Assembly: GCF_000219125.1 (NCBI RefSeq)
Contig: NZ_AFGF01000016.1
Location: 1-64,000, forward strand
Reading direction: 5' to 3'
Length of the DNA: 64,000 nt
Source: Acetonema longum DSM 6540
GTDB taxonomy: Bacteria; Bacillota; Negativicutes; Sporomusales; Acetonemataceae
In this document: one piece after another, positions 1 through 64,000 of the stretch
How the letters are laid out: every line of letters starts with the position of its first letter
Numbering within the stretch: the stretch's first letter is position 1
Position numbers and translations under genes: made by a program
Notes under the pieces: model-generated
Database searches by the model: none
What the model was told of the DNA's origin: nothing
The model's input: the letters and a program-made list of their open reading frames with translations, nothing else

Positions 1-15
1 TCAACTTACAGCCTC

Positions 16-44
16 TTGTTTTTTGTCTTAACTACTGTTATAAT
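16..44 (+). promoter_or_regulatory. sigma-A type promoter of the tmRNA gene
   Basis: A -35 element TTGTTT (16-21) and a perfect -10 element TATAAT (39-44) are separated by 17 bases. They lie 54 bases upstream of the mature tmRNA 5' end, which leaves room for a precursor leader removed by RNase P. Confidence 0.7.
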
Positions 45-97
45 ATAAAGCTGAAGGATTTCTTCGTTTCCTTCCCTAAAACCGGACCCATCATCAT

Positions 98-443
98 GGG
101 GGCGTACTGGTTTCGACAGGGGTAGGTGTGGCATGGATAGCGAGCCGGGATCCCACCAGCCCGCAATACGGTGGAAAGCTTTTAAACGCAAACGAAGAAT
201 ACGCTTTAGCAGCTTAATGCTAACGTCCTACTCAGCTTAGCCTGCGGGCCGGGCTAGGGCGTCACACAGCAGGATACCTGAGGTCCTATTCTCGGCGGAC
301 CGAATGGGAAACTTTATCGAGATAGCGCCAGCGAAGCCCGTCAGTAGGCGTCAATGGGGCGAAATCTAAAATACTGACTGCGCTCGGAGAAGTCTATGTA
401 GCAATGCTTTTGGACAGGAGTTCGATTCTCCTCGCCTCCACCA
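98..443 (+). ncRNA. ssrA: transfer-messenger RNA (tmRNA)
   Basis: This is tmRNA, which rescues stalled ribosomes and adds a degradation tag to the incomplete protein. The 5' end GGGGGCG (98-104) pairs with CGCCTCC (433-439), followed by an encoded ACCA (440-443), forming the tRNA-like acceptor stem. A T arm with TTCGATTC precedes it. The tag reading frame runs from the resume codon GCA at 188 to the TAA at 215-217 and encodes ANEEYALAA, ending in the protease-recognised LAA. The 346-base length is normal. The gene has its own promoter and is followed by a terminator at 513-540. Confidence 0.98.
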
Positions 444-512
444 ATCAAAAGACAAACTCGCATTATGAATTCTGATCCGACTGTCACCAGTTGGACGAAT
501 TCACGAAACACC

Positions 513-540
513 GCCCGGACCTGTTCCGGGCTTTTTTCTT
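513..540 (+). terminator. rho-independent terminator of ssrA
   Basis: A GCCCGGA/TCCGGGC hairpin with a short loop is followed by a run of T residues (532-540). It lies 70 bases after the mature 3' end of tmRNA. Confidence 0.85.
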
Positions 541-693
541 TTGCGTGAGCAAGAGCACTAAGACATGTTGTTCGTTTCTCTTGTGAAAACCCGGCAATAC
601 AGCCAGATCAGGGTTTAAATTTTTTAAATTATATTTTAATAATTGGAGAATAAAATTAAAAATACTATATTGTATAAATTGGAGGAAAAGAAA

Positions 694-1254
694 ATGCGCA
701 GATTGGTATGTCTTACCGCAATACTTATTGCAGCAATGTCATCTGTTGGAATGTGTGCCGTTCCGGATACGAATGCTGGATTATGGAACATTGAGGTCGG
801 CTATAATTATTATAGTCTCGACAAAACTTCCAACGGACATAGTCAAGGAAATTGCGATTTTAACGAAATTTACGGTAGCGCTGGAATCGGCTTGGGATTA
901 GGCGCATTTATAAATTACGCCGAAGGCGATGATACAGCCTATACTGATTACGGTCTAAAAACCAATTTGTTATTGCCCAGCGTGGCGGTTATGGTTGGTC
1001 AGCGGCGTATGGATCCGGATAATGCCGCCAGTGACAACGATCTTTTTTGCGGTATAGCGGTTAATCAAGACCTTGCGGGGGGATTTGCAGTATACGGAAC
1101 TTATCAAAAAGGCAACGATTTTAAGGACGAGTCTCTGGGCGTTACCTATGCGATAAATGATAATGCCCGTTTGAATTTTAACTGGAAGAATTATGACGAT
1201 AATAACGGTGCAACCTACAAGGGATTTGGCGGCGGGATATTTTTTAATTTCTAA
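694..1254 (+). CDS. small outer-membrane beta-barrel protein
   Basis: The protein has 186 residues. ATG 694 is chosen because GGAGG (681-685) sits eight bases upstream; the frame stays open further upstream to 643 but has no ribosome site there. The first 22 residues form a typical signal peptide (MRRLVCLTAILIAA, cleaved near GMCA). The remainder alternates aromatic and small residues in amphipathic strands and ends in GIFFNF; a terminal phenylalanine is the classic recognition signal for outer-membrane barrel assembly. I infer an 8-stranded porin-like or structural barrel, which implies a diderm cell envelope. No family is recognised and the substrate is unknown. It stands alone downstream of tmRNA. 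Confidence 0.7.
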   Translation: MRRLVCLTAILIAAMSSVGMCAVPDTNAGLWNIEVGYNYYSLDKTSNGHSQGNCDFNEIYGSAGIGLGLGAFINYAEGDDTAYTDYGLKTNLLLPSVAVMVGQRRMDPDNAASDNDLFCGIAVNQDLAGGFAVYGTYQKGNDFKDESLGVTYAINDNARLNFNWKNYDDNNGATYKGFGGGIFFNF

Positions 1255-1322
1255 ATTTGTATCAGCGTTTGTCTTCATTTGCCGCGTCTCGTTTCACCAC
1301 AGCTTGAATCCCACCTCCGCCT

Positions 1323-1357
1323 GATATATGATAGGGTTATAACCTATAACATATATC
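1323..1357. promoter_or_regulatory. imperfect palindrome upstream of esterase gene, candidate operator
   Basis: GATATATG (1323-1330) and CATATATC (1350-1357) are exact inverted arms, and the centre contains the perfect palindrome GGTTATAACC. The dyad ends one base before the ribosome binding site GGTGGAGG (1359-1366). It could be a repressor operator or an RNA hairpin controlling translation. Confidence 0.4.
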
Positions 1358-1373
1358 GGGTGGAGGTTTTGCT

Positions 1374-1442
1374 ATGAGAATACTGACCTGTCATTGCCTT
1401 TGCGGATATCAAGAATGGCTGGTGCTTCAGTGGACGGATTGA
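1374..1442 (+). CDS. 22-residue leader ORF overlapping the esterase gene
   Basis: An ATG at 1374 lies seven bases after a strong ribosome site (GGTGGAGG) and opens a 22-codon frame that stops at TGA 1440-1442. The peptide contains three cysteines close together (LTCHCLC). Its stop overlaps an in-frame TTG of the esterase gene at 1439 (TTGA), an arrangement typical of translational coupling. The alternative is that the strong ribosome site originally served the esterase and an indel separated the two frames. Nothing else suggests a function for the peptide. Confidence 0.35.
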   Translation: MRILTCHCLCGYQEWLVLQWTD

Positions 1443-2260
1443 CTAAATGCGAGATTAAGATCTTTGATTTTGACTTTCAAAAGCACGGCGGCCAGTATCG
1501 TATTTTTGTTTCGGTGCCGGCTGGTCCCGTGCCCGGCAACGGTTATCCGGTGATATACCTGCTTGACGGAAACGTAACTTTTCCCATGATGCAGGCTGCC
1601 CAGCAGGAGACAGGCATCTACCCTGCAATCATGGTTGGTATAGGGTATCCGATTGATTCAGGTCTCGATGTCGACAGGCGTTACTTTGATCTTACGCCGC
1701 CTACCCCGCCGGACCGGATTCCCATTGTTGCCCTAGGCAGGGAAGCTTGCACCACCGGTGGCCGTGACACATTCTTTACTTCCCTCGAAACGGAGCTGAA
1801 GCCGGTTATTGAAAAGATGGCGCCGGTTGACTGCAGTCAGCAGGCCATATTCGGACATTCCCTGGCTGGCTTGCTTGTCCTGTATATCCTATATACCTCG
1901 CCTGCCTCGTTCCAATCTTATGTAGCAGCCGACCCGTCAATATGGTGGAATGCCGGTTCGATTCTGACGGAGCATTCCCGCTTCATGGAGAATGAGCGGG
2001 TAAGGAATGCAAAAGCTCCTGTCCGCCTGTTGATAGAGACCGCCGGCAAACGGGCCTTGCGGGAGGGGCTTTCTCAGGCTGAGGCCGCCGCATTAATGAG
2101 GTTTCGTTCCGGACCGACGGGAAAGGAGATTGCCGTCGCATTAGGGGGCCTATCCGGCATTCACGTAAGCTTTAAGGAGCTGGCTGAAAAAACGCACGGC
2201 TCCATGCTGCCTGATACGGTGGCGGATGCTCTTTCGTTTGCCATGAACTCGTCAAGCTGA
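1394..2260 (+). CDS. alpha/beta hydrolase, siderophore-esterase-like
   Basis: This protein of up to 288 residues belongs to the putative esterase family (PF00756-like; IroE/BesA and Fes relatives), which hydrolyses esters such as catechol siderophores. The nucleophile elbow is GHSLAGLL. The YPVIYLLDGN segment and an acidic/His region near the C-terminus (KTHGSM) fit the family fold. No signal peptide is visible, so a cytoplasmic role is likely. The start is uncertain: TTG 1394, ATG 1415 and TTG 1439 are in frame, none has its own ribosome site, and the good site belongs to the overlapping leader frame at 1374. Recognisable homology starts around residue 20, so TTG 1439 coupled to the leader is feasible. 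No iron genes adjoin it, so the substrate is open. Confidence 0.75.
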   Translation: MPLRISRMAGASVDGLTKCEIKIFDFDFQKHGGQYRIFVSVPAGPVPGNGYPVIYLLDGNVTFPMMQAAQQETGIYPAIMVGIGYPIDSGLDVDRRYFDLTPPTPPDRIPIVALGREACTTGGRDTFFTSLETELKPVIEKMAPVDCSQQAIFGHSLAGLLVLYILYTSPASFQSYVAADPSIWWNAGSILTEHSRFMENERVRNAKAPVRLLIETAGKRALREGLSQAEAAALMRFRSGPTGKEIAVALGGLSGIHVSFKELAEKTHGSMLPDTVADALSFAMNSSS

Positions 2261-2320
2261 GGGACCCGGTAGGTGAATTGCGGGCTGTGAATCGCTTTCG
2301 CCAGAATCCGACAAAGTAGA

Positions 2321-2370
2321 AAAGGGGTGTCACAAAACATTTTTGGCAAATGTTTTGCGGCACCCCTTTT
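2321..2370. terminator. bidirectional terminator between convergent genes
   Basis: A long hairpin (AAAGGGGTG...CACCCCTTT with inner arms AAAACATT/AATGTTTT) ends in T runs on both strands. It lies between the convergent esterase and FMN-protein genes and can serve both. Confidence 0.85.
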
Positions 2371-2380
2371 ACACTAAATT

Positions 2381-2776
2381 TTAAAATTTGACGCTGCGGG
2401 GAGCCCCGCCAAAGGAATAAAACGTCGCTTCGCCTTGCTCAATGGCAAAGATTTCGTAGATCGTGTCATCTTCACTGTACATTTTTCTGAGAGAAGGCAT
2501 GGCGTCCAGCGCCGCTTTTTTAGAGTCCCGGCTGGTGACAAATACGGCTTTGCCGCTCAGGCGCAGCCATTCTCCCTTTGGGGAGGCGGTGCTGATTTCA
2601 ATGCTGGGATTGGCCTTCATTTGTTTGTAAACGTCTTTTTGGTTGCTGGTGCAAAAGCATAATTTGTTCTGATAAGCCATGACAAAGCCGAAGGGGCGGA
2701 CTTTAGGCGCATTGCCGTCGACGGTAGCCAGATAAAAGACAGGGTTGTCCTGTAAAAATTTTAGAACCTCATCCAT
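2381..2776 (-). CDS. pyridoxamine 5'-phosphate oxidase family FMN-binding protein
   Basis: This 131-residue protein is of the FMN-binding split-barrel family (PNPOx-like). The N-terminus (FLQDNPVFYLATVDG, KVRPFGF) and the CFCTSNQKDVYKQMKANP segment match the small stand-alone members common in Firmicutes, which act as flavin reductases or bind F420, FMN or haem. A true PdxH is about 200 residues and carries a conserved C-terminal RxxPxxW-type segment that is absent here, so vitamin B6 synthesis is unlikely. The gene is monocistronic, converges on the esterase gene and ends at the shared terminator. The physiological substrate cannot be told from sequence. Confidence 0.85.
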   Translation of the reverse strand: MDEVLKFLQDNPVFYLATVDGNAPKVRPFGFVMAYQNKLCFCTSNQKDVYKQMKANPSIEISTASPKGEWLRLSGKAVFVTSRDSKKAALDAMPSLRKMYSEDDTIYEIFAIEQGEATFYSFGGAPRSVKF

Positions 2777-2930
2777 TCTTTCTCACTCCTTTATTGATCT
2801 TACTATTTATTATAATACAGAATCAGGAGAAGTTACAAAGAATTCCACCCGGAAGTAATTTATTTAACAACCTTCCGTTTGTTGAATACCATATAACGAT
2901 AGACTTCGATCAACGGGAGGTTCGAGAGTA

Positions 2931-3602
2931 TTGAAAAATGAGGACGAAAAATATTATATTCCTGCCGGCAAACACCGCTTGCCTCCGCTGCCCTATTCAT
3001 ATGATGCGCTGGAACCGGTCATTAGCGCCGCTACACTTAGGTTCCATCACGATCATCATCACAAATCTTATGTGGATGGCCTGAACAAAGCCGAATTAGC
3101 ATTGGTAAAAGCGAGACAGGAAAAGGATTTTGAGTTTATAAAATATTGGGAAAATGAGTTGGCTTTTAATGGCTCCGGACATATCCTGCATAGTATTTAT
3201 TGGACGATTATGGCCCCGGAAGATTACAGCGGTGAACCTGGTCCATGCACGACGAAAGAAATCAATAGATATTTTGGCAGTATCGGGGCTTTCTGCCAAC
3301 ACTTTATCAACGCCACCATAAAGGTGGAGGCGTCCGGCTGGGGGATACTCGCCTGGAATCCGGCCTGGAATCACTTGGAGATTCTAACCGCAGAGAAACA
3401 CCAAAACCTTACCCAATGGGGATCTATACCGATACTTGTTTTAGATGTCTGGGAACATGCTTATTACCTTGATTATCAGTACAATCGCGAACAATATGTA
3501 AGGGAGTGGCTGAATTTAATCAATTGGTGTGAAGTCGAAAATCGTTTAACAATGGCAATGCCAGGAGAGCTTCCTTTATTCCTGACACGCAGTGTTAAAT
3601 AA
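2931..3602 (+). CDS. superoxide dismutase, Fe/Mn family
   Basis: This 223-residue enzyme converts superoxide to hydrogen peroxide and oxygen. The family metal ligands are all visible: the first His in the RFHHDHHHKSYVD block, His in HILHSIYW, and Asp and His in the signature DVWEHAYY. TTG 2931 is preceded by GGGAGG (2915-2920) at a good distance. No signal peptide is visible, so it acts in the cytoplasm. The GSGHILHSIYW stretch departs from the usual GGGHxNHxxFW but keeps the ligand. It is a single gene flanked by long non-coding stretches. Fe versus Mn use cannot be decided here. An oxygen-defence role suits a strict anaerobe. Confidence 0.95.
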   Translation: MKNEDEKYYIPAGKHRLPPLPYSYDALEPVISAATLRFHHDHHHKSYVDGLNKAELALVKARQEKDFEFIKYWENELAFNGSGHILHSIYWTIMAPEDYSGEPGPCTTKEINRYFGSIGAFCQHFINATIKVEASGWGILAWNPAWNHLEILTAEKHQNLTQWGSIPILVLDVWEHAYYLDYQYNREQYVREWLNLINWCEVENRLTMAMPGELPLFLTRSVK

Positions 3603-3921
3603 TTTTTACGCTCATTGGAGCATTTCCAAGCTGGTGAGTGATAACGGCAGGGCGATATAAGACCGTAAAAACTTAAAGGATTTATGAATAATTTATCGAA
3701 TTAACATAGTATCGTTTAGATTAGCAAAATTTCAATTCTCATAGAAGCATCTGAAAATAAGGAGAAATATAGAAGAAAAAACGCAGACAGTTAGTTTGGC
3801 GACCGCTTAAGAGCCTTTTCTCCAGGGGAAGCTTGCTTCCTCACAGTTTAGGGACCGTGTGCGTAGGATTTATGGGTCGTGGTTAACACTCTAAAAATTA
3901 GATAGCCATTGTGGGGGACAT

Positions 3922-3968
3922 GTATAAGGAAGCACCTGTGGCAGCAGTCCACAGGTGCTTCCTTATAC
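3922..3968. repeat. perfect 20-bp inverted repeat, strong intergenic hairpin
   Basis: GTATAAGGAAGCACCTGTGG and its exact reverse complement flank a 7-base loop. No T run follows on either side, so it is not a standard rho-independent terminator. It sits in the 434-base gap (3603-4036) between the superoxide dismutase and regulator genes; I see no coding sequence in that gap. A smaller GGGAAGC-type hairpin lies around 3830-3843. Confidence 0.7.
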
Positions 3969-4036
3969 GACCCGGTTGCGCGCATTCGTATTTGGGGCAT
4001 GATTTCGTCGGAAGGCGGTTGCAGAAAATATAAGAT

Positions 4037-5695
4037 ATGGTGAACGGTTTAGAAAAACTAGAGAAACTTGGGCTTCATACGATATTTGAGCTCATTCCCG
4101 CTGGGCTATGCATTGCCGCCGACACCAGTTGCAAAGAAATAATTTATAATTCTATTGCTGCGCAATTTCTGCGGATTCAGACCCAAACTGCTTCCCCTAC
4201 CCCCGATAAGCCTTACAGAATATTCCGAGATGGCCGAGAACTTTCTCCTGCCGATAGGCCCCTGGAACGTGCTGCATGGCTTGGCGACGAGGTATTCGGC
4301 GACCAATTGGAGTTGGTATGGGAGGATGGCATACGCAAATATGCGATCTGGAACTCGCGCCCGTTGCGCGATGCCGAGGGCAGCATCATTGCAGCCATAT
4401 GTACGTTTGAGGACATTACTGAAAAAAAGCGAATGCTGGGCGAGCTGGAACGGCATAGTGAACAGCTTAATGTCCGTCCCGGGCAATACCAGCTACTTCT
4501 CCATAGCATTCCTTGCTTAATCTTTTTGCTGAATAAAGCCGGGGTCATTGAGTTTGCCAACGAGTGCGCCGATCAGTTTTTCAAGGGTTGGATGGGGAGA
4601 CTGTCCGGCCTGCCTCTGATTGGCGCAGTAATACCCCGTGACAGGTTGAATGGGAAAAGTTTGTCGCAAATAGTGGGCAGAAGCCGCTTTAGCCGTAAGG
4701 GTTCCTTGGTCAGCAGCTACCGCCTTCCCAACGGTCAACAGGTTTGGATTCAATGGCAGCTGCGCAGGTATACGGATCCGGTTACGGGAGTGACGGGAAT
4801 AATATGCGCAGGCTGCGACATAACCGACCGGGAAAATGCGGAGCAGGCCTTCCACTGCCAGCATAAGCGCCGAGAGAGGATAGACTTGCTGAATAAAGCC
4901 CTGCGGGGTGAAATTGGCGGCCAGGAACTTGTCGAAGCTGCCCGGCGAGTCGGCATTTCGCTTACAGCCGGCTCTCTCCTGTACATTATTCAGATTCGCG
5001 GAGTTACAAGCGGCGGGCACACAGTGCCCCAAGATAAACCGGGTCAACGCTGTCAGGCTAAACTTGACCGGTTGATAACGGAAATCGAACGCAAGACGGT
5101 AGGTATTGTATGGCCGTCTTGCGCCGGAATCGCTGTACTGGAACAACCTCCAAGCCAGGAAAATATATCATACAACCCACAGGACCAAGATATTGCGGAA
5201 ATACTCCTTTCGCTGGTCCGGACGGTTTTTTCTGATAAACGGGCTGACATTGGCACCACTACAGTGACCGGCGACCCTCCCAATATGGCTTTAGCTTATC
5301 AGCAGGCCATGTTTGCACTCCGGGCAGGGCAGGCGATTCATAAGGGTAAGGGAGGAACGGTCTACCATTGGCAGGACCTCGGCATGTTGCAGCTTATGTC
5401 GGCCTATTATGACTCTGACCAGAGCCGGGCATTTGTCCAGGCAGAGCTGGGGGCACTTCTGGAGCATGACAAGATAAAGGCAAGTTCGCTGGTTGATACT
5501 TTAGAAGCGGTCCTGACGGCTGATTCTGCGGCAGCGGTCGCCAGGCAGCTGCATGTACACGAAAAAACCGTATTGTTCCGGAAAAGAAAAATTGAACGCA
5601 TCTTGGGCACTAACATCGATAATCAAGATAAGCAGTTAAATCTATTAATGGCCATCAAGCTTCTGCGGCTGATGCAGTTTGGAGATAAGAACTGA
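4037..5695 (+). CDS. PAS-domain transcriptional regulator with PucR/CdaR-type HTH
   Basis: This 552-residue cytoplasmic regulator appears to have an N-terminal PAS domain (about residues 10-135, ending in the CTFEDITEKKR linker) and a second PAS domain (about 150-265, ending in ICAGCDITDRENAEQAF). A GGDEF-like CdaR middle region follows (about 290-450). The C-terminal helix-turn-helix of the PucR family (about 480-545) contains AAAVARQLHVHEKTVLFRKR. The family usually activates catabolic genes in response to a small molecule sensed by the N-terminal module. No obvious ribosome site precedes ATG 4037. No target operon adjoins it directly; the chemoreceptor gene follows after 370 bases. Confidence 0.8.
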   Translation: MVNGLEKLEKLGLHTIFELIPAGLCIAADTSCKEIIYNSIAAQFLRIQTQTASPTPDKPYRIFRDGRELSPADRPLERAAWLGDEVFGDQLELVWEDGIRKYAIWNSRPLRDAEGSIIAAICTFEDITEKKRMLGELERHSEQLNVRPGQYQLLLHSIPCLIFLLNKAGVIEFANECADQFFKGWMGRLSGLPLIGAVIPRDRLNGKSLSQIVGRSRFSRKGSLVSSYRLPNGQQVWIQWQLRRYTDPVTGVTGIICAGCDITDRENAEQAFHCQHKRRERIDLLNKALRGEIGGQELVEAARRVGISLTAGSLLYIIQIRGVTSGGHTVPQDKPGQRCQAKLDRLITEIERKTVGIVWPSCAGIAVLEQPPSQENISYNPQDQDIAEILLSLVRTVFSDKRADIGTTTVTGDPPNMALAYQQAMFALRAGQAIHKGKGGTVYHWQDLGMLQLMSAYYDSDQSRAFVQAELGALLEHDKIKASSLVDTLEAVLTADSAAAVARQLHVHEKTVLFRKRKIERILGTNIDNQDKQLNLLMAIKLLRLMQFGDKN

Positions 5696-5864
5696 GGCCA
5701 TCCATGCGGGGTTCGCTATGTGCGTTCCCTTTTATTTTTTGCCGGCATGGAATAAAGTGTAATATAATTTATCGTTAAAAGATAATTTACAACAAAATTT
5801 TACAAAAACACTATCCTTGGCGCTAAAGGTGTCGTCTGTTTATCTGAAGAATACCGTAACACAC

Positions 5865-6050
5865 ATGCCGGGACTCTAGTCCTGCTATAAACATTAAGCC
5901 TGGGTTGATTATAGAGGCTGACGTTTCCAGTACTCGTAGTGGAAACCGCCGCACTGATCATGAAAACAAATGGAAGACGGAGAGGAGTTGCGGGGAAACC
6001 GATCAACAGGAAAATAATGGGTGGATTTGCGAAATTCACTTCGATTTGCA
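5865..6050 (+). other. structured 5' leader of the chemoreceptor gene
   Basis: The 371-base gap 5696-6066 holds a run of short inverted repeats: GGACT/AGTCC (5871-5882), AGCCT/AGGCT (5897-5919), GTTTCCA/TGGAAAC (5923-5946), and the distant arms GTTGAT (5904-5909) and ATCAAC (6002-6007). Together they suggest a folded RNA leader. I could not match it to a c-di-GMP, glycine or other known riboswitch core. The frame open from 5905 across it has no ribosome site and I do not treat it as coding. Confidence 0.3.
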
Positions 6051-6066
6051 GAAAGGATTGAAAAAA

Positions 6067-7755
6067 ATGAAGATGAATCTAACGATGAAAATGGTGGTCT
6101 ATTTTATGCTGGTGGTACTTATAGCGACAGCTGGATTTGCCTTTACTATCTGGAAGGTTGATGAAGCTTCCAGTCTGGCCGACAATGTTAGCAATGTGGA
6201 ACTGCCTCGTTTACTAAAAACAAACCGGGTTAACAATAACGTATCGGACCAGATGGTGAATCTTCGCGGGTATTATATTTACAATGATCCACAATTGTTT
6301 AGCGCCTACAAAAAGCTGGCCGAAGAAAATGCAATCATTGAGGACGAATTGATCCAAACGTCAATAAAGCCTGAAGCCAAGCGCCTTATCAGCGAGGTGA
6401 AAACACTGAATGACAAGTATTCGGAAACCGCCGACGGAAAGTTTTATCCCCTGATGCAGGCCGGCCAACGGGAAGAAGCACTTCAGACATTGGCTGAAAT
6501 GGCATCAATAGGCAAAAGCTTGAATGCTAAAATTAACGAGTATCAGGCTTTCCGTAACGAAGAAATCACCGCCGCACTCAACCAAACTGTGGATAATGCC
6601 CGCCAAGCCAGAACAGTGGCCATTTTTGCCACTGTTCTGGCCGCGGTTCTTGGCATCACTATCGGCTTTTTTGCCGCCCGCAGCATTGCCCGTCCTGTCA
6701 ACCAACTGGCAATGATGGCCCAAAAGGTGGCTCGGGGTGACTTGACAGAACAGATCACGGTCAATCGCCAGGACGAGATCGGGCAGCTGGCTGTTGCTTT
6801 CAATCTTATGATTGAACAGTTAACCAGCCTTATCAGACAAATAAGCAGCAACGCTGAACAGGTTGCGGCCGCCAGTGAAGAGCTTACCGCCAGCTCGGAG
6901 CAATCCGCACAGGCGGCTAATCAGATTGCCGCCTCGATTAACAAGGTAGCTAACGGGGCCAACGAACAACTGGTAGCGGCTAATGAAAGTTCTTCGACCG
7001 TGGAGCAGATGTCGGCAGGAATTCAGCAGGTAGCTGCCAATACCAACCGGGTTGCCGATCAATCGGCCCAAGCTGCCGTTAAGGCCCAAGAGGGCGGTCA
7101 GGCCGTGGAGAAGGCAGTGAGCCAGATGCGGCAGATTGAAGACACTGTCAACACTTCTGCCCAGGTTGTCGCCAAGCTGGGTGAGCGTTCCAAGGAAATC
7201 GGGCAAATTGTCGACACCATTTCCGGCATTGCCGGTCAGACCAATCTGTTGGCCTTAAACGCAGCTATTGAGGCGGCACGGGCAGGAGAACAGGGACGCG
7301 GCTTCGCGGTGGTGGCCGAGGAAGTTCGCAAATTGGCCGAACAATCCCAGGAAGCGGCAAAAAAAATCGCGGAGTTGATCGGGGAAATCCAGGGAGATAC
7401 CGCCAAGGCGGTGGTGGCCATGAATGATGGCACGCGGGAAGTGAAGACCGGGGCCGAAGTGGTTAATACTGCCGGCATAGCATTTCGGCAAATTGTGGAG
7501 CTGGTATCCCAGGTGTCAAACCAGGTGACCGAGATTTCTGCGGCCATCCAGCAGATGGCCAGCGGCAGCCAGCAGATTGTGGGCTCGGTTAGAAAGATTG
7601 ATGCTCTCAGTAAGACGACAGCTGGGGAAACTCAGGGTGTTTCAGCCGCTACTGAGGAACAATTAGCCTCAATGGAGGAAATTGCCGGCTCCAGCCAGTC
7701 ACTGGCTCAATTGGCCCAGGATCTCCGGTCGGCGGTTGACCGGTTCCGGGTATAG
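6067..7755 (+). CDS. methyl-accepting chemotaxis protein
   Basis: This 562-residue chemoreceptor is membrane-bound. Residues about 8-30 form a first membrane helix (MVVYFMLVVLIATAGFAF), then a four-helix-bundle type sensor of about 155 residues, a second membrane helix (ATVLAAVLGITIGFFAA), a HAMP domain (NQLAMMAQKVARGDLTEQI), and a long cytoplasmic coiled coil. The CheA/CheW-contacting hairpin tip reads GQTNLLALNAAIEAARAGEQ, with RGFAVVAEEVRKLAEQS following. ATG 6067 is chosen because AGAAAGG lies about ten bases upstream and the signal-anchor starts directly; the frame is open back to 5905 without support. The ligand is unknown. It is monocistronic, ending at a terminator. Confidence 0.92.
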   Translation: MKMNLTMKMVVYFMLVVLIATAGFAFTIWKVDEASSLADNVSNVELPRLLKTNRVNNNVSDQMVNLRGYYIYNDPQLFSAYKKLAEENAIIEDELIQTSIKPEAKRLISEVKTLNDKYSETADGKFYPLMQAGQREEALQTLAEMASIGKSLNAKINEYQAFRNEEITAALNQTVDNARQARTVAIFATVLAAVLGITIGFFAARSIARPVNQLAMMAQKVARGDLTEQITVNRQDEIGQLAVAFNLMIEQLTSLIRQISSNAEQVAAASEELTASSEQSAQAANQIAASINKVANGANEQLVAANESSSTVEQMSAGIQQVAANTNRVADQSAQAAVKAQEGGQAVEKAVSQMRQIEDTVNTSAQVVAKLGERSKEIGQIVDTISGIAGQTNLLALNAAIEAARAGEQGRGFAVVAEEVRKLAEQSQEAAKKIAELIGEIQGDTAKAVVAMNDGTREVKTGAEVVNTAGIAFRQIVELVSQVSNQVTEISAAIQQMASGSQQIVGSVRKIDALSKTTAGETQGVSAATEEQLASMEEIAGSSQSLAQLAQDLRSAVDRFRV

Positions 7756-7822
7756 TGTATTCTTTTATCGGAGCAGCTGAAGGGGAAAAAGACGGCTCAA
7801 CAGTTCCATAGCTGCAGCAAAA

Positions 7823-7854
7823 AACCAGGGAAGGTGTCCTCCCCTGGTTTTTTA
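7823..7854 (+). terminator. rho-independent terminator after the chemoreceptor gene
   Basis: The arms ACCAGGG and CCCTGGT close a short loop and are followed by TTTTTT. It lies 70 bases after the stop codon. Confidence 0.85.
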
Positions 7855-7944
7855 CTGCAGTTTTTGTTTTAAGTATTTCTCCCTATATTCGATATATAAC
7901 AGTAGATGGTAGTCAACATGTTATCGTAGGAGGAGAGGAATTTC

Positions 7945-9099
7945 ATGCGCAGCATAACTTTAGACGAGATACAGCCGGGCATGCACCTGTCAAAGCCGCT
8001 GATTTCAGCCGATGGCATGGTGCTGCTGCATGAAGGCATAGAAGTAAAAGAAAGGTATATCCGGTATCTTCGTAATAATGACATTACCTCTCTGTTTATC
8101 GGCGAACCGGAGATCGAAAATGCGGCTGCTGCAACGGAAGAAGATTTCTATGATGCCTCCCACCGGCAAGAGGCAATCAGCACTGCTCAGGAGGCAGTGG
8201 ATCGTTTTCGCGTTGGTAAAGGGATACAGCTTACCAGGGTTAAAAGCATTGTCAGTGATTTGATTAACCAACTGGACCGAAATCCGGAAAATATGGTTCA
8301 CCTGCTGGATATACGGCGGAAAGAAGACTATATGTTTGATCATGCCGTGAATACTTGCATCTTGTCCATCATGACCGGTCTTGCTATGGGATACGATGCC
8401 GGACAATTGGAGGAACTGGGGCTGGCCGCAATATTCCACGACATCGGCAAAGTTAAGTTCCCCAAGTATTTGGCGCTGCAGTTTCCCGACTATTTAACCA
8501 TTAAGGAGCGGGAAGAGTACCGGCGGCATCCGTTTTATTCGCTGGAAATTTTGCGGCAAAATTATACGCTGCCGACCGGTGTTGTCAATGCCTGCTTTCA
8601 GCATCATGAACGCTGGAACGGCAGCGGTTACCCTATGGGTCTTAAAGAAGACGCTATTTCGGAGTATGCTCAAATCATCAGCATTGCCGATGCCTATGAA
8701 AGATTGCTGACCGGACTGCCCCATCGCCTCCCTACACCGGTGTATTATGCAGTCGCTATCTTAAATAAGGCCGCCGGCGAATATTTTAATCCGGCTATCG
8801 TTGATAAGTTTAACCAGAATGTTGCCATCTATCCCATGGGCAAAACGGTACGGCTTAGCAATCAGCAAACCGGCATGATCCTTGGCGTTGGCATAAACAG
8901 TAAAACCACTCCGGTTGTCCGCATTCTTTCCGGCCCGGACGGAACTCTGATCAACCGTATTGTCGAACTGGACCTGCGGAAAAATTCGGAGCTGTTTATT
9001 GTAGATTTTGAAGAATTGTATTCGAGCTATGCTCAGGCCTATGCCGCCTCCTATATCTATCAGCCAAAAGGCGGCATGTATGGGGAGACTACCTGCTGA
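7945..9099 (+). CDS. HD-GYP domain cyclic-di-GMP phosphodiesterase
   Basis: This 384-residue cytoplasmic enzyme is predicted to degrade c-di-GMP. An N-terminal region of about 110 residues of the kind often found before HD-GYP domains (SITLDEIQPGMHLSKPL) precedes the catalytic domain at about 125-300. That domain shows the HD pair in FHDIGKVKFP, later metal-binding histidines in RRHPFYSLEIL and QHHERWNGSGYP (the GYP motif intact), and the closing ISIADAYERLLTG. A C-terminal beta-rich extension follows. A strong ribosome site (AGGAGGAGAGG) precedes ATG 7945. With the upstream chemoreceptor it suggests signalling over motility or biofilm; the two genes are separated by a terminator. Confidence 0.92.
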   Translation: MRSITLDEIQPGMHLSKPLISADGMVLLHEGIEVKERYIRYLRNNDITSLFIGEPEIENAAAATEEDFYDASHRQEAISTAQEAVDRFRVGKGIQLTRVKSIVSDLINQLDRNPENMVHLLDIRRKEDYMFDHAVNTCILSIMTGLAMGYDAGQLEELGLAAIFHDIGKVKFPKYLALQFPDYLTIKEREEYRRHPFYSLEILRQNYTLPTGVVNACFQHHERWNGSGYPMGLKEDAISEYAQIISIADAYERLLTGLPHRLPTPVYYAVAILNKAAGEYFNPAIVDKFNQNVAIYPMGKTVRLSNQQTGMILGVGINSKTTPVVRILSGPDGTLINRIVELDLRKNSELFIVDFEELYSSYAQAYAASYIYQPKGGMYGETTC

Positions 9100-9218
9100 C
9101 CTTTGAAGGGAATATCGATGCGTTGGCGCAGAAATCTGTGGTCTCTATGATTTGGGAAGGAATAAAATGTTAATCAAGAAATAGTTCACTGATTATCTAT
9201 TATAAGGAGTGGGGATAA

Positions 9219-9626
9219 ATGGAGATCAGTTTACAACTGGCCCAGACTATGGTTGCCGCAGCGGTTGATCAGGCAAAAGAAAAATTTAAGCGGCCGATTT
9301 GCGTGGCGGTATGCGACAAGCAAGGCTTCCTGCTGGCCTTTGCCCGCATGGAAGGAGCGCCGCTCCGCAGCATCGCTATTTCCCAGGGAAAAGCATATAC
9401 GGCAGCCCGTATGGGAGTGGACACCAGCGCTTTTCTCGAACGCTTGCATCGTGAGAATATCCAGGCCAGTTATTTTTGCGACGATAAACTAACCGGCTTG
9501 CCGGGCGGCGTCGTTTTTAAGGACAGTACCGGGGCAGTGGCAGGCGCAGTCGGGGTCAGCGGTCTTACGTCGGAAGAAGACGCTGCGATAGGGGCAGTGC
9601 TGGCCGCTATGATCCCAAAACAATAA
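9219..9626 (+). CDS. GlcG/HbpS family haem-binding-like protein
   Basis: This 135-residue single-domain protein is of the GlcG/HbpS family (PF03928-like). The SLQLAQTMVAAAVDQAKEK start, the IAVCDKQG-type strand (CVAVCDKQGFLLAFARM), the SIAISQGKAYTAARM helix and the C-terminal GGVVF/GAVGVSGLTSEEDAA block are the usual landmarks. Family members occur beside glycolate, propanediol or haem genes, and some bind haem or cobalamin. None of those is an immediate neighbour here, although a corrinoid methyltransferase operon begins 300 bases downstream. No signal peptide is visible. The ribosome site AAGGAG precedes ATG 9219. Function is not established. Confidence 0.85.
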   Translation: MEISLQLAQTMVAAAVDQAKEKFKRPICVAVCDKQGFLLAFARMEGAPLRSIAISQGKAYTAARMGVDTSAFLERLHRENIQASYFCDDKLTGLPGGVVFKDSTGAVAGAVGVSGLTSEEDAAIGAVLAAMIPKQ

Positions 9627-9683
9627 AGATATGGCAGCAATTTAACCATACACAGATTGCGATATAAATCATATTGTCAGAGT

Positions 9684-9724
9684 AAAGACAGGTTGCCAGG
9701 ACTTCTGGTCGACCTGTCTTTTTA
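9684..9724 (+). terminator. rho-independent terminator
   Basis: AAAGACAGGT pairs with ACCTGTCTTT, with an inner CCAG/CTGG pair and a following T run. It separates the GlcG-like gene from the transporter operon. The remaining 200 AT-rich bases to 9923 hold no credible gene and probably the operon promoter. Confidence 0.88.
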
Positions 9725-9923
9725 TAATAAAAAAGGTAAATATTTTAATATAAAAAGTATTTTAAATTATTTGGAAATTTGGCAGGAAAATAGGATGAGA
9801 CAGAGAAAGAAAAACTTGTGTAGACAAGTGCACAACCATGCTGACCAAATATTTTCAAATGCACGGAAGAGTTTGATTCCACAGGAATCATGCATGATAT
9901 AAGGAAATGAAGGAGGTATGTTT

Positions 9924-11138
9924 ATGAGTAATCAACTCCCAAAAGAAGAGTATAGTCAATACCGCTGGGTAATTATGGCTCTGATGTTTTCCAGTTTTGT
10001 CCTGACTTTTCTTGCGCGGTTTGCCTGGCCGCCACTCATTCCGGTTGTTGTTCCTGTTCTAAATATGAACATGTCCCAGGCTGGCGCCTACATGACTGCT
10101 TTTTATATAGGCTATGTTATTACCCAGGTGCCTGCAGGAATGCTGGCCGACCGTTTCGGCGTCCGCACTATCCTGGGAATCAGCTTAGTGCTGGAAGGAG
10201 TTTCTACATGGGCTATGGGATCGGTCGGTACGTTTGATACAGGCTTCATGCTACGGCTTCTGACCGGTCTTGGCGCTGGCGCAGTCATGGCCTGCTGCGG
10301 CAGGGCGCTTATGGAATGGTTCCCGCCGCAAGAACGGGGTACGGCATTCGGCCTGCTGCTGGCGGCCCCTTCTGGCGGTTTGCTGCTGGCGAACTATATA
10401 GTCCCTTCATTAAACGCGGCCATGTCCTGGCAAGGCGCTTTTCAATCCATCGGCATTGCGACTGCGGTCCTTGGAATGCTCATTTATTTCTTAGTAAAAA
10501 CTTCTGATGAACCTAGAGGAGAAAAATCCTTTTTTGGCGGATTTAAAGTTTGTTTCTCGAACCGAAATATAGTTTTACTCGCGATCGCCGGATTTTGCTT
10601 GATGTGGATGGAATTGGGGCTGGCAACCTGGGCTAATGCCTATATCAAGAATTTAGGTTTCACGGTGCGGGAGGCAGGGGCGGTCCTTATTTGGTATAGT
10701 GTCGGCGGGCTTATTGCACCGGTGGTGTCCGGCTGGGTATCAGACAAATTAGGCAACCGCAAGAAAATCCTGCTGTTAGCCTATGCCGTCAGTGCGCCGC
10801 TTACAGTATATTTTGGCATGCAGACGACTTTATCCATGCTAAATCTTGTCGGGTTTATTTACGGGTTTTGCTCCTATTTGGCAAATCCGCATCTTAGCCT
10901 GATGATTTCTGAATTTGCCGGTAAAGAATGGGCGGCTACTGCCAATGGGTTAACAAACTTTATCTTCCAGCTTGCCTCTATGATTGGCCCATTGGTACTT
11001 GGCGGCGTTATTGATTTATCCGGAAGTTTCAACACTGTTTGGTATATGATGGCCCTTGGACCGCTTGTCGGCATTTTAGTGCTTCTTCCGCTGCATGCTC
11101 CTTCCGCTGCGCAACGCGGTCCGCAAAAAGCAGCCTAG
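9924..11138 (+). CDS. MFS transporter, probable importer for the methyltransferase operon
   Basis: This 404-residue major facilitator has about 12 membrane helices. The MFS motif between helices 2 and 3 is visible as GMLADRFGVR, and a related SGWVSDKLGNRKK lies between helices 8 and 9. ATG 9924 is preferred over ATG 9918 because AGGAGG (9911-9916) is seven bases away. The gene heads the group followed by a URO-D type methyltransferase, a corrinoid protein and a pterin methyltransferase. The likely substrate is therefore a methylated compound such as a methoxylated aromatic acid or a methylamine-type solute. This substrate is inferred from position only. Confidence 0.88.
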   Translation: MSNQLPKEEYSQYRWVIMALMFSSFVLTFLARFAWPPLIPVVVPVLNMNMSQAGAYMTAFYIGYVITQVPAGMLADRFGVRTILGISLVLEGVSTWAMGSVGTFDTGFMLRLLTGLGAGAVMACCGRALMEWFPPQERGTAFGLLLAAPSGGLLLANYIVPSLNAAMSWQGAFQSIGIATAVLGMLIYFLVKTSDEPRGEKSFFGGFKVCFSNRNIVLLAIAGFCLMWMELGLATWANAYIKNLGFTVREAGAVLIWYSVGGLIAPVVSGWVSDKLGNRKKILLLAYAVSAPLTVYFGMQTTLSMLNLVGFIYGFCSYLANPHLSLMISEFAGKEWAATANGLTNFIFQLASMIGPLVLGGVIDLSGSFNTVWYMMALGPLVGILVLLPLHAPSAAQRGPQKAA

Positions 11139-11218
11139 CAAGCGGCGGGACACATTGAGTCAATATGACCCTTTGATAGCTGAGGCGTGTATTACTATAG
11201 AAAAGCGAGGGATGGACC

Positions 11219-12589
11219 ATGTCAGCAGATTTACAAAAGTTGTATGAGGAAAGACTGGGGCGGTATCAAGCCACTATAGCCCTGGAGCCCACTGACCGGA
11301 TCCCTATTGCCACAGGTTCTAACTATTTGGCGGAAGTGTATTCAGGCTGCACCAACCAGGAGGTCATCTATTCTCCTGAAAAATGGCTGCAGGCTGAGAT
11401 GGACTTTATCAAAGATTTTCCTGAAACCGATGTTTTGCGGGATAACCGAGTCTGGGCGCCGCTTTATGACGCGGTGGGCTGCAAGACTTATAAGTTTCCG
11501 GGGCGGGAACTGCCGGCACGCCAACAATTCCAGTTCGTGGAAGAAGAATATATGCAGGCCGATGAGTATGACCTTCTTATTAAAAATCCCGGCTCTTTTA
11601 TGCTGGATAAGTTTTTGCCACGGGTTTTGAGCGAGTATGGAGGACAGGACCCCAAACGTTCTCACATGGCTTTCTTAAAAGCCGGCATGGCCCAGATGAT
11701 GACAGCTGATATCATGCGCAACCGGTCGATTAAACTTCAGACTGCCTGCGGCATGCCTCAGCCTATGACCGGCGCCTTTGTCGCCCCCTTTGACGTTTTG
11801 GGTGATGTGCTGCGGGGTCTGAGGGGGGCGCTGACGGATACCTACCGCCGGCCGAAACAAGTCCTGGAGGCCTGCGATGTACTGGTGGACGTGATGACGC
11901 GTTTTGCCTTGTCCACTGCCGATCCGTTCAAACGGTATCCGATTTTTGTGCCTACCCATAAAGCCTGCTTTATGTCGCCCAAACAGTTTGACACCTTCTA
12001 CTGGCCTTCTTTCAAAAAAGTGCTGCTGAACTTAATCGACGCCGGCTATACCGTCCGAGCCTATCTGGAGGGCGATTGGGGCCAGCATTGGCACCATATG
12101 CTGGAATTGCCCAAAGGAAAAGTCCTCTGCGACATTGACACGCAAGGCGATATTTTTAAAGCCAAAGCGGATATCGGGCATCATCAGGCCATTGCCGGCG
12201 GGGTTCCCGATTCCATGTTCATTTTGGGTTCTACCCAGGAAATCGATGAAAAGGTGCATCAATTGTGCGAAACCGTGGGGAAAGGCGGCGGCTATATGAT
12301 CAGCGGCGGCTGCAATGTCCCTTATGACACCAAGCCGGAAAACTTCCGGGCAATGATCGATGCCATCATGAGGTATGGCTGGTATGACAAGTCCATCCAG
12401 CCCAAACCTAAGGCGGCGCCCGCGGCCAAAGCCGATTACGATGCAATAGCAAAACAATACCGGGTTACTCCCTGGGAAGTCAGGGCGAAGGAACTGGGCG
12501 GCGTCATGGGCGATGAGGAGCTGATTAAAAAGCCTTGGGATGATCTTGAGGCCATGGCCTTCAATTGGATGTGGTCCTGGGCTTTTTAG
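11219..12589 (+). CDS. URO-D family corrinoid methyltransferase I (demethylase component)
   Basis: This 456-residue protein is of the uroporphyrinogen decarboxylase superfamily, in the large clade that moves methyl groups to corrinoid proteins (MtaA/MtbA and MtvB relatives) rather than making haem. The RYQATIALEPTDRIPIATGS start, VPTHKACFMSPKQFDTFYWP, and ISGGCNVPYDTKPENFRAM near the C-terminus are family landmarks; the Cys in GGCN is a candidate zinc ligand. Next come a corrinoid protein and a pterin methyltransferase, so the expected reaction is methyl transfer from an imported methylated substrate to Co(I) of the partner. Substrate identity (aryl methyl ether, or another) is not readable. 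ATG 11219 is the only good start. The stop codon is the first base triplet of repeat copy A. Confidence 0.82.
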   Translation: MSADLQKLYEERLGRYQATIALEPTDRIPIATGSNYLAEVYSGCTNQEVIYSPEKWLQAEMDFIKDFPETDVLRDNRVWAPLYDAVGCKTYKFPGRELPARQQFQFVEEEYMQADEYDLLIKNPGSFMLDKFLPRVLSEYGGQDPKRSHMAFLKAGMAQMMTADIMRNRSIKLQTACGMPQPMTGAFVAPFDVLGDVLRGLRGALTDTYRRPKQVLEACDVLVDVMTRFALSTADPFKRYPIFVPTHKACFMSPKQFDTFYWPSFKKVLLNLIDAGYTVRAYLEGDWGQHWHHMLELPKGKVLCDIDTQGDIFKAKADIGHHQAIAGGVPDSMFILGSTQEIDEKVHQLCETVGKGGGYMISGGCNVPYDTKPENFRAMIDAIMRYGWYDKSIQPKPKAAPAAKADYDAIAKQYRVTPWEVRAKELGGVMGDEELIKKPWDDLEAMAFNWMWSWAF

Positions 12590-12856
12590 GAGACCGTTGA
12601 AAAAGGCCCATCTGCGTTGTCAGGTCTGCGAGAGCGCGCTGTTCAGAAAGCGTCCCTTTTCGGATTTGTACTAATGGTTTACTTCGCTTTGATTACCCGA
12701 AAAGTGACCTACTTTCTTCCAGCTTTCATGATGCTGCGTATCTTTCCAGCATTGCCGTACCCTCTCGAACGTACTGTCTGCGCGCGCTTTCTCGGCCTTC
12801 CTAGCATCTGGACCTTTTTGAACGGTCCCAGATTCGAAGCCGCAGATGAGTTTGGC
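12587..12856. repeat. intergenic inverted-repeat element, copy A (with insert)
   Basis: The left arm GACCGTTGAAAAAGGCCCA (from 12592) is the inverted counterpart of TGGACCTTTTTGAACGGTC (12809-12827). A tail containing TTCGAAGC and GCAGATG follows to about 12856. The element starts at the TAG of the methyltransferase gene. This copy is longer than the other two because about 130 extra bases sit in its centre. It fills the 317-base gap before the corrinoid gene; the frame open at 12617 across it is not coding. Confidence 0.8.
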
Positions 12857-12906
12857 ATCAGACTTTTAAAGACTAAATCACTATACCATAATGTGGAGGG
12901 AATGAC

Positions 12907-13530
12907 ATGGGACAGTTGGCAGATGCATTACGGGATTTAGATGAAGAATTTGTGAATCAGCTGGTGGAAACAGCGATTAAGGGCGGAACTCCGCCCTTGG
13001 AGATTATCGGGGAAATGAACGCCGGCATGGTGGCGGTAGGAGGACTTTATTCCGAAGGGCAATATTTTCTCAGCGAGCTGATTTATTCCGGGGAGATATT
13101 GTCTAACGTTATGACTAGGCTGGAGCCCCTGCTGCAGGGATCGGGGGCCAGGGAGTCGGCCGGTAAAGTGGTCATCGGCACGGTGAAGGGCGACATCCAT
13201 GATATTGGCAAAAATATCGTCATCAGCCTGCTGCGGGGATCCGGCTTTGAAGTAACCGACCTGGGTGTGGATGTGGCTACCGACGAATTTGCCAGGAAAA
13301 TGAAAGAAACAGGGGCCAAGGTACTTGGCTTATGCGCCCTTCTGAACTTTACCTATCCGGAAATGAAGACCGTGGTGGAATCCCTGCAGGCTGCCGGCAT
13401 CCGCAGCGGCGTGCAGGTCATCATTGGCGGCGCTCCCTGCAACGAGCAGGTTCGCCAGTTTGCCGGCGCGGACTTTTATGCGTCCGATGCTCTGGCGGCG
13501 GTAGAGTTCTGCAAGCAGGTTTACAAATAA
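12907..13530 (+). CDS. corrinoid protein of the methyltransferase system
   Basis: This 207-residue protein carries the methyl group on cobalamin between the two methyltransferases. The N-terminal four-helix cap (about 1-85) is followed by a Rossmann-like B12 domain with the base-off/His-on motif GDIHDIGKNIV, whose His replaces the lower ligand. VGTVKGD-type, LGVDV and IIGGAPCNEQV segments complete the family pattern (MtaC/MtbC/MtvC). GGAGGG precedes ATG 12907. Copy A of the intergenic repeat separates it from the partner methyltransferase gene, which could modulate read-through. Cytoplasmic. Confidence 0.93.
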   Translation: MGQLADALRDLDEEFVNQLVETAIKGGTPPLEIIGEMNAGMVAVGGLYSEGQYFLSELIYSGEILSNVMTRLEPLLQGSGARESAGKVVIGTVKGDIHDIGKNIVISLLRGSGFEVTDLGVDVATDEFARKMKETGAKVLGLCALLNFTYPEMKTVVESLQAAGIRSGVQVIIGGAPCNEQVRQFAGADFYASDALAAVEFCKQVYK

Positions 13531-13582
13531 CAGCCGCCGGTACAAGCGCCGGCTTCTCAATACCGTGACGGAGGAATTGTCA

Positions 13583-14389
13583 ATGGCGATGATTATTATC
13601 GGAGAAAAAATTAACTCGACCAAGAAATCGATTGCGCAAGCGGTTAAGGCCAGAGACTCCGCTTATATTCAGGAGGAGGCTCTCAAGCAGCAGAAGGGCG
13701 GCGCCACGCTGCTAGACGCCAACTGCGGCACCTTGGACGCTGCCGATGAACCGGAAGCGATGGAGTGGCTGGTGCAGACCATTCAGGCTGTAACCGATTT
13801 GCCCTTATGCATCGACAGCCCCAATCCGGCGGCTCTGGCCCGGGGATTAGCCGTGCATAAAGGGAAACCGCTGATCAACTCCATCAGCGGTGAAAGTGAA
13901 CGGTTTAAGCAGGTCTTGTCTCTGGTCAAACAATATCAGGCTTCAGTGGTAGCCTTATGCATGGATGACCGGGGTATCCCCTGCGATTATGAAACTGCCC
14001 GGGAAGTGGGCGTCAAGCTGATTAACACTTTGCTGCAGCAGGGCATTGCCGTAGAGGATATTTACTTTGACCCGCTGCTGCGGGCGGTAGGCACCGACAC
14101 GGCGGCGGCAGTGGATTGTTTTCGTCTGATAGAGAACATTTCCACCGTCTTTCCGGGGATTCATATTACCTGCGGCCTGAGCAACGTTTCCCACGGACTG
14201 CCGGAACGCAAGCATCTAAATCGCGCCTTTCTGGTCCTGGCCATGGAACACGGCCTGGATGCACCAATTATTGATCCCACCGACCCCACGGCCATGGCAT
14301 TGGTCTATGCGGCAAACACCATCCTAAACCGGGATAAGCGCTGCATCCAATACACCAAGGCATACAGGGCAGGCAAACTTACCTTCTGA
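13583..14389 (+). CDS. pterin-binding methyltransferase II (corrinoid to tetrahydrofolate)
   Basis: This 268-residue TIM barrel is of the pterin-binding (AcsE/MetH/MtvA) family. It should move the methyl group from the corrinoid protein to tetrahydrofolate, feeding the Wood-Ljungdahl pathway. MIIIGEKINSTKK at the start, LLDANCG, PLCIDSPN, PLINSISGE, YFDPLLR and GLSNVSHGLPER are the expected barrel strand motifs. ATG 13583 is eight bases after GGAGG (13570-13574); GTG 13565 precedes that site and is rejected. The length agrees with AcsE and MtvA. It is the last gene of the transporter-methyltransferase group, ending at a hairpin. Confidence 0.92.
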   Translation: MAMIIIGEKINSTKKSIAQAVKARDSAYIQEEALKQQKGGATLLDANCGTLDAADEPEAMEWLVQTIQAVTDLPLCIDSPNPAALARGLAVHKGKPLINSISGESERFKQVLSLVKQYQASVVALCMDDRGIPCDYETAREVGVKLINTLLQQGIAVEDIYFDPLLRAVGTDTAAAVDCFRLIENISTVFPGIHITCGLSNVSHGLPERKHLNRAFLVLAMEHGLDAPIIDPTDPTAMALVYAANTILNRDKRCIQYTKAYRAGKLTF

Positions 14390-14408
14390 TAAATCGGGAA
14401 GAACCAAG

Positions 14409-14456
14409 ATCACGCCTCCGGGATTCCCCGGAGGCGTGATGTATATGGGGATTTTT
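14409..14456 (+). terminator. terminator of the methyltransferase operon
   Basis: A 14-bp GC-rich hairpin (ATCACGCCTCCGGG with its complement, 14409-14440) is followed about ten bases later by TTTTT. The spacing of the T run is loose, but the hairpin is strong and lies just after the last gene. Confidence 0.65.
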
Positions 14457-14498
14457 ATTCCCGGCTGTCCCATGAGGAGGAAGGCATCGAAAGAATGT

Positions 14499-14508
14499 AG
14501 AATATTCT
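14499..14508. promoter_or_regulatory. AGAATATTCT palindrome before the GntR gene, candidate operator
   Basis: A perfect 10-bp palindrome extended by AAGAAT upstream lies 45 bases before the regulator start. Autoregulatory GntR sites are often of this kind, but the motif is short. Confidence 0.25.
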
Positions 14509-14553
14509 TGCTGTCTGCTGCAAGAGAAAAAGAAGCTCTAGAGGAACTATAAG

Positions 14554-15315
14554 ATGGATGTGACCGGCATGAATAAAATCAATAAAAACTCATTTACCCC
14601 GCCTTTCTACCAATTGGCCACGATATTGGAACAAAAAATATATTCCGGCGAATGGAAGCCGGGAGAACCGTTGCCCTCGGAAAATGAACTGGGACGGGCC
14701 TATGACCTGAGTCGCACTACCGTGCGTAAATGTCTGAATCTACTGGCGGACCGGGGGCTGATCAGCGCCCGGCAGGGCAAGGGAACCTTTGTGTCCAGGC
14801 CGGCTTTGGACCGGGCCACATTCATCATGGATGAATTTAAGAGTGAAATGGAGCAGCAGGGGAAAGATCCGTCCGATAAACTGGTCTATGCCGGATTTCT
14901 CAAAGAACCTCCCGAGATAGCGGTAAAATTGGGGATGAAGGCTGAGCGCGGGATTCTTTACTATTGCCGTCTGCTTTTGGCAGACGGCGAGCCCTTGGCA
15001 GTTGAACATAAATATATGTGCTATCAAAAAGGTAAGCCGATTCTGGAAAACGAGTTTCAGTATAAAGCTTTCTCCGAAGTGATTGCTATTAATACCGATA
15101 TTTTGCCGGTGCGGAGCAGGGCGGTACTGACGGCGGAAATTGCCGGAGAGCAGGAGGCGAAGTATTTAAATCTGGCCGCCGGCTCTCCCGTATTGAAGCT
15201 GCAGCAGACCCTTTATTCATGCGATGGCAATCCGGTGGGTATAGGCCTGTTTTTTTACCGGGCGGACCGGTATAGTCTGGTGTCGGAAATTCAACCGTTA
15301 AAGGGGGAGAGATAA
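14554..15315 (+). CDS. GntR/HutC family transcriptional regulator
   Basis: This 253-residue repressor-type protein has an N-terminal winged helix (about 15-80) with the GntR signature WKPGEPLPSENELGRAYDLS followed by RTTVRKCLNLLADRGLIS. The ligand-binding UTRA domain (about 100-248) contains YYCRLLLADGEPLAVEHKYM and VLKLQQTLYSCDGNPVG. HutC-type regulators sense a pathway substrate. ATG 14554 follows AGAGGAAC. Its stop TAA overlaps the ATG of the second corrinoid gene (TAATG), so the two are translated together. The obvious target is the methyltransferase operon just upstream. Confidence 0.92.
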   Translation: MDVTGMNKINKNSFTPPFYQLATILEQKIYSGEWKPGEPLPSENELGRAYDLSRTTVRKCLNLLADRGLISARQGKGTFVSRPALDRATFIMDEFKSEMEQQGKDPSDKLVYAGFLKEPPEIAVKLGMKAERGILYYCRLLLADGEPLAVEHKYMCYQKGKPILENEFQYKAFSEVIAINTDILPVRSRAVLTAEIAGEQEAKYLNLAAGSPVLKLQQTLYSCDGNPVGIGLFFYRADRYSLVSEIQPLKGER

Positions 15316-15953
15316 TGCTGCCGCTTTTGGCTGATGCCCTTCAGGAACTCAATGAGCCTCTGGCGATAGATTTGGTGCGTAAAGCATTGAACCAAGGGGT
15401 TTCGCCGCTGGATATTGTGGAAGAATGCCGCACCGGATTAGTGGAGGTAGGGGATCGCTACGCCCGGGGAGAGTATTTCCTGGGAGACTTGATTCTATCC
15501 TCGGAGATCTTTACCCAGATCATGAATCTTTTGACGCCGGTGCTGGAATCTGGCGAATGCCGCCCGACCATTGGCAAAATTGTTTTTGGCACAGTGGAGG
15601 GGGATATTCACGATATTGGCAAGAACCTGGCTATTTCGATGGTCAAATGCTATGGCTTTGAGGTATACGACGTGGGGGTGGATGTGTCCCCGGATAAGTT
15701 CATACTGGCGCTGGCCGAATCAGGCGCCCGCATTCTCTGCCTTTGCACCTTGCTTTCACCGGGGTTTGAAGCTTTGAAGCGGACCATCCAGCTGGTACGG
15801 CTGATCGAGCGGGACACCAAGATCAAAATTCTGATTGGCGGGCTGGTCAGCGAAAAAGTCCGGGAGTATACCGGGGCGGATGCCTGGATCGATGATGCAC
15901 GACAGGGTGTGGATGTCTGCCTGAAATGGAACGAGGAATTAGGAGACCGTTGA
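15315..15953 (+). CDS. second corrinoid protein, coupled to the GntR gene
   Basis: This 212-residue protein resembles the first corrinoid protein in layout: helical cap, then B12 domain with the His-on motif GDIHDIGKNLA, YDVGVDVSPDKF and ILIGGLVSEKVREY. ATG 15315 shares one base with the stop of the regulator gene. No methyltransferase accompanies it, so it either serves methyltransferases encoded elsewhere, shares those upstream, or works with the regulator as a cobalamin-state sensor; the last is speculation. Its last codons and stop (15951-15953) lie inside copy B of the intergenic repeat, so the natural C-terminus may have been changed by that insertion. Confidence 0.9.
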   Translation: MLPLLADALQELNEPLAIDLVRKALNQGVSPLDIVEECRTGLVEVGDRYARGEYFLGDLILSSEIFTQIMNLLTPVLESGECRPTIGKIVFGTVEGDIHDIGKNLAISMVKCYGFEVYDVGVDVSPDKFILALAESGARILCLCTLLSPGFEALKRTIQLVRLIERDTKIKILIGGLVSEKVREYTGADAWIDDARQGVDVCLKWNEELGDR

Positions 15954-16095
15954 AAAAGGCCCATCTGCGTCGTTGCTCCTGCGGGCGGGCGTTCGACGTA
16001 CCTCCCGAACGTACAGTCTCACGCCCGTCCTCGTCGCGCCTAGCATCTGGACCTTCTTGAACGGTCTCAGGCGCGAAGCTACAGGTGGGGTTTGC
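15939..16095. repeat. intergenic inverted-repeat element, copy B
   Basis: The same outer arms as copy A occur here: GACCGTTGAAAAAGGCCCA from 15945, and TGGACCTTCTTGAACGGTC ending at 16066. The tail with GCGAAGCT and CAGGTG runs to about 16095. The centre forms a GC-rich hairpin (GGGCG.../...CGCCC). The element supplies the stop codon of the preceding corrinoid gene. Confidence 0.8.
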
Positions 16096-16221
16096 ATAGA
16101 TTTCCAGAAAGAGAGGACTGTTTGACGGCAGAGCCATGAGAGTATAAAATGAGTTTATAAGCTTTTTTAGGAAAAAACATGACATTATCTGTGTCGTATT
16201 TACAGGAGGAGATTAGAGGGC

Positions 16222-17043
16222 ATGCTCGAATGGTTGGCTACTCTTTCACCGGTATTTCAAGCCCTGACAGGAACCCTGTTCACATGGGGTGTCACCGCTT
16301 TAGGGGCAGGTTTGGTCTTTTTCTTTAAATCCTTCAACAAGACAGTATTGAACGGTATGCTTGGCTTTGCGGCCGGCGTTATGATCGCGGCCAGTTTCTG
16401 GTCTCTGCTGGCGCCGGCTATTGAGACGGCGGAGTCCTTGGGCCAGACTGCCTGGCTGACCGTAGCCATCGGGTTTTTAAGCGGTGGCTTGTTTTTGTGG
16501 CTGGTAGATATGACCTTGCCGCATTTGCATATGGGACTGGAAAAGGATAAGGCAGAGGGGATCAAGACTAATTGGCAAAGAAGCGTCTTGTTGGTCCTGG
16601 CTATTACTTTGCATAACATACCGGAAGGCCTGGCAGTAGGGATTGCTTTCGGTGCGGTTGCCTCTGATTTGCCATCGGCCTCTCTGGCCGGGGCTGTAGC
16701 CCTGGCTCTTGGCATCGGTCTGCAAAATTTTCCGGAGGGCGCCGCTGTTTCTATCCCGCTTCGCCGGGAGGGATTCAGCCGTACCAAAGCATTCTTATAC
16801 GGACAGGCATCCGGTATTGTCGAGCCGATCGCCGGAGTTATTGGCGCATACGCAGTGGCTTCCATGCAGCACGTGCTGCCTTCGGCTCTGGCATTTGCCG
16901 CCGGCGCCATGATTTATGTAGTGGTGGAGGAATTAATTCCGGAGGCTCAGTACAATGAAGGCGGAAGTTCCACTAATATCGGTACTATTGGCTGCATGAT
17001 CGGTTTTACGGTCATGATGATTTTAGACGTTGCCCTGGGATAA
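16222..17043 (+). CDS. ZIP family metal transporter
   Basis: This 273-residue inner-membrane protein has about eight helices. The metal-site helices IV and V are clear: [16 protein letters not shown] and [14 protein letters not shown], the first carrying His-Asn-x-x-Glu-Gly. It should import zinc, possibly iron or manganese, as in ZupT and the GufA subgroup. The second motif has Gln-Asn in place of the usual His-Asn, so one metal ligand differs. CAGGAGGAG precedes ATG 16222. It is followed 39 bases later by the LCP gene, possibly in one transcript; no metal-regulator site was seen. Confidence 0.92.
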
Positions 17044-17082
17044 CGGAACTGCCGGAATAAATGCCAGAAAGGATGAGTCTGC

Positions 17083-18081
17083 ATGGAGTCCAGAAAAGAA
17101 AGATACTCTTCTGAGAAACAGACAAAACCCGGAAAGTGGTGGCTGCTCATTGCCAGCTTAGTCATTTTGCTCATCGGCGCGATAGCCTATTGGGCCGGCG
17201 CTTTTACCGGTTTTTTTGACCAGACCCAACCGGCGGCGGGAACCTCAGGCTCGGCTGATCCCGCTAAGAAAATTAATGTTTTGGCATTAGGAATTGACAA
17301 ACGGCAAAGTCAAGCCGGCCGCTCCAATGTATCCTGCGTCATCACCTTTGATATGGCTGCCAGGAATGTGTCAATGCTATGGATTCCTCAGGACAGCCGG
17401 GTCAAGATTGACGGATACGGCTGGCAGAAGATCGGGCAGGCTTATGCCCATGGCGGACTGGATCTGGCGAAAAAAACAGTGGAAGACCTTCTGGGCATTC
17501 CGCTGGATTATTACCTGGCGGTGGATATGGCCGGCTTCAGCCGGGTGATTGACGCAGTGGGCGGGGTGGACATTAATGTGGAAAAACGCATGTACTACGA
17601 TGCCTATGATGAGGGAGAGGTAGTCAATCTCCAGCCCGGACTGCAGCATCTGGACGGCCAGTCCGCCTTGCAATACATCAGGTTCCGTCAGGATGAAATG
17701 GGTGAACAGGGACGGATTGAACGTCAGCAAAAGTTTTCTAAAGCCTTGTTAGAGAAGATGGCCAGCCCGGCAGTGATTCCCCATATACCGACCATCATCA
17801 GTGAGACTTCGTCTGCTGTCACTACCGATTTACCGGCCGGGGAGATGCTCAGCTTGGGTAAGATGGCCGGTGACGCCTATCAACGCGGTTTAAAAACGGA
17901 GACAGTTGCCGGCGAAACCATTAAGATTGGCCCGGTGGATTACTGGGCGCCGGATATTGCAGCCCTGCGCCGGCAGGTAGCCGGGATTCAGGCCATAGAG
18001 GCAGATGAAGCTGCTGCCGCTGCTTTGGCCAACGAATATGAACAGTCTATTCCCGGGAAAGCAGAAGCGGCAAAACCTTAG
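17083..18081 (+). CDS. LytR-CpsA-Psr (LCP) family envelope protein
   Basis: This 332-residue protein has a short cytoplasmic N-terminus and one membrane helix (about 24-45, LLIASLVILLIGAIAYWAG). The LCP domain (about 65-230) contains VLALGIDKR, SMLWIPQDSRV, KIGQAYAHGG, LDYYLAVDMAGF, VDAVGGVDI-like AVGGVDINV, and LDGQSALQYIRFRQDE, with the arginines expected to bind polyprenyl phosphates. LCP enzymes attach glycopolymers to peptidoglycan on the outer face of the inner membrane. In a diderm Firmicute the acceptor polymer is unclear. Its 3' end overlaps the convergent TIGR03915-like gene by 35 bases. Confidence 0.92.
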   Translation: MESRKERYSSEKQTKPGKWWLLIASLVILLIGAIAYWAGAFTGFFDQTQPAAGTSGSADPAKKINVLALGIDKRQSQAGRSNVSCVITFDMAARNVSMLWIPQDSRVKIDGYGWQKIGQAYAHGGLDLAKKTVEDLLGIPLDYYLAVDMAGFSRVIDAVGGVDINVEKRMYYDAYDEGEVVNLQPGLQHLDGQSALQYIRFRQDEMGEQGRIERQQKFSKALLEKMASPAVIPHIPTIISETSSAVTTDLPAGEMLSLGKMAGDAYQRGLKTETVAGETIKIGPVDYWAPDIAALRRQVAGIQAIEADEAAAAALANEYEQSIPGKAEAAKP

Positions 18082-18892
18082 CAGGTATAAAGTCAGGATT
18101 GGCATGGACAGTGGGTTTTCGCGCCGGTTCGGGCTGCAGCCCGCTTAGTTCGGTCATGTATTGCCAGTAGCGTTTGGGCATATGGCTCATGCGGCATTTC
18201 GGATTGTGGCGGCCCTGGACCTCAATGGTACGGTAGAACAGCCGCCACAACTCCCGATAGGTTTGCTCCGCTTCATCCGGCTCGGGCAGTTCCAGGGAGT
18301 TGATCGGCAGCACCAGGGGCTGATAAGGCTGATAGATGAGTCCTTGCCCGTGGGTTTTGTCATAAATCAAAAAGCGCTCCTCCGGATAGCGCTGGCAAAA
18401 GTGGGGGGCCAGGAGAGGCAGTACAAAGTTTTTCGGCCCTATTTCGCTGACCAGTACGTTGTTAATAATGGAGAACCGCACAAATCCCCGAAGGAGATCG
18501 CTTTCTTTCTGCAGGTGTTTGACCGCCTGGACCAGCGTATTCACCACGTTATCAGTCAGACGGTTCATCACCGACGGGCCATGACGATAGCCCAGGCGCA
18601 GGAACAACAGAATATACAGTTCCTTTTGAGGCAGACAGGTTAGAAATGCGTGCCGCACAAAATTAAGTGCGGCGCTGCCCATTTTTGAGGGGATAGACGC
18701 CAGCACCCGGCTGGCTTTTTCCGTATCCGTCACAATCGTTTTTACCGGCAGAAGAGTGAGCTGAGACGGGTCGGCCGGCAAGATATCCAGAGGGATTTCC
18801 CGTTGGGCGTAGCTTTCAAATAGGCAGCACAGCAGCCCGTCGAAGCTGCCGTCATAAACATAGATTAAATTCATATTTGACCGGTCAGGCAT
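18047..18892 (-). CDS. TIGR03915/DUF4130 family DNA-metabolism protein
   Basis: This 281-residue protein matches the family annotated as putative DNA metabolism protein, which nearly always sits beside the radical SAM protein encoded just upstream. Features are the N-terminal YVYDGSFDGLLCCLFESY, the central LRGFVRFSIINNVLVSEIGPKNFVLPLLAPHF, and the C-terminal LWRLFYRTIEVQGRHNPKCRMSHMPKRYW block. The architecture suggests a role akin to a DNA base-processing enzyme, since DUF4130 is often fused to uracil-DNA glycosylase domains. The start overlaps the end of the radical SAM gene by 22 bases. The last 35 bases overlap the LCP gene tail to tail. Confidence 0.85.
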   Translation of the reverse strand: MPDRSNMNLIYVYDGSFDGLLCCLFESYAQREIPLDILPADPSQLTLLPVKTIVTDTEKASRVLASIPSKMGSAALNFVRHAFLTCLPQKELYILLFLRLGYRHGPSVMNRLTDNVVNTLVQAVKHLQKESDLLRGFVRFSIINNVLVSEIGPKNFVLPLLAPHFCQRYPEERFLIYDKTHGQGLIYQPYQPLVLPINSLELPEPDEAEQTYRELWRLFYRTIEVQGRHNPKCRMSHMPKRYWQYMTELSGLQPEPARKPTVHANPDFIPAKVLPLLLSRE

Positions 18893-20202
18893 TTTACCAT
18901 ATCCTCCCTCAGTTCTTGCGCCGCCAGTAAGGGCGTTTCCGGAAACAGGGAAAGCTGCTCAGACTGCCAGGGTACATCATGGCGATACATCTCCTGGGTT
19001 TTTTCCGACATCAGGGAACGCAGTATAGCGCTTTCAGTCAGTATCAGGCCGTCGGATTTTTTACCGTTGCAGGTGATAAAATACCGGGCTCGTTTCAGTA
19101 CGACTCCCAGCTTTTTCAGTCCGTCGAAATCAAGGGTGGCAGTCCGGCGGGCCGTGACAATCCGTTTGGCGCTGTTGACGCCGATACCTGGCACCCGCAG
19201 CAGGTCGCTGAGGGGCGCCCGGTTTACATCGATGGGGAAATACCCCAGATGGTTGAGGGCCCAATTGCATTTCGGGTCCAGATAAGGATTAAAGCTTTGC
19301 TTCTCTTGATCCAGCAGTTCGCTGGCAGTAAAACCATAAAAGCGCAGCAGCCAATCCGCCTGATACAGCCGGTGCTCCCGCCACAGAGGCGGCTTCGTGT
19401 CAAGGGCGGGCAAGATGGAATTTTCGCTTACCGGGATGTAGGCCGAGAAAAAGACCCGCTTCAGTTTATATTTTCGATACAGGCTTTCCGCCAGGTTCAG
19501 GATCTGAAAGTCAGTTTCCGGAGTAGCGCCGATGATCATCTGGGTGCTTTGGCCGGCAGGGGCAAACTTGGGAGCATGCCGGTAGCGCACGATGTCGCTG
19601 GTATTTTCCTGAATGCGGTTTTGGATGTAGCCCATGGGGGCTAAAATGGACTGCTTGGATTTATCCGGGGCCAGGAGCTGCAGGCTGTTCTGGGAAGGAA
19701 GCTCAATGTTTACGCTCATCCGGTCGGTTAAAAGCCCAAGGCGGTGGGTCAGCCCATTATCAGCCCCGGGAATGGCTTTGGCATGAATATAGCCGCTGAA
19801 CCGGTATTCCTGCCGCAGGATGCGCAGGGTCTCAATCATTTGCTCACAGGTGTAGTCCGGGCTCTTGACGATGCCGGAGCTCACAAAAAGACCTTCAATG
19901 TAATTGCGGCGATAAAAGTTCATGGTCAGGTCCGCCAGCTCCCGGGGGGTAAAGGAGGCCCGCCGGGTGTCATTGGACCGGCGGTTGACGCAGTATTGGC
20001 AGTCATAGGTGCAGGCGTTGCTCAACAGCACCTTTAACAGGGCAATGCACCGCCCGTCCGCCGCAAAACTGTGGCAAATGCCGGCTGCCGCCGCGCTGCC
20101 AATACCGCCGGGGGAAGGCTTCTTGTTGACGCCGCTGGAGGTGCAGGCCACGTCATATTTCGCCGCGTCGGTTAAGATCTTCAGTTTATCAAACACATCC
20201 AT
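18871..20202 (-). CDS. putative DNA modification/repair radical SAM protein (TIGR03916-like)
   Basis: This 443-residue radical SAM enzyme carries CTYDCQYCVNRR, the CxxxCxxC ligand set for the 4Fe-4S cluster, at about residues 67-74. The SSGIVKSPDYTCEQM and IHAKAIPGAD segments belong to the barrel. The C-terminal third contains a helix-hairpin-helix DNA-contact motif (DLLRVPGIGVNSAKRIVTAR). The family is predicted to act on DNA together with its partner encoded immediately downstream; the reaction is unknown. ATG 20202 has AGGAG at a good distance on the minus strand. A consensus LexA box lies in its promoter, so induction by DNA damage is likely. Confidence 0.9.
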   Translation of the reverse strand: MDVFDKLKILTDAAKYDVACTSSGVNKKPSPGGIGSAAAAGICHSFAADGRCIALLKVLLSNACTYDCQYCVNRRSNDTRRASFTPRELADLTMNFYRRNYIEGLFVSSGIVKSPDYTCEQMIETLRILRQEYRFSGYIHAKAIPGADNGLTHRLGLLTDRMSVNIELPSQNSLQLLAPDKSKQSILAPMGYIQNRIQENTSDIVRYRHAPKFAPAGQSTQMIIGATPETDFQILNLAESLYRKYKLKRVFFSAYIPVSENSILPALDTKPPLWREHRLYQADWLLRFYGFTASELLDQEKQSFNPYLDPKCNWALNHLGYFPIDVNRAPLSDLLRVPGIGVNSAKRIVTARRTATLDFDGLKKLGVVLKRARYFITCNGKKSDGLILTESAILRSLMSEKTQEMYRHDVPWQSEQLSLFPETPLLAAQELREDMVKCLTGQI

Positions 20203-20237
20203 CCGTTATCAACTCCTAGTGGCTATATTATAATATA

Positions 20238-20249
20238 GAACATACGTTC
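20238..20249. promoter_or_regulatory. LexA/DinR box in the promoter of the radical SAM DNA-repair gene
   Basis: GAACATACGTTC fully matches the Gram-positive LexA consensus GAACRNRYGTTC. On the minus strand it falls between a TTCCCA -35-like element and a TATAAT -10 element embedded in CTATATTATAATATAG. Repressor bound there would block RNA polymerase. Confidence 0.75.
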
Positions 20250-20362
20250 CTGGGAAGTGGCAAAATCGAAAAGTTTGCTCATCTCTCTTAGTCTTCGCCA
20301 ATGTTCTGTTTGTCAACGGGTCTGCATATTATTTTGCAGACAACGGAGAGGCGGGAGAGAGC

Positions 20363-20491
20363 ATGAGTGAGCAGCAATGGATTGAAACAGCCTGCTGGGC
20401 CGTTGCATTGCTGGCGGTACCGGCAGCAACGGCCGGATTGGTCTGGCTGATTGGGAAGACGCTCGGCAAGTCCGGCCAAAGTGATTCATAA
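20363..20491 (+). CDS. 42-residue membrane microprotein
   Basis: ATG 20363 follows GGGAGAG by a few bases and opens a 42-codon frame. It encodes one hydrophobic helix (residues about 10-31, rich in Ala, Val and Leu) and a short basic/polar tail ending SGQSDS. No family is recognised. It lies between the divergent radical SAM operon and tRNA-Ala, with no partner. Its clean ribosome site and helix argue that it is real, but the length makes the call tentative. Confidence 0.45.
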   Translation: MSEQQWIETACWAVALLAVPAATAGLVWLIGKTLGKSGQSDS

Positions 20492-20523
20492 ACAAAAATT
20501 ATCCGATAAAGTAGCAGATATGA

Positions 20524-20553
20524 TTGCAAAAGAACCGTATTTGATAGTATAAT
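20524..20553 (+). promoter_or_regulatory. promoter of tRNA-Ala
   Basis: TTGCAA (20524-20529), an 18-base spacer and a perfect TATAAT (20548-20553) lie 16 bases before the mature tRNA 5' end. Confidence 0.7.
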
Positions 20554-20569
20554 GAATACGTTGCATTAT

Positions 20570-20645
20570 GGGGGCGTAGCTCAGTTGGGAGAGCGCTTGG
20601 TTCGCATTCAAGAGGTCATGGGTTCGAATCCCACCGTCTCCACCA
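20570..20645 (+). tRNA. tRNA-Ala (anticodon CGC)
   Basis: A full cloverleaf of 76 bases with an encoded CCA is present. The acceptor arm GGGGGCG pairs with CGTCTCC and includes the G3:U70 pair, the alanine identity element. The D arm is GCTC/GAGC. The anticodon stem CTTGG/TCAAG encloses the loop TTCGCAT, giving anticodon CGC for the codon GCG. The T arm contains GGGTTCGAATCCC; its outermost pair is an A-C mismatch. The 3' half is duplicated at 21565-21601. Confidence 0.96.
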
Positions 20646-20656
20646 CAAGAAATGAG

Positions 20657-20690
20657 ATACAGCAAGGGTTTGATATCCCTGCTGTATTTT
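20657..20690 (+). terminator. rho-independent terminator after tRNA-Ala
   Basis: ATACAGCAAGGG pairs with CCCTGCTGTAT, leaving one bulged base, and TTTTGTTTT follows. A diverged copy of the same terminator follows the partial tRNA at 21614-21648. Confidence 0.8.
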
Positions 20691-21070
20691 GTTTTATATA
20701 GAGTTGCCTTCTGGCTTGTCCCCTAAAGCTAATTATTACGGACAAATTTATAAAATGTACATTCACAGAGAGCAAAGAATATTTGCTTTTTGATAAAGTC
20801 ATCAGATTTGAAGTAAGGAAAGTGTAATATCGGCTACCAGGTTGCACTGGCAGCGAAGTAACGAAATCCTCGGAATAAAGGCGGCATGATTGACTCCGTT
20901 TTTAAAGTGCCTTTAACTTAATTTTAAAATTGGAATTTATAATAGAGTTGATCGTTCCCTTTTACATGCCCTGGACCTTGTGGTCTGGGGCTTCTTAATT
21001 TTTACTAAGTAAATTTTAAGATTCTATATTTATAATTATAGTCATAACTACATATGGTCTCCCTTCTATG

Positions 21071-21096
21071 ATTGTCCCAGCTTTGGCTGGGACAAT
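21071..21096. other. perfect 11-bp hairpin in the inter-tRNA segment
   Basis: ATTGTCCCAGC and its exact complement enclose the loop TTTG. There is no T run after it. The surrounding 20691-21155 stretch is AT-rich and holds no gene that I can support; a GU-rich hairpin followed by TTTTT lies near 20970-21003. Confidence 0.5.
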
Positions 21097-21155
21097 CCCC
21101 TATGTCCCGTGCAGCAACATTCTTTATAGTAAATAAAAAAAGAGAGGTTTTTATA

Positions 21156-21334
21156 ATGGGGATATCAGCAATTAATCATTACACTAGCAACAATAATATA
21201 TATCTTATCAGCAAGGAATTTCAAGGCTCAGCGCTACCGACAAAGCGAAATGGGAAGCAGCTGCTAAAAAGTCAGGAGTAACAATTAAATCGGAGCAACA
21301 ACCTAGTATATATAAAAGTTCGTATACCTTATAA
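21156..21334 (+). pseudogene. frameshifted small gene of unknown function
   Basis: ATG 21156 follows AGAGAGG and opens a 41-codon frame (MGISAINHYTSNNN...). Around 21230 the frame quality drops. A different frame then carries a natural-looking helix, TDKAKWEAAAKKSGVTI, ending at TAA 21332-21334. Joined, the two would give a protein of about 58 residues, so a small indel near 21228-21240 has probably broken the gene. No family is recognised. It lies inside the segment flanked by the tRNA-Ala duplication. Confidence 0.4.
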
Positions 21335-21555
21335 CTAAGAAGTACCCGGGCTTCGATTGCCGGATATTTTTAGAAAGGCGAGGTTTAAAAATCCTGCTGC
21401 CCCTGCCGATTGAAGTGCACCCTTTAAGTTAGACAGTTATGATATACTGAAACTTGGGCATGGTACAATAATCTGGACACCAAGTTAAGAGCAAACGATG
21501 GACTGCACCACATTAAAACTACATAAAGAAATGTAAACAAAGTCTGAAAGCCAGA

Positions 21556-21601
21556 TTCGCATCACAAGAGGTCATGGGTTCGAATCCCACCGTCTCCACC
21601 A
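21556..21601 (+). repeat. partial tRNA-Ala copy (3' half), att-like direct repeat
   Basis: A 37-base stretch (21565-21601) is identical to 20609-20645, covering the 3' side of the anticodon stem, the variable loop, the T arm, the acceptor strand and CCA. The anticodon-loop bases TTCGCAT are also kept just upstream. The 5' half of a tRNA is missing, so it cannot be functional. Duplicated 3' tRNA ends are typical of integrase attachment sites. Confidence 0.85.
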
Positions 21602-21613
21602 AGGGAAATAAGG

Positions 21614-21648
21614 TATGGCAAGGGTTTAAGGCCCTTGCCATATTTTTT
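21614..21648 (+). terminator. terminator after the partial tRNA copy
   Basis: TATGGCAAGGG pairs with CCCTTGCCATA and is followed by TTTTTTAT. It is similar in position and sequence to the terminator after the intact tRNA-Ala, so the duplication extends beyond the tRNA end. Confidence 0.85.
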
Positions 21649-21801
21649 ATTCTGCGAAGCTGTCCCCTAAACAGAAGCCAGTTCGTATCTACAGAATGAA
21701 ATTGACGTGGACCATTTTTATATTTCATGGTACAGTGGCTAGGAATATGGCAAGGATTGGCGAAACAATATTGAATGACGTTAATTGAAGGAGCGATTGC
21801 C

Positions 21802-22917
21802 ATGAATTCGGAACACAAACGTTTGCTTGAAAACTGGACAGAAGAGAAGAATAGCGCGGCCCTTTACGCCAGCCTGGCTGTGAGTGAGCCGGATCCGCGC
21901 CTGTCTGAGATATATCGGCGCATGGCAGCGTCGGAGGAAAAACACGCCGCCGGCTGGGAAGAAAAACTTCTCCAGGCCGGCGGTTCTCTGCCGAGGTTCA
22001 GCCCTTCCTGGCGAACCAGAACCCTTTCCTGGCTGGCGAAAAAGTTCGGGGTGGCAGCAGTATTGCCGACCCTGGCCGCCACCGAAACCGCCAATTCCAA
22101 CAGCTATGCCTCTCAACCGGATGCTCGCTCCCTGGTTCCGGTAGAACGATCCCATGCCGTGCTGCTGCAGCAGATGAACAAGACTTCCGGCGGAGTCAGC
22201 GGCGACGTATTGGCTCAGATGGAAGGCAGGCATCGGACCGCCGGCGGTAATGCGTTGAGGGCTGCCGTGCTGGGCGCCAGTGACGGGCTGGTATCGAATT
22301 TTAACCTGGTGATGGGGGTTGCCGGCGCCGAATTGTCCCATACGGGAATTCTGCTGACAGGGCTGGCCGGTCTTCTCGCCGGAGCGATCTCCATGGCTCT
22401 GGGAGAATGGATCTCGGTGCAGAGCTCACGGGAATTGTACGAAAGGCAGATTGAGACAGAGAGAGACGAGATACTGGGGGCGCCGGAGGAAGAGATGGAA
22501 GAGCTGGCGCTCATTTATCAGGCCCGGGGGCTGGATGAAGAGGCTGCCCGCTCCGTGGCCCGGTCTTTAATGGCAAACCCTGATACAGCCCTGGACGCGC
22601 TGGCGCGGGACGAACTGGGCATCAATCCGGAAGAACTGGGTGGTTCGGCCTGGGAAGCAGCAGTCACATCGTTCCTGTTGTTTGCCGTCGGCGCCATCTT
22701 GCCGGTGTTCCCCTATCTATTCCTGGTTGGCCAGACTGCGGTTCTCGCCAGTGCGGCATTATCCGCCGTGGGTTTATTTGCCATCGGCGCAGCGACTACC
22801 CTGTTTACCGGCAGACCGGTGCTGATGTCCGGACTGCGGCAGGTATTGTTTGGCCTGGTTGCCGCCGCCGTTACCTATTTGGTCGGACACATGATCGGCG
22901 TAAATATCGCCGGGTGA
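21802..22917 (+). CDS. ferritin-like domain fused to VIT1/CCC1 iron (manganese) transporter
   Basis: This 371-residue protein has an N-terminal ferritin-like helix pair (about 1-55, ENWTEEKNSAALYASLAV and MAASEEKHAAGWEEKL, with metal-binding Glu and His). The C-terminal VIT1/CCC1 region (about 145-370) has five membrane helices, including GASDGLVSNFNLVMGVAGA and the GEWISVQSSRELYERQIETE cytosolic metal-binding helix. This layout is that of MbfA-type exporters, which move Fe(II) or Mn(II) out of the cytoplasm and sense it with the ferritin-like part. ATG 21802 has AAGGAG eight bases upstream. It is a single gene ending at a hairpin, and directly precedes the tail-like locus. Confidence 0.92.
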   Translation: MNSEHKRLLENWTEEKNSAALYASLAVSEPDPRLSEIYRRMAASEEKHAAGWEEKLLQAGGSLPRFSPSWRTRTLSWLAKKFGVAAVLPTLAATETANSNSYASQPDARSLVPVERSHAVLLQQMNKTSGGVSGDVLAQMEGRHRTAGGNALRAAVLGASDGLVSNFNLVMGVAGAELSHTGILLTGLAGLLAGAISMALGEWISVQSSRELYERQIETERDEILGAPEEEMEELALIYQARGLDEEAARSVARSLMANPDTALDALARDELGINPEELGGSAWEAAVTSFLLFAVGAILPVFPYLFLVGQTAVLASAALSAVGLFAIGAATTLFTGRPVLMSGLRQVLFGLVAAAVTYLVGHMIGVNIAG

Positions 22918-22980
22918 GGATTTTCGGGAAAAATTTTCAAAAGATACTTGAAGTGTCTAAACAGCAGGAAACTCCAGGAC

Positions 22981-23003
22981 AGGCAGGCGAATTTCGCCTG
23001 CCT
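22981..23003 (+). terminator. hairpin after the iron transporter gene
   Basis: AGGCAGGCGAA pairs with TTTCGCCTGCCT, followed by GATCTATTTTC. The T run is short, so termination may be partial. Confidence 0.55.
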
Positions 23004-23088
23004 GATCTATTTTCGGCATCAGAGCATTTTCAAAGAAAAAATAGGCCTTTACTCGAACATATTTTCGGTGTACAATAAATTCAAACGC

Positions 23089-23100
23089 GAACGTGTGTTC
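23089..23100. promoter_or_regulatory. LexA/DinR box at the head of the tail-like locus
   Basis: GAACGTGTGTTC matches the consensus GAACRNRYGTTC in every position. A one-mismatch relative, GAACATATTTTC, lies 22 bases before it (23055-23066), with TACAAT (a possible -10) between them. It is 35 bases upstream of the first small gene of the locus. Confidence 0.65.
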
Positions 23101-23134
23101 TTGATCTTCTTAAACAGGAAGAAGGGAAATTATT

Positions 23135-23290
23135 ATGACATGTGAACATTGCAATTCGATTATGGACAGAGGGGAATATTTAATGAATGACTGGGTCCGA
23201 TTTGAAATAGCCGGTAATGGATGGTTTATCCTTAGAGTAGAGATTTTTACTTGTACAGCATGCGGACATACTGTGATTCATATATTATAG
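23135..23290 (+). CDS. 51-residue zinc-ribbon-like protein
   Basis: ATG 23135 follows AAGAAGGG. The peptide has CEHC near the N-terminus (residues 3-6) and CTAC at 40-43, the two knuckles of a treble-clef or zinc-ribbon fold, separated by a beta-rich stretch. It is too short for a YgiT antitoxin and no toxin is adjacent. A LexA box lies just upstream, so it is the first candidate SOS-induced gene of the tail-like locus. Function unknown; it may bind DNA or a protein partner. Confidence 0.55.
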   Translation: MTCEHCNSIMDRGEYLMNDWVRFEIAGNGWFILRVEIFTCTACGHTVIHIL

Positions 23291-23404
23291 AAAGGGGAGA
23301 AGGGCATGACAAAACACTGTGATAGCAGCTAATTTCCTATGCTCATTTGTTTATTGAAAAATGTGGATGGCTTGTTTAGCTACTTAACACTCACTATCCG
23401 TCTG

Positions 23405-23437
23405 TCTAAAAATAGTTATAAAATGCATAAAAGGCGG
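23405..23437 (+). repeat. 33-bp imperfect direct repeat, copy 1
   Basis: CTAAAAATAGTTATAAAATG followed by CATAAAAGGCGG repeats 70 bases later at 23475-23507 with six or seven changes. It lies in the non-coding 23291-23515 stretch, upstream of a 97-residue ORF. Confidence 0.6.
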
Positions 23438-23474
23438 CCTATTTGCCCGAATGAAAATCGCAGGGCTTTTTTTG

Positions 23475-23507
23475 CCTAAAAATAGTCATATTTTGCATAT
23501 TAGGAGG
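23475..23507 (+). repeat. 33-bp imperfect direct repeat, copy 2
   Basis: CTAAAAATAGTCATATTTTG followed by CATATTAGGAGG is the second copy. Its end doubles as the ribosome site of the next gene. Paired repeats like this could be regulator-binding sites or duplicated leader sequences. Confidence 0.6.
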
Positions 23508-23515
23508 GATTCAGT

Positions 23516-23809
23516 TTGGCAATTCATGATTTTCTCGTGGATATGAACCATCAAAGATATAAACTTTCCATCGAAGGCGAACATTGGGAAATAGAGAAAG
23601 AACTGTGTCTTTATTCACCGGAAGTGATCTATTTAAGAACCCGGGAACTTAATTCCCGGAGGCATACGGGCAGGCGAAAAATACGATCCGGTATTATCAG
23701 AAATTGCGAGTGGCAGGACGATAAAGTCAATACTTACGGCAGTTTTATGCTGGAATTAGTGGATCAACGTCATTCACAGCAAATAGAGGAGCAGGAAAAT
23801 GAGTTATGA
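23516..23809 (+). CDS. hypothetical protein at the start of the tail-like locus
   Basis: This 97-residue protein starts at TTG 23516, eight bases after TAGGAGG. It is rich in charged residues (RRHTGRRKIRSG in the middle, QIEEQENEL at the end) with no membrane segment and no recognised domain. It overlaps the sigma-like gene by 11 bases, so the two are probably co-translated. The position suggests an early regulatory or accessory protein of the phage-like block. Function unknown. Confidence 0.6.
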   Translation: MAIHDFLVDMNHQRYKLSIEGEHWEIEKELCLYSPEVIYLRTRELNSRRHTGRRKIRSGIIRNCEWQDDKVNTYGSFMLELVDQRHSQQIEEQENEL

Positions 23810-24482
23810 TAAAACGCAAAAAATGTTATCCGAGCTAAAAGAGTATATTAATCATCCGGCTAAACTGCAAAGAAAAATGGGGTTTTATGAAAACCGGGAA
23901 GATTATCTGACCTGGCGGCATAATGCACCCTTGGAAGACCGGTATCGAGACCGGAATATCGAGTATATCCTGCAACAGCATAGTGCGACGCCGGAAGAAA
24001 TACTGCTGGAAAAAGAAAGACAGCAGGAAATCATTGATCTGCTGCTATATATCCGAGCTGTTATCGGCGCCAAAGAATTTCAAATGCTGTGGCTCTATGT
24101 GGTAGATGGGCTGACCCAACAGCAAATCGCCGCCAAGTTTCATACTCACCAACAAAAGATTTCCCGGATTTTAAAAAAGATTTTAGAAAAAGTGCAAAAA
24201 AAGTGTGTAAAAACCCCTGAAATTTGTGCTGTTATATGGGGAGAACAGTCGTTCTGTTCTCCTATTTCCCCTGAAGCAGGCCATCCCAAACGTAAGATTG
24301 ACTATCCTTATGAGTTTTTACAAGCGGTAAACGCTGGCGGGCATTGGCGAAGCGGGAAATATATCTCCCGGAAAGTATGCCGGGTTCCTGAATACCTGGC
24401 TGAATCCTTCGGAGACAGTCAGACCAAGTGCCCTCTATGCATGGAGGATAACGGAGATTATAGCTGCACCCGCCAGGAATGA
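23799..24482 (+). CDS. sigma-70 region-4-like phage transcription regulator
   Basis: This 227-residue protein has a central helix-turn-helix at about residues 100-130 (LTQQQIAAKFHTHQQKISRI) preceded by EILLEKERQQEIIDLLLYI. That is the pattern of sigma region 4 and of sigma-like late activators of Firmicute phages. A C-terminal extension of about 75 residues with CxxxxxxxC and KCPLC follows, perhaps a metal-binding segment. The gene directly precedes the tail genes and is the natural activator of their transcription. The DNA for residues about 130-153 is repeated downstream of the gene (24503-24576), and a LexA-like dyad (GAACAGTCGTTC, 24243-24254) lies inside the frame, so the C-terminal part may be an insertion. 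Confidence 0.65.
   Translation: MSYDKTQKMLSELKEYINHPAKLQRKMGFYENREDYLTWRHNAPLEDRYRDRNIEYILQQHSATPEEILLEKERQQEIIDLLLYIRAVIGAKEFQMLWLYVVDGLTQQQIAAKFHTHQQKISRILKKILEKVQKKCVKTPEICAVIWGEQSFCSPISPEAGHPKRKIDYPYEFLQAVNAGGHWRSGKYISRKVCRVPEYLAESFGDSQTKCPLCMEDNGDYSCTRQE
24187..24258 (+). repeat. about 70-bp direct repeat, copy 1, ending in a LexA-like dyad
   Basis: The core AACCCCTGAAATTTGTG with flanking A-rich tracts and GTTATATG is shared with 24503-24576. Both copies are followed within a few bases by GAACNNNNGTTC (here GAACAGTCGTTC, 24243-24254). This copy is inside the sigma-like CDS. Confidence 0.75.
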
Positions 24483-24502
24483 ACCGTTATCACTAAAAAA
24501 TT

Positions 24503-24576
24503 AAAAAAGTACAAAAAAAGTGTGTTAAAAACCCCTGAAATTTGTGTTGTTATATGAAGGGAACATTTGTTCTTTG
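24503..24576 (+). repeat. about 70-bp direct repeat, copy 2, ending in a LexA-like dyad
   Basis: This is the non-coding counterpart of 24187-24258, 316 bases away. It ends with GAACATTTGTTC (24561-24572). It fills most of the 24483-24610 gap upstream of the tail genes and could hold the tail operon promoter. Confidence 0.75.
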
Positions 24577-24610
24577 ATGTCATTTTCAATCCGTGAAGGG
24601 AGGCAATCCG

Positions 24611-24715
24611 ATGATGCTGCTAAGGTCAAGACCTATGTCAGGGCGCTGGCGGGATATCTGGCTGATTGACGGCGAGATATCTCCAGCGTCCCATCTGTCG
24701 ATCCACTCAGCATGA
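24611..24715 (+). CDS. 34-residue ORF before the tail terminator gene
   Basis: ATG 24611 lies seven bases after GGGAGG and opens a 34-codon frame containing WRDIWLIDGEIS. The next gene's ribosome site follows 10 bases after the stop. No family is recognised. Small genes at this point of tail operons are often head-tail connector remnants, but that is only a positional guess. Confidence 0.35.
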   Translation: MMLLRSRPMSGRWRDIWLIDGEISPASHLSIHSA

Positions 24716-24743
24716 ATCCTATCGTAAGGGAGGTGCAAATGAA

Positions 24744-25172
24744 ATGGGCAAAGAGGGTTTGGGCTGGTGGCCGCTTACGGAGCATCTGTGTGATTATGCC
24801 GCGTTGCAGCCGGAACTGGCGGGCATCACTGTCCGAGCCGGAAACGCAACTTCCAAAGCCCCTTATCCCTGTCTGGAAATTCTCTGGGATAAGGAAAGCT
24901 CCATGGCACTACATGGACCGGCCAAAGGTGGAGTATCCCTTTGGCTTGATCTGTGGGCAGCGGGAGACGATCAAAACCCGGCAGCCGCCTATGAGACTCT
25001 GTACGATTTACAGAGCCGCGTCTGCGATGTGCTAACCCGATGGTCTGATGCCGTCTGGCATGATCTCAACATGGTAGCCAAGCTGTCCATAGCGGAAATC
25101 AATTCCGACGGCGACAGCCACCGACCCCTGGCAAAAAGTCGTATGATACTCAATATAGATTGGCGAAAGTGA
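24744..25172 (+). CDS. probable phage tail terminator/completion protein
   Basis: This 142-residue protein lies immediately before the tail tube gene, the position of the tail terminator in siphovirus maps. The sequence has the alpha/beta layout of such proteins: LTEHLCDYAALQPEL helix, YPCLEILWD strand, VSLWLDLWAAGDD strand, a helix (AAYETLYDLQSRVCDVL) and a closing KSRMILNIDWRK strand. Terminators cap the finished tail tube. ATG 24744 is chosen because AAGGGAGG (24726-24733) is ten bases upstream. The family assignment rests on order and length more than on a recognised motif. Confidence 0.6.
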   Translation: MGKEGLGWWPLTEHLCDYAALQPELAGITVRAGNATSKAPYPCLEILWDKESSMALHGPAKGGVSLWLDLWAAGDDQNPAAAYETLYDLQSRVCDVLTRWSDAVWHDLNMVAKLSIAEINSDGDSHRPLAKSRMILNIDWRK

Positions 25173-25184
25173 GGAAAAAAATTT

Positions 25185-25958
25185 ATGGCAACTCCAAGTC
25201 CGAAAAATTTATTATTAGGCGCCGGGCAGGTGCTATTCAATCGCTTTGACGCTAGCGGCAACAAAACCGGCTTGCGTCATTTGGGCAACATCCCCAAGTT
25301 CAATTTAAAAACCGAAGTAGAGAAGATCACGAAAAAATCTTCCATGAATGCCTCCCGTTCCACTTACGATGAGGCGGTGAAAGAAACCAAAATCAGCGCT
25401 GACCTGGATCTGGAAGAATTCGATCCGGCCAACGTCGCCCTGGCCTTGTTCGGTGAAGAAGGCATCATCAGTCAGAAAGCCGCAGAGGTGGCCGGCGAAG
25501 TGCATCGGGCCTTCCTGGGCCGCTATATCCAACTGGATGCTATCAATCCCACCGGGATTAAACTCACGGCTATAGATCCGGATGTGACTGTCTATGAAGC
25601 AGGAGTTGATTACCAGCTAGATCCGGTGCTGCTGCGGGGCGGCCTGATCCTCATTCCCGAATCCTCCCGCATTCCGGACGATACCGACATCACAGTGGAT
25701 TACCAGACAACCGCCGGAACCTTCCCGAAAGTAGCAGGCGGTGTGGTCAGCAGCATCGAAGGCGAGCTGATGTTCATCGGTGACCCGGCCAAGGGCCCTT
25801 GCTATAACGGCCAATTCTGGCGCGTATCCATCACCCCCGGCGGAGAACTGGGCCTGATCAGCGAGGAATACGCCACTTTCCCCATTACCGTGACCATCCT
25901 GGACGACCGTTCCCATCATCCCGACGAGCCCTTTCACCGTCTGGTCAAAGTGAATTAG
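25185..25958 (+). CDS. phage major tail tube protein
   Basis: This 257-residue protein is the likely subunit of the tail tube. It starts NLLLGAGQVLFNRFD, a beta strand pattern usual in tube proteins, followed by GLRHLGNIPKFNLKTEVEKI and an inserted Ig-like stretch, and ends with TFPITVTILDDRS. It sits between the terminator-like gene and the frameshifted chaperone gene, exactly where lambda gpV-type tubes lie. No sheath gene follows, so the tail is non-contractile. The ribosome site GAGGAAA precedes ATG 25185. Confidence 0.8.
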   Translation: MATPSPKNLLLGAGQVLFNRFDASGNKTGLRHLGNIPKFNLKTEVEKITKKSSMNASRSTYDEAVKETKISADLDLEEFDPANVALALFGEEGIISQKAAEVAGEVHRAFLGRYIQLDAINPTGIKLTAIDPDVTVYEAGVDYQLDPVLLRGGLILIPESSRIPDDTDITVDYQTTAGTFPKVAGGVVSSIEGELMFIGDPAKGPCYNGQFWRVSITPGGELGLISEEYATFPITVTILDDRSHHPDEPFHRLVKVN

Positions 25959-25968
25959 GAGGGAGGCA

Positions 25969-26475
25969 ATGGCAACAGAAATGAACGAACTGGACGTCTT
26001 GTTTCCCAATCATAAAGTCATTCTGGCCGGGGAAGAAATTCAGCTCCGGCCTTTTCCTTTCGGCGCATGGCCGGAAGTGATCGCCAAGGCCGCCGGCATT
26101 GTGCAGATCGTCATTGACGCCTATCAGGAGCATGGCCGACAGGCCTTTGACGTCTCTCTGGATCAGGACAATTTTCATATGGGCGCTTCGACCTTTCAAC
26201 TCATGGTCCGCCTGTTCAGCGAAGGCGGCGACAATCTGCTGGATATTCTGGCCATCTGCGCCAATAAGCCCCGGGCCTGGGTGGACGCCCTGGACGGCGA
26301 CGACGGCCTGACCCTGCTGGCCGGGACCCTGATGGTGAACCGGGATTTTTTCAGCAGGCGGGTCCTCCCGAAATTCCAGACTCTGCTGGGGGGACTGCCG
26401 GGACAGAAAGAGAATCAGGAGACGCCTCCGGTGGCCGGCCGGAAATCAGCTGGGGCGAAATCGCCCAATACCTGA
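25969..26475 (+). CDS. tail assembly chaperone, short (G-type) product
   Basis: This 168-residue protein is the unshifted product of a lambda G/GT-like pair that coats the tape measure during tail assembly. The gene follows the tube gene after ten bases (GGAGGG ribosome site) and precedes the tape measure. Codons 141-142 read GGG GGA within the heptamer G-GGG-GGA (26388-26394), a -1 slippery site. Beyond it this frame runs 27 more codons to TGA, while the -1 frame stays open to 26657. Visible features are an alpha-helical middle (LDQDNFHMGASTFQLMVRLF) and an acidic WVDALDGDDGL. The cytoplasmic role is transient. Confidence 0.75.
   Translation: MATEMNELDVLFPNHKVILAGEEIQLRPFPFGAWPEVIAKAAGIVQIVIDAYQEHGRQAFDVSLDQDNFHMGASTFQLMVRLFSEGGDNLLDILAICANKPRAWVDALDGDDGLTLLAGTLMVNRDFFSRRVLPKFQTLLGGLPGQKENQETPPVAGRKSAGAKSPNT
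26388..26394 (+). promoter_or_regulatory. programmed -1 frameshift site GGGGGGA
   Basis: G GGG GGA fits the X XXY YYZ rule in the reading frame of the chaperone gene. Slipping back one base leads into an open frame with no stop until 26655-26657. Lambda uses G GGA AAG at the equivalent point. Confidence 0.7.
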
Positions 26476-26657
26476 TCCAAAACGGCCATTCCCCGGCCCA
26501 ACTGGCCCGATACTCCAAGGGCCAGCTCACCCTGTTTTACGAAAAGGCCAAACGCCTGGAAACCCGGAGGCGGGCTGAATTCATCGCCGACGTACGGATG
26601 TCCGTCTGGGCTGAAGGCAAAGACTTGGAACGACTGCTAGCGGCACTGGAACAATAA
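26394..26657 (+). CDS. -1 frame extension of the tail chaperone (T-type domain)
   Basis: After slippage at 26388-26394 the -1 frame adds 87 codons to give a 229-residue fusion. The extension contains SWGEIAQYLIQNGHSPAQLA, KGQLTLFYEKAKRLE and a helical C-terminus (DLERLLAALEQ). It lacks a start codon and ribosome site of its own, as expected for a frameshift-only domain. In lambda the T part binds the tail tube protein, linking it to the tape measure. The ratio of products usually is a few percent; here it is not known. Confidence 0.7.
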   Translation, partial: TAGTERESGDASGGRPEISWGEIAQYLIQNGHSPAQLARYSKGQLTLFYEKAKRLETRRRAEFIADVRMSVWAEGKDLERLLAALEQ

Positions 26658-26729
26658 CCCATGAGATTTGCCGGAGGCAGGAGGTCAGCTCCCGTCTCCG
26701 TCGCTTATCTGTCAAGAAAGGAGGATATT

Positions 26730-29700
26730 ATGGCTCAAGAATTAACCATCAAAATTACGGCAAACAACGATCAGGTCCTGCAAGCCCTCAAAGCCGTGAC
26801 GGACTCTATGAAAGGCTTGAATAAAGAAGCCGTTCAGTCCGGTACTGCCATGCAAAACACTTTTACTCGCATACCCGGTGTCGCCCTGAAGGCTGCCAAA
26901 GCTTTTACACAGGTGGCCCAGGCTGCGGCAGCCATTGCCAAACCGATGATAGCCTACCACGCATCCCTGCAGCAAAGCCAGGCAGCCTTCGCCGCCATGC
27001 TGGGGTCGGCCTCCGCTGCCCAGACCTTTATGAACGACTTGCGCCGGGCCGCCGTCGACAACAACCTGGATTTCCCTCAGTTGGTGACAGGCGCTCAGCG
27101 TCTGATGAACCTGGGCTGGGCAGCCCGCGACATCATTCCCGCCCTAGTTGCCGCCGGCAACGAAGCAGGTGATCAGGCCAACACCTTCCCCGCCATGGCG
27201 GCGGCTATCTCCAGCAGTCTGATGATCATCGCCGGCTCTATGACCCAAGGTATGTTCGACGCCCTGAACGCCATCACCGCCAAAGTCCGCGACACCACCC
27301 AGCAACTGACCCAGGCCCTGCTGGCCGGAAATATCGGTCAGGCCCTTCAGAATATGGTCCCGCCGGAAACATTTGCCGCTTTACAAGCCATCCACACCCA
27401 ATGGACCATATTTATCACTGATATACAGCGGCTTCTGACCAATTTAGGCGCAGGGTCCCAAAGCGGATTGCAATCCCTGGCAAATGCCTTTCTCAACCTC
27501 CTTCCCACTATACTTAAAATCGGCGATATTATGGTCAGTTTAGCCAACGGGACTGTTCCCATACTGACAGGTGTTTTGACGGTATTGGGTAAAACCCTAG
27601 AGGTGGTTACCCGGTATTCGGATAACCTGGTTGCCTCCTTTGCCACCTATGTGATTGTCAGTCAAATCTTGGGCTTGACCCGTTCCCTGACTGGAGCCTA
27701 CGGCTCGTTAAAAGCGGCCATGATCGCCATTACCCGCATCACTGTATTCCAAAACATGATCTCCGGCGCTATTGGGGCAATCAAAGGAATCAAAGATTTA
27801 CAAAAGGCAGTCAATGCCCTGAAACTGGCCTTTACTAGTCTGTCTAAAGGCAATGTGATCCTGCTGGCCTTATCAGCAGTCAGCCTGATTTTTGGCGATA
27901 AAATCATGGACTTTATTGAATCCAAACTCAGCAGCCCCTCGAAAGATGACAACTCTTCCGCAACAGAAGATGGCAAAAGCAACAGGGATGAGGCCATTAA
28001 CCGTTCTCAAAGCGCCCTGCGGATTACTGAAGCTGGGATTCAGGCCAGTGCCCGGAAACAACAGCAAGACCTGGAAGAAAAAATAGCTGCCTTAGAAAGG
28101 AAAAAGCAGCAAAATGAAATCAGCCTGGAACAGTATCATTTGGGGAAATCCGGTTATGTATATCAACAGCAGCAGGTTGATCTGAGCGCCAGCCATGCGA
28201 CCCTGCAAGCCGTCAAAAACACCGACTATCAGGATTCGACCGAAAAAAATGAGCGAATCGCCGCCCTGGAGCAAGAAATTGCGGCAAAAGCCCAGCGACT
28301 CAATGAGCAGCAGCAGAATCTGGCGGATATTGAACGTATCAACGCCAAGCTCTCTGAAAGCGGACTGCTCGCCGGAGAAATAGGCAACGTCAATATCGAC
28401 CTGGTATCCAAGGCCAAAGAGGCTATGGGACAGAGCCTGACAAAAAGCGGTGAGGAATTTCAACAGGCGCTCCTTGATTTGTTTGCCCAGGCCGATGATA
28501 TCGCCACCAAACTGGCGGCGGTGCGCGGCGATATCTCCAGCAAACAAAAAGCCAAACTGGCGGCTCAATACGACACTCTGGCCAAAACCTTCCGCAACAA
28601 TGGTTCCCCCGAAGGCGCCCAAATGGTCGAGGAACTAAAACAATTCGAACTCTTAAAGCTCGACTTTGCCCAGGCGCAAAAAGACCTGGAACTGGCCAAT
28701 CTGGCCCTGGCCGAAACCCAGGAAGGGTTCATGAACGACCTTGCCAACGGGTCTAAAACCGCCTCTGAGGTCACGGAAGACTATGCGAAGCAGTATAAGA
28801 ACAGGACAGCCAGCATCGTTGGCGAATTGCAGCGGATCATTGCTTCTGCCGGAAACAACGCTGAACTCTCCGCTCAGGCCAAGGCATTGCTGAAAAAGAT
28901 CGCCGAAGGAACCAATCAAATGGTTGAGGCGGTTATTAAGAAGATCGACAGCGATCTGCAGGCTGAAATCGCGAAGATTAACGTCGATCCTGAAAGAACC
29001 AGGATGCAGAAAGAGGATGCTACCGAGGATGCGAAAAGGAAGGCGCATGCTAAAACGGCAGCCATGTATGAAAAACAGGCGAGGCAATATGATGCTCAGG
29101 CGAAAAGTTATAACTTGATGACGCCGGACGAGCAAGAACAAATTAGAAAGAAAAATTCCGGATTTGACCCGACTGCTCTTGCGGAGGAGGCTAGAAAGAG
29201 AGCGGAGCTTAACCGTGAACTTGCCGAAACGAAGACTCTTACTGATGAAGTCAGTAGAGCGAGTTCTCAGGCTTTTGAAGACGGTCTATTAACCTTCCTA
29301 ACCGATGGTGTTATGAAGTGTCAACGCCTAAGCGACGCATTCCGGAACTTTGCCAATACTATCCTAAGTGAGATTCAGCGGGTATATGCCCAAGCAATAA
29401 CTAAAGACATCATGGCTATGTTTCACATTGGAGGGTCGTATAATTCTGACTCAGGTAAATCATCTGAGGAGAAAATGGCATCAGGCGGGGTAATCGAAAG
29501 TGGGTACGTGCGAGGCCCTGGTACTAGTACTAGTGACAGTATTCTAGCTTGGATTGATAATCATAAAAAAGCCATCCGCATCTCTAATGGTGAATTCATC
29601 ATGCGCGGGTCTGCGGTTGCTAAATATGGCAAGTCTTATTTAGATCGTCTGAACCGTGGACTTGTGCCTACCGAACTACTCCCTAGGTTTGCCGCTGGCG

Positions 29701-29924
29701 GCTCACTCATTGATGGCAGTACATTAGCAGCTTTGCCGGGACCTCAAGATATTGCGGCTACCTTGTCCAGTGGCGACACCAATATCCATCTTAAAACTGT
29801 CAATGTCACAGATCCTAATGAAGTCGGCAAGTATATGCAAAGCCGCGCTGGCGAGAAAGTTTTGGTAAACTGGATTAAGAATAATGCTGGAGCAGTGCGC
29901 CATGTTTTGTCGATCAGAGGTTGA
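26730..29924 (+). CDS. phage tail tape measure protein
   Basis: This 1064-residue protein sets tail length. ATG 26730 is eight bases after AAAGGAGG; the frame is open further back to 26661 but lacks a ribosome site there. It has Ala/Gln-rich helices at the N-terminus, a hydrophobic middle (about 270-400, several membrane-like helices such as GNVILLALSAVSLIFG), coiled-coil stretches around 440-780 (QQDLEEKIAALERKKQQNE), and a C-terminal region typical of tape measures (GGVIESGYVRGPGTSTSDS, then NGEFIMRGSAVAKYG). At about 1.5 angstrom per residue, the family rule, the tail would be roughly 150-160 nm. Confidence 0.9.
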   Translation: MAQELTIKITANNDQVLQALKAVTDSMKGLNKEAVQSGTAMQNTFTRIPGVALKAAKAFTQVAQAAAAIAKPMIAYHASLQQSQAAFAAMLGSASAAQTFMNDLRRAAVDNNLDFPQLVTGAQRLMNLGWAARDIIPALVAAGNEAGDQANTFPAMAAAISSSLMIIAGSMTQGMFDALNAITAKVRDTTQQLTQALLAGNIGQALQNMVPPETFAALQAIHTQWTIFITDIQRLLTNLGAGSQSGLQSLANAFLNLLPTILKIGDIMVSLANGTVPILTGVLTVLGKTLEVVTRYSDNLVASFATYVIVSQILGLTRSLTGAYGSLKAAMIAITRITVFQNMISGAIGAIKGIKDLQKAVNALKLAFTSLSKGNVILLALSAVSLIFGDKIMDFIESKLSSPSKDDNSSATEDGKSNRDEAINRSQSALRITEAGIQASARKQQQDLEEKIAALERKKQQNEISLEQYHLGKSGYVYQQQQVDLSASHATLQAVKNTDYQDSTEKNERIAALEQEIAAKAQRLNEQQQNLADIERINAKLSESGLLAGEIGNVNIDLVSKAKEAMGQSLTKSGEEFQQALLDLFAQADDIATKLAAVRGDISSKQKAKLAAQYDTLAKTFRNNGSPEGAQMVEELKQFELLKLDFAQAQKDLELANLALAETQEGFMNDLANGSKTASEVTEDYAKQYKNRTASIVGELQRIIASAGNNAELSAQAKALLKKIAEGTNQMVEAVIKKIDSDLQAEIAKINVDPERTRMQKEDATEDAKRKAHAKTAAMYEKQARQYDAQAKSYNLMTPDEQEQIRKKNSGFDPTALAEEARKRAELNRELAETKTLTDEVSRASSQAFEDGLLTFLTDGVMKCQRLSDAFRNFANTILSEIQRVYAQAITKDIMAMFHIGGSYNSDSGKSSEEKMASGGVIESGYVRGPGTSTSDSILAWIDNHKKAIRISNGEFIMRGSAVAKYGKSYLDRLNRGLVPTELLPRFAAGGSLIDGSTLAALPGPQDIAATLSSGDTNIHLKTVNVTDPNEVGKYMQSRAGEKVLVNWIKNNAGAVRHVLSIRG

Positions 29925-29995
29925 CAGGAGAAGGATAAAGGTGATAACCTCAAAATAAAAGATATTCCAAGAAATCGTGAAATTATTTAGAGAGG

Positions 29996-30502
29996 ATGAT
30001 GATCGTGAAGAGAACTGTGCTTGTTTTTGTTCTGATTATGCTAGTGGGAGTAACTTCGACTCATGCAAAATTTATTCCGGGTACTGATCAATTCACCGGC
30101 GGCAAAACATATTCAAGTACTTATAATCCAGGGGATTATGAACCAAGCGTTTCTTTTACAAAAATTATTAGCGGAAATATTGTGAGTTATGAAATTCGTT
30201 TTTTTAACCGGGCAGTATCGGGAGAAAAATTTACAAAAGACCCTATTGAGATCAAAATCGATGATTATCCGGTGCAAACCATTCCGATAACAGAAGCCTC
30301 ATCTATGCCAATAGATTTAGAGGATAAGGACATAACATGGAATCGAAGTAAGGCGCCGACCCCTCAAAATATCATTGATCAAATCAAAGTGGCCAAGCGT
30401 GTTGCTCTCAAGGTGTATACGGACAAATATGCTCCTGCGGTTATCGTCCTATCCGATGAGGCTCTGGCTGAATGGAAGCAAGTCATTAGCATGGAAAAAT
30501 AG
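29996..30502 (+). CDS. secreted hypothetical protein, moron-like
   Basis: This 168-residue protein has an N-terminal signal peptide (VLVFVLIMLVGVTSTHA, cleaved near residue 24) and a beta-rich mature part with no recognised domain. It is more AT-rich than the tail genes around it and interrupts the tail operon between the tape measure and the distal tail genes. It is followed by its own hairpin (30521-30551). This is the pattern of a moron, an autonomously expressed cargo gene in a prophage. GAGAGG precedes the ATG cluster at 29996-30001, so the exact start is uncertain by one or two codons. Periplasmic or surface localisation is inferred. Confidence 0.6.
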   Translation: MMIVKRTVLVFVLIMLVGVTSTHAKFIPGTDQFTGGKTYSSTYNPGDYEPSVSFTKIISGNIVSYEIRFFNRAVSGEKFTKDPIEIKIDDYPVQTIPITEASSMPIDLEDKDITWNRSKAPTPQNIIDQIKVAKRVALKVYTDKYAPAVIVLSDEALAEWKQVISMEK

Positions 30503-30520
30503 AATAACCTATATACAGAG

Positions 30521-30551
30521 CCTCCGGATTCATCCTGCCGGGGGGATTCTT
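30521..30551 (+). terminator. hairpin terminator after the first secreted-protein gene
   Basis: CCTCCGG pairs with CCGGGGG (one G-T pair) around a 10-base loop, followed by GATTCTT. The same arrangement recurs at 31946-31974 after the second cargo gene. The rest of 30552-30759 holds no supported gene. Confidence 0.5.
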
Positions 30552-30759
30552 ATGCCGCAAAACCAGAGAGTCCCAATTATGTTTATTGCCAATAACCCCG
30601 CCCCCTTCCTCCGCGCGACATCCCCAATCTATGACTCACCTCCCCGTGTTTTGTAGTGTATCTTCTCCTCAAAGACAGCATACCACAAGCGGGAATGCGC
30701 CGCCCTCCCGTTTCCATTATTATTTGTGCCGCAGCGGTAGCGGCGGAATAGAGGTTTTT

Positions 30760-31869
30760 ATGAAAGCAAAAATAGTCCTTTTAATTTTAATTCTTTTATG
30801 GTCCTTTAATATTTCATATGCTGCTAAGGCCCAATTAGGAGTTTATTTCGATAAAGATCCTATTCGAATCATCTATGTGGATGAAAATTCTCCTGCTATG
30901 AGGTATGGACTGAAAGCGCAGGATATAATCACGAAACTCAATGGGCAATCCATGACGACGTATGAACTTCTAGGGAAAACAATGGATAGTATACCAGCGG
31001 AAAAATGGTTCACGATAGAAGTGATGAGAGACGGAAAACCTGTTGAAATAAAAGTTAAAAAAGAAAAATTTTCTTCCGATATTTATAACCTTAAGGAATT
31101 AGTTTCTGAAAAGGGGCCTTTTATATTAATAAATTATTCAATAGTAACAGATAGCTATCGCTTTTTGGTATTATCCGGTACTTTAATAAATAATACAAAC
31201 ACAGATTGGTCAAATCTGTATCTTACAGTAGATTTCTTTGATTCGTCAGGAAATAAAGTTGCTTCCGATGATGTTCTTATATCAGCGATTGATAAATCTG
31301 AAACTATTACGCTTGGCAGTTATCGTCATACAGCAAGATTATTAGTTGAAAATATAAAATTTAAAACCGTTGATGTTAACTTTAAAAAAGGGGAATATCC
31401 GGCAAACTACATATTCAGCTTGGTATCTCCTATTAGTAACCCAACCACGCAGTTTGAGGATAGTAACATTTCGATATCATTCAATATTTCAAAAATTGAC
31501 ATCGGATTCAGCTTACAAAACAAAACCAATTCCCCGCTAAAACTAGACTGGAATAATGTATCCTATACTGATTTGTCAGGAACTGCGATAAAAGTTCTAC
31601 ATGAAGGAGTCCGGTATATAGATCAGGGGCAAATGTTACCGCCGACAACTATACCTCCTAACGCCAAAATTAAGGACTTAATTCAACCTGTTAATCGCAT
31701 TTATTTTGATGATTCATACAGTATGTGGAGTCATCGTGACTTATTGCCCAAAGCTCCTTTTGCAAAATCATTAAAAGGAAGATCTATTGGCATCTTTATG
31801 CCTGTGGAAATTAATGGAAAGATTCATAACTACAATTTTGTATTCCGAATTGATAATGTTGAAATATGA
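30760..31869 (+). CDS. secreted PDZ-domain protein, moron-like
   Basis: This 369-residue exported protein has a signal peptide (KIVLLILILLWSFNISYA) and then a PDZ-like domain at about residues 25-100. The latter shows the usual IIYVDENSPAMRYGLKAQDIITKLNG carboxylate-loop region and ends in KPVEIKVKK. The rest is a beta-rich region of unknown type. ATG 30760 follows AGAGG; the open frame back to 30586 is not supported. It is AT-rich relative to the tail genes and lies in the middle of the tail operon, bracketed by similar hairpins. A role in envelope protection or host fitness rather than in the particle is inferred. Confidence 0.65.
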   Translation: MKAKIVLLILILLWSFNISYAAKAQLGVYFDKDPIRIIYVDENSPAMRYGLKAQDIITKLNGQSMTTYELLGKTMDSIPAEKWFTIEVMRDGKPVEIKVKKEKFSSDIYNLKELVSEKGPFILINYSIVTDSYRFLVLSGTLINNTNTDWSNLYLTVDFFDSSGNKVASDDVLISAIDKSETITLGSYRHTARLLVENIKFKTVDVNFKKGEYPANYIFSLVSPISNPTTQFEDSNISISFNISKIDIGFSLQNKTNSPLKLDWNNVSYTDLSGTAIKVLHEGVRYIDQGQMLPPTTIPPNAKIKDLIQPVNRIYFDDSYSMWSHRDLLPKAPFAKSLKGRSIGIFMPVEINGKIHNYNFVFRIDNVEI

Positions 31870-31945
31870 AAATATTTACACTATAGATGCTGCAACTACA
31901 TGTTATAATGTACTCACCCTTTTTAAAATCATTATACGATAAGTA

Positions 31946-31974
31946 CCCTCGGATACCCTTCCGGGGGTTTTCTT
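31946..31974 (+). terminator. hairpin terminator after the PDZ-protein gene
   Basis: CCCTCGG pairs with CCGGGGG around a short loop and TTTTCTTAT follows. It resembles the hairpin at 30521-30551, including the downstream bases leading to the next ribosome site. Confidence 0.65.
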
Positions 31975-32000
31975 ATACCCAAAAATCAGGAGGTGATCCT

Positions 32001-32903
32001 ATGGCGGCATATAACGGTTCCGCCAACAGCGTCCTGGAAATGGTTAAGGACGTTGTTTCTTTTTTGACTGATCCGGCGAATTTTGACGAGGGCAAGGAAT
32101 GGGCCCTGGTCAGCCCGGTCAGCGCTGTTGAGATCGACACAGTGCAGGAAGTCATTTTGAAGGGAGTGGGGGATGGCGATGATGAGATTTACATCGGACT
32201 GAAGATCGCGGCGGCGGCCGGCGGCCAGGTGAATTTGGTCTTAAACGGCTATGCCGGCTATGACGCAGGTTTGGGCTGGCGGGAGCAGCCGGGGGGCGTC
32301 AGTCAAAGTGTCCTGCCTACCCTGCCTCTGGTGGAAGATACCTACATGTCCTACTGGGTCAGCGCCAACTCCAGCCGGGTCATCCTGGTGGTGGAAATGT
32401 CCACCCAGTATGAATCGGCCTATCTGGGGCTGATGAAACCCATTGCCATCGAAAACCAATACCCCTATCCCCTGGTAGTGGGAGGCAGCTACTATGAAGG
32501 CGGCGCCTGGACCGATACAGGCGCCGGACACAGTTCCTTTGTCTGCCCCGGCGCTGATGCCAATACGTCCCTGCGTCTGAGACGCCCGGACGGTTCCTGG
32601 CGGGTCGGCAAGAATCAGACTTTAGGGGATTTGTGCGTTTGGCCCACTAACGTTTCGCCGGTCAATACACTTACAGTCTTTGATGATGTGCTGACTATGG
32701 AGAATGTGATTATGTACCCCTTTTTCCTGTACGAGAACAACCCGGTCGGTCTGGTCGGCCAGCTTGACGGCATCTACTGGGTCGGCAACCGGCAGGACCT
32801 GGCGACCAAGGACAGCATTATCTATGACGGTAAGGTATATAAAGTGTTCAACAACGTGCACCGCCGGGATAATGACTCATACTTCGCCATCGAATGGTTT
32901 TAG
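32001..32903 (+). CDS. phage virion/minor tail protein, paralogue 1
   Basis: This 300-residue protein is of a type found in the tail regions of YuA/AH2-like siphophages (from memory of such maps). It shares landmarks with the next gene product: LGWREQPGG, YWVSANSSRVILVVEMS..YESAYLGLMKPI, and LRLRRPDGSWRVG. ATG 32001 has AGGAGG 12-17 bases upstream; the frame is open back to 31887. No membrane segment. I infer a structural protein of the distal tail or side fibre base, expressed with the genes downstream (13-base gap). Function beyond structure is unknown. Confidence 0.6.
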   Translation: MAAYNGSANSVLEMVKDVVSFLTDPANFDEGKEWALVSPVSAVEIDTVQEVILKGVGDGDDEIYIGLKIAAAAGGQVNLVLNGYAGYDAGLGWREQPGGVSQSVLPTLPLVEDTYMSYWVSANSSRVILVVEMSTQYESAYLGLMKPIAIENQYPYPLVVGGSYYEGGAWTDTGAGHSSFVCPGADANTSLRLRRPDGSWRVGKNQTLGDLCVWPTNVSPVNTLTVFDDVLTMENVIMYPFFLYENNPVGLVGQLDGIYWVGNRQDLATKDSIIYDGKVYKVFNNVHRRDNDSYFAIEWF

Positions 32904-32915
32904 GAGGCTGATGCT

Positions 32916-34316
32916 ATGCCGTACACAAAGGGCAGGGCTGCCAGCCTGGAAGACCTGCTGGCAAAAATCGCGGAATGGGCCACGGACGCGGATATACACG
33001 GCGACGACGCCTGGGAGTTGATGCGACAGGAAGCTTGGCCCCGGGGAACTATTTTCAAAGCCAAGGGTCTGAATGGAGAAAACTCCTGCTATATCGGCAT
33101 GTTGCCGCTGACCTTAATTAAAGACAAAACCTACAAAGAATGGCTGTTCGCCTCAGAAAACATTGGCAAGCATCTGATCTGGCCGGCGAAGGGTCTCAAT
33201 TTGAAAGGCGCATCCTATAGCCATACCGCCGGAGCGACAAGCTTCAACGCGAAGAGCAAGGCGTACTCCTTTTCAGATCCCGACATCGTGATCAACAGTG
33301 GCAGCGCCTTGGTATTCGGCGTATTCAAGCAATACGCTGAAGGACTTGACTGGAACGAGCAGCCCGGCGGGATTGAATTTGGCGACCTGAAATTTTTTCC
33401 GCTGCGATATAGCGTCGGCAGGAGCCAGGGTGCACTTCCCGCCCCTCTTTATCCCGGCGTTGGGTATCCCGGCATCGGCATGCCGGCCGGGGAGCCGGTA
33501 AATGGGTATTTCGACTACTGGCTGGCTAAGGACGCCTGCCGGCTTACGGTCGTCATCCACAATGCCGGCCAGTGGGATATGGGTCATGCCGGCATGCTTA
33601 TTCCGTTTCATGCCGAGATGCAGTATGCCTTTCCTGCGGTGGTCGCGGGCTCGACGAATGGCTTGCGGGGAATGGCGACAACAGAAAGAGTAGGCGAGAG
33701 TACTGTCGTAAGAAATGGCGTAAAGATCGACTTTTCTTATGATAAGTGGGATCTATCCCGGAATCTGCCTCATGCGCCCTGTTTTGATATAACCGGCGGG
33801 ACCCGGGAAGCATCCAATCTGGGATTGTGCCTGCCTGATGGCAGATGGCGGTTTTTTCACAATTTTACGCAGGAACTGAAAACAAACAGTCAGAGGAACG
33901 GCGACGGCAGCATCAGCTACTGGTTTACCCTGGAACGGCCCGTACGGGATGCGAACAGTGAGTTCGTGATCAAGCCCATGCACACGGATCTGATGGGCAT
34001 AAGAGAAACGTTATCCAGAGAAGATACCATCACCGTGGAAGCCCTGCAGCTTGTGCAGAATTCACCAAAGATGCACACGACGAATCTATTCGGTTCTCTT
34101 TGGCGCATGGCCTGGCCCGGCGCAGACGGCCCTTATGGCGAAACGCGGGTAAATGGCAAGTTGTGCCTGCTGCTTCCTAATTGCTGGGAAGACCGTTTGT
34201 GGTATATTCTCACTGGTGGAACAGGAATCACCGACCCAACTATTCTCGGTAACTTATACAAAGAAATCATCGAATACGGAAAACAATTCCGCATTTTAAT
34301 CAGACTGGAGGATTAA
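32916..34316 (+). CDS. phage virion/minor tail protein, paralogue 2
   Basis: This 466-residue protein starts MPYTKGRAASLEDLLAKI, close to the openings of virion structural proteins in Burkholderia and Pseudomonas siphophages. Shared with paralogue 1 are LDWNEQPGG, YWLAKDACRLTVVIHNAG..GHAGMLIPF and LCLPDGRWRFF. It is longer by a C-terminal domain (about 330-466) with LFGSLWRMAWPGADGPYGE and a short YGKQFRILIRLED end. The ribosome site GGAGG precedes ATG 32916. It is cytoplasmic until assembled into the particle. Role inferred from position. Confidence 0.6.
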   Translation: MPYTKGRAASLEDLLAKIAEWATDADIHGDDAWELMRQEAWPRGTIFKAKGLNGENSCYIGMLPLTLIKDKTYKEWLFASENIGKHLIWPAKGLNLKGASYSHTAGATSFNAKSKAYSFSDPDIVINSGSALVFGVFKQYAEGLDWNEQPGGIEFGDLKFFPLRYSVGRSQGALPAPLYPGVGYPGIGMPAGEPVNGYFDYWLAKDACRLTVVIHNAGQWDMGHAGMLIPFHAEMQYAFPAVVAGSTNGLRGMATTERVGESTVVRNGVKIDFSYDKWDLSRNLPHAPCFDITGGTREASNLGLCLPDGRWRFFHNFTQELKTNSQRNGDGSISYWFTLERPVRDANSEFVIKPMHTDLMGIRETLSREDTITVEALQLVQNSPKMHTTNLFGSLWRMAWPGADGPYGETRVNGKLCLLLPNCWEDRLWYILTGGTGITDPTILGNLYKEIIEYGKQFRILIRLED

Positions 34317-34320
34317 AAAG

Positions 34321-35412
34321 ATGGGCTATACCAAAGTCACCATATCAACCCCCAATGACCTTCTCATTGCCCTCAGCGCCTTTGCCGCCGCCAATAACTG
34401 GACGGTGCTGGCGGAGGGGGATGACCTGGCCATTGACGGCAGCAGCGCTATAGATGGGAAAAGGCTGGTAATCCGGAGTCCCGGCGGTAAGACCTTCGCT
34501 CATTTCCGTTCCGCCAACGGCATGAAGATATTTCCTTCCCAGAATGCGGACGGGGAAAAAGATTATTTATATGGCCTTGGCCTGACATGCTCCACGGAAT
34601 TTACGGAATTCCCGGCCAGTGGCCGCTGGTATGACCAGGTCGGAGTAACCAGAACCACAGGCAGTGAACCGATTGGAGTTGGCATCCCTCTGCATAAGTC
34701 CCAGGAGTACAATGTCTATTTCAACCATGTAGCCGACCCGTCGGAGCTGCTCCTGGTTTCGGCAGAGCTTTTTCCCGGCGTGTTTCAGCATATCGCCGTG
34801 GGTGAAACCTATAAGATCGGCTCCTGGACCGGAGGCACGATTTATAGCGCCAGCCGCAACAGCGCCAACATGTTCGTTACCACCATGACTCAGGCTGCAG
34901 TGGAAGCAACCAGCGGCCACTTGTTCGCCGTCAATGCCAAAGCCAATACCTTTCTCCGGGCCAATATCGATTCAGCTCCCTTGCGAACGCCGGAAGTTCT
35001 CTGGGCCGGCGCCGGTCCGTCCGGAGAAGCCGACGCTGGTTATACCGGCAAAAGACTGGCCTTGCCCGTGTTTGGCGCTAATGTGGCCGGCGCCGCCTGG
35101 CAGCCGAACATTCCCCATTACCGCTATCTGCAGTCCCAGAGCGCCGACGACACTGGCCGCAATGTGAACACGCTGAACTGCATTTCCGTCAACCTGCCGC
35201 TGGCGGTCTATGTACTGCGGGACCCGGACGGACTGGCCAATTTCAGCCAATGCGGCTATGTGCCGGGTCTGTATTTTATATCCACACGCAATGTCTCGGC
35301 CGGGGGAACGTATAACATCAATTATCCCAGCTCAGGTGATGTCTTTCAGGCGTTCCCGCATACCAGCCGGGGCGGGGTCATGGGGTATGACGGTTTTTCC
35401 GTCAAACAATAG
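34321..35412 (+). CDS. phage virion/minor tail protein, paralogue 3
   Basis: This 363-residue protein starts MGYTKVTISTPNDLLIALSA, again the opening seen in related virion proteins. It has YNVYFNHVADPSELLLVSAELF..VFQHIAVGETYKIG aligned with the surface-binding block of paralogues 1 and 2. The rest is beta-rich. It begins five bases after the preceding stop with GGAGG as ribosome site. The trio is best read as products of tandem duplication. Structural role inferred. Confidence 0.6.
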   Translation: MGYTKVTISTPNDLLIALSAFAAANNWTVLAEGDDLAIDGSSAIDGKRLVIRSPGGKTFAHFRSANGMKIFPSQNADGEKDYLYGLGLTCSTEFTEFPASGRWYDQVGVTRTTGSEPIGVGIPLHKSQEYNVYFNHVADPSELLLVSAELFPGVFQHIAVGETYKIGSWTGGTIYSASRNSANMFVTTMTQAAVEATSGHLFAVNAKANTFLRANIDSAPLRTPEVLWAGAGPSGEADAGYTGKRLALPVFGANVAGAAWQPNIPHYRYLQSQSADDTGRNVNTLNCISVNLPLAVYVLRDPDGLANFSQCGYVPGLYFISTRNVSAGGTYNINYPSSGDVFQAFPHTSRGGVMGYDGFSVKQ

Positions 35413-35429
35413 CAAGGAGGGGTGCGGCC

Positions 35430-36347
35430 GTGGCTGAGCTAAATTCGCTAATGTATCTGGATAGCCCGGCCTTCAGCCAGGCAAGCAGTTCCCTGGCGGG
35501 CCGCGGCACGGCAGTCCATCCTATCCGGCTCAAAATGCTGACTGACACGAAAACAATCGGCGCCGGCAATGTATCATGGGGCGTCCTGGGTGATCTGAAG
35601 CGCCCCTGGGGTGACAGTACAGCGGTCCGATACGACGAGCCCCAGCTGAACTGGGCCTATCATTGGAACAGCGGGACCGGCATATTCGCCGTGACCGACA
35701 ACACTGGTTCTGTCACTTTGCACCATGGAGTTTATACCCTATCCGGCCTGGGCATATCCTGGGCGGTCATTGCCAGCGGCCAGTTTGGCATCACGGATAC
35801 TAACTACTCAAACAGCAGCGCCTTTCTGATCGCCTCCAAAGTCATCGAAGGCAAGTCGTCCCGCGTGGAAACTGCAATCCCCTGGACCAATGACTATCTG
35901 GCCGAAGGAGGCCGGCACGCGCTGTTTGACCGGCTCTCCCTGATCGAAATCATACTCACGGATGTTAATCTGAGCGGCAATAACGGCTATGGCGATGAAG
36001 CGGGCAGCCTCGAAAGGATCACTGAATACTTTGGCGATGATACGCTGCCGGATATACTTTTATCCCGGGGGGCAGGAATGCAGGCTGTAAATGATTACTC
36101 CCTCAACCTGCTGGCAAGCGATCCGGGGAATCCGGCCGTGCGGCATATAGTGGATCTTGCCGGACAGCAATTTGCCGGCGTCGGCTATCTGATGATCGCC
36201 TTGTTTGCCCAGAGACTGTTAAGCACTGATAGCAAGATGTTATATGAGCCATGGATGCTGTATGAAATATTCCGCTGGTATTTCAGTTCACCGCATTACG
36301 AGGCGAATGCCCGGCGAATCTTTGACTTGTCACCGAATTGGGGTTGA
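35430..36347 (+). CDS. phage virion structural protein
   Basis: This 305-residue protein starts at GTG 35430 after AAGGAGGGG. Its composition is that of a structural protein (many Ser, Asn, Gly), with a helical C-terminus (LMIALFAQRLLSTDSKMLYEPWMLYEIFRWY). No family is recognised with confidence. The stop TGA overlaps the ATG of the next gene (TGATG), tying it to the distal tail set. No signal peptide. Confidence 0.55.
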   Translation: MAELNSLMYLDSPAFSQASSSLAGRGTAVHPIRLKMLTDTKTIGAGNVSWGVLGDLKRPWGDSTAVRYDEPQLNWAYHWNSGTGIFAVTDNTGSVTLHHGVYTLSGLGISWAVIASGQFGITDTNYSNSSAFLIASKVIEGKSSRVETAIPWTNDYLAEGGRHALFDRLSLIEIILTDVNLSGNNGYGDEAGSLERITEYFGDDTLPDILLSRGAGMQAVNDYSLNLLASDPGNPAVRHIVDLAGQQFAGVGYLMIALFAQRLLSTDSKMLYEPWMLYEIFRWYFSSPHYEANARRIFDLSPNWG

Positions 36348-37564
36348 TGCGTTTGAAAATATCGGAAACCCTTGAATTTTTAACCCAGGTTCATACCTCC
36401 TGGGACAACACCGAGCAGCGGGCAGCCCTGCGCAAGTATCCGCGCCGGTCCATATCCTACGATTATCACGGCATGATACCGGCGCAAAGTCAGTATTTGC
36501 GGGCCTTGTCCTATGCCAGGCAGAATGAGCAAATTGAGATTCCCCTTTGGCACGCCGCCTGTTCCATGACGGAACCAGCCTATGCCAACATGTCTCATGT
36601 CAGCCTCTCTAGCGGCGACCTGTGGCAATTCCGGGGCTGTAGCGGCGTTATCTTCTGGAGAAACGACGTGGATGGCGGCGAACGGTACTTCCTGAGCGCG
36701 TTACATGGGGACGGATCTCTCAAACTGACTGAAATATTGGAGAAAAACTATTCTATCCAGGGCCATATGATTTGTCCCGTGGCCTACGGCTATCTAAAAC
36801 CGGAAGAGGATTTCATACTATACACAGACTCCCTGTCGGATATGCAGCTTAACGTGGAGCTGTTGACGGATTATACGGCCACCGGCCTGCCAACGGCGCT
36901 GGACGAAAATTATTTTGAACCATGGGAGAATTCTACCCCCTTTCAACATGCGATCCCCCCCGCCTATCAGGGGGTGGATATATTCCCGATACCGCCGTCA
37001 TGGGCAGGGGATATTGCGGGGAATTTCACCCGGAACGCCAATAAGCTGGACAACAAAAGCGGCTTGGTCAAATACGATGTAAAGAGCCTGTCTTCGTCAG
37101 AAAATAAGGAAATGGAATATGTCCTGGCCAGCAGGTCGGAAATCAATAACTTTCAGCGCTTTTTCACCAAGTGCAAGGGCCGCTGGAAGTCGTTTTACGC
37201 CCCGACCTGGCTTAACGACATGACCATGACGGAAGACGCGGCGAAAGGGCAGTCGTATATCATGGTGGAATGGCCGCTGTACTGGAAATATTACAGCCAG
37301 ATGTCCCGGCGTAAATTGATCATTCTGTTTCTGAAGAACGGCAGGGTTCAAATCATCCCCTTGGCTGGATATTCCACCGACGCTGCCGGTAAATATGGCA
37401 AAGTATATTTGGACAGTACCCTGACCGCCGCCGTGAAAAAGTCAGATGTGCTGCTGATTTCCTTTCTGCTAAGATACCGGTTCGACAATGATGCCCTGAT
37501 CATGGACTATGACACGGCAGGCATGGCTACAACAACGATATCCTTTGCGGAGGTGAACGCCTGA
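36347..37564 (+). CDS. phage distal tail/minor tail protein
   Basis: This 405-residue protein starts at ATG 36347, which overlaps the preceding stop. The N-terminal FLTQVHTSWDNTEQRAALRKYPRRSISYDY is the hallmark of a family of tail proteins from YuA-like and related siphophages that lie directly before the BR0599/DUF2163 hub gene. The C-terminus (LLISFLLRYRFDNDALIMDYDTAGM...ISFAEVNA) fits as well. It probably forms the ring joining tube and hub. TGATG coupling with the next gene keeps the three distal proteins in balance. Confidence 0.7.
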   Translation: MRLKISETLEFLTQVHTSWDNTEQRAALRKYPRRSISYDYHGMIPAQSQYLRALSYARQNEQIEIPLWHAACSMTEPAYANMSHVSLSSGDLWQFRGCSGVIFWRNDVDGGERYFLSALHGDGSLKLTEILEKNYSIQGHMICPVAYGYLKPEEDFILYTDSLSDMQLNVELLTDYTATGLPTALDENYFEPWENSTPFQHAIPPAYQGVDIFPIPPSWAGDIAGNFTRNANKLDNKSGLVKYDVKSLSSSENKEMEYVLASRSEINNFQRFFTKCKGRWKSFYAPTWLNDMTMTEDAAKGQSYIMVEWPLYWKYYSQMSRRKLIILFLKNGRVQIIPLAGYSTDAAGKYGKVYLDSTLTAAVKKSDVLLISFLLRYRFDNDALIMDYDTAGMATTTISFAEVNA

Positions 37565-38460
37565 TGGCCCAAAGCAATATAACGGTATATGAAAGTTCTG
37601 CGCAAAACGGTCAGCCCATAGAATGCTACAAGTTCCGGTACCGAGATATGACGTACCTATATACCTCCGACCGGTCTGACGTGGCTTTAACCGTCACGGA
37701 AAACGAGCTGACAGGCACAGAACGATACGCAGCCGATTACATCCGACGCAACAGTATCAAGCCGTCCAGCCAGGGAGACTCGTCCAGCGTGGTTGTGACG
37801 GTCACTAAAGATAATGCTGTCGCGGCTCTGTTTAAGGCGGCCCCGCCTGACAAGCCTGTGACTCTGACCATCATTCGCCTGCATGACCAGGACCATGGCG
37901 TTTTTGACAAACTGTTCGCCGGCGAGATTGTTCAGGCCTCCTTTCGTGACTCAGAATGCGAACTCACCGTAAAAATGGAAAATTGGCTGTCCCGGAAACT
38001 GCCGAACTTTATGCGGCAGTTTTTTTGCTGCAATGTAGTGTATGACGCCTCATGCCGGCTGAACAAGGCCGACTATGAGCAGACGCTGTATGTGGACGGA
38101 GCCAGCGGGTTGAATGTGGCCATGAATGAACTGACCAACTATGAAACCGACTATTTCGCCGGCGGTATGATGTACTACGGCGGCAATATGAGAATGATCA
38201 GCGCCAATGCCGGCGCTGCCCTTACCCTGCGATATCCCTTTCCCGCCACACCGATGGGCTATGTGACGCTGGTTCCGGGCTGCGATAAATTGTTCCGCAC
38301 CTGCGCCAAACGGTTTAACAACACGCTTAATTTTACCGGCTGCCCCTATATCCCGCCGGATACAGATTCCGCCGCCCAGGTAGGCAACGGCGTGTATTGG
38401 GTGGATTCAGCCGTGGTGAAGCGGGATACTGACGGATATATCGGCAGAATCTCCATGTAG
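37564..38460 (+). CDS. phage BR0599/DUF2163 family tail hub protein
   Basis: This 298-residue protein resembles the BR0599 family, related to the hub protein of Rhodobacter gene transfer agents. The conserved C-terminal block is visible as CDKLFRTCAKRFNNTLNFTG followed by CPYIPPDTD. The N-terminal half has the paired beta-barrel strands expected for a hub (ECYKFRYRDMTYLYTSD). Several cysteines in the middle (QFFCCNVVYDASC) may bind a metal or Fe-S centre, as reported for some hub proteins. It lies between the distal tail protein and the large J-like tip protein. Confidence 0.8.
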   Translation: MAQSNITVYESSAQNGQPIECYKFRYRDMTYLYTSDRSDVALTVTENELTGTERYAADYIRRNSIKPSSQGDSSSVVVTVTKDNAVAALFKAAPPDKPVTLTIIRLHDQDHGVFDKLFAGEIVQASFRDSECELTVKMENWLSRKLPNFMRQFFCCNVVYDASCRLNKADYEQTLYVDGASGLNVAMNELTNYETDYFAGGMMYYGGNMRMISANAGAALTLRYPFPATPMGYVTLVPGCDKLFRTCAKRFNNTLNFTGCPYIPPDTDSAAQVGNGVYWVDSAVVKRDTDGYIGRISM

Positions 38461-38472
38461 GAGGAAGAAGCA

Positions 38473-41400
38473 ATGTCTATGAATCCTTATCTCGGTTGGG
38501 GTCTTACAACACTTTTGTCTCACTGGCTGAATAAGAAGGAGGACGAAACATCCCAGGAACCCTCCGAACTGAGCGCCGAGGCAGCCGGTCTGGGTGCGCC
38601 GGTACCGGTGGTCATAGGCCGTTCTATCATCAAAAATCCTCTGATTATTTATTATGGAGGATTTGATTATAAAAAGTATACTGAGGAATACTCAGCCCAT
38701 GCTGAGTTTGACGGCTGGGAGGTCATCAAGGCAACGGCAATCACCTGGGCCTTGTCGAGGGTGACAGGTTGGGTCTGGCCTCATCCCCATCCGCCCAACG
38801 CTGCGCCAAATCATGCCAAATCCCAGGAGCAATTAGGCCCGACCATTTTGAATGCGCTGATCATGTGGCTGTTTAACCGGCTGATCAACGAAAGACTGCT
38901 TAGGACCACTGTTCAAAAAGGTTTCAAGTATTATCTGGGCTATCAAATACTATGCTGCGTATCCGGGGCCGGACTGCGGCTGCGGGGAATCTACCTGAAT
39001 GAGAAAGAAGCCTGGACCGGCGACGTGTCCCGGGAAGACTACCCAGCCGGCCCCTATATCATGCATGTGAATAAAGATGAATTATTCGGCGGCGTCGACG
39101 AGGGGGGCGGGTTCGTCGGCGATATACGGGCCTACCTGGGTGGCCCCGATCAACCGGCGGACCCCTGGATGGCGGCTGAGATGAGTGCCAGCTCCATACC
39201 CCAGGAATTAAAGGGATTGACGCCGGCTTACCGGCCCTTCGTCAGTCTGGTGGTACCGGTGGCTTATATCGGCAAACAGGCCGCCATTCCTCAAACCTGG
39301 ATCGACCTGCAATGGATTCCCAATCGTCTGGGTCTGGGGGGCATCGGTGACAATGACGCCAATCCGGCGGAGGTCATCTATGAGATGCATGTCAATAACG
39401 AATGGGGTTTGGGAAAAGACCCGGAGTTATTGGATGTGGATTCCCTGCTGGCAGTGGGCAGGACGCTGAAGGACGAGGGGAGGGGCGTATCCTTTAAGAT
39501 TACGGCCAAGGCCCAGGTGCGTAATATTATTGATAACCTGTGTGATCACCTGGACATGGTCCGCTATATTAATCCCCAAAATGGTAAGCTTACCTTCAAA
39601 CTCATCCGGGATGATTATGAGGCGGACAATCTGCCGGTCATAGATGAATCCATCTGCAGTTCCATCGATTTTTCCCGGACCGTATGGTCAAACTCAGTGG
39701 GTGAGATTATTGCCGCCTATTCGGACGGAGCTGCGCTATATGAAACAGCTACTGTGATGGACAGCGATCCGGCGGTGATCGAAGCCAATCATGGGGATCG
39801 TAATTCCCAAGATCTGGACTTCACCTATTTTACCAACGCGGCCAATGCGGCTTGGGCAGCTAACCGGGAACTAAAGCAGAGAGGGTTCCCTCTGGCTTCC
39901 GCCAGCCTGATTTGCAATCGCAAGGCCTACACTCTGAGACCGGGGGACCCATTTAAGCTAAACTGGAAACCTTATGGCATATCCGGTTTGGTCATGCGGG
40001 TCAGCGATATTGATATTGGTGATTTTGTCAGCGGCGAGATCACGGTGGACGCTGTCGAAGATGTCTTCGGTGCGGGTAAGACCACTTATGGCGCTAATGA
40101 TACAACCTCCTGGACCAGACCGATGGAATATCCCACCGGCGTGCAGGTATTCCGGTATTTCGAGGCGCCCTGGGAGTTGGGCCATTCGCTGGAAAGCTAT
40201 GTTTACGCCTTGGCGGCGCAGCCGGACAACATTACGGCCCGTTGGGACGTGTGGCGGTATAAAGACCTGTCCTGGATAAAAACACATGGATTGAACCTCT
40301 GGACGCCGGCGGGACAGTTGGTCGGTCCCATTGCACTAGACAGTGCCATGGAAGACAGTGTCGGATTTGAACTCATCGATTTGGGGGGCCTGTTTGATTT
40401 GGCCAGACGCAATGTCAAACCCGGCATGGATTTAGCCCGTAACGGCTCACGCCTGCTGGTAATCAATAGCGAACTGATGGGGTGGGGTACGCTGACACAA
40501 CTGGCCAATGGCAATTGGCGGGTGTCGAATATTATCCGGGCCACCCATGATACCGTACCGGCCGGCCATGGTGCCGGCGACATCGTTTATTTCCTGGACC
40601 CGGGATATTACGCCAATGTGACGACCGGCGGACCGATATGCCCTGCTGGCGAAACCGTCAGCGAGCAATACAATATCACTACGGCCACTGCCGACGCCGA
40701 GGAAGAGTTCAGCGCCGCGAAAGTCAGGCCGTTGACCACCGTCCGCCGCGCCGAGCGGCCCAATCCTCCTGGCCGAATCCGTCTGACCAGCCATATGCAG
40801 GCAGCGTTGCCGCGCATCACTGAAGCCACCGGCGATTTGCAATTGGCTTGGGCTGTGCGAAACAAAACAGTTGCCCATGGCTGCGTGTCCCAGGATGATA
40901 TCACCGATTACTATAGCGGGCAGGATATTGAAGCCGAAAACGGACTGCAGACAGTCATCAGGATGTATAGCGGAAGCGCCTTGCTCCGGGAGGAGGTCCT
41001 GTCTCAGATACCGGCAGGGGATGACGCGGTTTTACCTAAGACTCCGACAAAATGGACCTATACCTGGGCGCAGCGCTGCCTGGACCGGGCCTCCTTTGAC
41101 GCGGAGACGACCATTGTCGTCACAGCGAAATTCAATGGCCTGGAATCCTATCAGAACCATGTGCGTACTTTCTTCTGGAAGCCGCCCTATATCGTTGATG
41201 CCTGCGCCACGGAACAAGAGGCGCAGGCCATCCTGTCCAGGATATACAGCAACGGGAATGTGGTAGTATCCTTTCCCGATACCACGCTCAACAGGACCAT
41301 CCCTCTGACGGATATGCCGGTTATTGTACTGGGAACTGTCTATGATAATAGATATACGCAAATGGCGGGAGAAAACGGCATGCCCATTGTGGTGGATGCG

Positions 41401-41613
41401 CTAGCCTTGGGTGGGATTTTATTGCCGTCCGGCAAATGGGTGGTGCCTAATGGCACAATCCTGGCGATCATCGGCGCAAATACTTATGATGTGATGACTC
41501 TGGCTAACGGCTATATCGCCCTGACATACTTTGATCCCGACGCTATGGGTAACTTGGCGGCGTATCAATATGACGGCGCTGGGTTCCGACAAATCGCCGT
41601 GCCGAATTTATAG
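38473..41613 (+). CDS. large tail tip protein, J/GTA-megatron-like
   Basis: This 1046-residue protein is the largest distal tail component. After an N-terminal segment (AEAAGLGAPVPVVIGRSIIK) a hydrophobic stretch (GPTILNALIMWLFNRLIN) occurs. Phage-tail lysozyme-like/phage-J beta domains follow, with DYEADNLPVIDESICSSIDF and QRGFPLASASLICNRKAYTLR-PGD typical of gpJ-related tips. The C-terminal third is fibronectin-like and beta-rich (about 760-1046). The tip carries receptor recognition or holds the fibres encoded downstream. AGGAGGAAG precedes ATG 38473. No enzymatic motif is recognised. Confidence 0.78.
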   Translation: MSMNPYLGWGLTTLLSHWLNKKEDETSQEPSELSAEAAGLGAPVPVVIGRSIIKNPLIIYYGGFDYKKYTEEYSAHAEFDGWEVIKATAITWALSRVTGWVWPHPHPPNAAPNHAKSQEQLGPTILNALIMWLFNRLINERLLRTTVQKGFKYYLGYQILCCVSGAGLRLRGIYLNEKEAWTGDVSREDYPAGPYIMHVNKDELFGGVDEGGGFVGDIRAYLGGPDQPADPWMAAEMSASSIPQELKGLTPAYRPFVSLVVPVAYIGKQAAIPQTWIDLQWIPNRLGLGGIGDNDANPAEVIYEMHVNNEWGLGKDPELLDVDSLLAVGRTLKDEGRGVSFKITAKAQVRNIIDNLCDHLDMVRYINPQNGKLTFKLIRDDYEADNLPVIDESICSSIDFSRTVWSNSVGEIIAAYSDGAALYETATVMDSDPAVIEANHGDRNSQDLDFTYFTNAANAAWAANRELKQRGFPLASASLICNRKAYTLRPGDPFKLNWKPYGISGLVMRVSDIDIGDFVSGEITVDAVEDVFGAGKTTYGANDTTSWTRPMEYPTGVQVFRYFEAPWELGHSLESYVYALAAQPDNITARWDVWRYKDLSWIKTHGLNLWTPAGQLVGPIALDSAMEDSVGFELIDLGGLFDLARRNVKPGMDLARNGSRLLVINSELMGWGTLTQLANGNWRVSNIIRATHDTVPAGHGAGDIVYFLDPGYYANVTTGGPICPAGETVSEQYNITTATADAEEEFSAAKVRPLTTVRRAERPNPPGRIRLTSHMQAALPRITEATGDLQLAWAVRNKTVAHGCVSQDDITDYYSGQDIEAENGLQTVIRMYSGSALLREEVLSQIPAGDDAVLPKTPTKWTYTWAQRCLDRASFDAETTIVVTAKFNGLESYQNHVRTFFWKPPYIVDACATEQEAQAILSRIYSNGNVVVSFPDTTLNRTIPLTDMPVIVLGTVYDNRYTQMAGENGMPIVVDALALGGILLPSGKWVVPNGTILAIIGANTYDVMTLANGYIALTYFDPDAMGNLAAYQYDGAGFRQIAVPNL

Positions 41614-41627
41614 GGAGGTGTGGGAAA

Positions 41628-42695
41628 ATGGCCACAGATACGGCAAATATCAATTTAAAACTCATTGAAAGCTCAGACCTTGTGAGCAAAGAACTGCTGA
41701 ACACAAACACAGAAATTCTTGACGCTGCAATCGGTGCGTTGCAAGAAGGGCAGGAGCCGATCCCTGATATGCAGGAAAAACTGGATGACTTAGAAAACGC
41801 TCAAAATCTTCTGGCGCCCAGGGTTACGGCAGCCGAACGGAATATAGCTCAATTGGGAAGCAATGTGACAGGCTTGCAAGGGGATGTTGCAGCCCTGCAG
41901 GCCCAGGTGGATGCCAAGGCCGAGATAGACGACACCCAGACGGCTGCCGGGACAACCTATTCCAGCGAAAAGATTATGACGGTCATTGCGGAAAGCCTCT
42001 CTGAATTAGAGGTAGACAACCTATCTATTCATGCTATCAAGCAGGATCTAGTGGCGAACAAATACCTAAAGGTCAATGCCGCCGGTACCGGAATCGACCA
42101 GGTGGATGTAGCCGCGGGAGGCGGGGGTGTCCCTGCATTAAAGGCCTTTGACGTGGGTGGGGATACGGTTGCGGTGTGCCAACATGATCTTGGAACTAGG
42201 GACGTATTTGTCACGGTGCGGAGTAATCATGCCGAGGATAACTATGACTACCCTCTATTTCAAGCCGAAGCCACTGACGAAAATACGGTAACCGTTCGAT
42301 TCGCCGAGGCGCCGGATCCGGGAGAATTCCGCGTGTTAATATCAGGAGGCTTGTCTGAGACGCCACCGCCCCCAAGCATAGCAATACCGATGATCAATCC
42401 GGTCAATAACTCCTGCTCCGCCATTCTTTTACTGCGGTCTGCCAGAACGTTAAAAACCCTGACCGTACAATCTACAGACAATACCAGTTTAAATGGAGAC
42501 CTCGTGCCTAGTTCCGAAGTTACTTTAAGGCTGTATAAGAACGATGCCGAGCAGTACAACTTCTCATTTTCGACTGCAAAGGCGACAGCTGATATGACAG
42601 ATGTGGTATATGCGGTGGGGGATACCTTTTGGTACAAAGTTGAGACGACAGCAAATAATTTAAAAATGCTGAATGTACAGCCGGAATTTAGCTAG
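41628..42695 (+). CDS. tail fibre protein
   Basis: This 355-residue protein has a coiled-coil N-terminal third (about 40-100, DMQEKLDDLENAQNLL and LQGDVAALQAQVDAKAEID) as in trimeric fibres. A beta domain (about 165-235, with DLGTRDVFVTVRS) resembling those on phage fibres follows, then a C-terminal carbohydrate-binding-like beta sandwich. GGGAGGTG precedes ATG 41628. It follows the tip gene and precedes the beta-propeller gene, so it is likely the shaft to which the propeller attaches or which itself binds the target cell. Confidence 0.7.
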   Translation: MATDTANINLKLIESSDLVSKELLNTNTEILDAAIGALQEGQEPIPDMQEKLDDLENAQNLLAPRVTAAERNIAQLGSNVTGLQGDVAALQAQVDAKAEIDDTQTAAGTTYSSEKIMTVIAESLSELEVDNLSIHAIKQDLVANKYLKVNAAGTGIDQVDVAAGGGGVPALKAFDVGGDTVAVCQHDLGTRDVFVTVRSNHAEDNYDYPLFQAEATDENTVTVRFAEAPDPGEFRVLISGGLSETPPPPSIAIPMINPVNNSCSAILLLRSARTLKTLTVQSTDNTSLNGDLVPSSEVTLRLYKNDAEQYNFSFSTAKATADMTDVVYAVGDTFWYKVETTANNLKMLNVQPEFS

Positions 42696-42703
42696 GAGGG
42701 TAC

Positions 42704-43705
42704 ATGGAACTTGTAAATTCAGTTACGAGAAACGGCGGGTGCGCTCTCGCGACGGGGGGCGAGATACTATATGTTTCTTATTATTCATCTGGCGCAAGTG
42801 CCTTAGTTAAGTACAACCCGGAGACCCTGGGGTCAATTGGCCACGTTCAACTTTCTTCATACGCCGGTTCACAGTTATTCGGTATGGTATATGATAATGG
42901 GTTTCTTTACACCGCCTATTATAACGTAAATTACGTGCATAAGATCGATTATGCTACCGAAGCATTTAACAGTACTTATTCGGCCCGTGGAACAGGGTAT
43001 GTAAATTATACAGTAGCCACGGATAACAATTACGTTTACTACTTGATGGGTAATGGCAGGCGTGAAAAGTATCTGAAAAGTAACATGTCTCTTGCCTTAT
43101 CGTATTTAAGCAGTGCCGGGTGGGACACGAACCCCGCAGGCGCGGTGATAAAAGATGGATATATTTATACCGTGCAATACCAGTCAACAATTCCCTGGAG
43201 AGTTACAAAAATTGATACAAGTACATTGCACACCGCCGCACAGTTAGAAGTCCCAAATACAAACCCGAGCAATTCTGACGCGTATCCATACGATCTGTGT
43301 GTTATCGGGAACTATCTATATGTTATACTGCGTCGCGCCCCTGGAAGGATTGCAAAAATCGATCTCAACACATTTCAATGGGTGGACACAGTCCAGTTTC
43401 CGGGAGCAAACACCAACGACAATATTAGTCCTGAAAGGTGCTTGGCTGTTAACGGCTACATATACGCGCAATGCCGCACAGACCCGATTACCATAATTAA
43501 GATTGATCCTAGCACAATGCAAATTGTAGAGTCGCTGAAGCATTCGAATTTAGGCAGCAGCAGCGTGTCGGCGTGTCGTGGCATGGCTTACGCTGACGGG
43601 TATTTGTATTCTCTGACAGATACGCGTTTGGCGAAGATTTATGTCGGCGGGGCTGAACCCCCTGCAGCGCGATCTTACTCTTTGGTGATTGGGGGCGATC
43701 TATGA
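42704..43705 (+). CDS. beta-propeller protein, probable receptor-binding tip
   Basis: This 333-residue protein consists of six or so propeller blades: repeats of GxLYxxYY...VxKIDxxT, for example DNGFLYTAYYNVNYVHKIDY, KDGYIYTVQYQS, NGYIYAQCRTDPITIIKID and ADGYLYSLTDTRLAKIYVG. YncE/NHL-like propellers are common ligand binders. AGGAGG precedes ATG 42704, and the gene lies between the fibre and its chaperone, the usual place of the receptor-binding protein. No signal peptide. The target ligand, perhaps an envelope glycan, is unknown. Its lower GC content relative to the shaft genes suggests exchange of the binding module. Confidence 0.72.
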   Translation: MELVNSVTRNGGCALATGGEILYVSYYSSGASALVKYNPETLGSIGHVQLSSYAGSQLFGMVYDNGFLYTAYYNVNYVHKIDYATEAFNSTYSARGTGYVNYTVATDNNYVYYLMGNGRREKYLKSNMSLALSYLSSAGWDTNPAGAVIKDGYIYTVQYQSTIPWRVTKIDTSTLHTAAQLEVPNTNPSNSDAYPYDLCVIGNYLYVILRRAPGRIAKIDLNTFQWVDTVQFPGANTNDNISPERCLAVNGYIYAQCRTDPITIIKIDPSTMQIVESLKHSNLGSSSVSACRGMAYADGYLYSLTDTRLAKIYVGGAEPPAARSYSLVIGGDL

Positions 43706-44274
43706 TGTATGCTTATTTAATTGAGGGAGATACAGCCATAAAAACCTATAGCGGTGACAATCCGCCTGACGGTTGGTATCAATCCAAGATGCCGATAGAC
43801 TGGACGAAATACTACTGGGATGGCAGCGTACCTGTACTGAAACCAGCAGAGCCGGAACCGCCTCAACTTGAGCCATATGTTCCGAACCTTGCGGGTTATA
43901 AGCAGTGGAAAATTGCGGAGGTAAACAACGCCTGCAGTCAGATATTGATATCTGGCTTTTATTGTGATGCTCTGGGCGAACGTCACAGGTATGATACTGA
44001 TATAGTTGATCAAATTAATTTTGCGCAGGCTATGCAAGTAGCACAGTCAACCGGGAAACCGACATCATACCGTATATGGAATGCGGATGATGTTACAAAA
44101 GAATGGTTTTCGCACACCTACGAACAATTGCAGGCCGTGATGCTGGCCGCAGCAGATTGGAAATATCAAAAGTTATATTTATGTAGTGAGTATAAAAATG
44201 CCATCGAAACAGCGCAATCGATCAAAGAGATTGACGTTATCATAGCCGGCATAGACTGGGATGGCAGTGTATGA
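43702..44274 (+). CDS. tail fibre assembly-like protein (DUF4376-type)
   Basis: This 190-residue protein overlaps the propeller gene by four bases (ATGA-type junction, start ATG 43702 or 43705). The C-terminal half resembles the DUF4376 domain of phage fibre chaperones, with YKQWKIAEVNNACSQILISGFYCDALGERHRYDTD. A proline-rich linker (LKPAEPEPPQLEP) precedes it. Such proteins fold or attach fibres. Cytoplasmic. The pairing with the propeller gene supports that assignment. Confidence 0.65.
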   Translation: MMYAYLIEGDTAIKTYSGDNPPDGWYQSKMPIDWTKYYWDGSVPVLKPAEPEPPQLEPYVPNLAGYKQWKIAEVNNACSQILISGFYCDALGERHRYDTDIVDQINFAQAMQVAQSTGKPTSYRIWNADDVTKEWFSHTYEQLQAVMLAAADWKYQKLYLCSEYKNAIETAQSIKEIDVIIAGIDWDGSV

Positions 44275-44558
44275 TCAGGATCGTGTCTGATTTCCCGACG
44301 CCGACCTGGTCAGCCGGCGTCGCGCTTGTTAATCCTGGGGATGGCCAGCAGTCAGTCATCAATCTCTTTCCGCGTGCCGGCATGCTGGTCAGCTACACTA
44401 TATTGACAACCAATACACCTGTCGCAGCTGCCAATGTGCAGATCTACCATGATGCGATGAGTTCCGCAGCCGAATCCAGATGGATCTGGACCTGCGATTT
44501 TCCAGCCATTCCTCCTTTACGGAGGACTATAAAAATAGGGGAGATGATAATTTGCTGA
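44271..44558 (+). CDS. hypothetical small tail-locus protein
   Basis: This 95-residue frame starts at ATG 44271, overlapping the preceding stop by four bases, and ends seven bases into the holin-like gene. Its N-terminal 75 residues are beta-rich (VSDFPTPTWSAGVALVNPG, SYTILTTNTPVAAANVQIY); the last 20 are basic. No family is recognised. Tight overlaps on both sides favour a real gene. Confidence 0.5.
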   Translation: MIRIVSDFPTPTWSAGVALVNPGDGQQSVINLFPRAGMLVSYTILTTNTPVAAANVQIYHDAMSSAAESRWIWTCDFPAIPPLRRTIKIGEMIIC

Positions 44559-44929
44559 ATTTAGGGTTTACGTCTATTAGTCTCGATCCTGTTTACTGGG
44601 CAATTATTGTTGTGATCGTTGCCAACCTGATTTTGTGGGTTGGCTTTTTGATTTATGCACGAGATCCTCATTCGAAATTGGGGAAGAAAATTGAGAAACA
44701 AATCTATTATCTGGACGAATTCGCGGACGACATGTCAAACAAGCAAAAACGTCAAAACGCTATTGATTTTGTTTATACTGTGTTAGGTTTGAAGGGGTTG
44801 AGCAAATATCTGATACCGCCGCAGCTCATCGGTTACATTATCGACATCCAGGTAAAGGTGATCCGGGCAATGCAAAAAGCGACCCAGTCGCCGGATTTGC
44901 ATCAGGAAGAAGGTAATATTGATGGCTAA
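44552..44929 (+). CDS. holin-like membrane protein
   Basis: This 125-residue protein starts at TTG 44552, nine bases after GGGGAG; the upstream frame from 44480 lacks a ribosome site. One strong membrane helix (about 12-32, YWAIIVVIVANLILWVGFLI) is followed by a charged, helical cytoplasmic part (IEKQIYYLDEFADDMSNKQKRQN) and a C-terminal amphipathic helix. It overlaps the amidase gene by eight bases, so it should be the holin or holin-like regulator of release. The layout resembles the LL-H holin family but I cannot confirm membership. Confidence 0.6.
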   Translation: MLNLGFTSISLDPVYWAIIVVIVANLILWVGFLIYARDPHSKLGKKIEKQIYYLDEFADDMSNKQKRQNAIDFVYTVLGLKGLSKYLIPPQLIGYIIDIQVKVIRAMQKATQSPDLHQEEGNIDG

Positions 44930-45518
44930 GGTTTGCATTGATCCTGGTCACGCAGGCCCCACGACGGATCCGGGAGCAGTATCGCCATATACCGGTTTGC
45001 GGGAGGCGGATGTTGCTTTATCCGTTTCCCTGCTGGTCCGAAGTTACCTGTGCGCTGCCGGGCACGAAGTCTGTTTGACTCGTACTGAACTGGAACAGCC
45101 TGAAACCGATGATCTTGGATATCGCACGCAGTTTTCGAATGACTGGGGAGCGGACCTGTTCGTCAGCTTGCATTGCAACAGTGCGACGATCCCTTCTGCG
45201 CACGGATTTGAAGTTTGGACTTCTCCGGGGCAAACCCAGGGAGACGTACTGGCGACCCGCGTATTTGAACAAATTCAGGGTGAATTCCCGGATCGGTATG
45301 GACGTGCAGATTACTCAGATGGGGATCCGGATAAAGAAAGTAAATTCTATGTCCTGGTGTACACAAAGGCTCCAGCGTGCCTGATAGAAATGGCGTTTCT
45401 CAGCAATGAAGAGGAAAGCTGCTTACTGGCGGACGCCGCATGGCAGGACCGTATGGCGCGGGCGGTCGCCAGGGGGATTACCGATTATTTTGGTATTGTG
45501 GGAGGTGATACCGATTGA
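44922..45518 (+). CDS. endolysin, N-acetylmuramoyl-L-alanine amidase (Amidase_3)
   Basis: This 198-residue enzyme cuts the bond between muramic acid and the stem peptide. Zinc and catalytic residues are visible in IDPGHAG (His), GLREADVAL (Glu), FVSLHCNSA (His) and CLIEMAFLSN (Glu). No signal peptide or cell-wall binding domain, so it needs the holin encoded just upstream for export. ATG 44922 lies within the end of the holin gene. The stop codon overlaps the first spanin-like frame. Short single-domain amidases of this kind are usual in Gram-negative-type lysis cassettes. Confidence 0.93.
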   Translation: MAKVCIDPGHAGPTTDPGAVSPYTGLREADVALSVSLLVRSYLCAAGHEVCLTRTELEQPETDDLGYRTQFSNDWGADLFVSLHCNSATIPSAHGFEVWTSPGQTQGDVLATRVFEQIQGEFPDRYGRADYSDGDPDKESKFYVLVYTKAPACLIEMAFLSNEEESCLLADAAWQDRMARAVARGITDYFGIVGGDTD

Positions 45519-45885
45519 TGCGAAAAAGTATTTGTACGGTATTCTTGCTGCTCTCCTTAGCCTGGCTGCCCTCTATCGGTACGGCGGCCGAGATAACGGA
45601 CCCGGAGCTGGCGCGGCTCGAACAAATCTTCAATCAGCTGGAGAGCAACACCAGCGCGCTGGTGAAAGACTTGGAAATATCGAAAACAGACTTGCAGACG
45701 GCGAGGCTGAAGCTGGAAGAGTATCAGAAGGAGTTGGCGGCGTTACAGACCGAATTGCTGACGTTGAGGCACGAATCACAGAAAGTCAGAATCAATCTGC
45801 AGACAGCGCAGAACTCATTAGAGAAGGCCAGACAATCGTTAGAACAGTTGGAAAAAGAGATGCGGCGCGAGCGCAGACGCCTTAA
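45505..45885 (+). CDS. spanin-like protein B (overlapping frame, N-terminal membrane anchor)
   Basis: This frame of about 126 residues is nested with the 45518-45937 frame in another phase. It has an N-terminal membrane helix (KKYLYGILAALLSLAALYRY), then a soluble helical part with repeated ADGEAEAGRVSEGVGGV/DRIADVEARITESQ, ending SAELIREGQTIVRTVGK. That is the layout of an inner-membrane spanin. GTG 45505 is within the GGGAGG site itself; other possible starts are TTG 45490 or ATT 45514, so the start is unsure. Codon use looks natural here as well as in the second frame. Confidence 0.5.
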   Translation: MIPIDAKKYLYGILAALLSLAALYRYGGRDNGPGAGAARTNLQSAGEQHQRAGERLGNIENRLADGEAEAGRVSEGVGGVTDRIADVEARITESQNQSADSAELIREGQTIVRTVGKRDAARAQTP

Positions 45886-45937
45886 GTTTGAACGGAGTGT
45901 GCTGCTGCTGGCAGCCGGTTACCTGGCGATAAAATAG
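45518..45937 (+). CDS. spanin-like protein A (overlapping frame, secreted coiled coil)
   Basis: This 139-residue frame starts at ATG 45518, 12 bases after GGGAGG (TTG 45515 is nine bases after it). It has a signal peptide or anchor (SICTVFLLLSLAWLPSIGTAA), a long coiled coil (about 28-120, LARLEQIFNQLESNTSALVK and QSLEQLEKEMRRERRR), and a hydrophobic C-terminal end (VLLLAAGYLAIK). It lacks a canonical lipobox, unlike Rz1. Two overlapping frames after a phage endolysin are the hallmark of Rz/Rz1, which fuse inner and outer membranes; a diderm host would need this step. Confidence 0.6.
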   Translation: MRKSICTVFLLLSLAWLPSIGTAAEITDPELARLEQIFNQLESNTSALVKDLEISKTDLQTARLKLEEYQKELAALQTELLTLRHESQKVRINLQTAQNSLEKARQSLEQLEKEMRRERRRLKFERSVLLLAAGYLAIK

Positions 45938-46040
45938 CTTGAGGAGCAAAAAATCACAAAATAAGGTTTGATGCTGAGCGGTTTCATCATCGGCGGCAGA
46001 TTCCGGTATCTGCGGCGTCATGGTAAGGTAAGATTTCAAC

Positions 46041-46078
46041 AAAAAAAGGGGAGGCTTCGGCCTCCCCTTTCTTTGTTT
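46041..46078. terminator. bidirectional terminator between tail-like locus and XRE gene
   Basis: AAAGGGGAGGC and GCCTCCCCTTT pair around TTCG, with A and T runs on the two sides. It can end both the lysis operon and the convergent regulator gene. Confidence 0.92.
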
Positions 46079-46111
46079 TTATAGGTTGTTTATCCTAGAT
46101 GTGAGCGGGTG

Positions 46112-46474
46112 TCACGCCTGCTCTTTCAGATAAGCGATAAACGCCTCCTTGGCATAGGGGGCGGACTCCGGCTTTTTAAGCCATTCTAAGACTTCGTCAC
46201 TGTGATGGGAAAATTGGTCCTCGACACTTAAAAGGTAGGATGAGGTGACGCCTAGGGCCTGGGCTACGGCTTCCATAACATCCTGCGGCCAAAGCTTGGG
46301 TATGCCCTTTTCGTACCGGCTGTACTGGGACTGGGAAAAGTCTTTTTTGGAGCCCATTTCTCGCAATGCGGCGGCAACTTTGTTTGCTACTTCATCTTGC
46401 GTCAAGCCAAGTTGTTCGCGTAAATCCTTCATTCTGTCCCCTGGTCCCTGAAGTCGTTTGCCTGTCCGGGCCAT
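46112..46474 (-). CDS. XRE-family transcriptional regulator, probable repressor of the tail-like locus
   Basis: This 120-residue protein has one XRE/Cro helix-turn-helix (about 13-75) reading LREQLGLTQDEVANKVAAAL, with an insertion before FSQSQYSRYEKG, and a short C-terminal tail without a peptidase domain. It therefore cannot be a self-cleaving CI-like protein. ATG 46474 is chosen because GAGGTG lies six bases upstream; GTG 46483 is the longer alternative. It is transcribed towards the tail locus from its right edge. Its own promoter contains palindromes that may be its operators. Confidence 0.85.
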   Translation of the reverse strand: MARTGKRLQGPGDRMKDLREQLGLTQDEVANKVAAALREMGSKKDFSQSQYSRYEKGIPKLWPQDVMEAVAQALGVTSSYLLSVEDQFSHHSDEVLEWLKKPESAPYAKEAFIAYLKEQA

Positions 46475-46488
46475 TTTAGTCACCTCAT

Positions 46489-46527
46489 TATATACGTATA
46501 TAAATAATAATACCTATATATGCATAT
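46489..46527. promoter_or_regulatory. two palindromes in the XRE promoter, candidate operators
   Basis: TATATACGTATATA (46489-46502) is a perfect 14-bp palindrome, and ATATGCATAT (46518-46527) is a second one, about 29 bases away centre to centre. Both lie just upstream of the XRE start. Confidence 0.45.
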
Positions 46528-46561
46528 TTGTCAATAACTATTCATTAATTTTAATAAATAG

Positions 46562-48703
46562 TTATTTATCTGTGCGCTGGACCAGCTTATGTTTGCACAG
46601 AACCGCCTTAATCGTCTCGTAGGTTATGTTTGACGGCAGCGCGTCTTTCAATGGCTTGAGCCGGTCCGGTCCCAGCTTTTTGATGGTGTCCAGAATCACG
46701 GTTTCATACTGGGCCGGGATCAGCCGGTCCCAGTCGATGCTATGGTCTTCCAGGCTGCAACGTACCAGATGGTCCTGGACAGTGACCGGCTTCAGGTCCC
46801 GTTCCTGGCAGATTTCTTCCAGGGATTTGCCGGCCTTGAAGAGGTTCAGGGTGATGATGTGGCTGGGAAGCTCCGGAGGTTTGTCGGGGGCGGCGAGATG
46901 AGCGTTTGAGCGGGATATTGGCTGAATATTGTGCTGGGCCATATAGAGCAGGATGACCTGCAGGAATTCCCGGCCGTACCGGTCCAGCTTGACCTCGCCT
47001 ACACCTTTGATCAGGCGCAGGGATTCCATATCCGGGGGGAACTGTTCGCACATTTCCCGCAGGGTACTGTCGGCGAAGACCACATACGGCGGTACGTTTT
47101 CACGGCTGGCAATTTCCCGCCGCAGGTTGCGCAGCAAGGCAAAGAGGGAGTTGTCCACGGCCTGCTGTTTTGGCTGTTTGGTAACCTTTTGCCAGACTTC
47201 GGCCTGATTTCTCAGTACGTCGCCGGCTTTGGGGGTCAGTTTTACCAGGGGGTATTGGCCGGGGGTGAAATACAGATAGTCTTCGGCTGCCAGCAGGTTG
47301 ATCAGGTCTTTGATCTCCTGGGTGGAGTATTCCTTCAGGATGCCGTAGGTGGACAGGCTGCTAAATCCCATCTCAGTCACCTTTTTGTTCGCGGCCCCTT
47401 TTAATACATCGGCTACCAGCCCTGTCCCGAAGCGCTCTTTCATCCGCAGAATGCAGGAGAAGATTTTCTGAGCGGTAATCGTAATATTCGTCAGTTCCCG
47501 GTCGTCATTGCAGTTGCCGCAGTTGCCGCACTGGTCAGGAGCATCGGATTCGCCGAAGTATTGCAAAATATATTTTCGCAGGCAGCGGGGGGTGTGACAG
47601 TAGTCCACCATGGTCTGGAGTTTTTCAAACTCGTTGGCCTTTCGTTCCGGGGCGTGGGTGCCCTGTTCGATCAGATATTTTTGCAGCAGCGTGTCCTGAG
47701 GCGAAAACAGCAGGATGCATTCGCCGGGCTCTCCGTCTCGCCCGGCCCTGCCAGCTTCCTGGTAGTAGGCTTCCATGTTTTTCGGCATATTGTAATGGAG
47801 CACGTAGCGGACATTGGATTTATCAATGCCCATGCCAAAGGCGTTGGTGGCTGCGATAATCGGCAGGTCGTCGTAAACAAAAGCCTCCTGGTTTTGGGTG
47901 CGCTCCGCGTCGCTCATGCCGGCGTGATATTTTCCCACCGGCCAGCCTTTGCGTCGCAGCAAGTCATGGAGGTCGTCCACTTCTTTGCGGGTGGTGGCGT
48001 AGATGATGCCGGATGAATCCGGGTTGGCAGCCACATGCTCCAGGACAAATTTTTGCTTGTTGACACCCCGCAGGACGGCAAAGGAGAGGTTTTTCCGGTC
48101 AAAACCGGTGATAAAGGCAGAAGGGCGGTTTAAATTCAGGAGTTGGATTACATCCTGCCGTACATCATCCGTGGCCGTGGCGGTAAAGGCGCCGATGACC
48201 GGACGCCTGGGCAGGCAGCTGATAAACGGGGCAATGGCCCGGTAGCTGGGACGAAAATCGTGTCCCCACTGGGAAACGCAGTGCGCCTCATCGATGGCTA
48301 AGAGAGAAATCGGCAGGGAAGCGGCAGAGCGGCGGAATAATTCGGACTCCAGTCTTTCCGGCGCCACATATAAGAGCTTGAAATCTCCGTACAGGGCTCT
48401 GGCGATACGGTCGTTGGTTTCTCCGGCAGTGAGGGAACTGTTGATAAAAGTCGCCGGGATGCCGATGCTGTGCAAGGCGTCTACCTGGTCTTTCATCAGG
48501 GAAATCAAGGGTGAGATGACCAGGGTCAAGCCGGGAAACAGCATGGCCGGAACCTGGTAGCAAAGGGATTTTCCCGCGCCGGTTGGCATGATCGCCAGTG
48601 TATCCCTGCCGCTGAGCAAATTGGTAATAATCTTGGCCTGTCCATCTCGGAAGGAAGGATAGCCGTAGTATTTTTGCAGGATTTGTTGGGCTTGGTCTAA
48701 CAT
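46562..48703 (-). CDS. recQ: ATP-dependent DNA helicase RecQ
   Basis: This 713-residue 3'-5' helicase acts in recombination and fork repair. Walker A MPTGAGKSLCYQ (about 37-48), the DEAH box in DEAHCVSQWGHDFRPSY, motif VI QEAGRAGRDGEPGEC, the zinc-binding CLRKYILQYFGE...CGNCGNC, the RQC winged helix, an HRDC domain (about 515-590) and a C-terminal helix-turn-helix extension (HTH_40-like, LNLFKAGKSLEEICQERDLK) are all visible. Full length. It flanks the tail-like locus on the right and is transcribed towards the XRE gene. No LexA box was found upstream. Confidence 0.97.
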   Translation of the reverse strand: MLDQAQQILQKYYGYPSFRDGQAKIITNLLSGRDTLAIMPTGAGKSLCYQVPAMLFPGLTLVISPLISLMKDQVDALHSIGIPATFINSSLTAGETNDRIARALYGDFKLLYVAPERLESELFRRSAASLPISLLAIDEAHCVSQWGHDFRPSYRAIAPFISCLPRRPVIGAFTATATDDVRQDVIQLLNLNRPSAFITGFDRKNLSFAVLRGVNKQKFVLEHVAANPDSSGIIYATTRKEVDDLHDLLRRKGWPVGKYHAGMSDAERTQNQEAFVYDDLPIIAATNAFGMGIDKSNVRYVLHYNMPKNMEAYYQEAGRAGRDGEPGECILLFSPQDTLLQKYLIEQGTHAPERKANEFEKLQTMVDYCHTPRCLRKYILQYFGESDAPDQCGNCGNCNDDRELTNITITAQKIFSCILRMKERFGTGLVADVLKGAANKKVTEMGFSSLSTYGILKEYSTQEIKDLINLLAAEDYLYFTPGQYPLVKLTPKAGDVLRNQAEVWQKVTKQPKQQAVDNSLFALLRNLRREIASRENVPPYVVFADSTLREMCEQFPPDMESLRLIKGVGEVKLDRYGREFLQVILLYMAQHNIQPISRSNAHLAAPDKPPELPSHIITLNLFKAGKSLEEICQERDLKPVTVQDHLVRCSLEDHSIDWDRLIPAQYETVILDTIKKLGPDRLKPLKDALPSNITYETIKAVLCKHKLVQRTDK

Positions 48704-48803
48704 TTTCTATCCCCCGGTTTTGTCGATATATGCAGATAGGTACTATATACCATGCCCTAAGCCGGATATCCTGCGAGGATAGACGATTATTATAGCGGGG
48801 TAA

Positions 48804-49844
<1,041 letters not shown>

Positions 49845-49856
49845 TTTTACAAAAAA

Positions 49857-49906
49857 GTGTTACCTAAGTGTATAGAATGCGTTACCTGTTAACCATATAG
49901 GTTACA
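49857..49906. promoter_or_regulatory. repeated GTTACC motifs, candidate enhancer sites for the sigma-54 activator
   Basis: TGTTACCT (49858-49865), GTTACCT (49881-49887) and the inverted GGTTAC (49900-49905) lie 65-115 bases upstream of the sigma-54 promoter, the usual distance for activator binding. The likely binder is the Fis-type protein encoded at 56544-58550. Confidence 0.45.
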
Positions 49907-49926
49907 TGACTGATACAAGGGTTATA

Positions 49927-49956
49927 GTCCGCCTCATTAATCGAGGCGGACTTTTT
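49927..49956 (+). terminator. terminator after pfkA
   Basis: GTCCGCCTC pairs with GAGGCGGAC around a 7-base loop, followed by TTTTT. It isolates the following sigma-54 promoter from read-through. Confidence 0.88.
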
Positions 49957-49970
49957 ACATATACCACTTT

Positions 49971-49986
49971 TGGCACATTCCTTGCA
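49971..49986 (+). promoter_or_regulatory. sigma-54 (-24/-12) promoter of the aldehyde oxidoreductase operon
   Basis: TGGCACATTCCTTGCA has both conserved boxes of the sigma-54 consensus (TGGCAC, five bases, TTGCA), with GG and GC at the required 10-base gap. Transcription should start near 49998. The operon ATG is at 50050. Confidence 0.85.
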
Positions 49987-50049
49987 ATACATGTTTTTAG
50001 AAAATTCTTGCAAGGAGTTTTACTATCCGGAAAGCGAGGCGAGAGGAAA

Positions 50050-52776
50050 ATGCAAAAGAAAGTCTTGAACATCAACGGATTAACCAGGACTTTGATCGTG
50101 GACCCTGAAGCCACTCTGGCCAGTGTGCTGCGGGAACAGCTGCTCCTGACCGGCTGCAAAGTAGGCTGCGGCCAAGGCCAGTGCGGCTCCTGCTCTATTA
50201 TCGTGGATGGCGTGGTTATCCGTTCCTGCGTCTTCAAAATGAAACGGATTGCTGACGAGGCAAAGATTACTACCATTGAAGGGCTGGGTACGCCGGAAAA
50301 TCTGCATCCGCTGCAAGTGGCCTGGATGGCTTACGGCTGTGCTCAGTGCGGTTTTTGCAGTCCCGGTTTTATTCTGTCGGCCAAAGTGCTTTTGGATAAA
50401 AATCATGACCCCAGCCGGGAAGACGTGCGTGAATGGTTCCAGAAGAACCGCAACGCCTGCCGCTGCACCGGCTACAAGCCGCTGGTAGACGCAGTGATGG
50501 CGGCGGCCAGGGTGCTGCGCGGCGAAATGCGCAAGGAGGAACTGCTGTATCAGCCGGTAGGCAATAAAATCCAGGGGACTACCTATCATCGCCCCTCCGC
50601 CCTGCGCAAGGTGACGGGAACCTGGGATTACGGCGCCGACGTGGCCCTGCAGATGCCGGCCGGCACACTGCGCCTGGCGCTGGTGCAGGCCGAAGTATCC
50701 CATGCCAACATTAAGGGCATCGATACGTCGGAAGCCGAGAAAATGACCGGCGTGTACAAAGTGGTCACCCATAAGGATGTAAAAGGCAAAAACCGCATTT
50801 TCGGCTGTACCTTCCCCAGCAATAAGGGCGATGGCTGGGACCGGCCCATCCTGTGCGACGAAAAGGTATTCCAGTACGGGGATGCCATCGCCATCGTCTG
50901 CGCCGACACGGAAGCCCATGCCAGGGAAGCGGCGCAAAAAGTCAGGGTGGACCTGGAGGTGCTGCCGGCTTACATGAGCGCCCCGGCCGCCATGGCTCCC
51001 GACGCCATGGAAATCCATCCCGGCACACCCAATGTCTATTATGAGCAGGGCGTCATCAAAGGCGGCGAAACCAAGCCGATTATGGACCGGGACGATGTAG
51101 TCACAGTGGAAACCAATACCTACTGCAGCCGCCAGCCCCATCTGACCATTGAGCCGGACTGCGGCAACGCCTATATCGACGGGAACGGCATCCTGCGGAT
51201 CCACTCCAAGAGCATCGGCATCCACCTGCATCATGCTATGATTGTCGAGGGGATTGGCATTGCCCCGGAAAAGTGCCAGCTCGTGCAAAACCCTGCCGGC
51301 GGCACCTTTGGCTACAAATTCAGCCCCACCATGGAAGCTTTGCTGGGAGTAGCCTGTCTGGCCACCGGCAGGCCGGTCTCCTTAAATTATTCCATGTACC
51401 AGCACATCACTTATACCGGCAAGCGTTCCCCCGGCTTTGTCAAATGCAAGCTGGCCGCCGATAAAGACGGCAAACTGCTGGCCATGGAAGCCGACTGGAC
51501 AATTGACCACGGGCCGTATTCCGAGTTCGGCGATTTGCTGACGGTGCGTCAGGCTCAATTTATCGGCGCCGGCTACGACATTCCCAACATTCGCAGCAAG
51601 GGCCGCACGGTTTGCACCAATCACGCCTGGGGTTCGGCTTTCCGCGCCTATGGTTCGCCGCAAGCCTTCCTGGCTTCCGAAATCGCCATGGACGAATTGG
51701 CGGAAAAACTGGGCGTGGATCCGCTGGAGCTCCGGTTCAAAAATATCTACCGCCCGGGCTCTACTAACCCTTCAGGCCAGGAGCCGGAGGTATTCTGCTT
51801 TGAAGAAATGTTCAACAAGCTTCGCCCCCTGTGGCAGGAAGCCAAACAGCGCTGCCGGGAACTGTCCGCCCCGGAGAAAAAGCGCGGCGTCGGTTTGGCG
51901 CTGGGCATCTATGGCTGCGGCCTGGACGGGACTGACGGGTCCGAAGCCTGGGCCGAGCTGACCAAGGACGGCGTAACCGTCGGCAACTCCTGGCAGGATC
52001 ATGGCCAGGGCGCGGACATCGGCACCCTGACTCACGCCCATGAAGTCCTCCGCCCTCTGGGCATCAAGCCGGAGCAGATCAAACTGGTCATGAACGACAT
52101 GGCCCTCACGCCCAACAGCGGCCCCTCCGGCGGCAGCCGCAGCAATGTCATGACCGGCAATTCCACCCGGGTGGTTTGCGCCATGCTCTTAAAGGCGATG
52201 AAAAAGCCGGATGGCACTTACCGCACTTACGACGAAATGGTGGCTGAAAAGATCCCGCTGCGTTATGACGGCCGCTGGGATTACTCGGGTACTGCCTGCG
52301 ACCCGGTGACAGGCCAGGGCACCCCGTTCGGGGTTTACATGTACGAAGTGTTCATGCCGGAAGTGGAAGTGGACATGAAAACCGGCAAGACCAAAGTCGT
52401 CAAATTTACCACTGTCGCCGACATTGGCACCATTACCAACAAATCGGTTTGCGACGGCCAAATTTACGGCGGTTTGGCCCAGGGCATCGGCCTGGCCCTG
52501 ACCGAAGACTTCGAGGATCTCAAAAAGCACACCAGCCTGCTGGCCTGCGGCCTGCCGTACATCCAGGACATCCCCGATGACATGGACATCATCTACAACA
52601 TTTCGCCCCGCCCCCTGGGACCCGGCGGCGCCGCCGGCGCCGGCGAAGGGCCTTTGACCGCGCCCCATCCGGCCATCCTCAATGCCATCTATAATGCCTG
52701 CGGCGTACGCCTGTACGCGGTGCCGGCGCTGCCGGAAAAAATCAAAGCCGGACTGGAAAAATTAAGCAAGAAATAG
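50050..52776 (+). CDS. molybdenum aldehyde oxidoreductase (xanthine oxidase family, Mop-like)
   Basis: This 908-residue single-chain enzyme should oxidise an aldehyde or heterocycle by hydroxylation. The N-terminal 2Fe-2S ligands C40, C45, C48, C60 and the second cluster's C100, C103, C137, C139 sit at the same numbers as I recall for Desulfovibrio gigas Mop. The molybdopterin-binding part follows from about residue 175, with GTFGYKFSPT-type and FRAYGSPQ motifs, and the base Glu about residue 866 in GAGEGPLTAPHP. No FAD domain, so electrons leave through the clusters, probably to the protein encoded next. ATG 50050 follows GAGAGG. Expressed from a sigma-54 promoter. Confidence 0.93.
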   Translation: MQKKVLNINGLTRTLIVDPEATLASVLREQLLLTGCKVGCGQGQCGSCSIIVDGVVIRSCVFKMKRIADEAKITTIEGLGTPENLHPLQVAWMAYGCAQCGFCSPGFILSAKVLLDKNHDPSREDVREWFQKNRNACRCTGYKPLVDAVMAAARVLRGEMRKEELLYQPVGNKIQGTTYHRPSALRKVTGTWDYGADVALQMPAGTLRLALVQAEVSHANIKGIDTSEAEKMTGVYKVVTHKDVKGKNRIFGCTFPSNKGDGWDRPILCDEKVFQYGDAIAIVCADTEAHAREAAQKVRVDLEVLPAYMSAPAAMAPDAMEIHPGTPNVYYEQGVIKGGETKPIMDRDDVVTVETNTYCSRQPHLTIEPDCGNAYIDGNGILRIHSKSIGIHLHHAMIVEGIGIAPEKCQLVQNPAGGTFGYKFSPTMEALLGVACLATGRPVSLNYSMYQHITYTGKRSPGFVKCKLAADKDGKLLAMEADWTIDHGPYSEFGDLLTVRQAQFIGAGYDIPNIRSKGRTVCTNHAWGSAFRAYGSPQAFLASEIAMDELAEKLGVDPLELRFKNIYRPGSTNPSGQEPEVFCFEEMFNKLRPLWQEAKQRCRELSAPEKKRGVGLALGIYGCGLDGTDGSEAWAELTKDGVTVGNSWQDHGQGADIGTLTHAHEVLRPLGIKPEQIKLVMNDMALTPNSGPSGGSRSNVMTGNSTRVVCAMLLKAMKKPDGTYRTYDEMVAEKIPLRYDGRWDYSGTACDPVTGQGTPFGVYMYEVFMPEVEVDMKTGKTKVVKFTTVADIGTITNKSVCDGQIYGGLAQGIGLALTEDFEDLKKHTSLLACGLPYIQDIPDDMDIIYNISPRPLGPGGAAGAGEGPLTAPHPAILNAIYNACGVRLYAVPALPEKIKAGLEKLSKK

Positions 52777-52818
52777 TAAATGAAATCGCCGGCTAACACC
52801 GGACGGTAATGAATAAGC

Positions 52819-52863
52819 CTAAAACGGACTGAACGGAGTATTTTCTCTTCCAGTTCGTTTTAG
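52819..52863 (+). terminator. imperfect hairpin between the oxidoreductase and electron-transfer genes
   Basis: CTAAAACGGACTGAA and TTCCAGTTCGTTTTAG pair with one bulge. No long T run follows; it may attenuate or mark an mRNA processing site. Confidence 0.4.
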
Positions 52864-52894
52864 GTGTCCCTGTTGAAGAGGGGAGCACAGAAGT

Positions 52895-55246
52895 ATGGAT
52901 CATAAGCTATTGCGTGAGCGGGAGGCGAAGTGCATTCAGGAATGCCCTCCCGCCTGCACAGCCGGCTGCCCGGTCCGTGTGGACGCAAGGGGGCTGGTTG
53001 CCGCGGTGAAAGCAGGCGACTATGCGAGGGGATTCAGCCTGCTTCAGGCCGCAGTCCCCTTTCCCAGGATTATCAGCCGGATTTGCGATCAGCCCTGCCA
53101 GGCAGTCTGCAAACGGCAGGAAATCGATACTGCCATTTCGATTAACGCCTTGGAACGGGTTTGCGCCGACCGGCATGAATTCGGCATCCCCTCCATTGTC
53201 CCTTTGCCGCCTAAGCCGCAGAAAGCGGCAGTGGTGGGGGCCGGGCTGAGCGGGTTGACGGCAGCCCTGGAGCTTAGCCGCAAGGGCTATAAGGTGGCTG
53301 TTTTTGAGGCAGGTGACCGGCTGGGGGGCCGTATCCGGGACCTTTCTGAAGATAAGATGCCCCGGCAGTGGGTCGAAAGAGATTTTGCCGTTTTTACCCA
53401 GATGCCGGTAGAAATACAATATAGTACGTCTGTGGGCGCTCACGGCGACCCGGCTATAACCTTGGCCGGCCTCTGCGACAGATTCGATGCCGTTTATCTT
53501 GGTATAGGCAAGCCAGGAATGGATTGGCCGGCGGTGGGCCTTGACACCGACACAGCGGGCAATCTGGCGGTTGATCCTGTGACCCTGGCCACAAGTCATC
53601 CCCAAATCTTCGCCGGTGGCAGCCTGAGGCAGGCCGGGCAGAGCCCTTCACCTATCGGCTCGATTGCCGACGGCAAAATAGCCGCCGTTTCCATTGACCG
53701 GCTGCTGCAGGGCGCCTCCCTCACGGCCAGTCGGGACAAAGAAGGCTCTTTTGCTGCCAGCCTGTATGTCAACATTGCCGGGGTAAAGCCAGCCCGCAGG
53801 GTGGCCCCCTCTGACCCGGCGGCCGGCTATACCGGTGAAGAGGCGGCGCAGGAGGCAGGCCGCTGTCTGGCCTGCGAGTGCCGCGAATGCGTGAAAGCCT
53901 GTGAGTATCTGGCCCATTACGGTTCCTATCCTAAACGGTATGTGCGGGAAGTATTTAATAACCTGGCCCTGGTCAAGGGCATCCACACCGCCAACCGGCT
54001 GATTAATTCCTGCAGTTTATGCGGCCTTTGCGGCGAGCTCTGCCCCAACCGGCTGGACATGGGGGAAGTCTGCCGGGAAGCGCGGCAAATGATGGTCCAA
54101 AAGGGGAAAATGCCGCCGTCGGTGCATGACTTCGCCTTGCGGGACATGGAATTCAGCAGCGGCGACAGCTTTGTCCTGAACCGGCATCAGCCGGGCCGGA
54201 CTGCCAGCAGCATGGCCTTTTTTCCCGGTTGCCAGCTGGCGGCCTCGTCGCCCCAATCGGTCAGAAAGCTGTATGAGTTTTTATGCGCCAAAGCAGAGGG
54301 CGGCGTCGGCCTTATGCTGGGCTGCTGCGGTGCGCCGGCGGACTGGGCCGGGCAGGAGGAAAAAGCGAAGGAGATTCTGCAAGCTATAGAAGGCAATTGG
54401 CGCAATCTGGGCAGCCCCCGGGTGATTACCGCCTGCCCCGCCTGTTTTAGCATATTTAAGCGCTATTTGCCGGCTGTGCCGGCAGAGACGGTGTGGACGC
54501 TGCTGGACCGTACCGGCTTGCCGGAAGGCGCCGGAGCGGCGGTTAGGCCGCAGACGCTGGCGGTTCACGACAGCTGCACCACCCGGCATGAAACAGAACT
54601 TCAGGACAGTGTGCGCCGCATTGCGGCCAAACTGGGCCATCAGATAGAAGAACTGCCCCGCAGCCGGGAACGGACCATATGCTGCGGTTATGGCGGCCTG
54701 ATGCTTTTTGCCAACCGGGAAGTCGCAGGCAAAGAGATTCAGCGGCGCATCGGGGAATGCGAAACGGATTATCTTGCTTATTGCGCCATGTGCCGGGACT
54801 ATTTCGCCGGGCAGGGAAAACGGGTCTATCATTTGCTGGACCTGCTGTTTGGCTCCGGCGATGCCCGGCTGGCGGAGCAGGCAGGCCCCGGCTATTCGCA
54901 GCGTCAGGAAAACCGGGCCAGGCTTAAAATTGCGCTGTTGCGGGAAATGTGGGGTGAAACCGTGGCCGAACGGCTGCCGGCGGTAAAAGTGAGTATCCCG
55001 GACCCAGTCAAAAGCATACTGGAAGACAGGCGAATCCTGGTCAGCGATGTGGAAAGCGTCATCGCTCAGGCCGAAAAGAACGGCAGCAGGCTGAAAAGCG
55101 CGGCCAGCGGCCATTATCTGGCCTATTTCCGGCCGGCGGCCGTGACCTACTGGGTGGAATATTCCCCTCAGGGCGATGGCTTTGTGCTTCATAATGCCTA
55201 CAGCCACAGACTGGAGATCATGGATACAGATGATGAGGGAGAATAA
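52895..55246 (+). CDS. FAD/NAD-type oxidoreductase with Fe-S and CCG (HdrB-like) domains
   Basis: This 783-residue protein joins four modules. Residues 1-95 have a GltD-like Fe-S region (CIQECPPACTAGCP and CDQPCQAVCKR); about 105-310 an FAD-binding fold (AAVVGAGLSGLTAALELSRKG) that looks shortened; about 325-395 two ferredoxin-like clusters (CLACECRECVKACEYL and CSLCGLCGELCPNRL). About 420-640 are two CCG domains of the heterodisulfide reductase type (GCCGAPADWAG, CCGYGGLMLF). The last 100 residues are unassigned. It is the likely electron acceptor or donor for the upstream oxidoreductase. The ribosome site GAGGGGAG precedes ATG 52895. Cytoplasmic. Confidence 0.8.
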   Translation: MDHKLLREREAKCIQECPPACTAGCPVRVDARGLVAAVKAGDYARGFSLLQAAVPFPRIISRICDQPCQAVCKRQEIDTAISINALERVCADRHEFGIPSIVPLPPKPQKAAVVGAGLSGLTAALELSRKGYKVAVFEAGDRLGGRIRDLSEDKMPRQWVERDFAVFTQMPVEIQYSTSVGAHGDPAITLAGLCDRFDAVYLGIGKPGMDWPAVGLDTDTAGNLAVDPVTLATSHPQIFAGGSLRQAGQSPSPIGSIADGKIAAVSIDRLLQGASLTASRDKEGSFAASLYVNIAGVKPARRVAPSDPAAGYTGEEAAQEAGRCLACECRECVKACEYLAHYGSYPKRYVREVFNNLALVKGIHTANRLINSCSLCGLCGELCPNRLDMGEVCREARQMMVQKGKMPPSVHDFALRDMEFSSGDSFVLNRHQPGRTASSMAFFPGCQLAASSPQSVRKLYEFLCAKAEGGVGLMLGCCGAPADWAGQEEKAKEILQAIEGNWRNLGSPRVITACPACFSIFKRYLPAVPAETVWTLLDRTGLPEGAGAAVRPQTLAVHDSCTTRHETELQDSVRRIAAKLGHQIEELPRSRERTICCGYGGLMLFANREVAGKEIQRRIGECETDYLAYCAMCRDYFAGQGKRVYHLLDLLFGSGDARLAEQAGPGYSQRQENRARLKIALLREMWGETVAERLPAVKVSIPDPVKSILEDRRILVSDVESVIAQAEKNGSRLKSAASGHYLAYFRPAAVTYWVEYSPQGDGFVLHNAYSHRLEIMDTDDEGE

Positions 55247-55453
55247 ATGGGCAAACAGGAGGAGCAACCGGAAAATATCGGTTGCGATAAGTGCAGCATT
55301 CCCCTGACTTTGGGCAAGGTCAGACTGGCCTACCTGGGGAGCGTATTTCCGGTGGAACTGTATAAGTGTCCCCGGTGCGGCCTGGTCTATATCCCGGAAG
55401 CTTTGGCCAGAGGCAAGATGCAAGAGGTGGAAGCGGCCCTGGAGGATAAATGA
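55247..55453 (+). CDS. small two-CxxC redox protein of the oxidoreductase cluster
   Basis: This 68-residue protein has CDKC (residues 13-16) and CPRC (41-44), a zinc-ribbon or rubredoxin-like pair, with LGSVFPVELYK between them and a helical tail. It starts directly after the preceding stop. It resembles the small redox proteins named after DVU_1557 or CLJU_RS11820 that accompany such clusters (names from memory). It could carry electrons or a metal. Four-base overlap with the methyltransferase gene. Confidence 0.75.
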   Translation: MGKQEEQPENIGCDKCSIPLTLGKVRLAYLGSVFPVELYKCPRCGLVYIPEALARGKMQEVEAALEDK

Positions 55454-56172
55454 TGCAAACTGACCGGATTTCAGAAGGCAGCCTGTGGTCCAGACTGCCG
55501 GAGGGGGCGCGCCCCGGCGGGCTGAAGCTCACCAGGCGGCTGGTTAACTGCTGCGGTTTTGCGCCTAACGCCAAAGTAACGGATATAGGCTGCGGCATCG
55601 GGGCGACCGTGGAATATCTGCGGGATAAGTGCGGCCTGGACCCGGTAGGAGTTGATATATCAGAGGCTTCCCTCCAAAAGGGAAGGGAACGGTCAGCCGG
55701 ACTGCTGCTCGTCCGGGCTGCCGGCGACGCGCTGCCTTTTGCCGGAGGCTCGGTCCAAGGCGTTTTGGCGGAGTGCAGCCTGTCGGTCATGGAGGACATG
55801 GGGCGGGTGCTGGATGAAATCCATCGCATTCTGGTCCCGGGCGGGAAGCTGGCGGTTACTGATCTTTACCTCCGGGAACCGGACCCGGCGCCCCCGGATG
55901 CTGCGGCGGATTCTGGCCGTATTGCCGGCGTTTTGAACCAAGCCGGGATGCTGCGCCTGATAGAGGCTAAAGCTTTCAGGCTTCTGCTCTGGGAAGACCA
56001 TACGGTTTTGCTGAAAGAGTTTGTGGCTGGTTTTATTATGGCTCATGGCTCGCTGGAAGAACTTCAAAGCTGCATGCCGGCGCAGGGAGGCCGGCAGAAC
56101 TGGCCTGCCGCCAGGCAGCTGGGTTATTGTCTGCTGGTGGCGGAAAAAAGCACCCTGGAGGTGACAGAATGA
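55450..56172 (+). CDS. SAM-dependent methyltransferase of the oxidoreductase cluster
   Basis: This 240-residue class I methyltransferase has motif I VTDIGCGIGATVEYL, the acidic VGVDISEASL, AAGDALPFAGGSVQGVLAECSLSVM (motif IV region) and VLVPGGKLAVTDLYLRE. ATG 55450 overlaps the preceding stop by four bases. Counterparts named for DVU_1556 occur next to the small redox protein and a C-GCAxxG-C-C protein in Desulfovibrio (from memory). The substrate is unknown; it could be a thiol, a selenium compound or a cofactor precursor. Overlaps the next gene by four bases. Confidence 0.8.
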   Translation: MMQTDRISEGSLWSRLPEGARPGGLKLTRRLVNCCGFAPNAKVTDIGCGIGATVEYLRDKCGLDPVGVDISEASLQKGRERSAGLLLVRAAGDALPFAGGSVQGVLAECSLSVMEDMGRVLDEIHRILVPGGKLAVTDLYLREPDPAPPDAAADSGRIAGVLNQAGMLRLIEAKAFRLLLWEDHTVLLKEFVAGFIMAHGSLEELQSCMPAQGGRQNWPAARQLGYCLLVAEKSTLEVTE

Positions 56173-56495
56173 AAGACCAGGAGATTGGCGTGATGGAGAG
56201 ATCCTTTGAGAAAATTGAAGCAGACTCTATTGTTGCAGAAATTATGGATAAAGCCACAGGCAAAATTTTTCGGCGCACTCTGCCGGTGAAGTATCTGGAA
56301 ACCGATAACGGCGTGATATTATCCGGAGAAACTGTTGCCGGCCATCCCAGCGAAATCGCCTTTTATTCCGAAGCAGCCCTGGCTAAAATCCATGACCTGC
56401 TTGGCAAAGGACCGGACTCTCCCCGATGTGCCGGGGAACGACTGCCCCGTTTGGTAAAAGAAGGGATCAGGATGAAAAAAGAGAAGAAAGAATAG
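56169..56495 (+). CDS. hypothetical protein of the oxidoreductase cluster
   Basis: This 108-residue protein starts at ATG 56169 overlapping the methyltransferase stop, with GGAGGTG upstream. It is an alpha/beta protein (IVAEIMDKATGKIFRRTLPVKYLETDNGVILSGET), with a basic C-terminal tail (MKKEKKE). It has no cysteine cluster. No family recognised. The tight overlap suggests that it belongs to the same transcript as the methyltransferase. Confidence 0.6.
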   Translation: MKDQEIGVMERSFEKIEADSIVAEIMDKATGKIFRRTLPVKYLETDNGVILSGETVAGHPSEIAFYSEAALAKIHDLLGKGPDSPRCAGERLPRLVKEGIRMKKEKKE

Positions 56496-56543
56496 TGAAA
56501 TAATTGTGTCATATATATCCAGCTGCACAACGAGGTGAATGGC

Positions 56544-58550
56544 ATGAAAGCCACTACTTTGGGCACTTTTGACAATATTCTGGGCGAATGGGGCAGGTTT
56601 ATATCCTCCAAAAAGCATAACCCCAGTCATGTCCGGCCCCGGATCGCCGAATCATGGTTCCGATGTTTTCAGGCGGGAGTCAGCCCCTGCAGCCTGGCGC
56701 CCCACCGGTCCCTGGACGCCGTGACGCTGCATAAAGTGCTGCAGGAAAAGGAAATGCTCATCAAAATTGCCAAGCCCTTTATGGCTAATCTATATCAGTT
56801 TGTGAGGGGCTCGGGTTTTGTGGTGGTATTAACGGATGAAAACGGTCATATCATGGAGCTGTTTGACGACGAAGATACCCTGACCAATCCCATGACCCAG
56901 GATTTCTTCCGGGGCGCCAGCTGGCATGAGGAAGAAGCGGGGACCAATGCCATCGGCACAGCGCTGGTCCTGGGAGAACCCATTCAGGTGTCAGGGGCGG
57001 AACATTTTCGTCAGAAGCATCACTGCCTGACTTGTTCCGCCGCACCCATTCTTTATTCCGACGGGCGGATCATCGGAATTCTGGATATGTCGGGCGCCTC
57101 GCATCTATCCCATTTGCATACCCTGGGGATGGTGGCGGCGGCGGCGGAAGCCATCACGGCCCAGCTGAACATCCGGCGCAAGAACCAGGAGCTGGCCATC
57201 ATCAACAACCGGTTGACCAATTTCTTTAATGCCGTCTCCGACGGCGTGATCATGATTGACCAAAATGACATGGTAACAGAGATCAATCCGGCGGCCTGGA
57301 AGATTTTCGGCCACGCCAGGGAAGATATTCTGGGGCAGCCGGTGCAGCAGCTGTTTGAGGGGAAAGAATCCGGCAAAAGCAAAGTATCAGCTGCTCACGA
57401 ACCCTATACCGACAGGGCGGTCATGGCTGATACCCAATACGGCCCGTGCCAGTGCCTGGCTTCCGGCGAGCCGGTGGTCAATGAGCAGGGCGCAGTCACC
57501 GGCGGCATTATCATTTTGCGGCCGATCAAACAGGTGCAAAACCTGGTCAATCGCTTTAGCGGCTACTCCGCCACCCTGCAGTTTCATGATATTATCGGGG
57601 AAAGCGTGGAGATTCGCGAAGCCGTACGGCTGGCTTCCCTGACGGCGATTAATTCGTCGAATATCCTGCTGCAGGGCGAAAGCGGCACCGGCAAAGAGAT
57701 CTTCGCCCAGGCCATTCATAACCGCAGCGCCCAGCATGCCGGGCCGTTTATCGCCTTAAACTGCGGCGCCATTCCGCGGGAATTGATCGGCAGTGAGCTG
57801 TTTGGCTATGAAGAGGGGGCCTTTACCGGCGCCAAACGCGGCGGCAAGCCGGGAAAGTTTGAGTTGGCCGCCGGGGGCACCCTGTTTCTGGATGAAATCG
57901 GCGATATGCCGCTGGAGCAGCAAATTTCCCTGCTCAGAGTCATACAGGAAAAAAAGGTGATGCGGATCGGCGGCGATAGAATGATTCCGGTGAATGTGCG
58001 GCTGATTTGCGCCACCAATAAAAACTTACGCAAGGAAGTGGAAAAAGGCTCCTTCCGGCAAGATTTATTTTACCGGCTCAATGTGGTGACCATCACCATT
58101 CCCCCCCTGCGTGACCGCAGGGAAGACATCCCGCTCTTGTTCACCTGCTTTATGGAAAAGCTGGGACGGGACCGGCGCTGCAGTCTTTACGTCGAGCCGG
58201 AAGTGATGGACTGCCTGCAGCGGTACAACTGGCCGGGTAATGTGCGGGAATTGCAGAACGTGGTGGAAAGAGCGGCCAGCCTGGCGGAAACCGGCGTGAT
58301 TGCCTTGCGGCATCTGCCAGTCGAAATCAGCCTGCCTGCCGGACATCTTCCAGCGGTTGCTTTATTGCCGGCAGTCCCCGTTCTCGAGTGCCGGGAGCAA
58401 AGGCAAAAACTGGCCAAAGATGCGGAACGGCACAGAATCCTGACACTGCTGGATGTACATGCCGGCAATGTCAGCCAGGTGGCAAGAGAACTGGGCGTCT
58501 CGCGGAAAACATTGTACGATAAGATGCGGCGGCATTCCATACGCAATTAG
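56544..58550 (+). CDS. sigma-54-dependent Fis-family activator (AcoR-like)
   Basis: This 668-residue activator has a GAF-type sensor (about 55-205), a PAS domain (about 215-330), an AAA+ core (about 350-580) with Walker A GESGTGKE, the sigma-54 contact loop GAFTGA, GGTLFLDEIGDMPLEQQ and the arginine-bearing YNWPGNVRELQNVVERA. It ends in a Fis-type helix-turn-helix (HAGNVSQVARELGVSRKTLY). ATG 56544 is preferred to ATG 56535 because GAGGTG then has proper spacing. The natural target is the sigma-54 promoter at 49971-49986. Its stop codon is the start of repeat copy C. Confidence 0.95.
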   Translation: MKATTLGTFDNILGEWGRFISSKKHNPSHVRPRIAESWFRCFQAGVSPCSLAPHRSLDAVTLHKVLQEKEMLIKIAKPFMANLYQFVRGSGFVVVLTDENGHIMELFDDEDTLTNPMTQDFFRGASWHEEEAGTNAIGTALVLGEPIQVSGAEHFRQKHHCLTCSAAPILYSDGRIIGILDMSGASHLSHLHTLGMVAAAAEAITAQLNIRRKNQELAIINNRLTNFFNAVSDGVIMIDQNDMVTEINPAAWKIFGHAREDILGQPVQQLFEGKESGKSKVSAAHEPYTDRAVMADTQYGPCQCLASGEPVVNEQGAVTGGIIILRPIKQVQNLVNRFSGYSATLQFHDIIGESVEIREAVRLASLTAINSSNILLQGESGTGKEIFAQAIHNRSAQHAGPFIALNCGAIPRELIGSELFGYEEGAFTGAKRGGKPGKFELAAGGTLFLDEIGDMPLEQQISLLRVIQEKKVMRIGGDRMIPVNVRLICATNKNLRKEVEKGSFRQDLFYRLNVVTITIPPLRDRREDIPLLFTCFMEKLGRDRRCSLYVEPEVMDCLQRYNWPGNVRELQNVVERAASLAETGVIALRHLPVEISLPAGHLPAVALLPAVPVLECREQRQKLAKDAERHRILTLLDVHAGNVSQVARELGVSRKTLYDKMRRHSIRN

Positions 58551-58663
58551 GACCGTTGAAAGAGGCCCATCTGCGTTGTCAGGGCTGCGCGCGCTCTCGC
58601 AGCCCTTCCTAGCATCTGGACCTTTTTGAACGGTCCCGGATTCGAAGCTGCAGATGCGTTTGG
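58548..58663. repeat. intergenic inverted-repeat element, copy C
   Basis: The arms GACCGTTGAAAGAGGCCCA (from 58551) and TGGACCTTTTTGAACGGTC (ending 58635) enclose a perfect GGGCTGCG/CGCAGCCC hairpin. The tail with TTCGAAGCTGCAGATG runs to about 58663. This is the shortest and simplest copy. It begins at the TAG of the activator gene. Confidence 0.85.
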
Positions 58664-58704
58664 CCATAGGTTCCTGGAAGACATAAAGTAGTGGAGGGAA
58701 TGGC

Positions 58705-59859
58705 GTGAGCAGTTTCGGCGAAAGAGAAAATATAGCCGCCCTTATCCTGGCTGCCGGGTATTCGTCCCGTGCGCCGCAGTTTAAGCCGTTACTGCCTTTG
58801 GGCGATTCTACCGTGATTGAGCAGGTCATCCGCAATTTTCGCCGGGCGGGTATTAAGGATATTACCGTCGTGGCGGGCCACCGGGCCGGGGAACTGATAC
58901 CGGTGCTGGAACGGGCCCGGGTCCGGTGGGTAGTGAATGAACAATATAGCCAGGGCATGTACTCCTCCGTCGTAAGCGGCGTAAAGACTCTTGCCGCCGC
59001 AACTCAGGCCTGCTTTCTGCTGCCGGGGGATATGCCTCTGGTAAAAAGCCATACGCTGAAAGTCTTATGCCGGACCTACCGTAAACTAAGCCCCTATGTC
59101 TGTTATCCCGTAATTCAGGGTGAGCGGGGGCACCCGCCGCTGCTTTCATCCCGCCTGTTTCCGGAAATCCTGGCCTGGCAGGGACAAGGGGGACTGCGGC
59201 CGCTGCTGGCCCGGTATGAAGCCTGGGCCGAGGAGGCTGAGGTACAGGATGGGGGAATTGCAGCCGACCTGGACACAGGGGAGGATTATGAGAATATTTG
59301 CCGCTTATTTGCCCGGCGGGAGGCACCGGCTTTAGCGGAGTGTGAAGCCATTTTGCGCAAGCGGGCTGCGCCGGAGCCGGTGGTCAGGCACAGCCGGCTG
59401 GTGTCGGCAGTGGCCTGGCGGCTGGCTGACAGCCTGAATCAGGCGGGGCTGGGACTTAATCTGGAGCTGGTGGCGGCAGCGGGGCTGCTGCATGATTTGG
59501 CCAAAGGAAAACCGGATCATGCCCGTTATGGGGCGAATATTTTGCGCCGCCTGGGCTATCCGAAGGTGGCGGCCATCGTGGCTGTTCATGGCGATATCGC
59601 CTTTGAAGAAGAGTCGCCGCTGGATGAAGCGGCGGTCGTATACCTGGCGGATAAACTGGTGCAAGGCGACCGGATTGTTTCTGTGGATGAGCGGTTTCGC
59701 CCTTCTTTGCAACGGTTTGCCGCCGATGAGGCTGTATTGCCTCTGATTGAAAAACGGCGGTCAACGGCGCAAAGAATCGGCGCAAAGGCAGAACTGCTTT
59801 TAGGCGCCGATTTAGCGACGGTATGCCCTGCCGGAGCAGGAAAGGAAGGTATAAGATGA
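58705..59859 (+). CDS. NTP-transferase (MocA-like) fused to an HD domain
   Basis: This 384-residue fusion has an N-terminal nucleotidyltransferase (about 8-205) with ALILAAGYSSRAPQFKPLL, the MobA/MocA signature, and LLPGDMPLV plus GHPPLLSSRLFPE. The C-terminal HD phosphohydrolase-like domain (about 220-330) shows VRHSRLVSAVAWRLAD and LLHDLAKGK. MocA adds CMP to molybdopterin, which matches the cofactor needed by the aldehyde oxidoreductase. It resembles the DVU_1551-type NTP transferase (from memory). GTG 58705 follows GGAGGG. Its stop overlaps the radical SAM start. Confidence 0.85.
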   Translation: MSSFGERENIAALILAAGYSSRAPQFKPLLPLGDSTVIEQVIRNFRRAGIKDITVVAGHRAGELIPVLERARVRWVVNEQYSQGMYSSVVSGVKTLAAATQACFLLPGDMPLVKSHTLKVLCRTYRKLSPYVCYPVIQGERGHPPLLSSRLFPEILAWQGQGGLRPLLARYEAWAEEAEVQDGGIAADLDTGEDYENICRLFARREAPALAECEAILRKRAAPEPVVRHSRLVSAVAWRLADSLNQAGLGLNLELVAAAGLLHDLAKGKPDHARYGANILRRLGYPKVAAIVAVHGDIAFEEESPLDEAAVVYLADKLVQGDRIVSVDERFRPSLQRFAADEAVLPLIEKRRSTAQRIGAKAELLLGADLATVCPAGAGKEGIR

Positions 59860-61262
59860 AACTGGGAGAGACAGAGGAGGTATTGAGCACCACGGAAAGT
59901 CTGTGCCCGGTGTGCCTCAGGCGCATACCGGCCCAGCGCCTGGCCGCAGGGGATGATGTATACCTGGCGAAATCCTGTCCGGACCACGGCGGCTTCAGGA
60001 CAATCATCTGGCGGGGACAGCCGGCGTATCACTCCTGGGCTGTGACTAAACTGCCCTCGCAGCCGCCTGTGTGCGCCCAGCCGGCAGAGAAGGGATGCCC
60101 CTTTGACTGCGGCTTATGTCCGGATCATCGCCAGCATACCTGCTGCGTTTTGCTGGAAGTCACCCAGCGCTGCAATTTAAACTGCCCGGTTTGTTTCGCT
60201 TTCGCCGGCGGCGATCACACCCGGGAGGACCCCGATCTGAAGACGGTTGAAAACTGGTATCGCCTGCTGCTGGCCAGCGGCGGACCCTATAATATCCAGC
60301 TGTCGGGCGGCGAACCTACCCTGCGGGATGATCTGCCGAACATTATCGCGTTGGGGCGGTCTTTGGGCTTTACTTTCTTTCAGCTGAATACCAATGGCCT
60401 GCGACTGGCAAGAGAACCAGGCTATGCAGAGCGACTGAAGCAGGCCGGTTTAGACTGTGTTTTTCTGCAGTTTGATGGAACCAGCGACCGGGTCTATGAA
60501 ACCATGCGGGGCAAAGCCTTGCTGGACGTCAAAAAAGCCGCCGTCGACAACTGCGCCCGGCAGCAATTAGGCGTGGTCCTGGTGCCTACTCTGGCGCCGG
60601 GCGTGAACCGGCTGGATATCGGCGGCATTCTGCAGCTTGCCCTGTCTTTGATGCCCACAGTGCGGGGGGTTCATTTTCAGCCGGTGAGCTATTTTGGCCG
60701 TTATCCCCAACCCCCTTCAGACAAGGAGCGGATTACCATTCCGGAAGTGTTGCGGGCCATTGAGGAGCAAACGGGAGGCCGTATGAAGGCTGAGGATTTT
60801 CATCCCCCGGGAGCGGAAAATTCCTATTGCTCGTTCAGCGCGCATTATGTTGTGATGGCTGACGGCGAGCTGAAAGCTTTGAGCCGGCGGCAGGCATGCT
60901 GTTGTCCGCCGCAGCCGGCGGCGGAAGGAGCCAGGAAAGCCCAGGCCTTTGTGGCCAGGCACTGGGCCGGCTCCTGCTGCAGCCAGGCCGCGGGGGCAGA
61001 TGAGGAAAGGGCTTCAGAAGACTGCGCCATGAATCTGGATAGTTTGGACGTTTTTTTAAAGCGGGTGGGAGAATTTTCCTTCTGCGTGTCCGGCATGGCT
61101 TTTCAGGATGTCTGGAATCTGGAACTGGAGCGGCTGCGGGACTGTTTTATCCATGTGGTAAGCCCCGATGCGCGGATTATACCCTTTTGCGCCTATAATT
61201 TGACCGACAGGGAGGGCCGGCCTCTTTACCGTCCCGGCTGGCAGCTTCCGCAGCCCTCGTGA
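59856..61262 (+). CDS. radical SAM protein of the oxidoreductase cluster (TrsS-like)
   Basis: This 468-residue protein has an N-terminal CPVCLRRIPA treble-clef segment, a second CPFDCGLCPDH, and the radical SAM motif CNLNCPVC in EVTQRCNLNCPVCFAFAGG (about 105-120). GGEPTLRDDLPNIIALG and FFQLNTNGLRLA are barrel strands. A cysteine-rich C-terminal stretch (RRQACCCPPQP, GSCCSQAAG) may bind further Fe-S clusters. It resembles the radical SAM partner found in DVU_1551-type clusters and called TrsS (from memory; some members are selenoproteins, none is visible here). ATG 59856 overlaps the preceding stop. Substrate unknown. Confidence 0.82.
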   Translation: MKLGETEEVLSTTESLCPVCLRRIPAQRLAAGDDVYLAKSCPDHGGFRTIIWRGQPAYHSWAVTKLPSQPPVCAQPAEKGCPFDCGLCPDHRQHTCCVLLEVTQRCNLNCPVCFAFAGGDHTREDPDLKTVENWYRLLLASGGPYNIQLSGGEPTLRDDLPNIIALGRSLGFTFFQLNTNGLRLAREPGYAERLKQAGLDCVFLQFDGTSDRVYETMRGKALLDVKKAAVDNCARQQLGVVLVPTLAPGVNRLDIGGILQLALSLMPTVRGVHFQPVSYFGRYPQPPSDKERITIPEVLRAIEEQTGGRMKAEDFHPPGAENSYCSFSAHYVVMADGELKALSRRQACCCPPQPAAEGARKAQAFVARHWAGSCCSQAAGADEERASEDCAMNLDSLDVFLKRVGEFSFCVSGMAFQDVWNLELERLRDCFIHVVSPDARIIPFCAYNLTDREGRPLYRPGWQLPQPS

Positions 61263-62653
61263 GCGGGAAGGGCATCGCCAAAACCCCGCTGGAGGCCTGG
61301 ATCATGCAAAAAATCGGGGTAAACGCTCCATCCCTGACCAGGGAACACATCCAGCAGTATCAGCTGCACAAGCTGCGGCAAGTCATCCGGTCAGCCAGGG
61401 AACACAGCCCGTTTTACCGCAGGTTGTTCAAGGGCCTGGCAGCGAGAGACCTCGGCCGCCTGTCTGATTTAGGCTGTTTTCCCTTTACTTCTGCTGCTGA
61501 CATCCGGCAGCAGGGCCTGCAGTTTCTGACTGTGTCCCAGGGGGAAATCAGCCGGGTGGTGACAATGGACACTTCCGGCACCGCCGGACAACCCAAGCGT
61601 CTGTATTTTACTCCTTCGGATCAGGAGTTGACCGTTGATTTTTTTCAGCAAGGCATGTCCGGTTTAGTGACATCCGGCCAAAAAGTCTTGGTTTTGCTGC
61701 CGGGAGAACGCAACGGCAGCGTGGGGTCGCTCTTGGCCGCCGCTCTCAACCGGCTGGGGGCGGAACCCGTTCTCCACGGCGCGGTAACCAACCTGCCGGA
61801 CACCTTGGCCCTTATGATGCGGCAACAGGCAGACTCCCTGGTCGGCATCCCGGCCCAGGTCCTGGCGTTAGCCCACTATGGGGAGAATAAGGGTTATTCC
61901 GTTCGGTTAAAGAGCCTGCTGCTCAGCACGGATCATGTTCCGGCGGCTGTTTCCCGGGAATTGGAGCGAATCTGGGGCTGCCGGGTCTTCCAGCATTACG
62001 GCATGACTGAAATGGGTCTGGGCGGAGGCCTGGACTGCGAAGCCCACGCTGGTTACCATTTGCGGGAAGCCGATTTATATTTTGAAATTATTGATCCTCT
62101 CACCGGAGAGTCTGTACCGGCAGGACAGGAAGGCGAGGTAGTGTTCACCACCCTGACCCGCCAGGGAATGCCTCTCATCCGCTACCGCACAGGGGACCTT
62201 TCCCGCTTTTTGACGGAACCATGCCCTTGCGGCACAGTGCTGCGGCGTTTGGAGCCCATTGCGGCCAGGACCGGCAGCCGGATTCTGACTGCCGGGAACC
62301 GGTCTTTTTCCCTGGCGGATCTGGATGAAGCCCTCTTTGACCTGCCCGGCTTGATTGGCTTCACCGCCGCAGTGGATGACCGGCAAAGGGCCGCCAAGCT
62401 GAGGATTACAGCTATGACGGCGGGACAGGACAGGGAAGCTGCAAAGCGCAGCATAGAAGCGGCCCTGCGTCAGGTGCCGGCAATATGCGGCTCCCGTCGG
62501 GATCGCACGTTGAAAGTAACGATGGAAATCAGTCTCCAGGGAGATACGCTTTTCCCCGGTACTGCCAAGAGAATCATCAGGGAGTTGAATCAGTCGGATG
62601 GAAGCCAGGATGATCTATCTTTGCCGGCACGGGAAAATTCAATTGGCGGATGA
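61259..62653 (+). CDS. AMP-dependent CoA-ligase-like protein
   Basis: This 464-residue protein belongs to the phenylacetate-CoA ligase branch of adenylating enzymes. The helix HKLRQVIRSAREHSPFYRRLF, the P-loop-like TMDTSGTAGQPKRLYFT, FQHYGMTEMGLGG and YRTGDLSRFLTEPCPCG are present; the last Lys-containing region is variable. GTG 61259 overlaps the radical SAM stop (GTGA). A relative is named for DVU_1553 in Desulfovibrio (from memory). It may activate an acid made by the aldehyde oxidoreductase, or act in cofactor work. Overlaps the phosphatase gene. Confidence 0.82.
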   Translation: MSGKGIAKTPLEAWIMQKIGVNAPSLTREHIQQYQLHKLRQVIRSAREHSPFYRRLFKGLAARDLGRLSDLGCFPFTSAADIRQQGLQFLTVSQGEISRVVTMDTSGTAGQPKRLYFTPSDQELTVDFFQQGMSGLVTSGQKVLVLLPGERNGSVGSLLAAALNRLGAEPVLHGAVTNLPDTLALMMRQQADSLVGIPAQVLALAHYGENKGYSVRLKSLLLSTDHVPAAVSRELERIWGCRVFQHYGMTEMGLGGGLDCEAHAGYHLREADLYFEIIDPLTGESVPAGQEGEVVFTTLTRQGMPLIRYRTGDLSRFLTEPCPCGTVLRRLEPIAARTGSRILTAGNRSFSLADLDEALFDLPGLIGFTAAVDDRQRAAKLRITAMTAGQDREAAKRSIEAALRQVPAICGSRRDRTLKVTMEISLQGDTLFPGTAKRIIRELNQSDGSQDDLSLPARENSIGG

Positions 62654-63241
62654 GCGGCGGCGCTATATCGGGCAGCTGGACTTGCCGCTAAGCGAACCGG
62701 GCCGGGAGCAGGCCCGCTGCCTGCGGCACAGGCTGGCCGGGGCAGAGATCAGCGCCCTATACTGCAGCGACCTTTCCCGTTCCCGGCAAACCGCCGAAAT
62801 TATTGCCGACGGCAGCAATGCGGCCGTGCTGCCTCGGGAAGAGCTGCGGGAAATCAGCCTGGGCGAATGGGAAGGCCAGACTTTTGACTCTATTGCCCGG
62901 CGTTTCCCGGAGAGTTTAAGGCCCGTGGCGCGGATATCGGCGGCTGCCGCGTTCCCGGCGGCGAAAGTTTTGCCGACTGCAGCCGGCGGGTGACCGCTGC
63001 CTTTCATGATATTTTACAGTCTTCCGCCGGTCATATTGCCATCGCCGGCCATGCAGGGGTCAATCGCCTGATTTTATGCCATGTTTTGGGGATTCCTCTG
63101 GCCAATCTGTTTCGCATCGGTCAGGATTACGGCTGTCTCAATATCATCCGGAGCAGCGGTTCGGGGTATCAGGTCCAATTGGTGAATGTTAGCGCAGGTA
63201 CTGATAAAAAAACGACGGGAGGGATGCCTAATGTCCGATGA
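62610..63241 (+). pseudogene. histidine phosphatase gene interrupted by a frameshift
   Basis: The N-terminal part starts MIYLCRHGKIQLADERR with the RHG catalytic motif, and continues through LYCSDLSRSRQTAEII and EISLGEWEG to about 62915. The same frame then degrades and stops at 62993. A +1 frame picks up FKARGADIGG...GGESFADCSRRV and the second catalytic block IAIAGHAGVNRLILCHVLG, ending at 63241. One missing base near 62914-62922 explains it. Family members include alpha-ribazole phosphatase. The frameshift could be a real mutation or a sequencing error. It overlaps the CoA-ligase gene and the next gene. Confidence 0.8.
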
Positions 63242-63689
63242 GATGGCCCGCATGACCCAATTGCACCTGCAGGGGTTTCATTGCAGCCAGATCCTCCTGA
63301 TCCTGGGACTGGAACGGCAGGGGGGGAGCAATCCCGGCTTAATCCGGGCCATGAATGGATTGGCCGGGGGTTTAGGGTTTACCGGCAAAAATTGCGGCGC
63401 TCTGACTGGGGCGGTTTGCCTTTTAGGCCTGTATGCGGGAAGAGGGAAACTGGAAGAAAAGGAAGACCGGATGCTGAATGTGATGATTGAGGAGCTGGCG
63501 ATATGGTTTGAAGAAAAATTCGGCAAGGAATATGGCGGCATTGACTGCCGGACTATTTTGAACGATGATCCCTGGAACCGGATGACCCGCTGCCCGGCTA
63601 TGGTCAGCGAGACATATTTTAAAGCTATGGAACTTCTGGAGTATAACGGATTTGTCGCTAAGACCGACACGGGTGAGGCAATGATCTGA
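63231..63689 (+). CDS. C-GCAxxG-C-C family redox protein
   Basis: This 152-residue protein has the family's pattern: HCSQ early (GFHCSQILL), then GGLGFTGKNCGALTGAVCLLGLYAG in the middle, and later Cys residues (GIDCRTILND and MTRCPAM). Such proteins are probable Fe-S or heme-binding redox carriers, common next to molybdenum enzymes. ATG 63231 lies within the end of the preceding gene; the frame is open back to 63186. It resembles the DVU_1555 family (name from memory). Last complete gene of the cluster. Confidence 0.85.
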   Translation: MSDEMARMTQLHLQGFHCSQILLILGLERQGGSNPGLIRAMNGLAGGLGFTGKNCGALTGAVCLLGLYAGRGKLEEKEDRMLNVMIEELAIWFEEKFGKEYGGIDCRTILNDDPWNRMTRCPAMVSETYFKAMELLEYNGFVAKTDTGEAMI

Positions 63690-63838
63690 TTCGAATCGAG
63701 GAGCTCGCTCCATTAGCCATAAAGAGGAACCAATCAGATAAGTACAGAAATTATGCAGGAAGGGGGCTACTTGCAGCCTTCATCCTTCTGTTCCTAAGAA
63801 GGCAGGAATTCATAACGGGGAGAGAGGGGACGACGGTT

Positions 63839-64000
63839 ATGTTCGAAAAGTTGCTGTCTGTCGTAAATGAGGGACGTATGTCGGATATTATAACGGTGAT
63901 TGACAGTTCACCGGATCATCGAAAATACATCGGGAAGATGCTGCTTCTGCATTCTAATGGGCATATGGAAGGCGAACTGGATGAGGCGGCAGCCGGCAAG
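63839..64000 (+). CDS. XdhC/CoxI family maturation protein, N-terminal part (runs off the window)
   Basis: ATG 63839 follows AGAGAGGGG, opening a frame of 54 codons to the window end. The N-terminus (MFEKLLSVVNEGRMSDIITV) and KMLLLHSNGHMEGELDEAA match the start of XdhC/CoxI proteins, which sulfurate the molybdenum cofactor for xanthine-oxidase-type enzymes. That role fits the upstream Mop-type enzyme. The conserved C-terminal Rossmann region is beyond the window, so the call rests on the first 54 residues and the context. A 149-base gap with no visible gene precedes it. Confidence 0.6.
   Translation, partial: MFEKLLSVVNEGRMSDIITVIDSSPDHRKYIGKMLLLHSNGHMEGELDEAAAGK

Follow-up and report, generated by a model that had tools for sequence, protein, structure and literature searches.

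Two almost fully overlapping genes in the lysis cassette of a Negativicutes prophage form a candidate spanin-like module without a conserved lipoprotein

How phages of diderm Firmicutes without a Lol pathway break the outer membrane of their hosts is a question to which a prophage locus in Acetonema longum DSM 6540 offers a concrete candidate answer. Negativicutes are diderm (PMC5007114), neither Lol components nor outer-membrane lipoproteins have been identified in Negativicutes or Veillonella (PMC5007114, PMC5491611, PMC10665443), and the spanins of the published survey all depend on an outer-membrane lipoprotein (PMC6139136). One would not expect a phage of a Lol-less host to depend on a lipoprotein of the Rz1 type. 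A 2025 survey of viral lytic proteins describes spanins as absent from the phages of Gram-positive bacteria (PMC12596118). Here we analyse a 64,000-nucleotide stretch of the A. longum genome (the window), in which two overlapping reading frames, A and B, follow an endolysin gene, and propose that the pair probably works like a spanin.

The pair is part of a prophage lysis module. The region from about 25 to 44 kb of the window holds tail genes, encoding a major tail protein, an assembly chaperone, a tape measure and tail proteins; among them, positions 42704–43705 encode a predicted 333-residue protein with β-propeller-like repeats and no PHROG match. The subsequent gene order, read 5′ to 3′, is a likely holin, an Amidase_3 endolysin and then frames A and B. 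The holin candidate (44552–44929, forward strand) starts with TTG, has a single clear N-terminal membrane helix and weakly matches phrog_6918 (E 0.046); the endolysin (44922–45518, forward strand) is an N-acetylmuramoyl-L-alanine amidase (Pfam PF01520, E 5.9e-42; PHROG endolysin, E 1.2e-52). A position in the lysis cassette, with the two genes embedded, overlapped or adjacent, is characteristic of two-component spanins. Downstream of A, a self-complementary G+C-rich repeat followed by a T-rich run (46038–46077) is a likely terminator, and contig C35 of this genome carries a similar sequence. A regulator-like gene on the opposite strand (46112–46483) and then a recQ-like gene lie beyond the two frames.

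Frame A (45518–45937, forward strand; 139 residues) and frame B (45514–45885, forward strand) share positions 45518–45885, the 368 bases given in a preliminary description of this DNA. In the window alone, the openness of B given A is not beyond chance, as B stays open in 65% of within-gene synonymous permutations of A and in 7% of pooled resamplings of the synonymous codons of A. Across 31 diverged loci (L012 and L026 excluded), both frames are open in every case, with a joint synonymous-shuffle probability of about 1e-47 (log10 about −47) that overstates the independent evidence because the loci are related, and the third frame contains 6–19 stops over the same stretch. For pairs of loci with A proteins less than 45% identical, similarity in frame B lies above the synonymous-shuffle expectation (mean z of 2.8–4.1, compared with 0.3–1.2 for the third frame), and the reverse test, which keeps B fixed, finds A likewise conserved beyond expectation. 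Both frames are conserved as protein, and the third is not.

With a B profile as query, matches at E ≤ 0.001 were obtained in 155 of the 379 class genomes; the weaker matches may be generic coiled coils. Of the loci recovered by this profile and absent from the A search results, 20 were examined, and in 20 of 20 A is present in the expected register (E 1e-11 to 1e-25) and the third frame is blocked. Relatives with one frame riddled with stops, to which the preliminary description had pointed as the telling counterexample, were sought and not found among these 31 and 20 loci. The nearest approach is L012, where the frame slips within the shared sequence so that A and B trade their N-terminal portions; it is either a damaged copy or a sequencing artefact. 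From these sequence comparisons we conclude that A and B are both real overlapping genes. The idea that only one frame is a gene, with the other open as a by-product of its codon usage, has some room in the window taken singly but is barely credible, since dozens of diverged loci keep both frames open and conserved and each can be found independently of the other.

The two genes start within a few bases of each other. A Shine–Dalgarno stretch, gggaggtgat (45500–45509, forward strand), probably serves both frames, and a similar stretch lies 5′ of the overlapping starts in relatives. It is followed by ATTGATG (45514–45520, forward strand), which contains ATT in frame B and both TTG and ATG in frame A. 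The start of A is the ATG at 45518 or, alternatively, the TTG at 45515, which overlaps the endolysin stop; that of B may be ATT at 45514 or GTG at 45505, the latter being the sole NTG codon of frame B shortly 5′ of its membrane helix and situated inside the Shine–Dalgarno stretch. Relatives keep the ATTG, and in some of them B lacks any NTG start: in L006, L009, L048 and L050, no ATG, GTG or TTG lies 5′ of the membrane helix of frame B and ATTG is found at the aligned place, which would supply TTG as the start of A and could supply ATT as that of B. Elsewhere the arrangement varies, with the two starts overlapping as ATGTG in L010 and L011, and with the start of B positioned upstream with its own ribosome-binding site in L007 and L017. 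The pattern suggests that some members of the family initiate frame B at ATT. We set aside programmed frameshifting as a link between the two frames, having seen no slippery heptamer of the classical kind in the A-rich region of the starts.

Frame B has the layout of an i-spanin, with a predicted N-terminal membrane helix and a periplasmic domain in type II orientation. A KK motif precedes a hydrophobic helix (45526–45579, forward strand; residues 3–24 of the AlphaFold model, which has a mean pLDDT of 83.1), hydrophobic in all relatives, followed by a short DNG-containing linker and a periplasmic helix of 88 residues (45610–45873, forward strand; residues 33–120) with a heptad period of 3.5. 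The model agrees with the preliminary description of B as a membrane helix followed by a helical rod. Periplasmic cysteines for intermolecular disulfides are very common in two-component spanins (PMC6139136), whereas in the window neither B nor the mature part of A contains cysteine; some relatives have one near the C terminus of B.

Frame A begins with a signal sequence (45518–45586, forward strand) with a predicted signal peptidase I-type end (…SIGTA/A), and its product is, judging by this sequence, most likely exported by Sec and cleaved by signal peptidase I. The mature part begins around Y-x-I-T-E-x-E-L and forms a coiled-coil rod (45599–45880, forward strand) with a heptad period of 3.5, contained in one continuous modelled helix of 111 residues (residues 28–138 of an AlphaFold model with a mean pLDDT of 88.7). 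Of the earlier picture of A as a signal-anchored coiled coil, the signal and the long helix stand; it missed a C-terminal hydrophobic segment with a terminal lysine (45896–45934, forward strand), which is conserved in all aligned relatives and which, across the family, takes the form of a basic patch resembling Q-R-N, then a short run of hydrophobic residues and, at the very end, K or R.

The pair is found throughout the Negativicutes, with close homologous loci in Sporomusaceae and Propionispora, and is also present on IMG/VR viral contigs. The gene just 5′ of it in relatives is usually an endolysin, of unrelated kinds (Amidase_3, Amidase_2, GH25, glucosaminidase, M15 peptidase and VgrG3-C-like), and a module that stays constant while the endolysin is swapped would have the look expected of a third lysis function. 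A phylum-wide search with the A profile gave many matches outside the class; at 24 distinct out-of-class places inspected, a sample rather than a census, the matches are generic or repeat coiled coils and no genuine overlapping B is found. L072, taken up as a possible out-of-class pair, was rejected as a heptad-repeat protein with a second frame that is driven by the repeats and has no membrane helix. The A profile alone is therefore unspecific and the pair must be required. A single-sequence search of genome contigs with A gave no match, nor did tblastn searches of deposited phages with either protein; the pattern scan used a closer subset of A proteins, as the 31-row A alignment is too diverse. 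In open-access literature, with subscription journals and preprint servers largely outside the search, we found no earlier description of the module and nothing relevant on spanins together with Negativicutes, Veillonella or Selenomonas.

A second copy of the pair is present in the same genome (L006; L083, 5881–6303, reverse strand, contig C15), with B in the same register; homologues across the order and the class also preserve this register. Its identity to the window copy is 80–81% in A, 73% in B and 69% in the third frame, too close to be informative alone. This paralogue adjoins tail genes with no endolysin between, a point against the lysis reading, and is probably a truncated prophage in which both frames are still open.

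What sets A apart from an o-spanin, which is an outer-membrane lipoprotein with a lipobox, is the end of its signal sequence. The absence of a lipobox noted in the preliminary description is borne out, with no cysteine at this place in the window or its paralogue. About four of the 44 A proteins (L025, L027, L028 and L031) have an acceptable lipobox by PROSITE where the signal ends, of which L027 and L028 also pass a stricter scan, and the other PROSITE matches among the 44 lie inside the hydrophobic core. Frequent endings are GTC, GIC, GLC and GMC, in which a disallowed residue precedes the cysteine, followed by a signal peptidase I-like ending in A. The search for a separate lipoprotein frame that had been suggested earlier came out negative, as a scan revealed no consistent candidate near the 44 pairs. 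In L011, a further frame of 98 residues, which has a ribosome-binding site and a signal resembling that of a lipoprotein, lies about 1.2 kb past the point where the A open frame starts; no such frame was seen beside other pairs.

The host itself has the envelope that a two-component spanin acts on, as LpxC in its own genome indicates an outer membrane. LolA is absent from all 200 class genomes searched, including that of A. longum, whereas controls such as E. coli are positive. Given this absence and that of identified outer-membrane lipoproteins in the class, an A protein without a conserved lipobox fits its hosts.

These data bear on the alternative that survives best, an ordinary two-component spanin with A as an o-spanin lipoprotein that has a relaxed lipobox (GTC, GIC or AGSC) and reaches the outer membrane by a route other than Lol, the window copies having lost the cysteine. 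A cysteine lies near the signal end in 37 of 44 A proteins when the range is set generously, four A proteins fit PROSITE as described, and lipoboxes as unusual as AWAC are functional (PMC6139136). However, T, I, L or M usually precedes the cysteine, and no cysteine lies at the signal end in the window, L006, L023, L024, L029, L043 and others. The lack of LolA in the class also counts against it, as does the Veillonella outer-membrane proteome, in which acyl modification was not seen, a test that its own authors consider indecisive. On balance we regard an ordinary lipoprotein spanin as unlikely.

The explanation that we favour, and hold to be likely, is a Lol-independent two-component spanin-like lysis module in which the C-terminal tail of A contacts the outer membrane. 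In the proposed sequence of events, the holin and endolysin would act first, and the peptidoglycan would be digested. B would be anchored in the inner membrane by its N-terminal helix, with the 88-residue helix projecting into the periplasm, and A would be exported by Sec as a 111-residue rod ending in the short hydrophobic segment flanked by basic residues. At 1.5 Å per residue, these helices would extend roughly 13 and 17 nm, respectively. A and B would then probably form a coiled-coil complex, long enough to bridge a periplasm, in which the C-terminal segment of A would engage the outer membrane, this rather than a lipoprotein anchor because the host has no Lol pathway, and draw the membranes together, disrupting or fusing the outer membrane as Rz/Rz1 does. 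We infer the complex, the contact of A with the outer membrane and the disruption of that membrane. The fuller statement, that a class-wide two-protein lysis system breaks the outer membrane without a lipoprotein, through insertion of the tail of A and with some members using overlapping ATTG starts, has in our estimate about an even chance of being right. The tail of A could equally sit in the inner membrane, leaving the outer membrane uncontacted, in which case the spanin reading weakens.

A related possibility is that A acts like a unimolecular spanin, either alone or with reversed polarity and its tail in the inner membrane, with B as a helper or regulator. With its exported N terminus and C-terminal hydrophobic segment, A has the layout of T1 gp11 minus the lipobox. 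Unimolecular spanins are defined by an N-terminal lipoylation signal and a C-terminal transmembrane domain, but the window copy and most relatives lack the lipobox, and A is helical where the periplasmic domain of the T1 gp11 family is rich in β-strands. Moreover, B is kept with A at every locus examined, which a dispensable helper would not need. We therefore think this very unlikely. More doubtful still is regulation of the holin or endolysin by the pair, as an antiholin-like or inner-membrane timing complex in which the outer membrane is not involved: both proteins have anchors compatible with the inner membrane and are encoded in the lysis operon, but the pair is constant across unrelated endolysins, is confined to an outer-membrane class within our sample, and has two long periplasmic helices, which is the layout of an i-spanin and not the usual layout of a holin.

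For the two-component spanin-like module, comparison with known systems is instructive. As in λ Rz/Rz1 and P2 LysB/LysC, overlapping frames follow the endolysin gene in a phage of an outer-membrane host, and one partner consists of an N-terminal membrane helix and a periplasmic helix. In contrast to those systems, the overlap here spans nearly all of both genes, with starts a few bases apart, and A is not a conserved lipoprotein but a long helical rod with a signal of the Sec type and a hydrophobic segment at its C terminus. T1 gp11 shares the exported N terminus and the C-terminal hydrophobic segment, whereas A is always paired with B. Kongari et al. 2018 name hypothetical spanins, among them a type I inner-membrane protein with a C-terminal transmembrane domain and an outer-membrane protein serving as o-spanin; the layout of A is of a kind that their criteria could not detect, a possibility that the paper names without an example. 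The preliminary proposal of a spanin pair, perhaps of a new type, is sustained in part: the genes are real, lie in a lysis cassette and belong to a host lineage with an outer membrane, A has no lipobox, and a new type of spanin is the reading that fits best. By the published definition, which demands an outer-membrane lipoprotein, A is not an o-spanin (PMC6139136), and for want of that lipoprotein the pair is neither a two-component nor a unimolecular spanin as these are defined.

The module spans the class as a candidate non-lipoprotein spanin and, if the reading is true, would represent an adaptation of phages to hosts without the Lol pathway. The pair is also an extreme case of overlapping genes, with heptad-repeat helices coded in both frames. 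It provides an annotation rule for Negativicutes prophages, in which gene callers are likely to retain just one of the two frames.

Several B members weakly match PHROG profiles of Rz-like spanins. Some of these profiles are also matched by a few A members, so that the B matches are partly explained by coiled-coil composition, and we do not claim homology to spanins such as λ Rz/Rz1 or P2 LysB/LysC. A Pfam search of the frames gave generic coiled-coil matches only. Of the 31 B members, 17 match phrog_18860 (best E 3.7e-7), a PHROG family with no assigned function that may include phage relatives of B.
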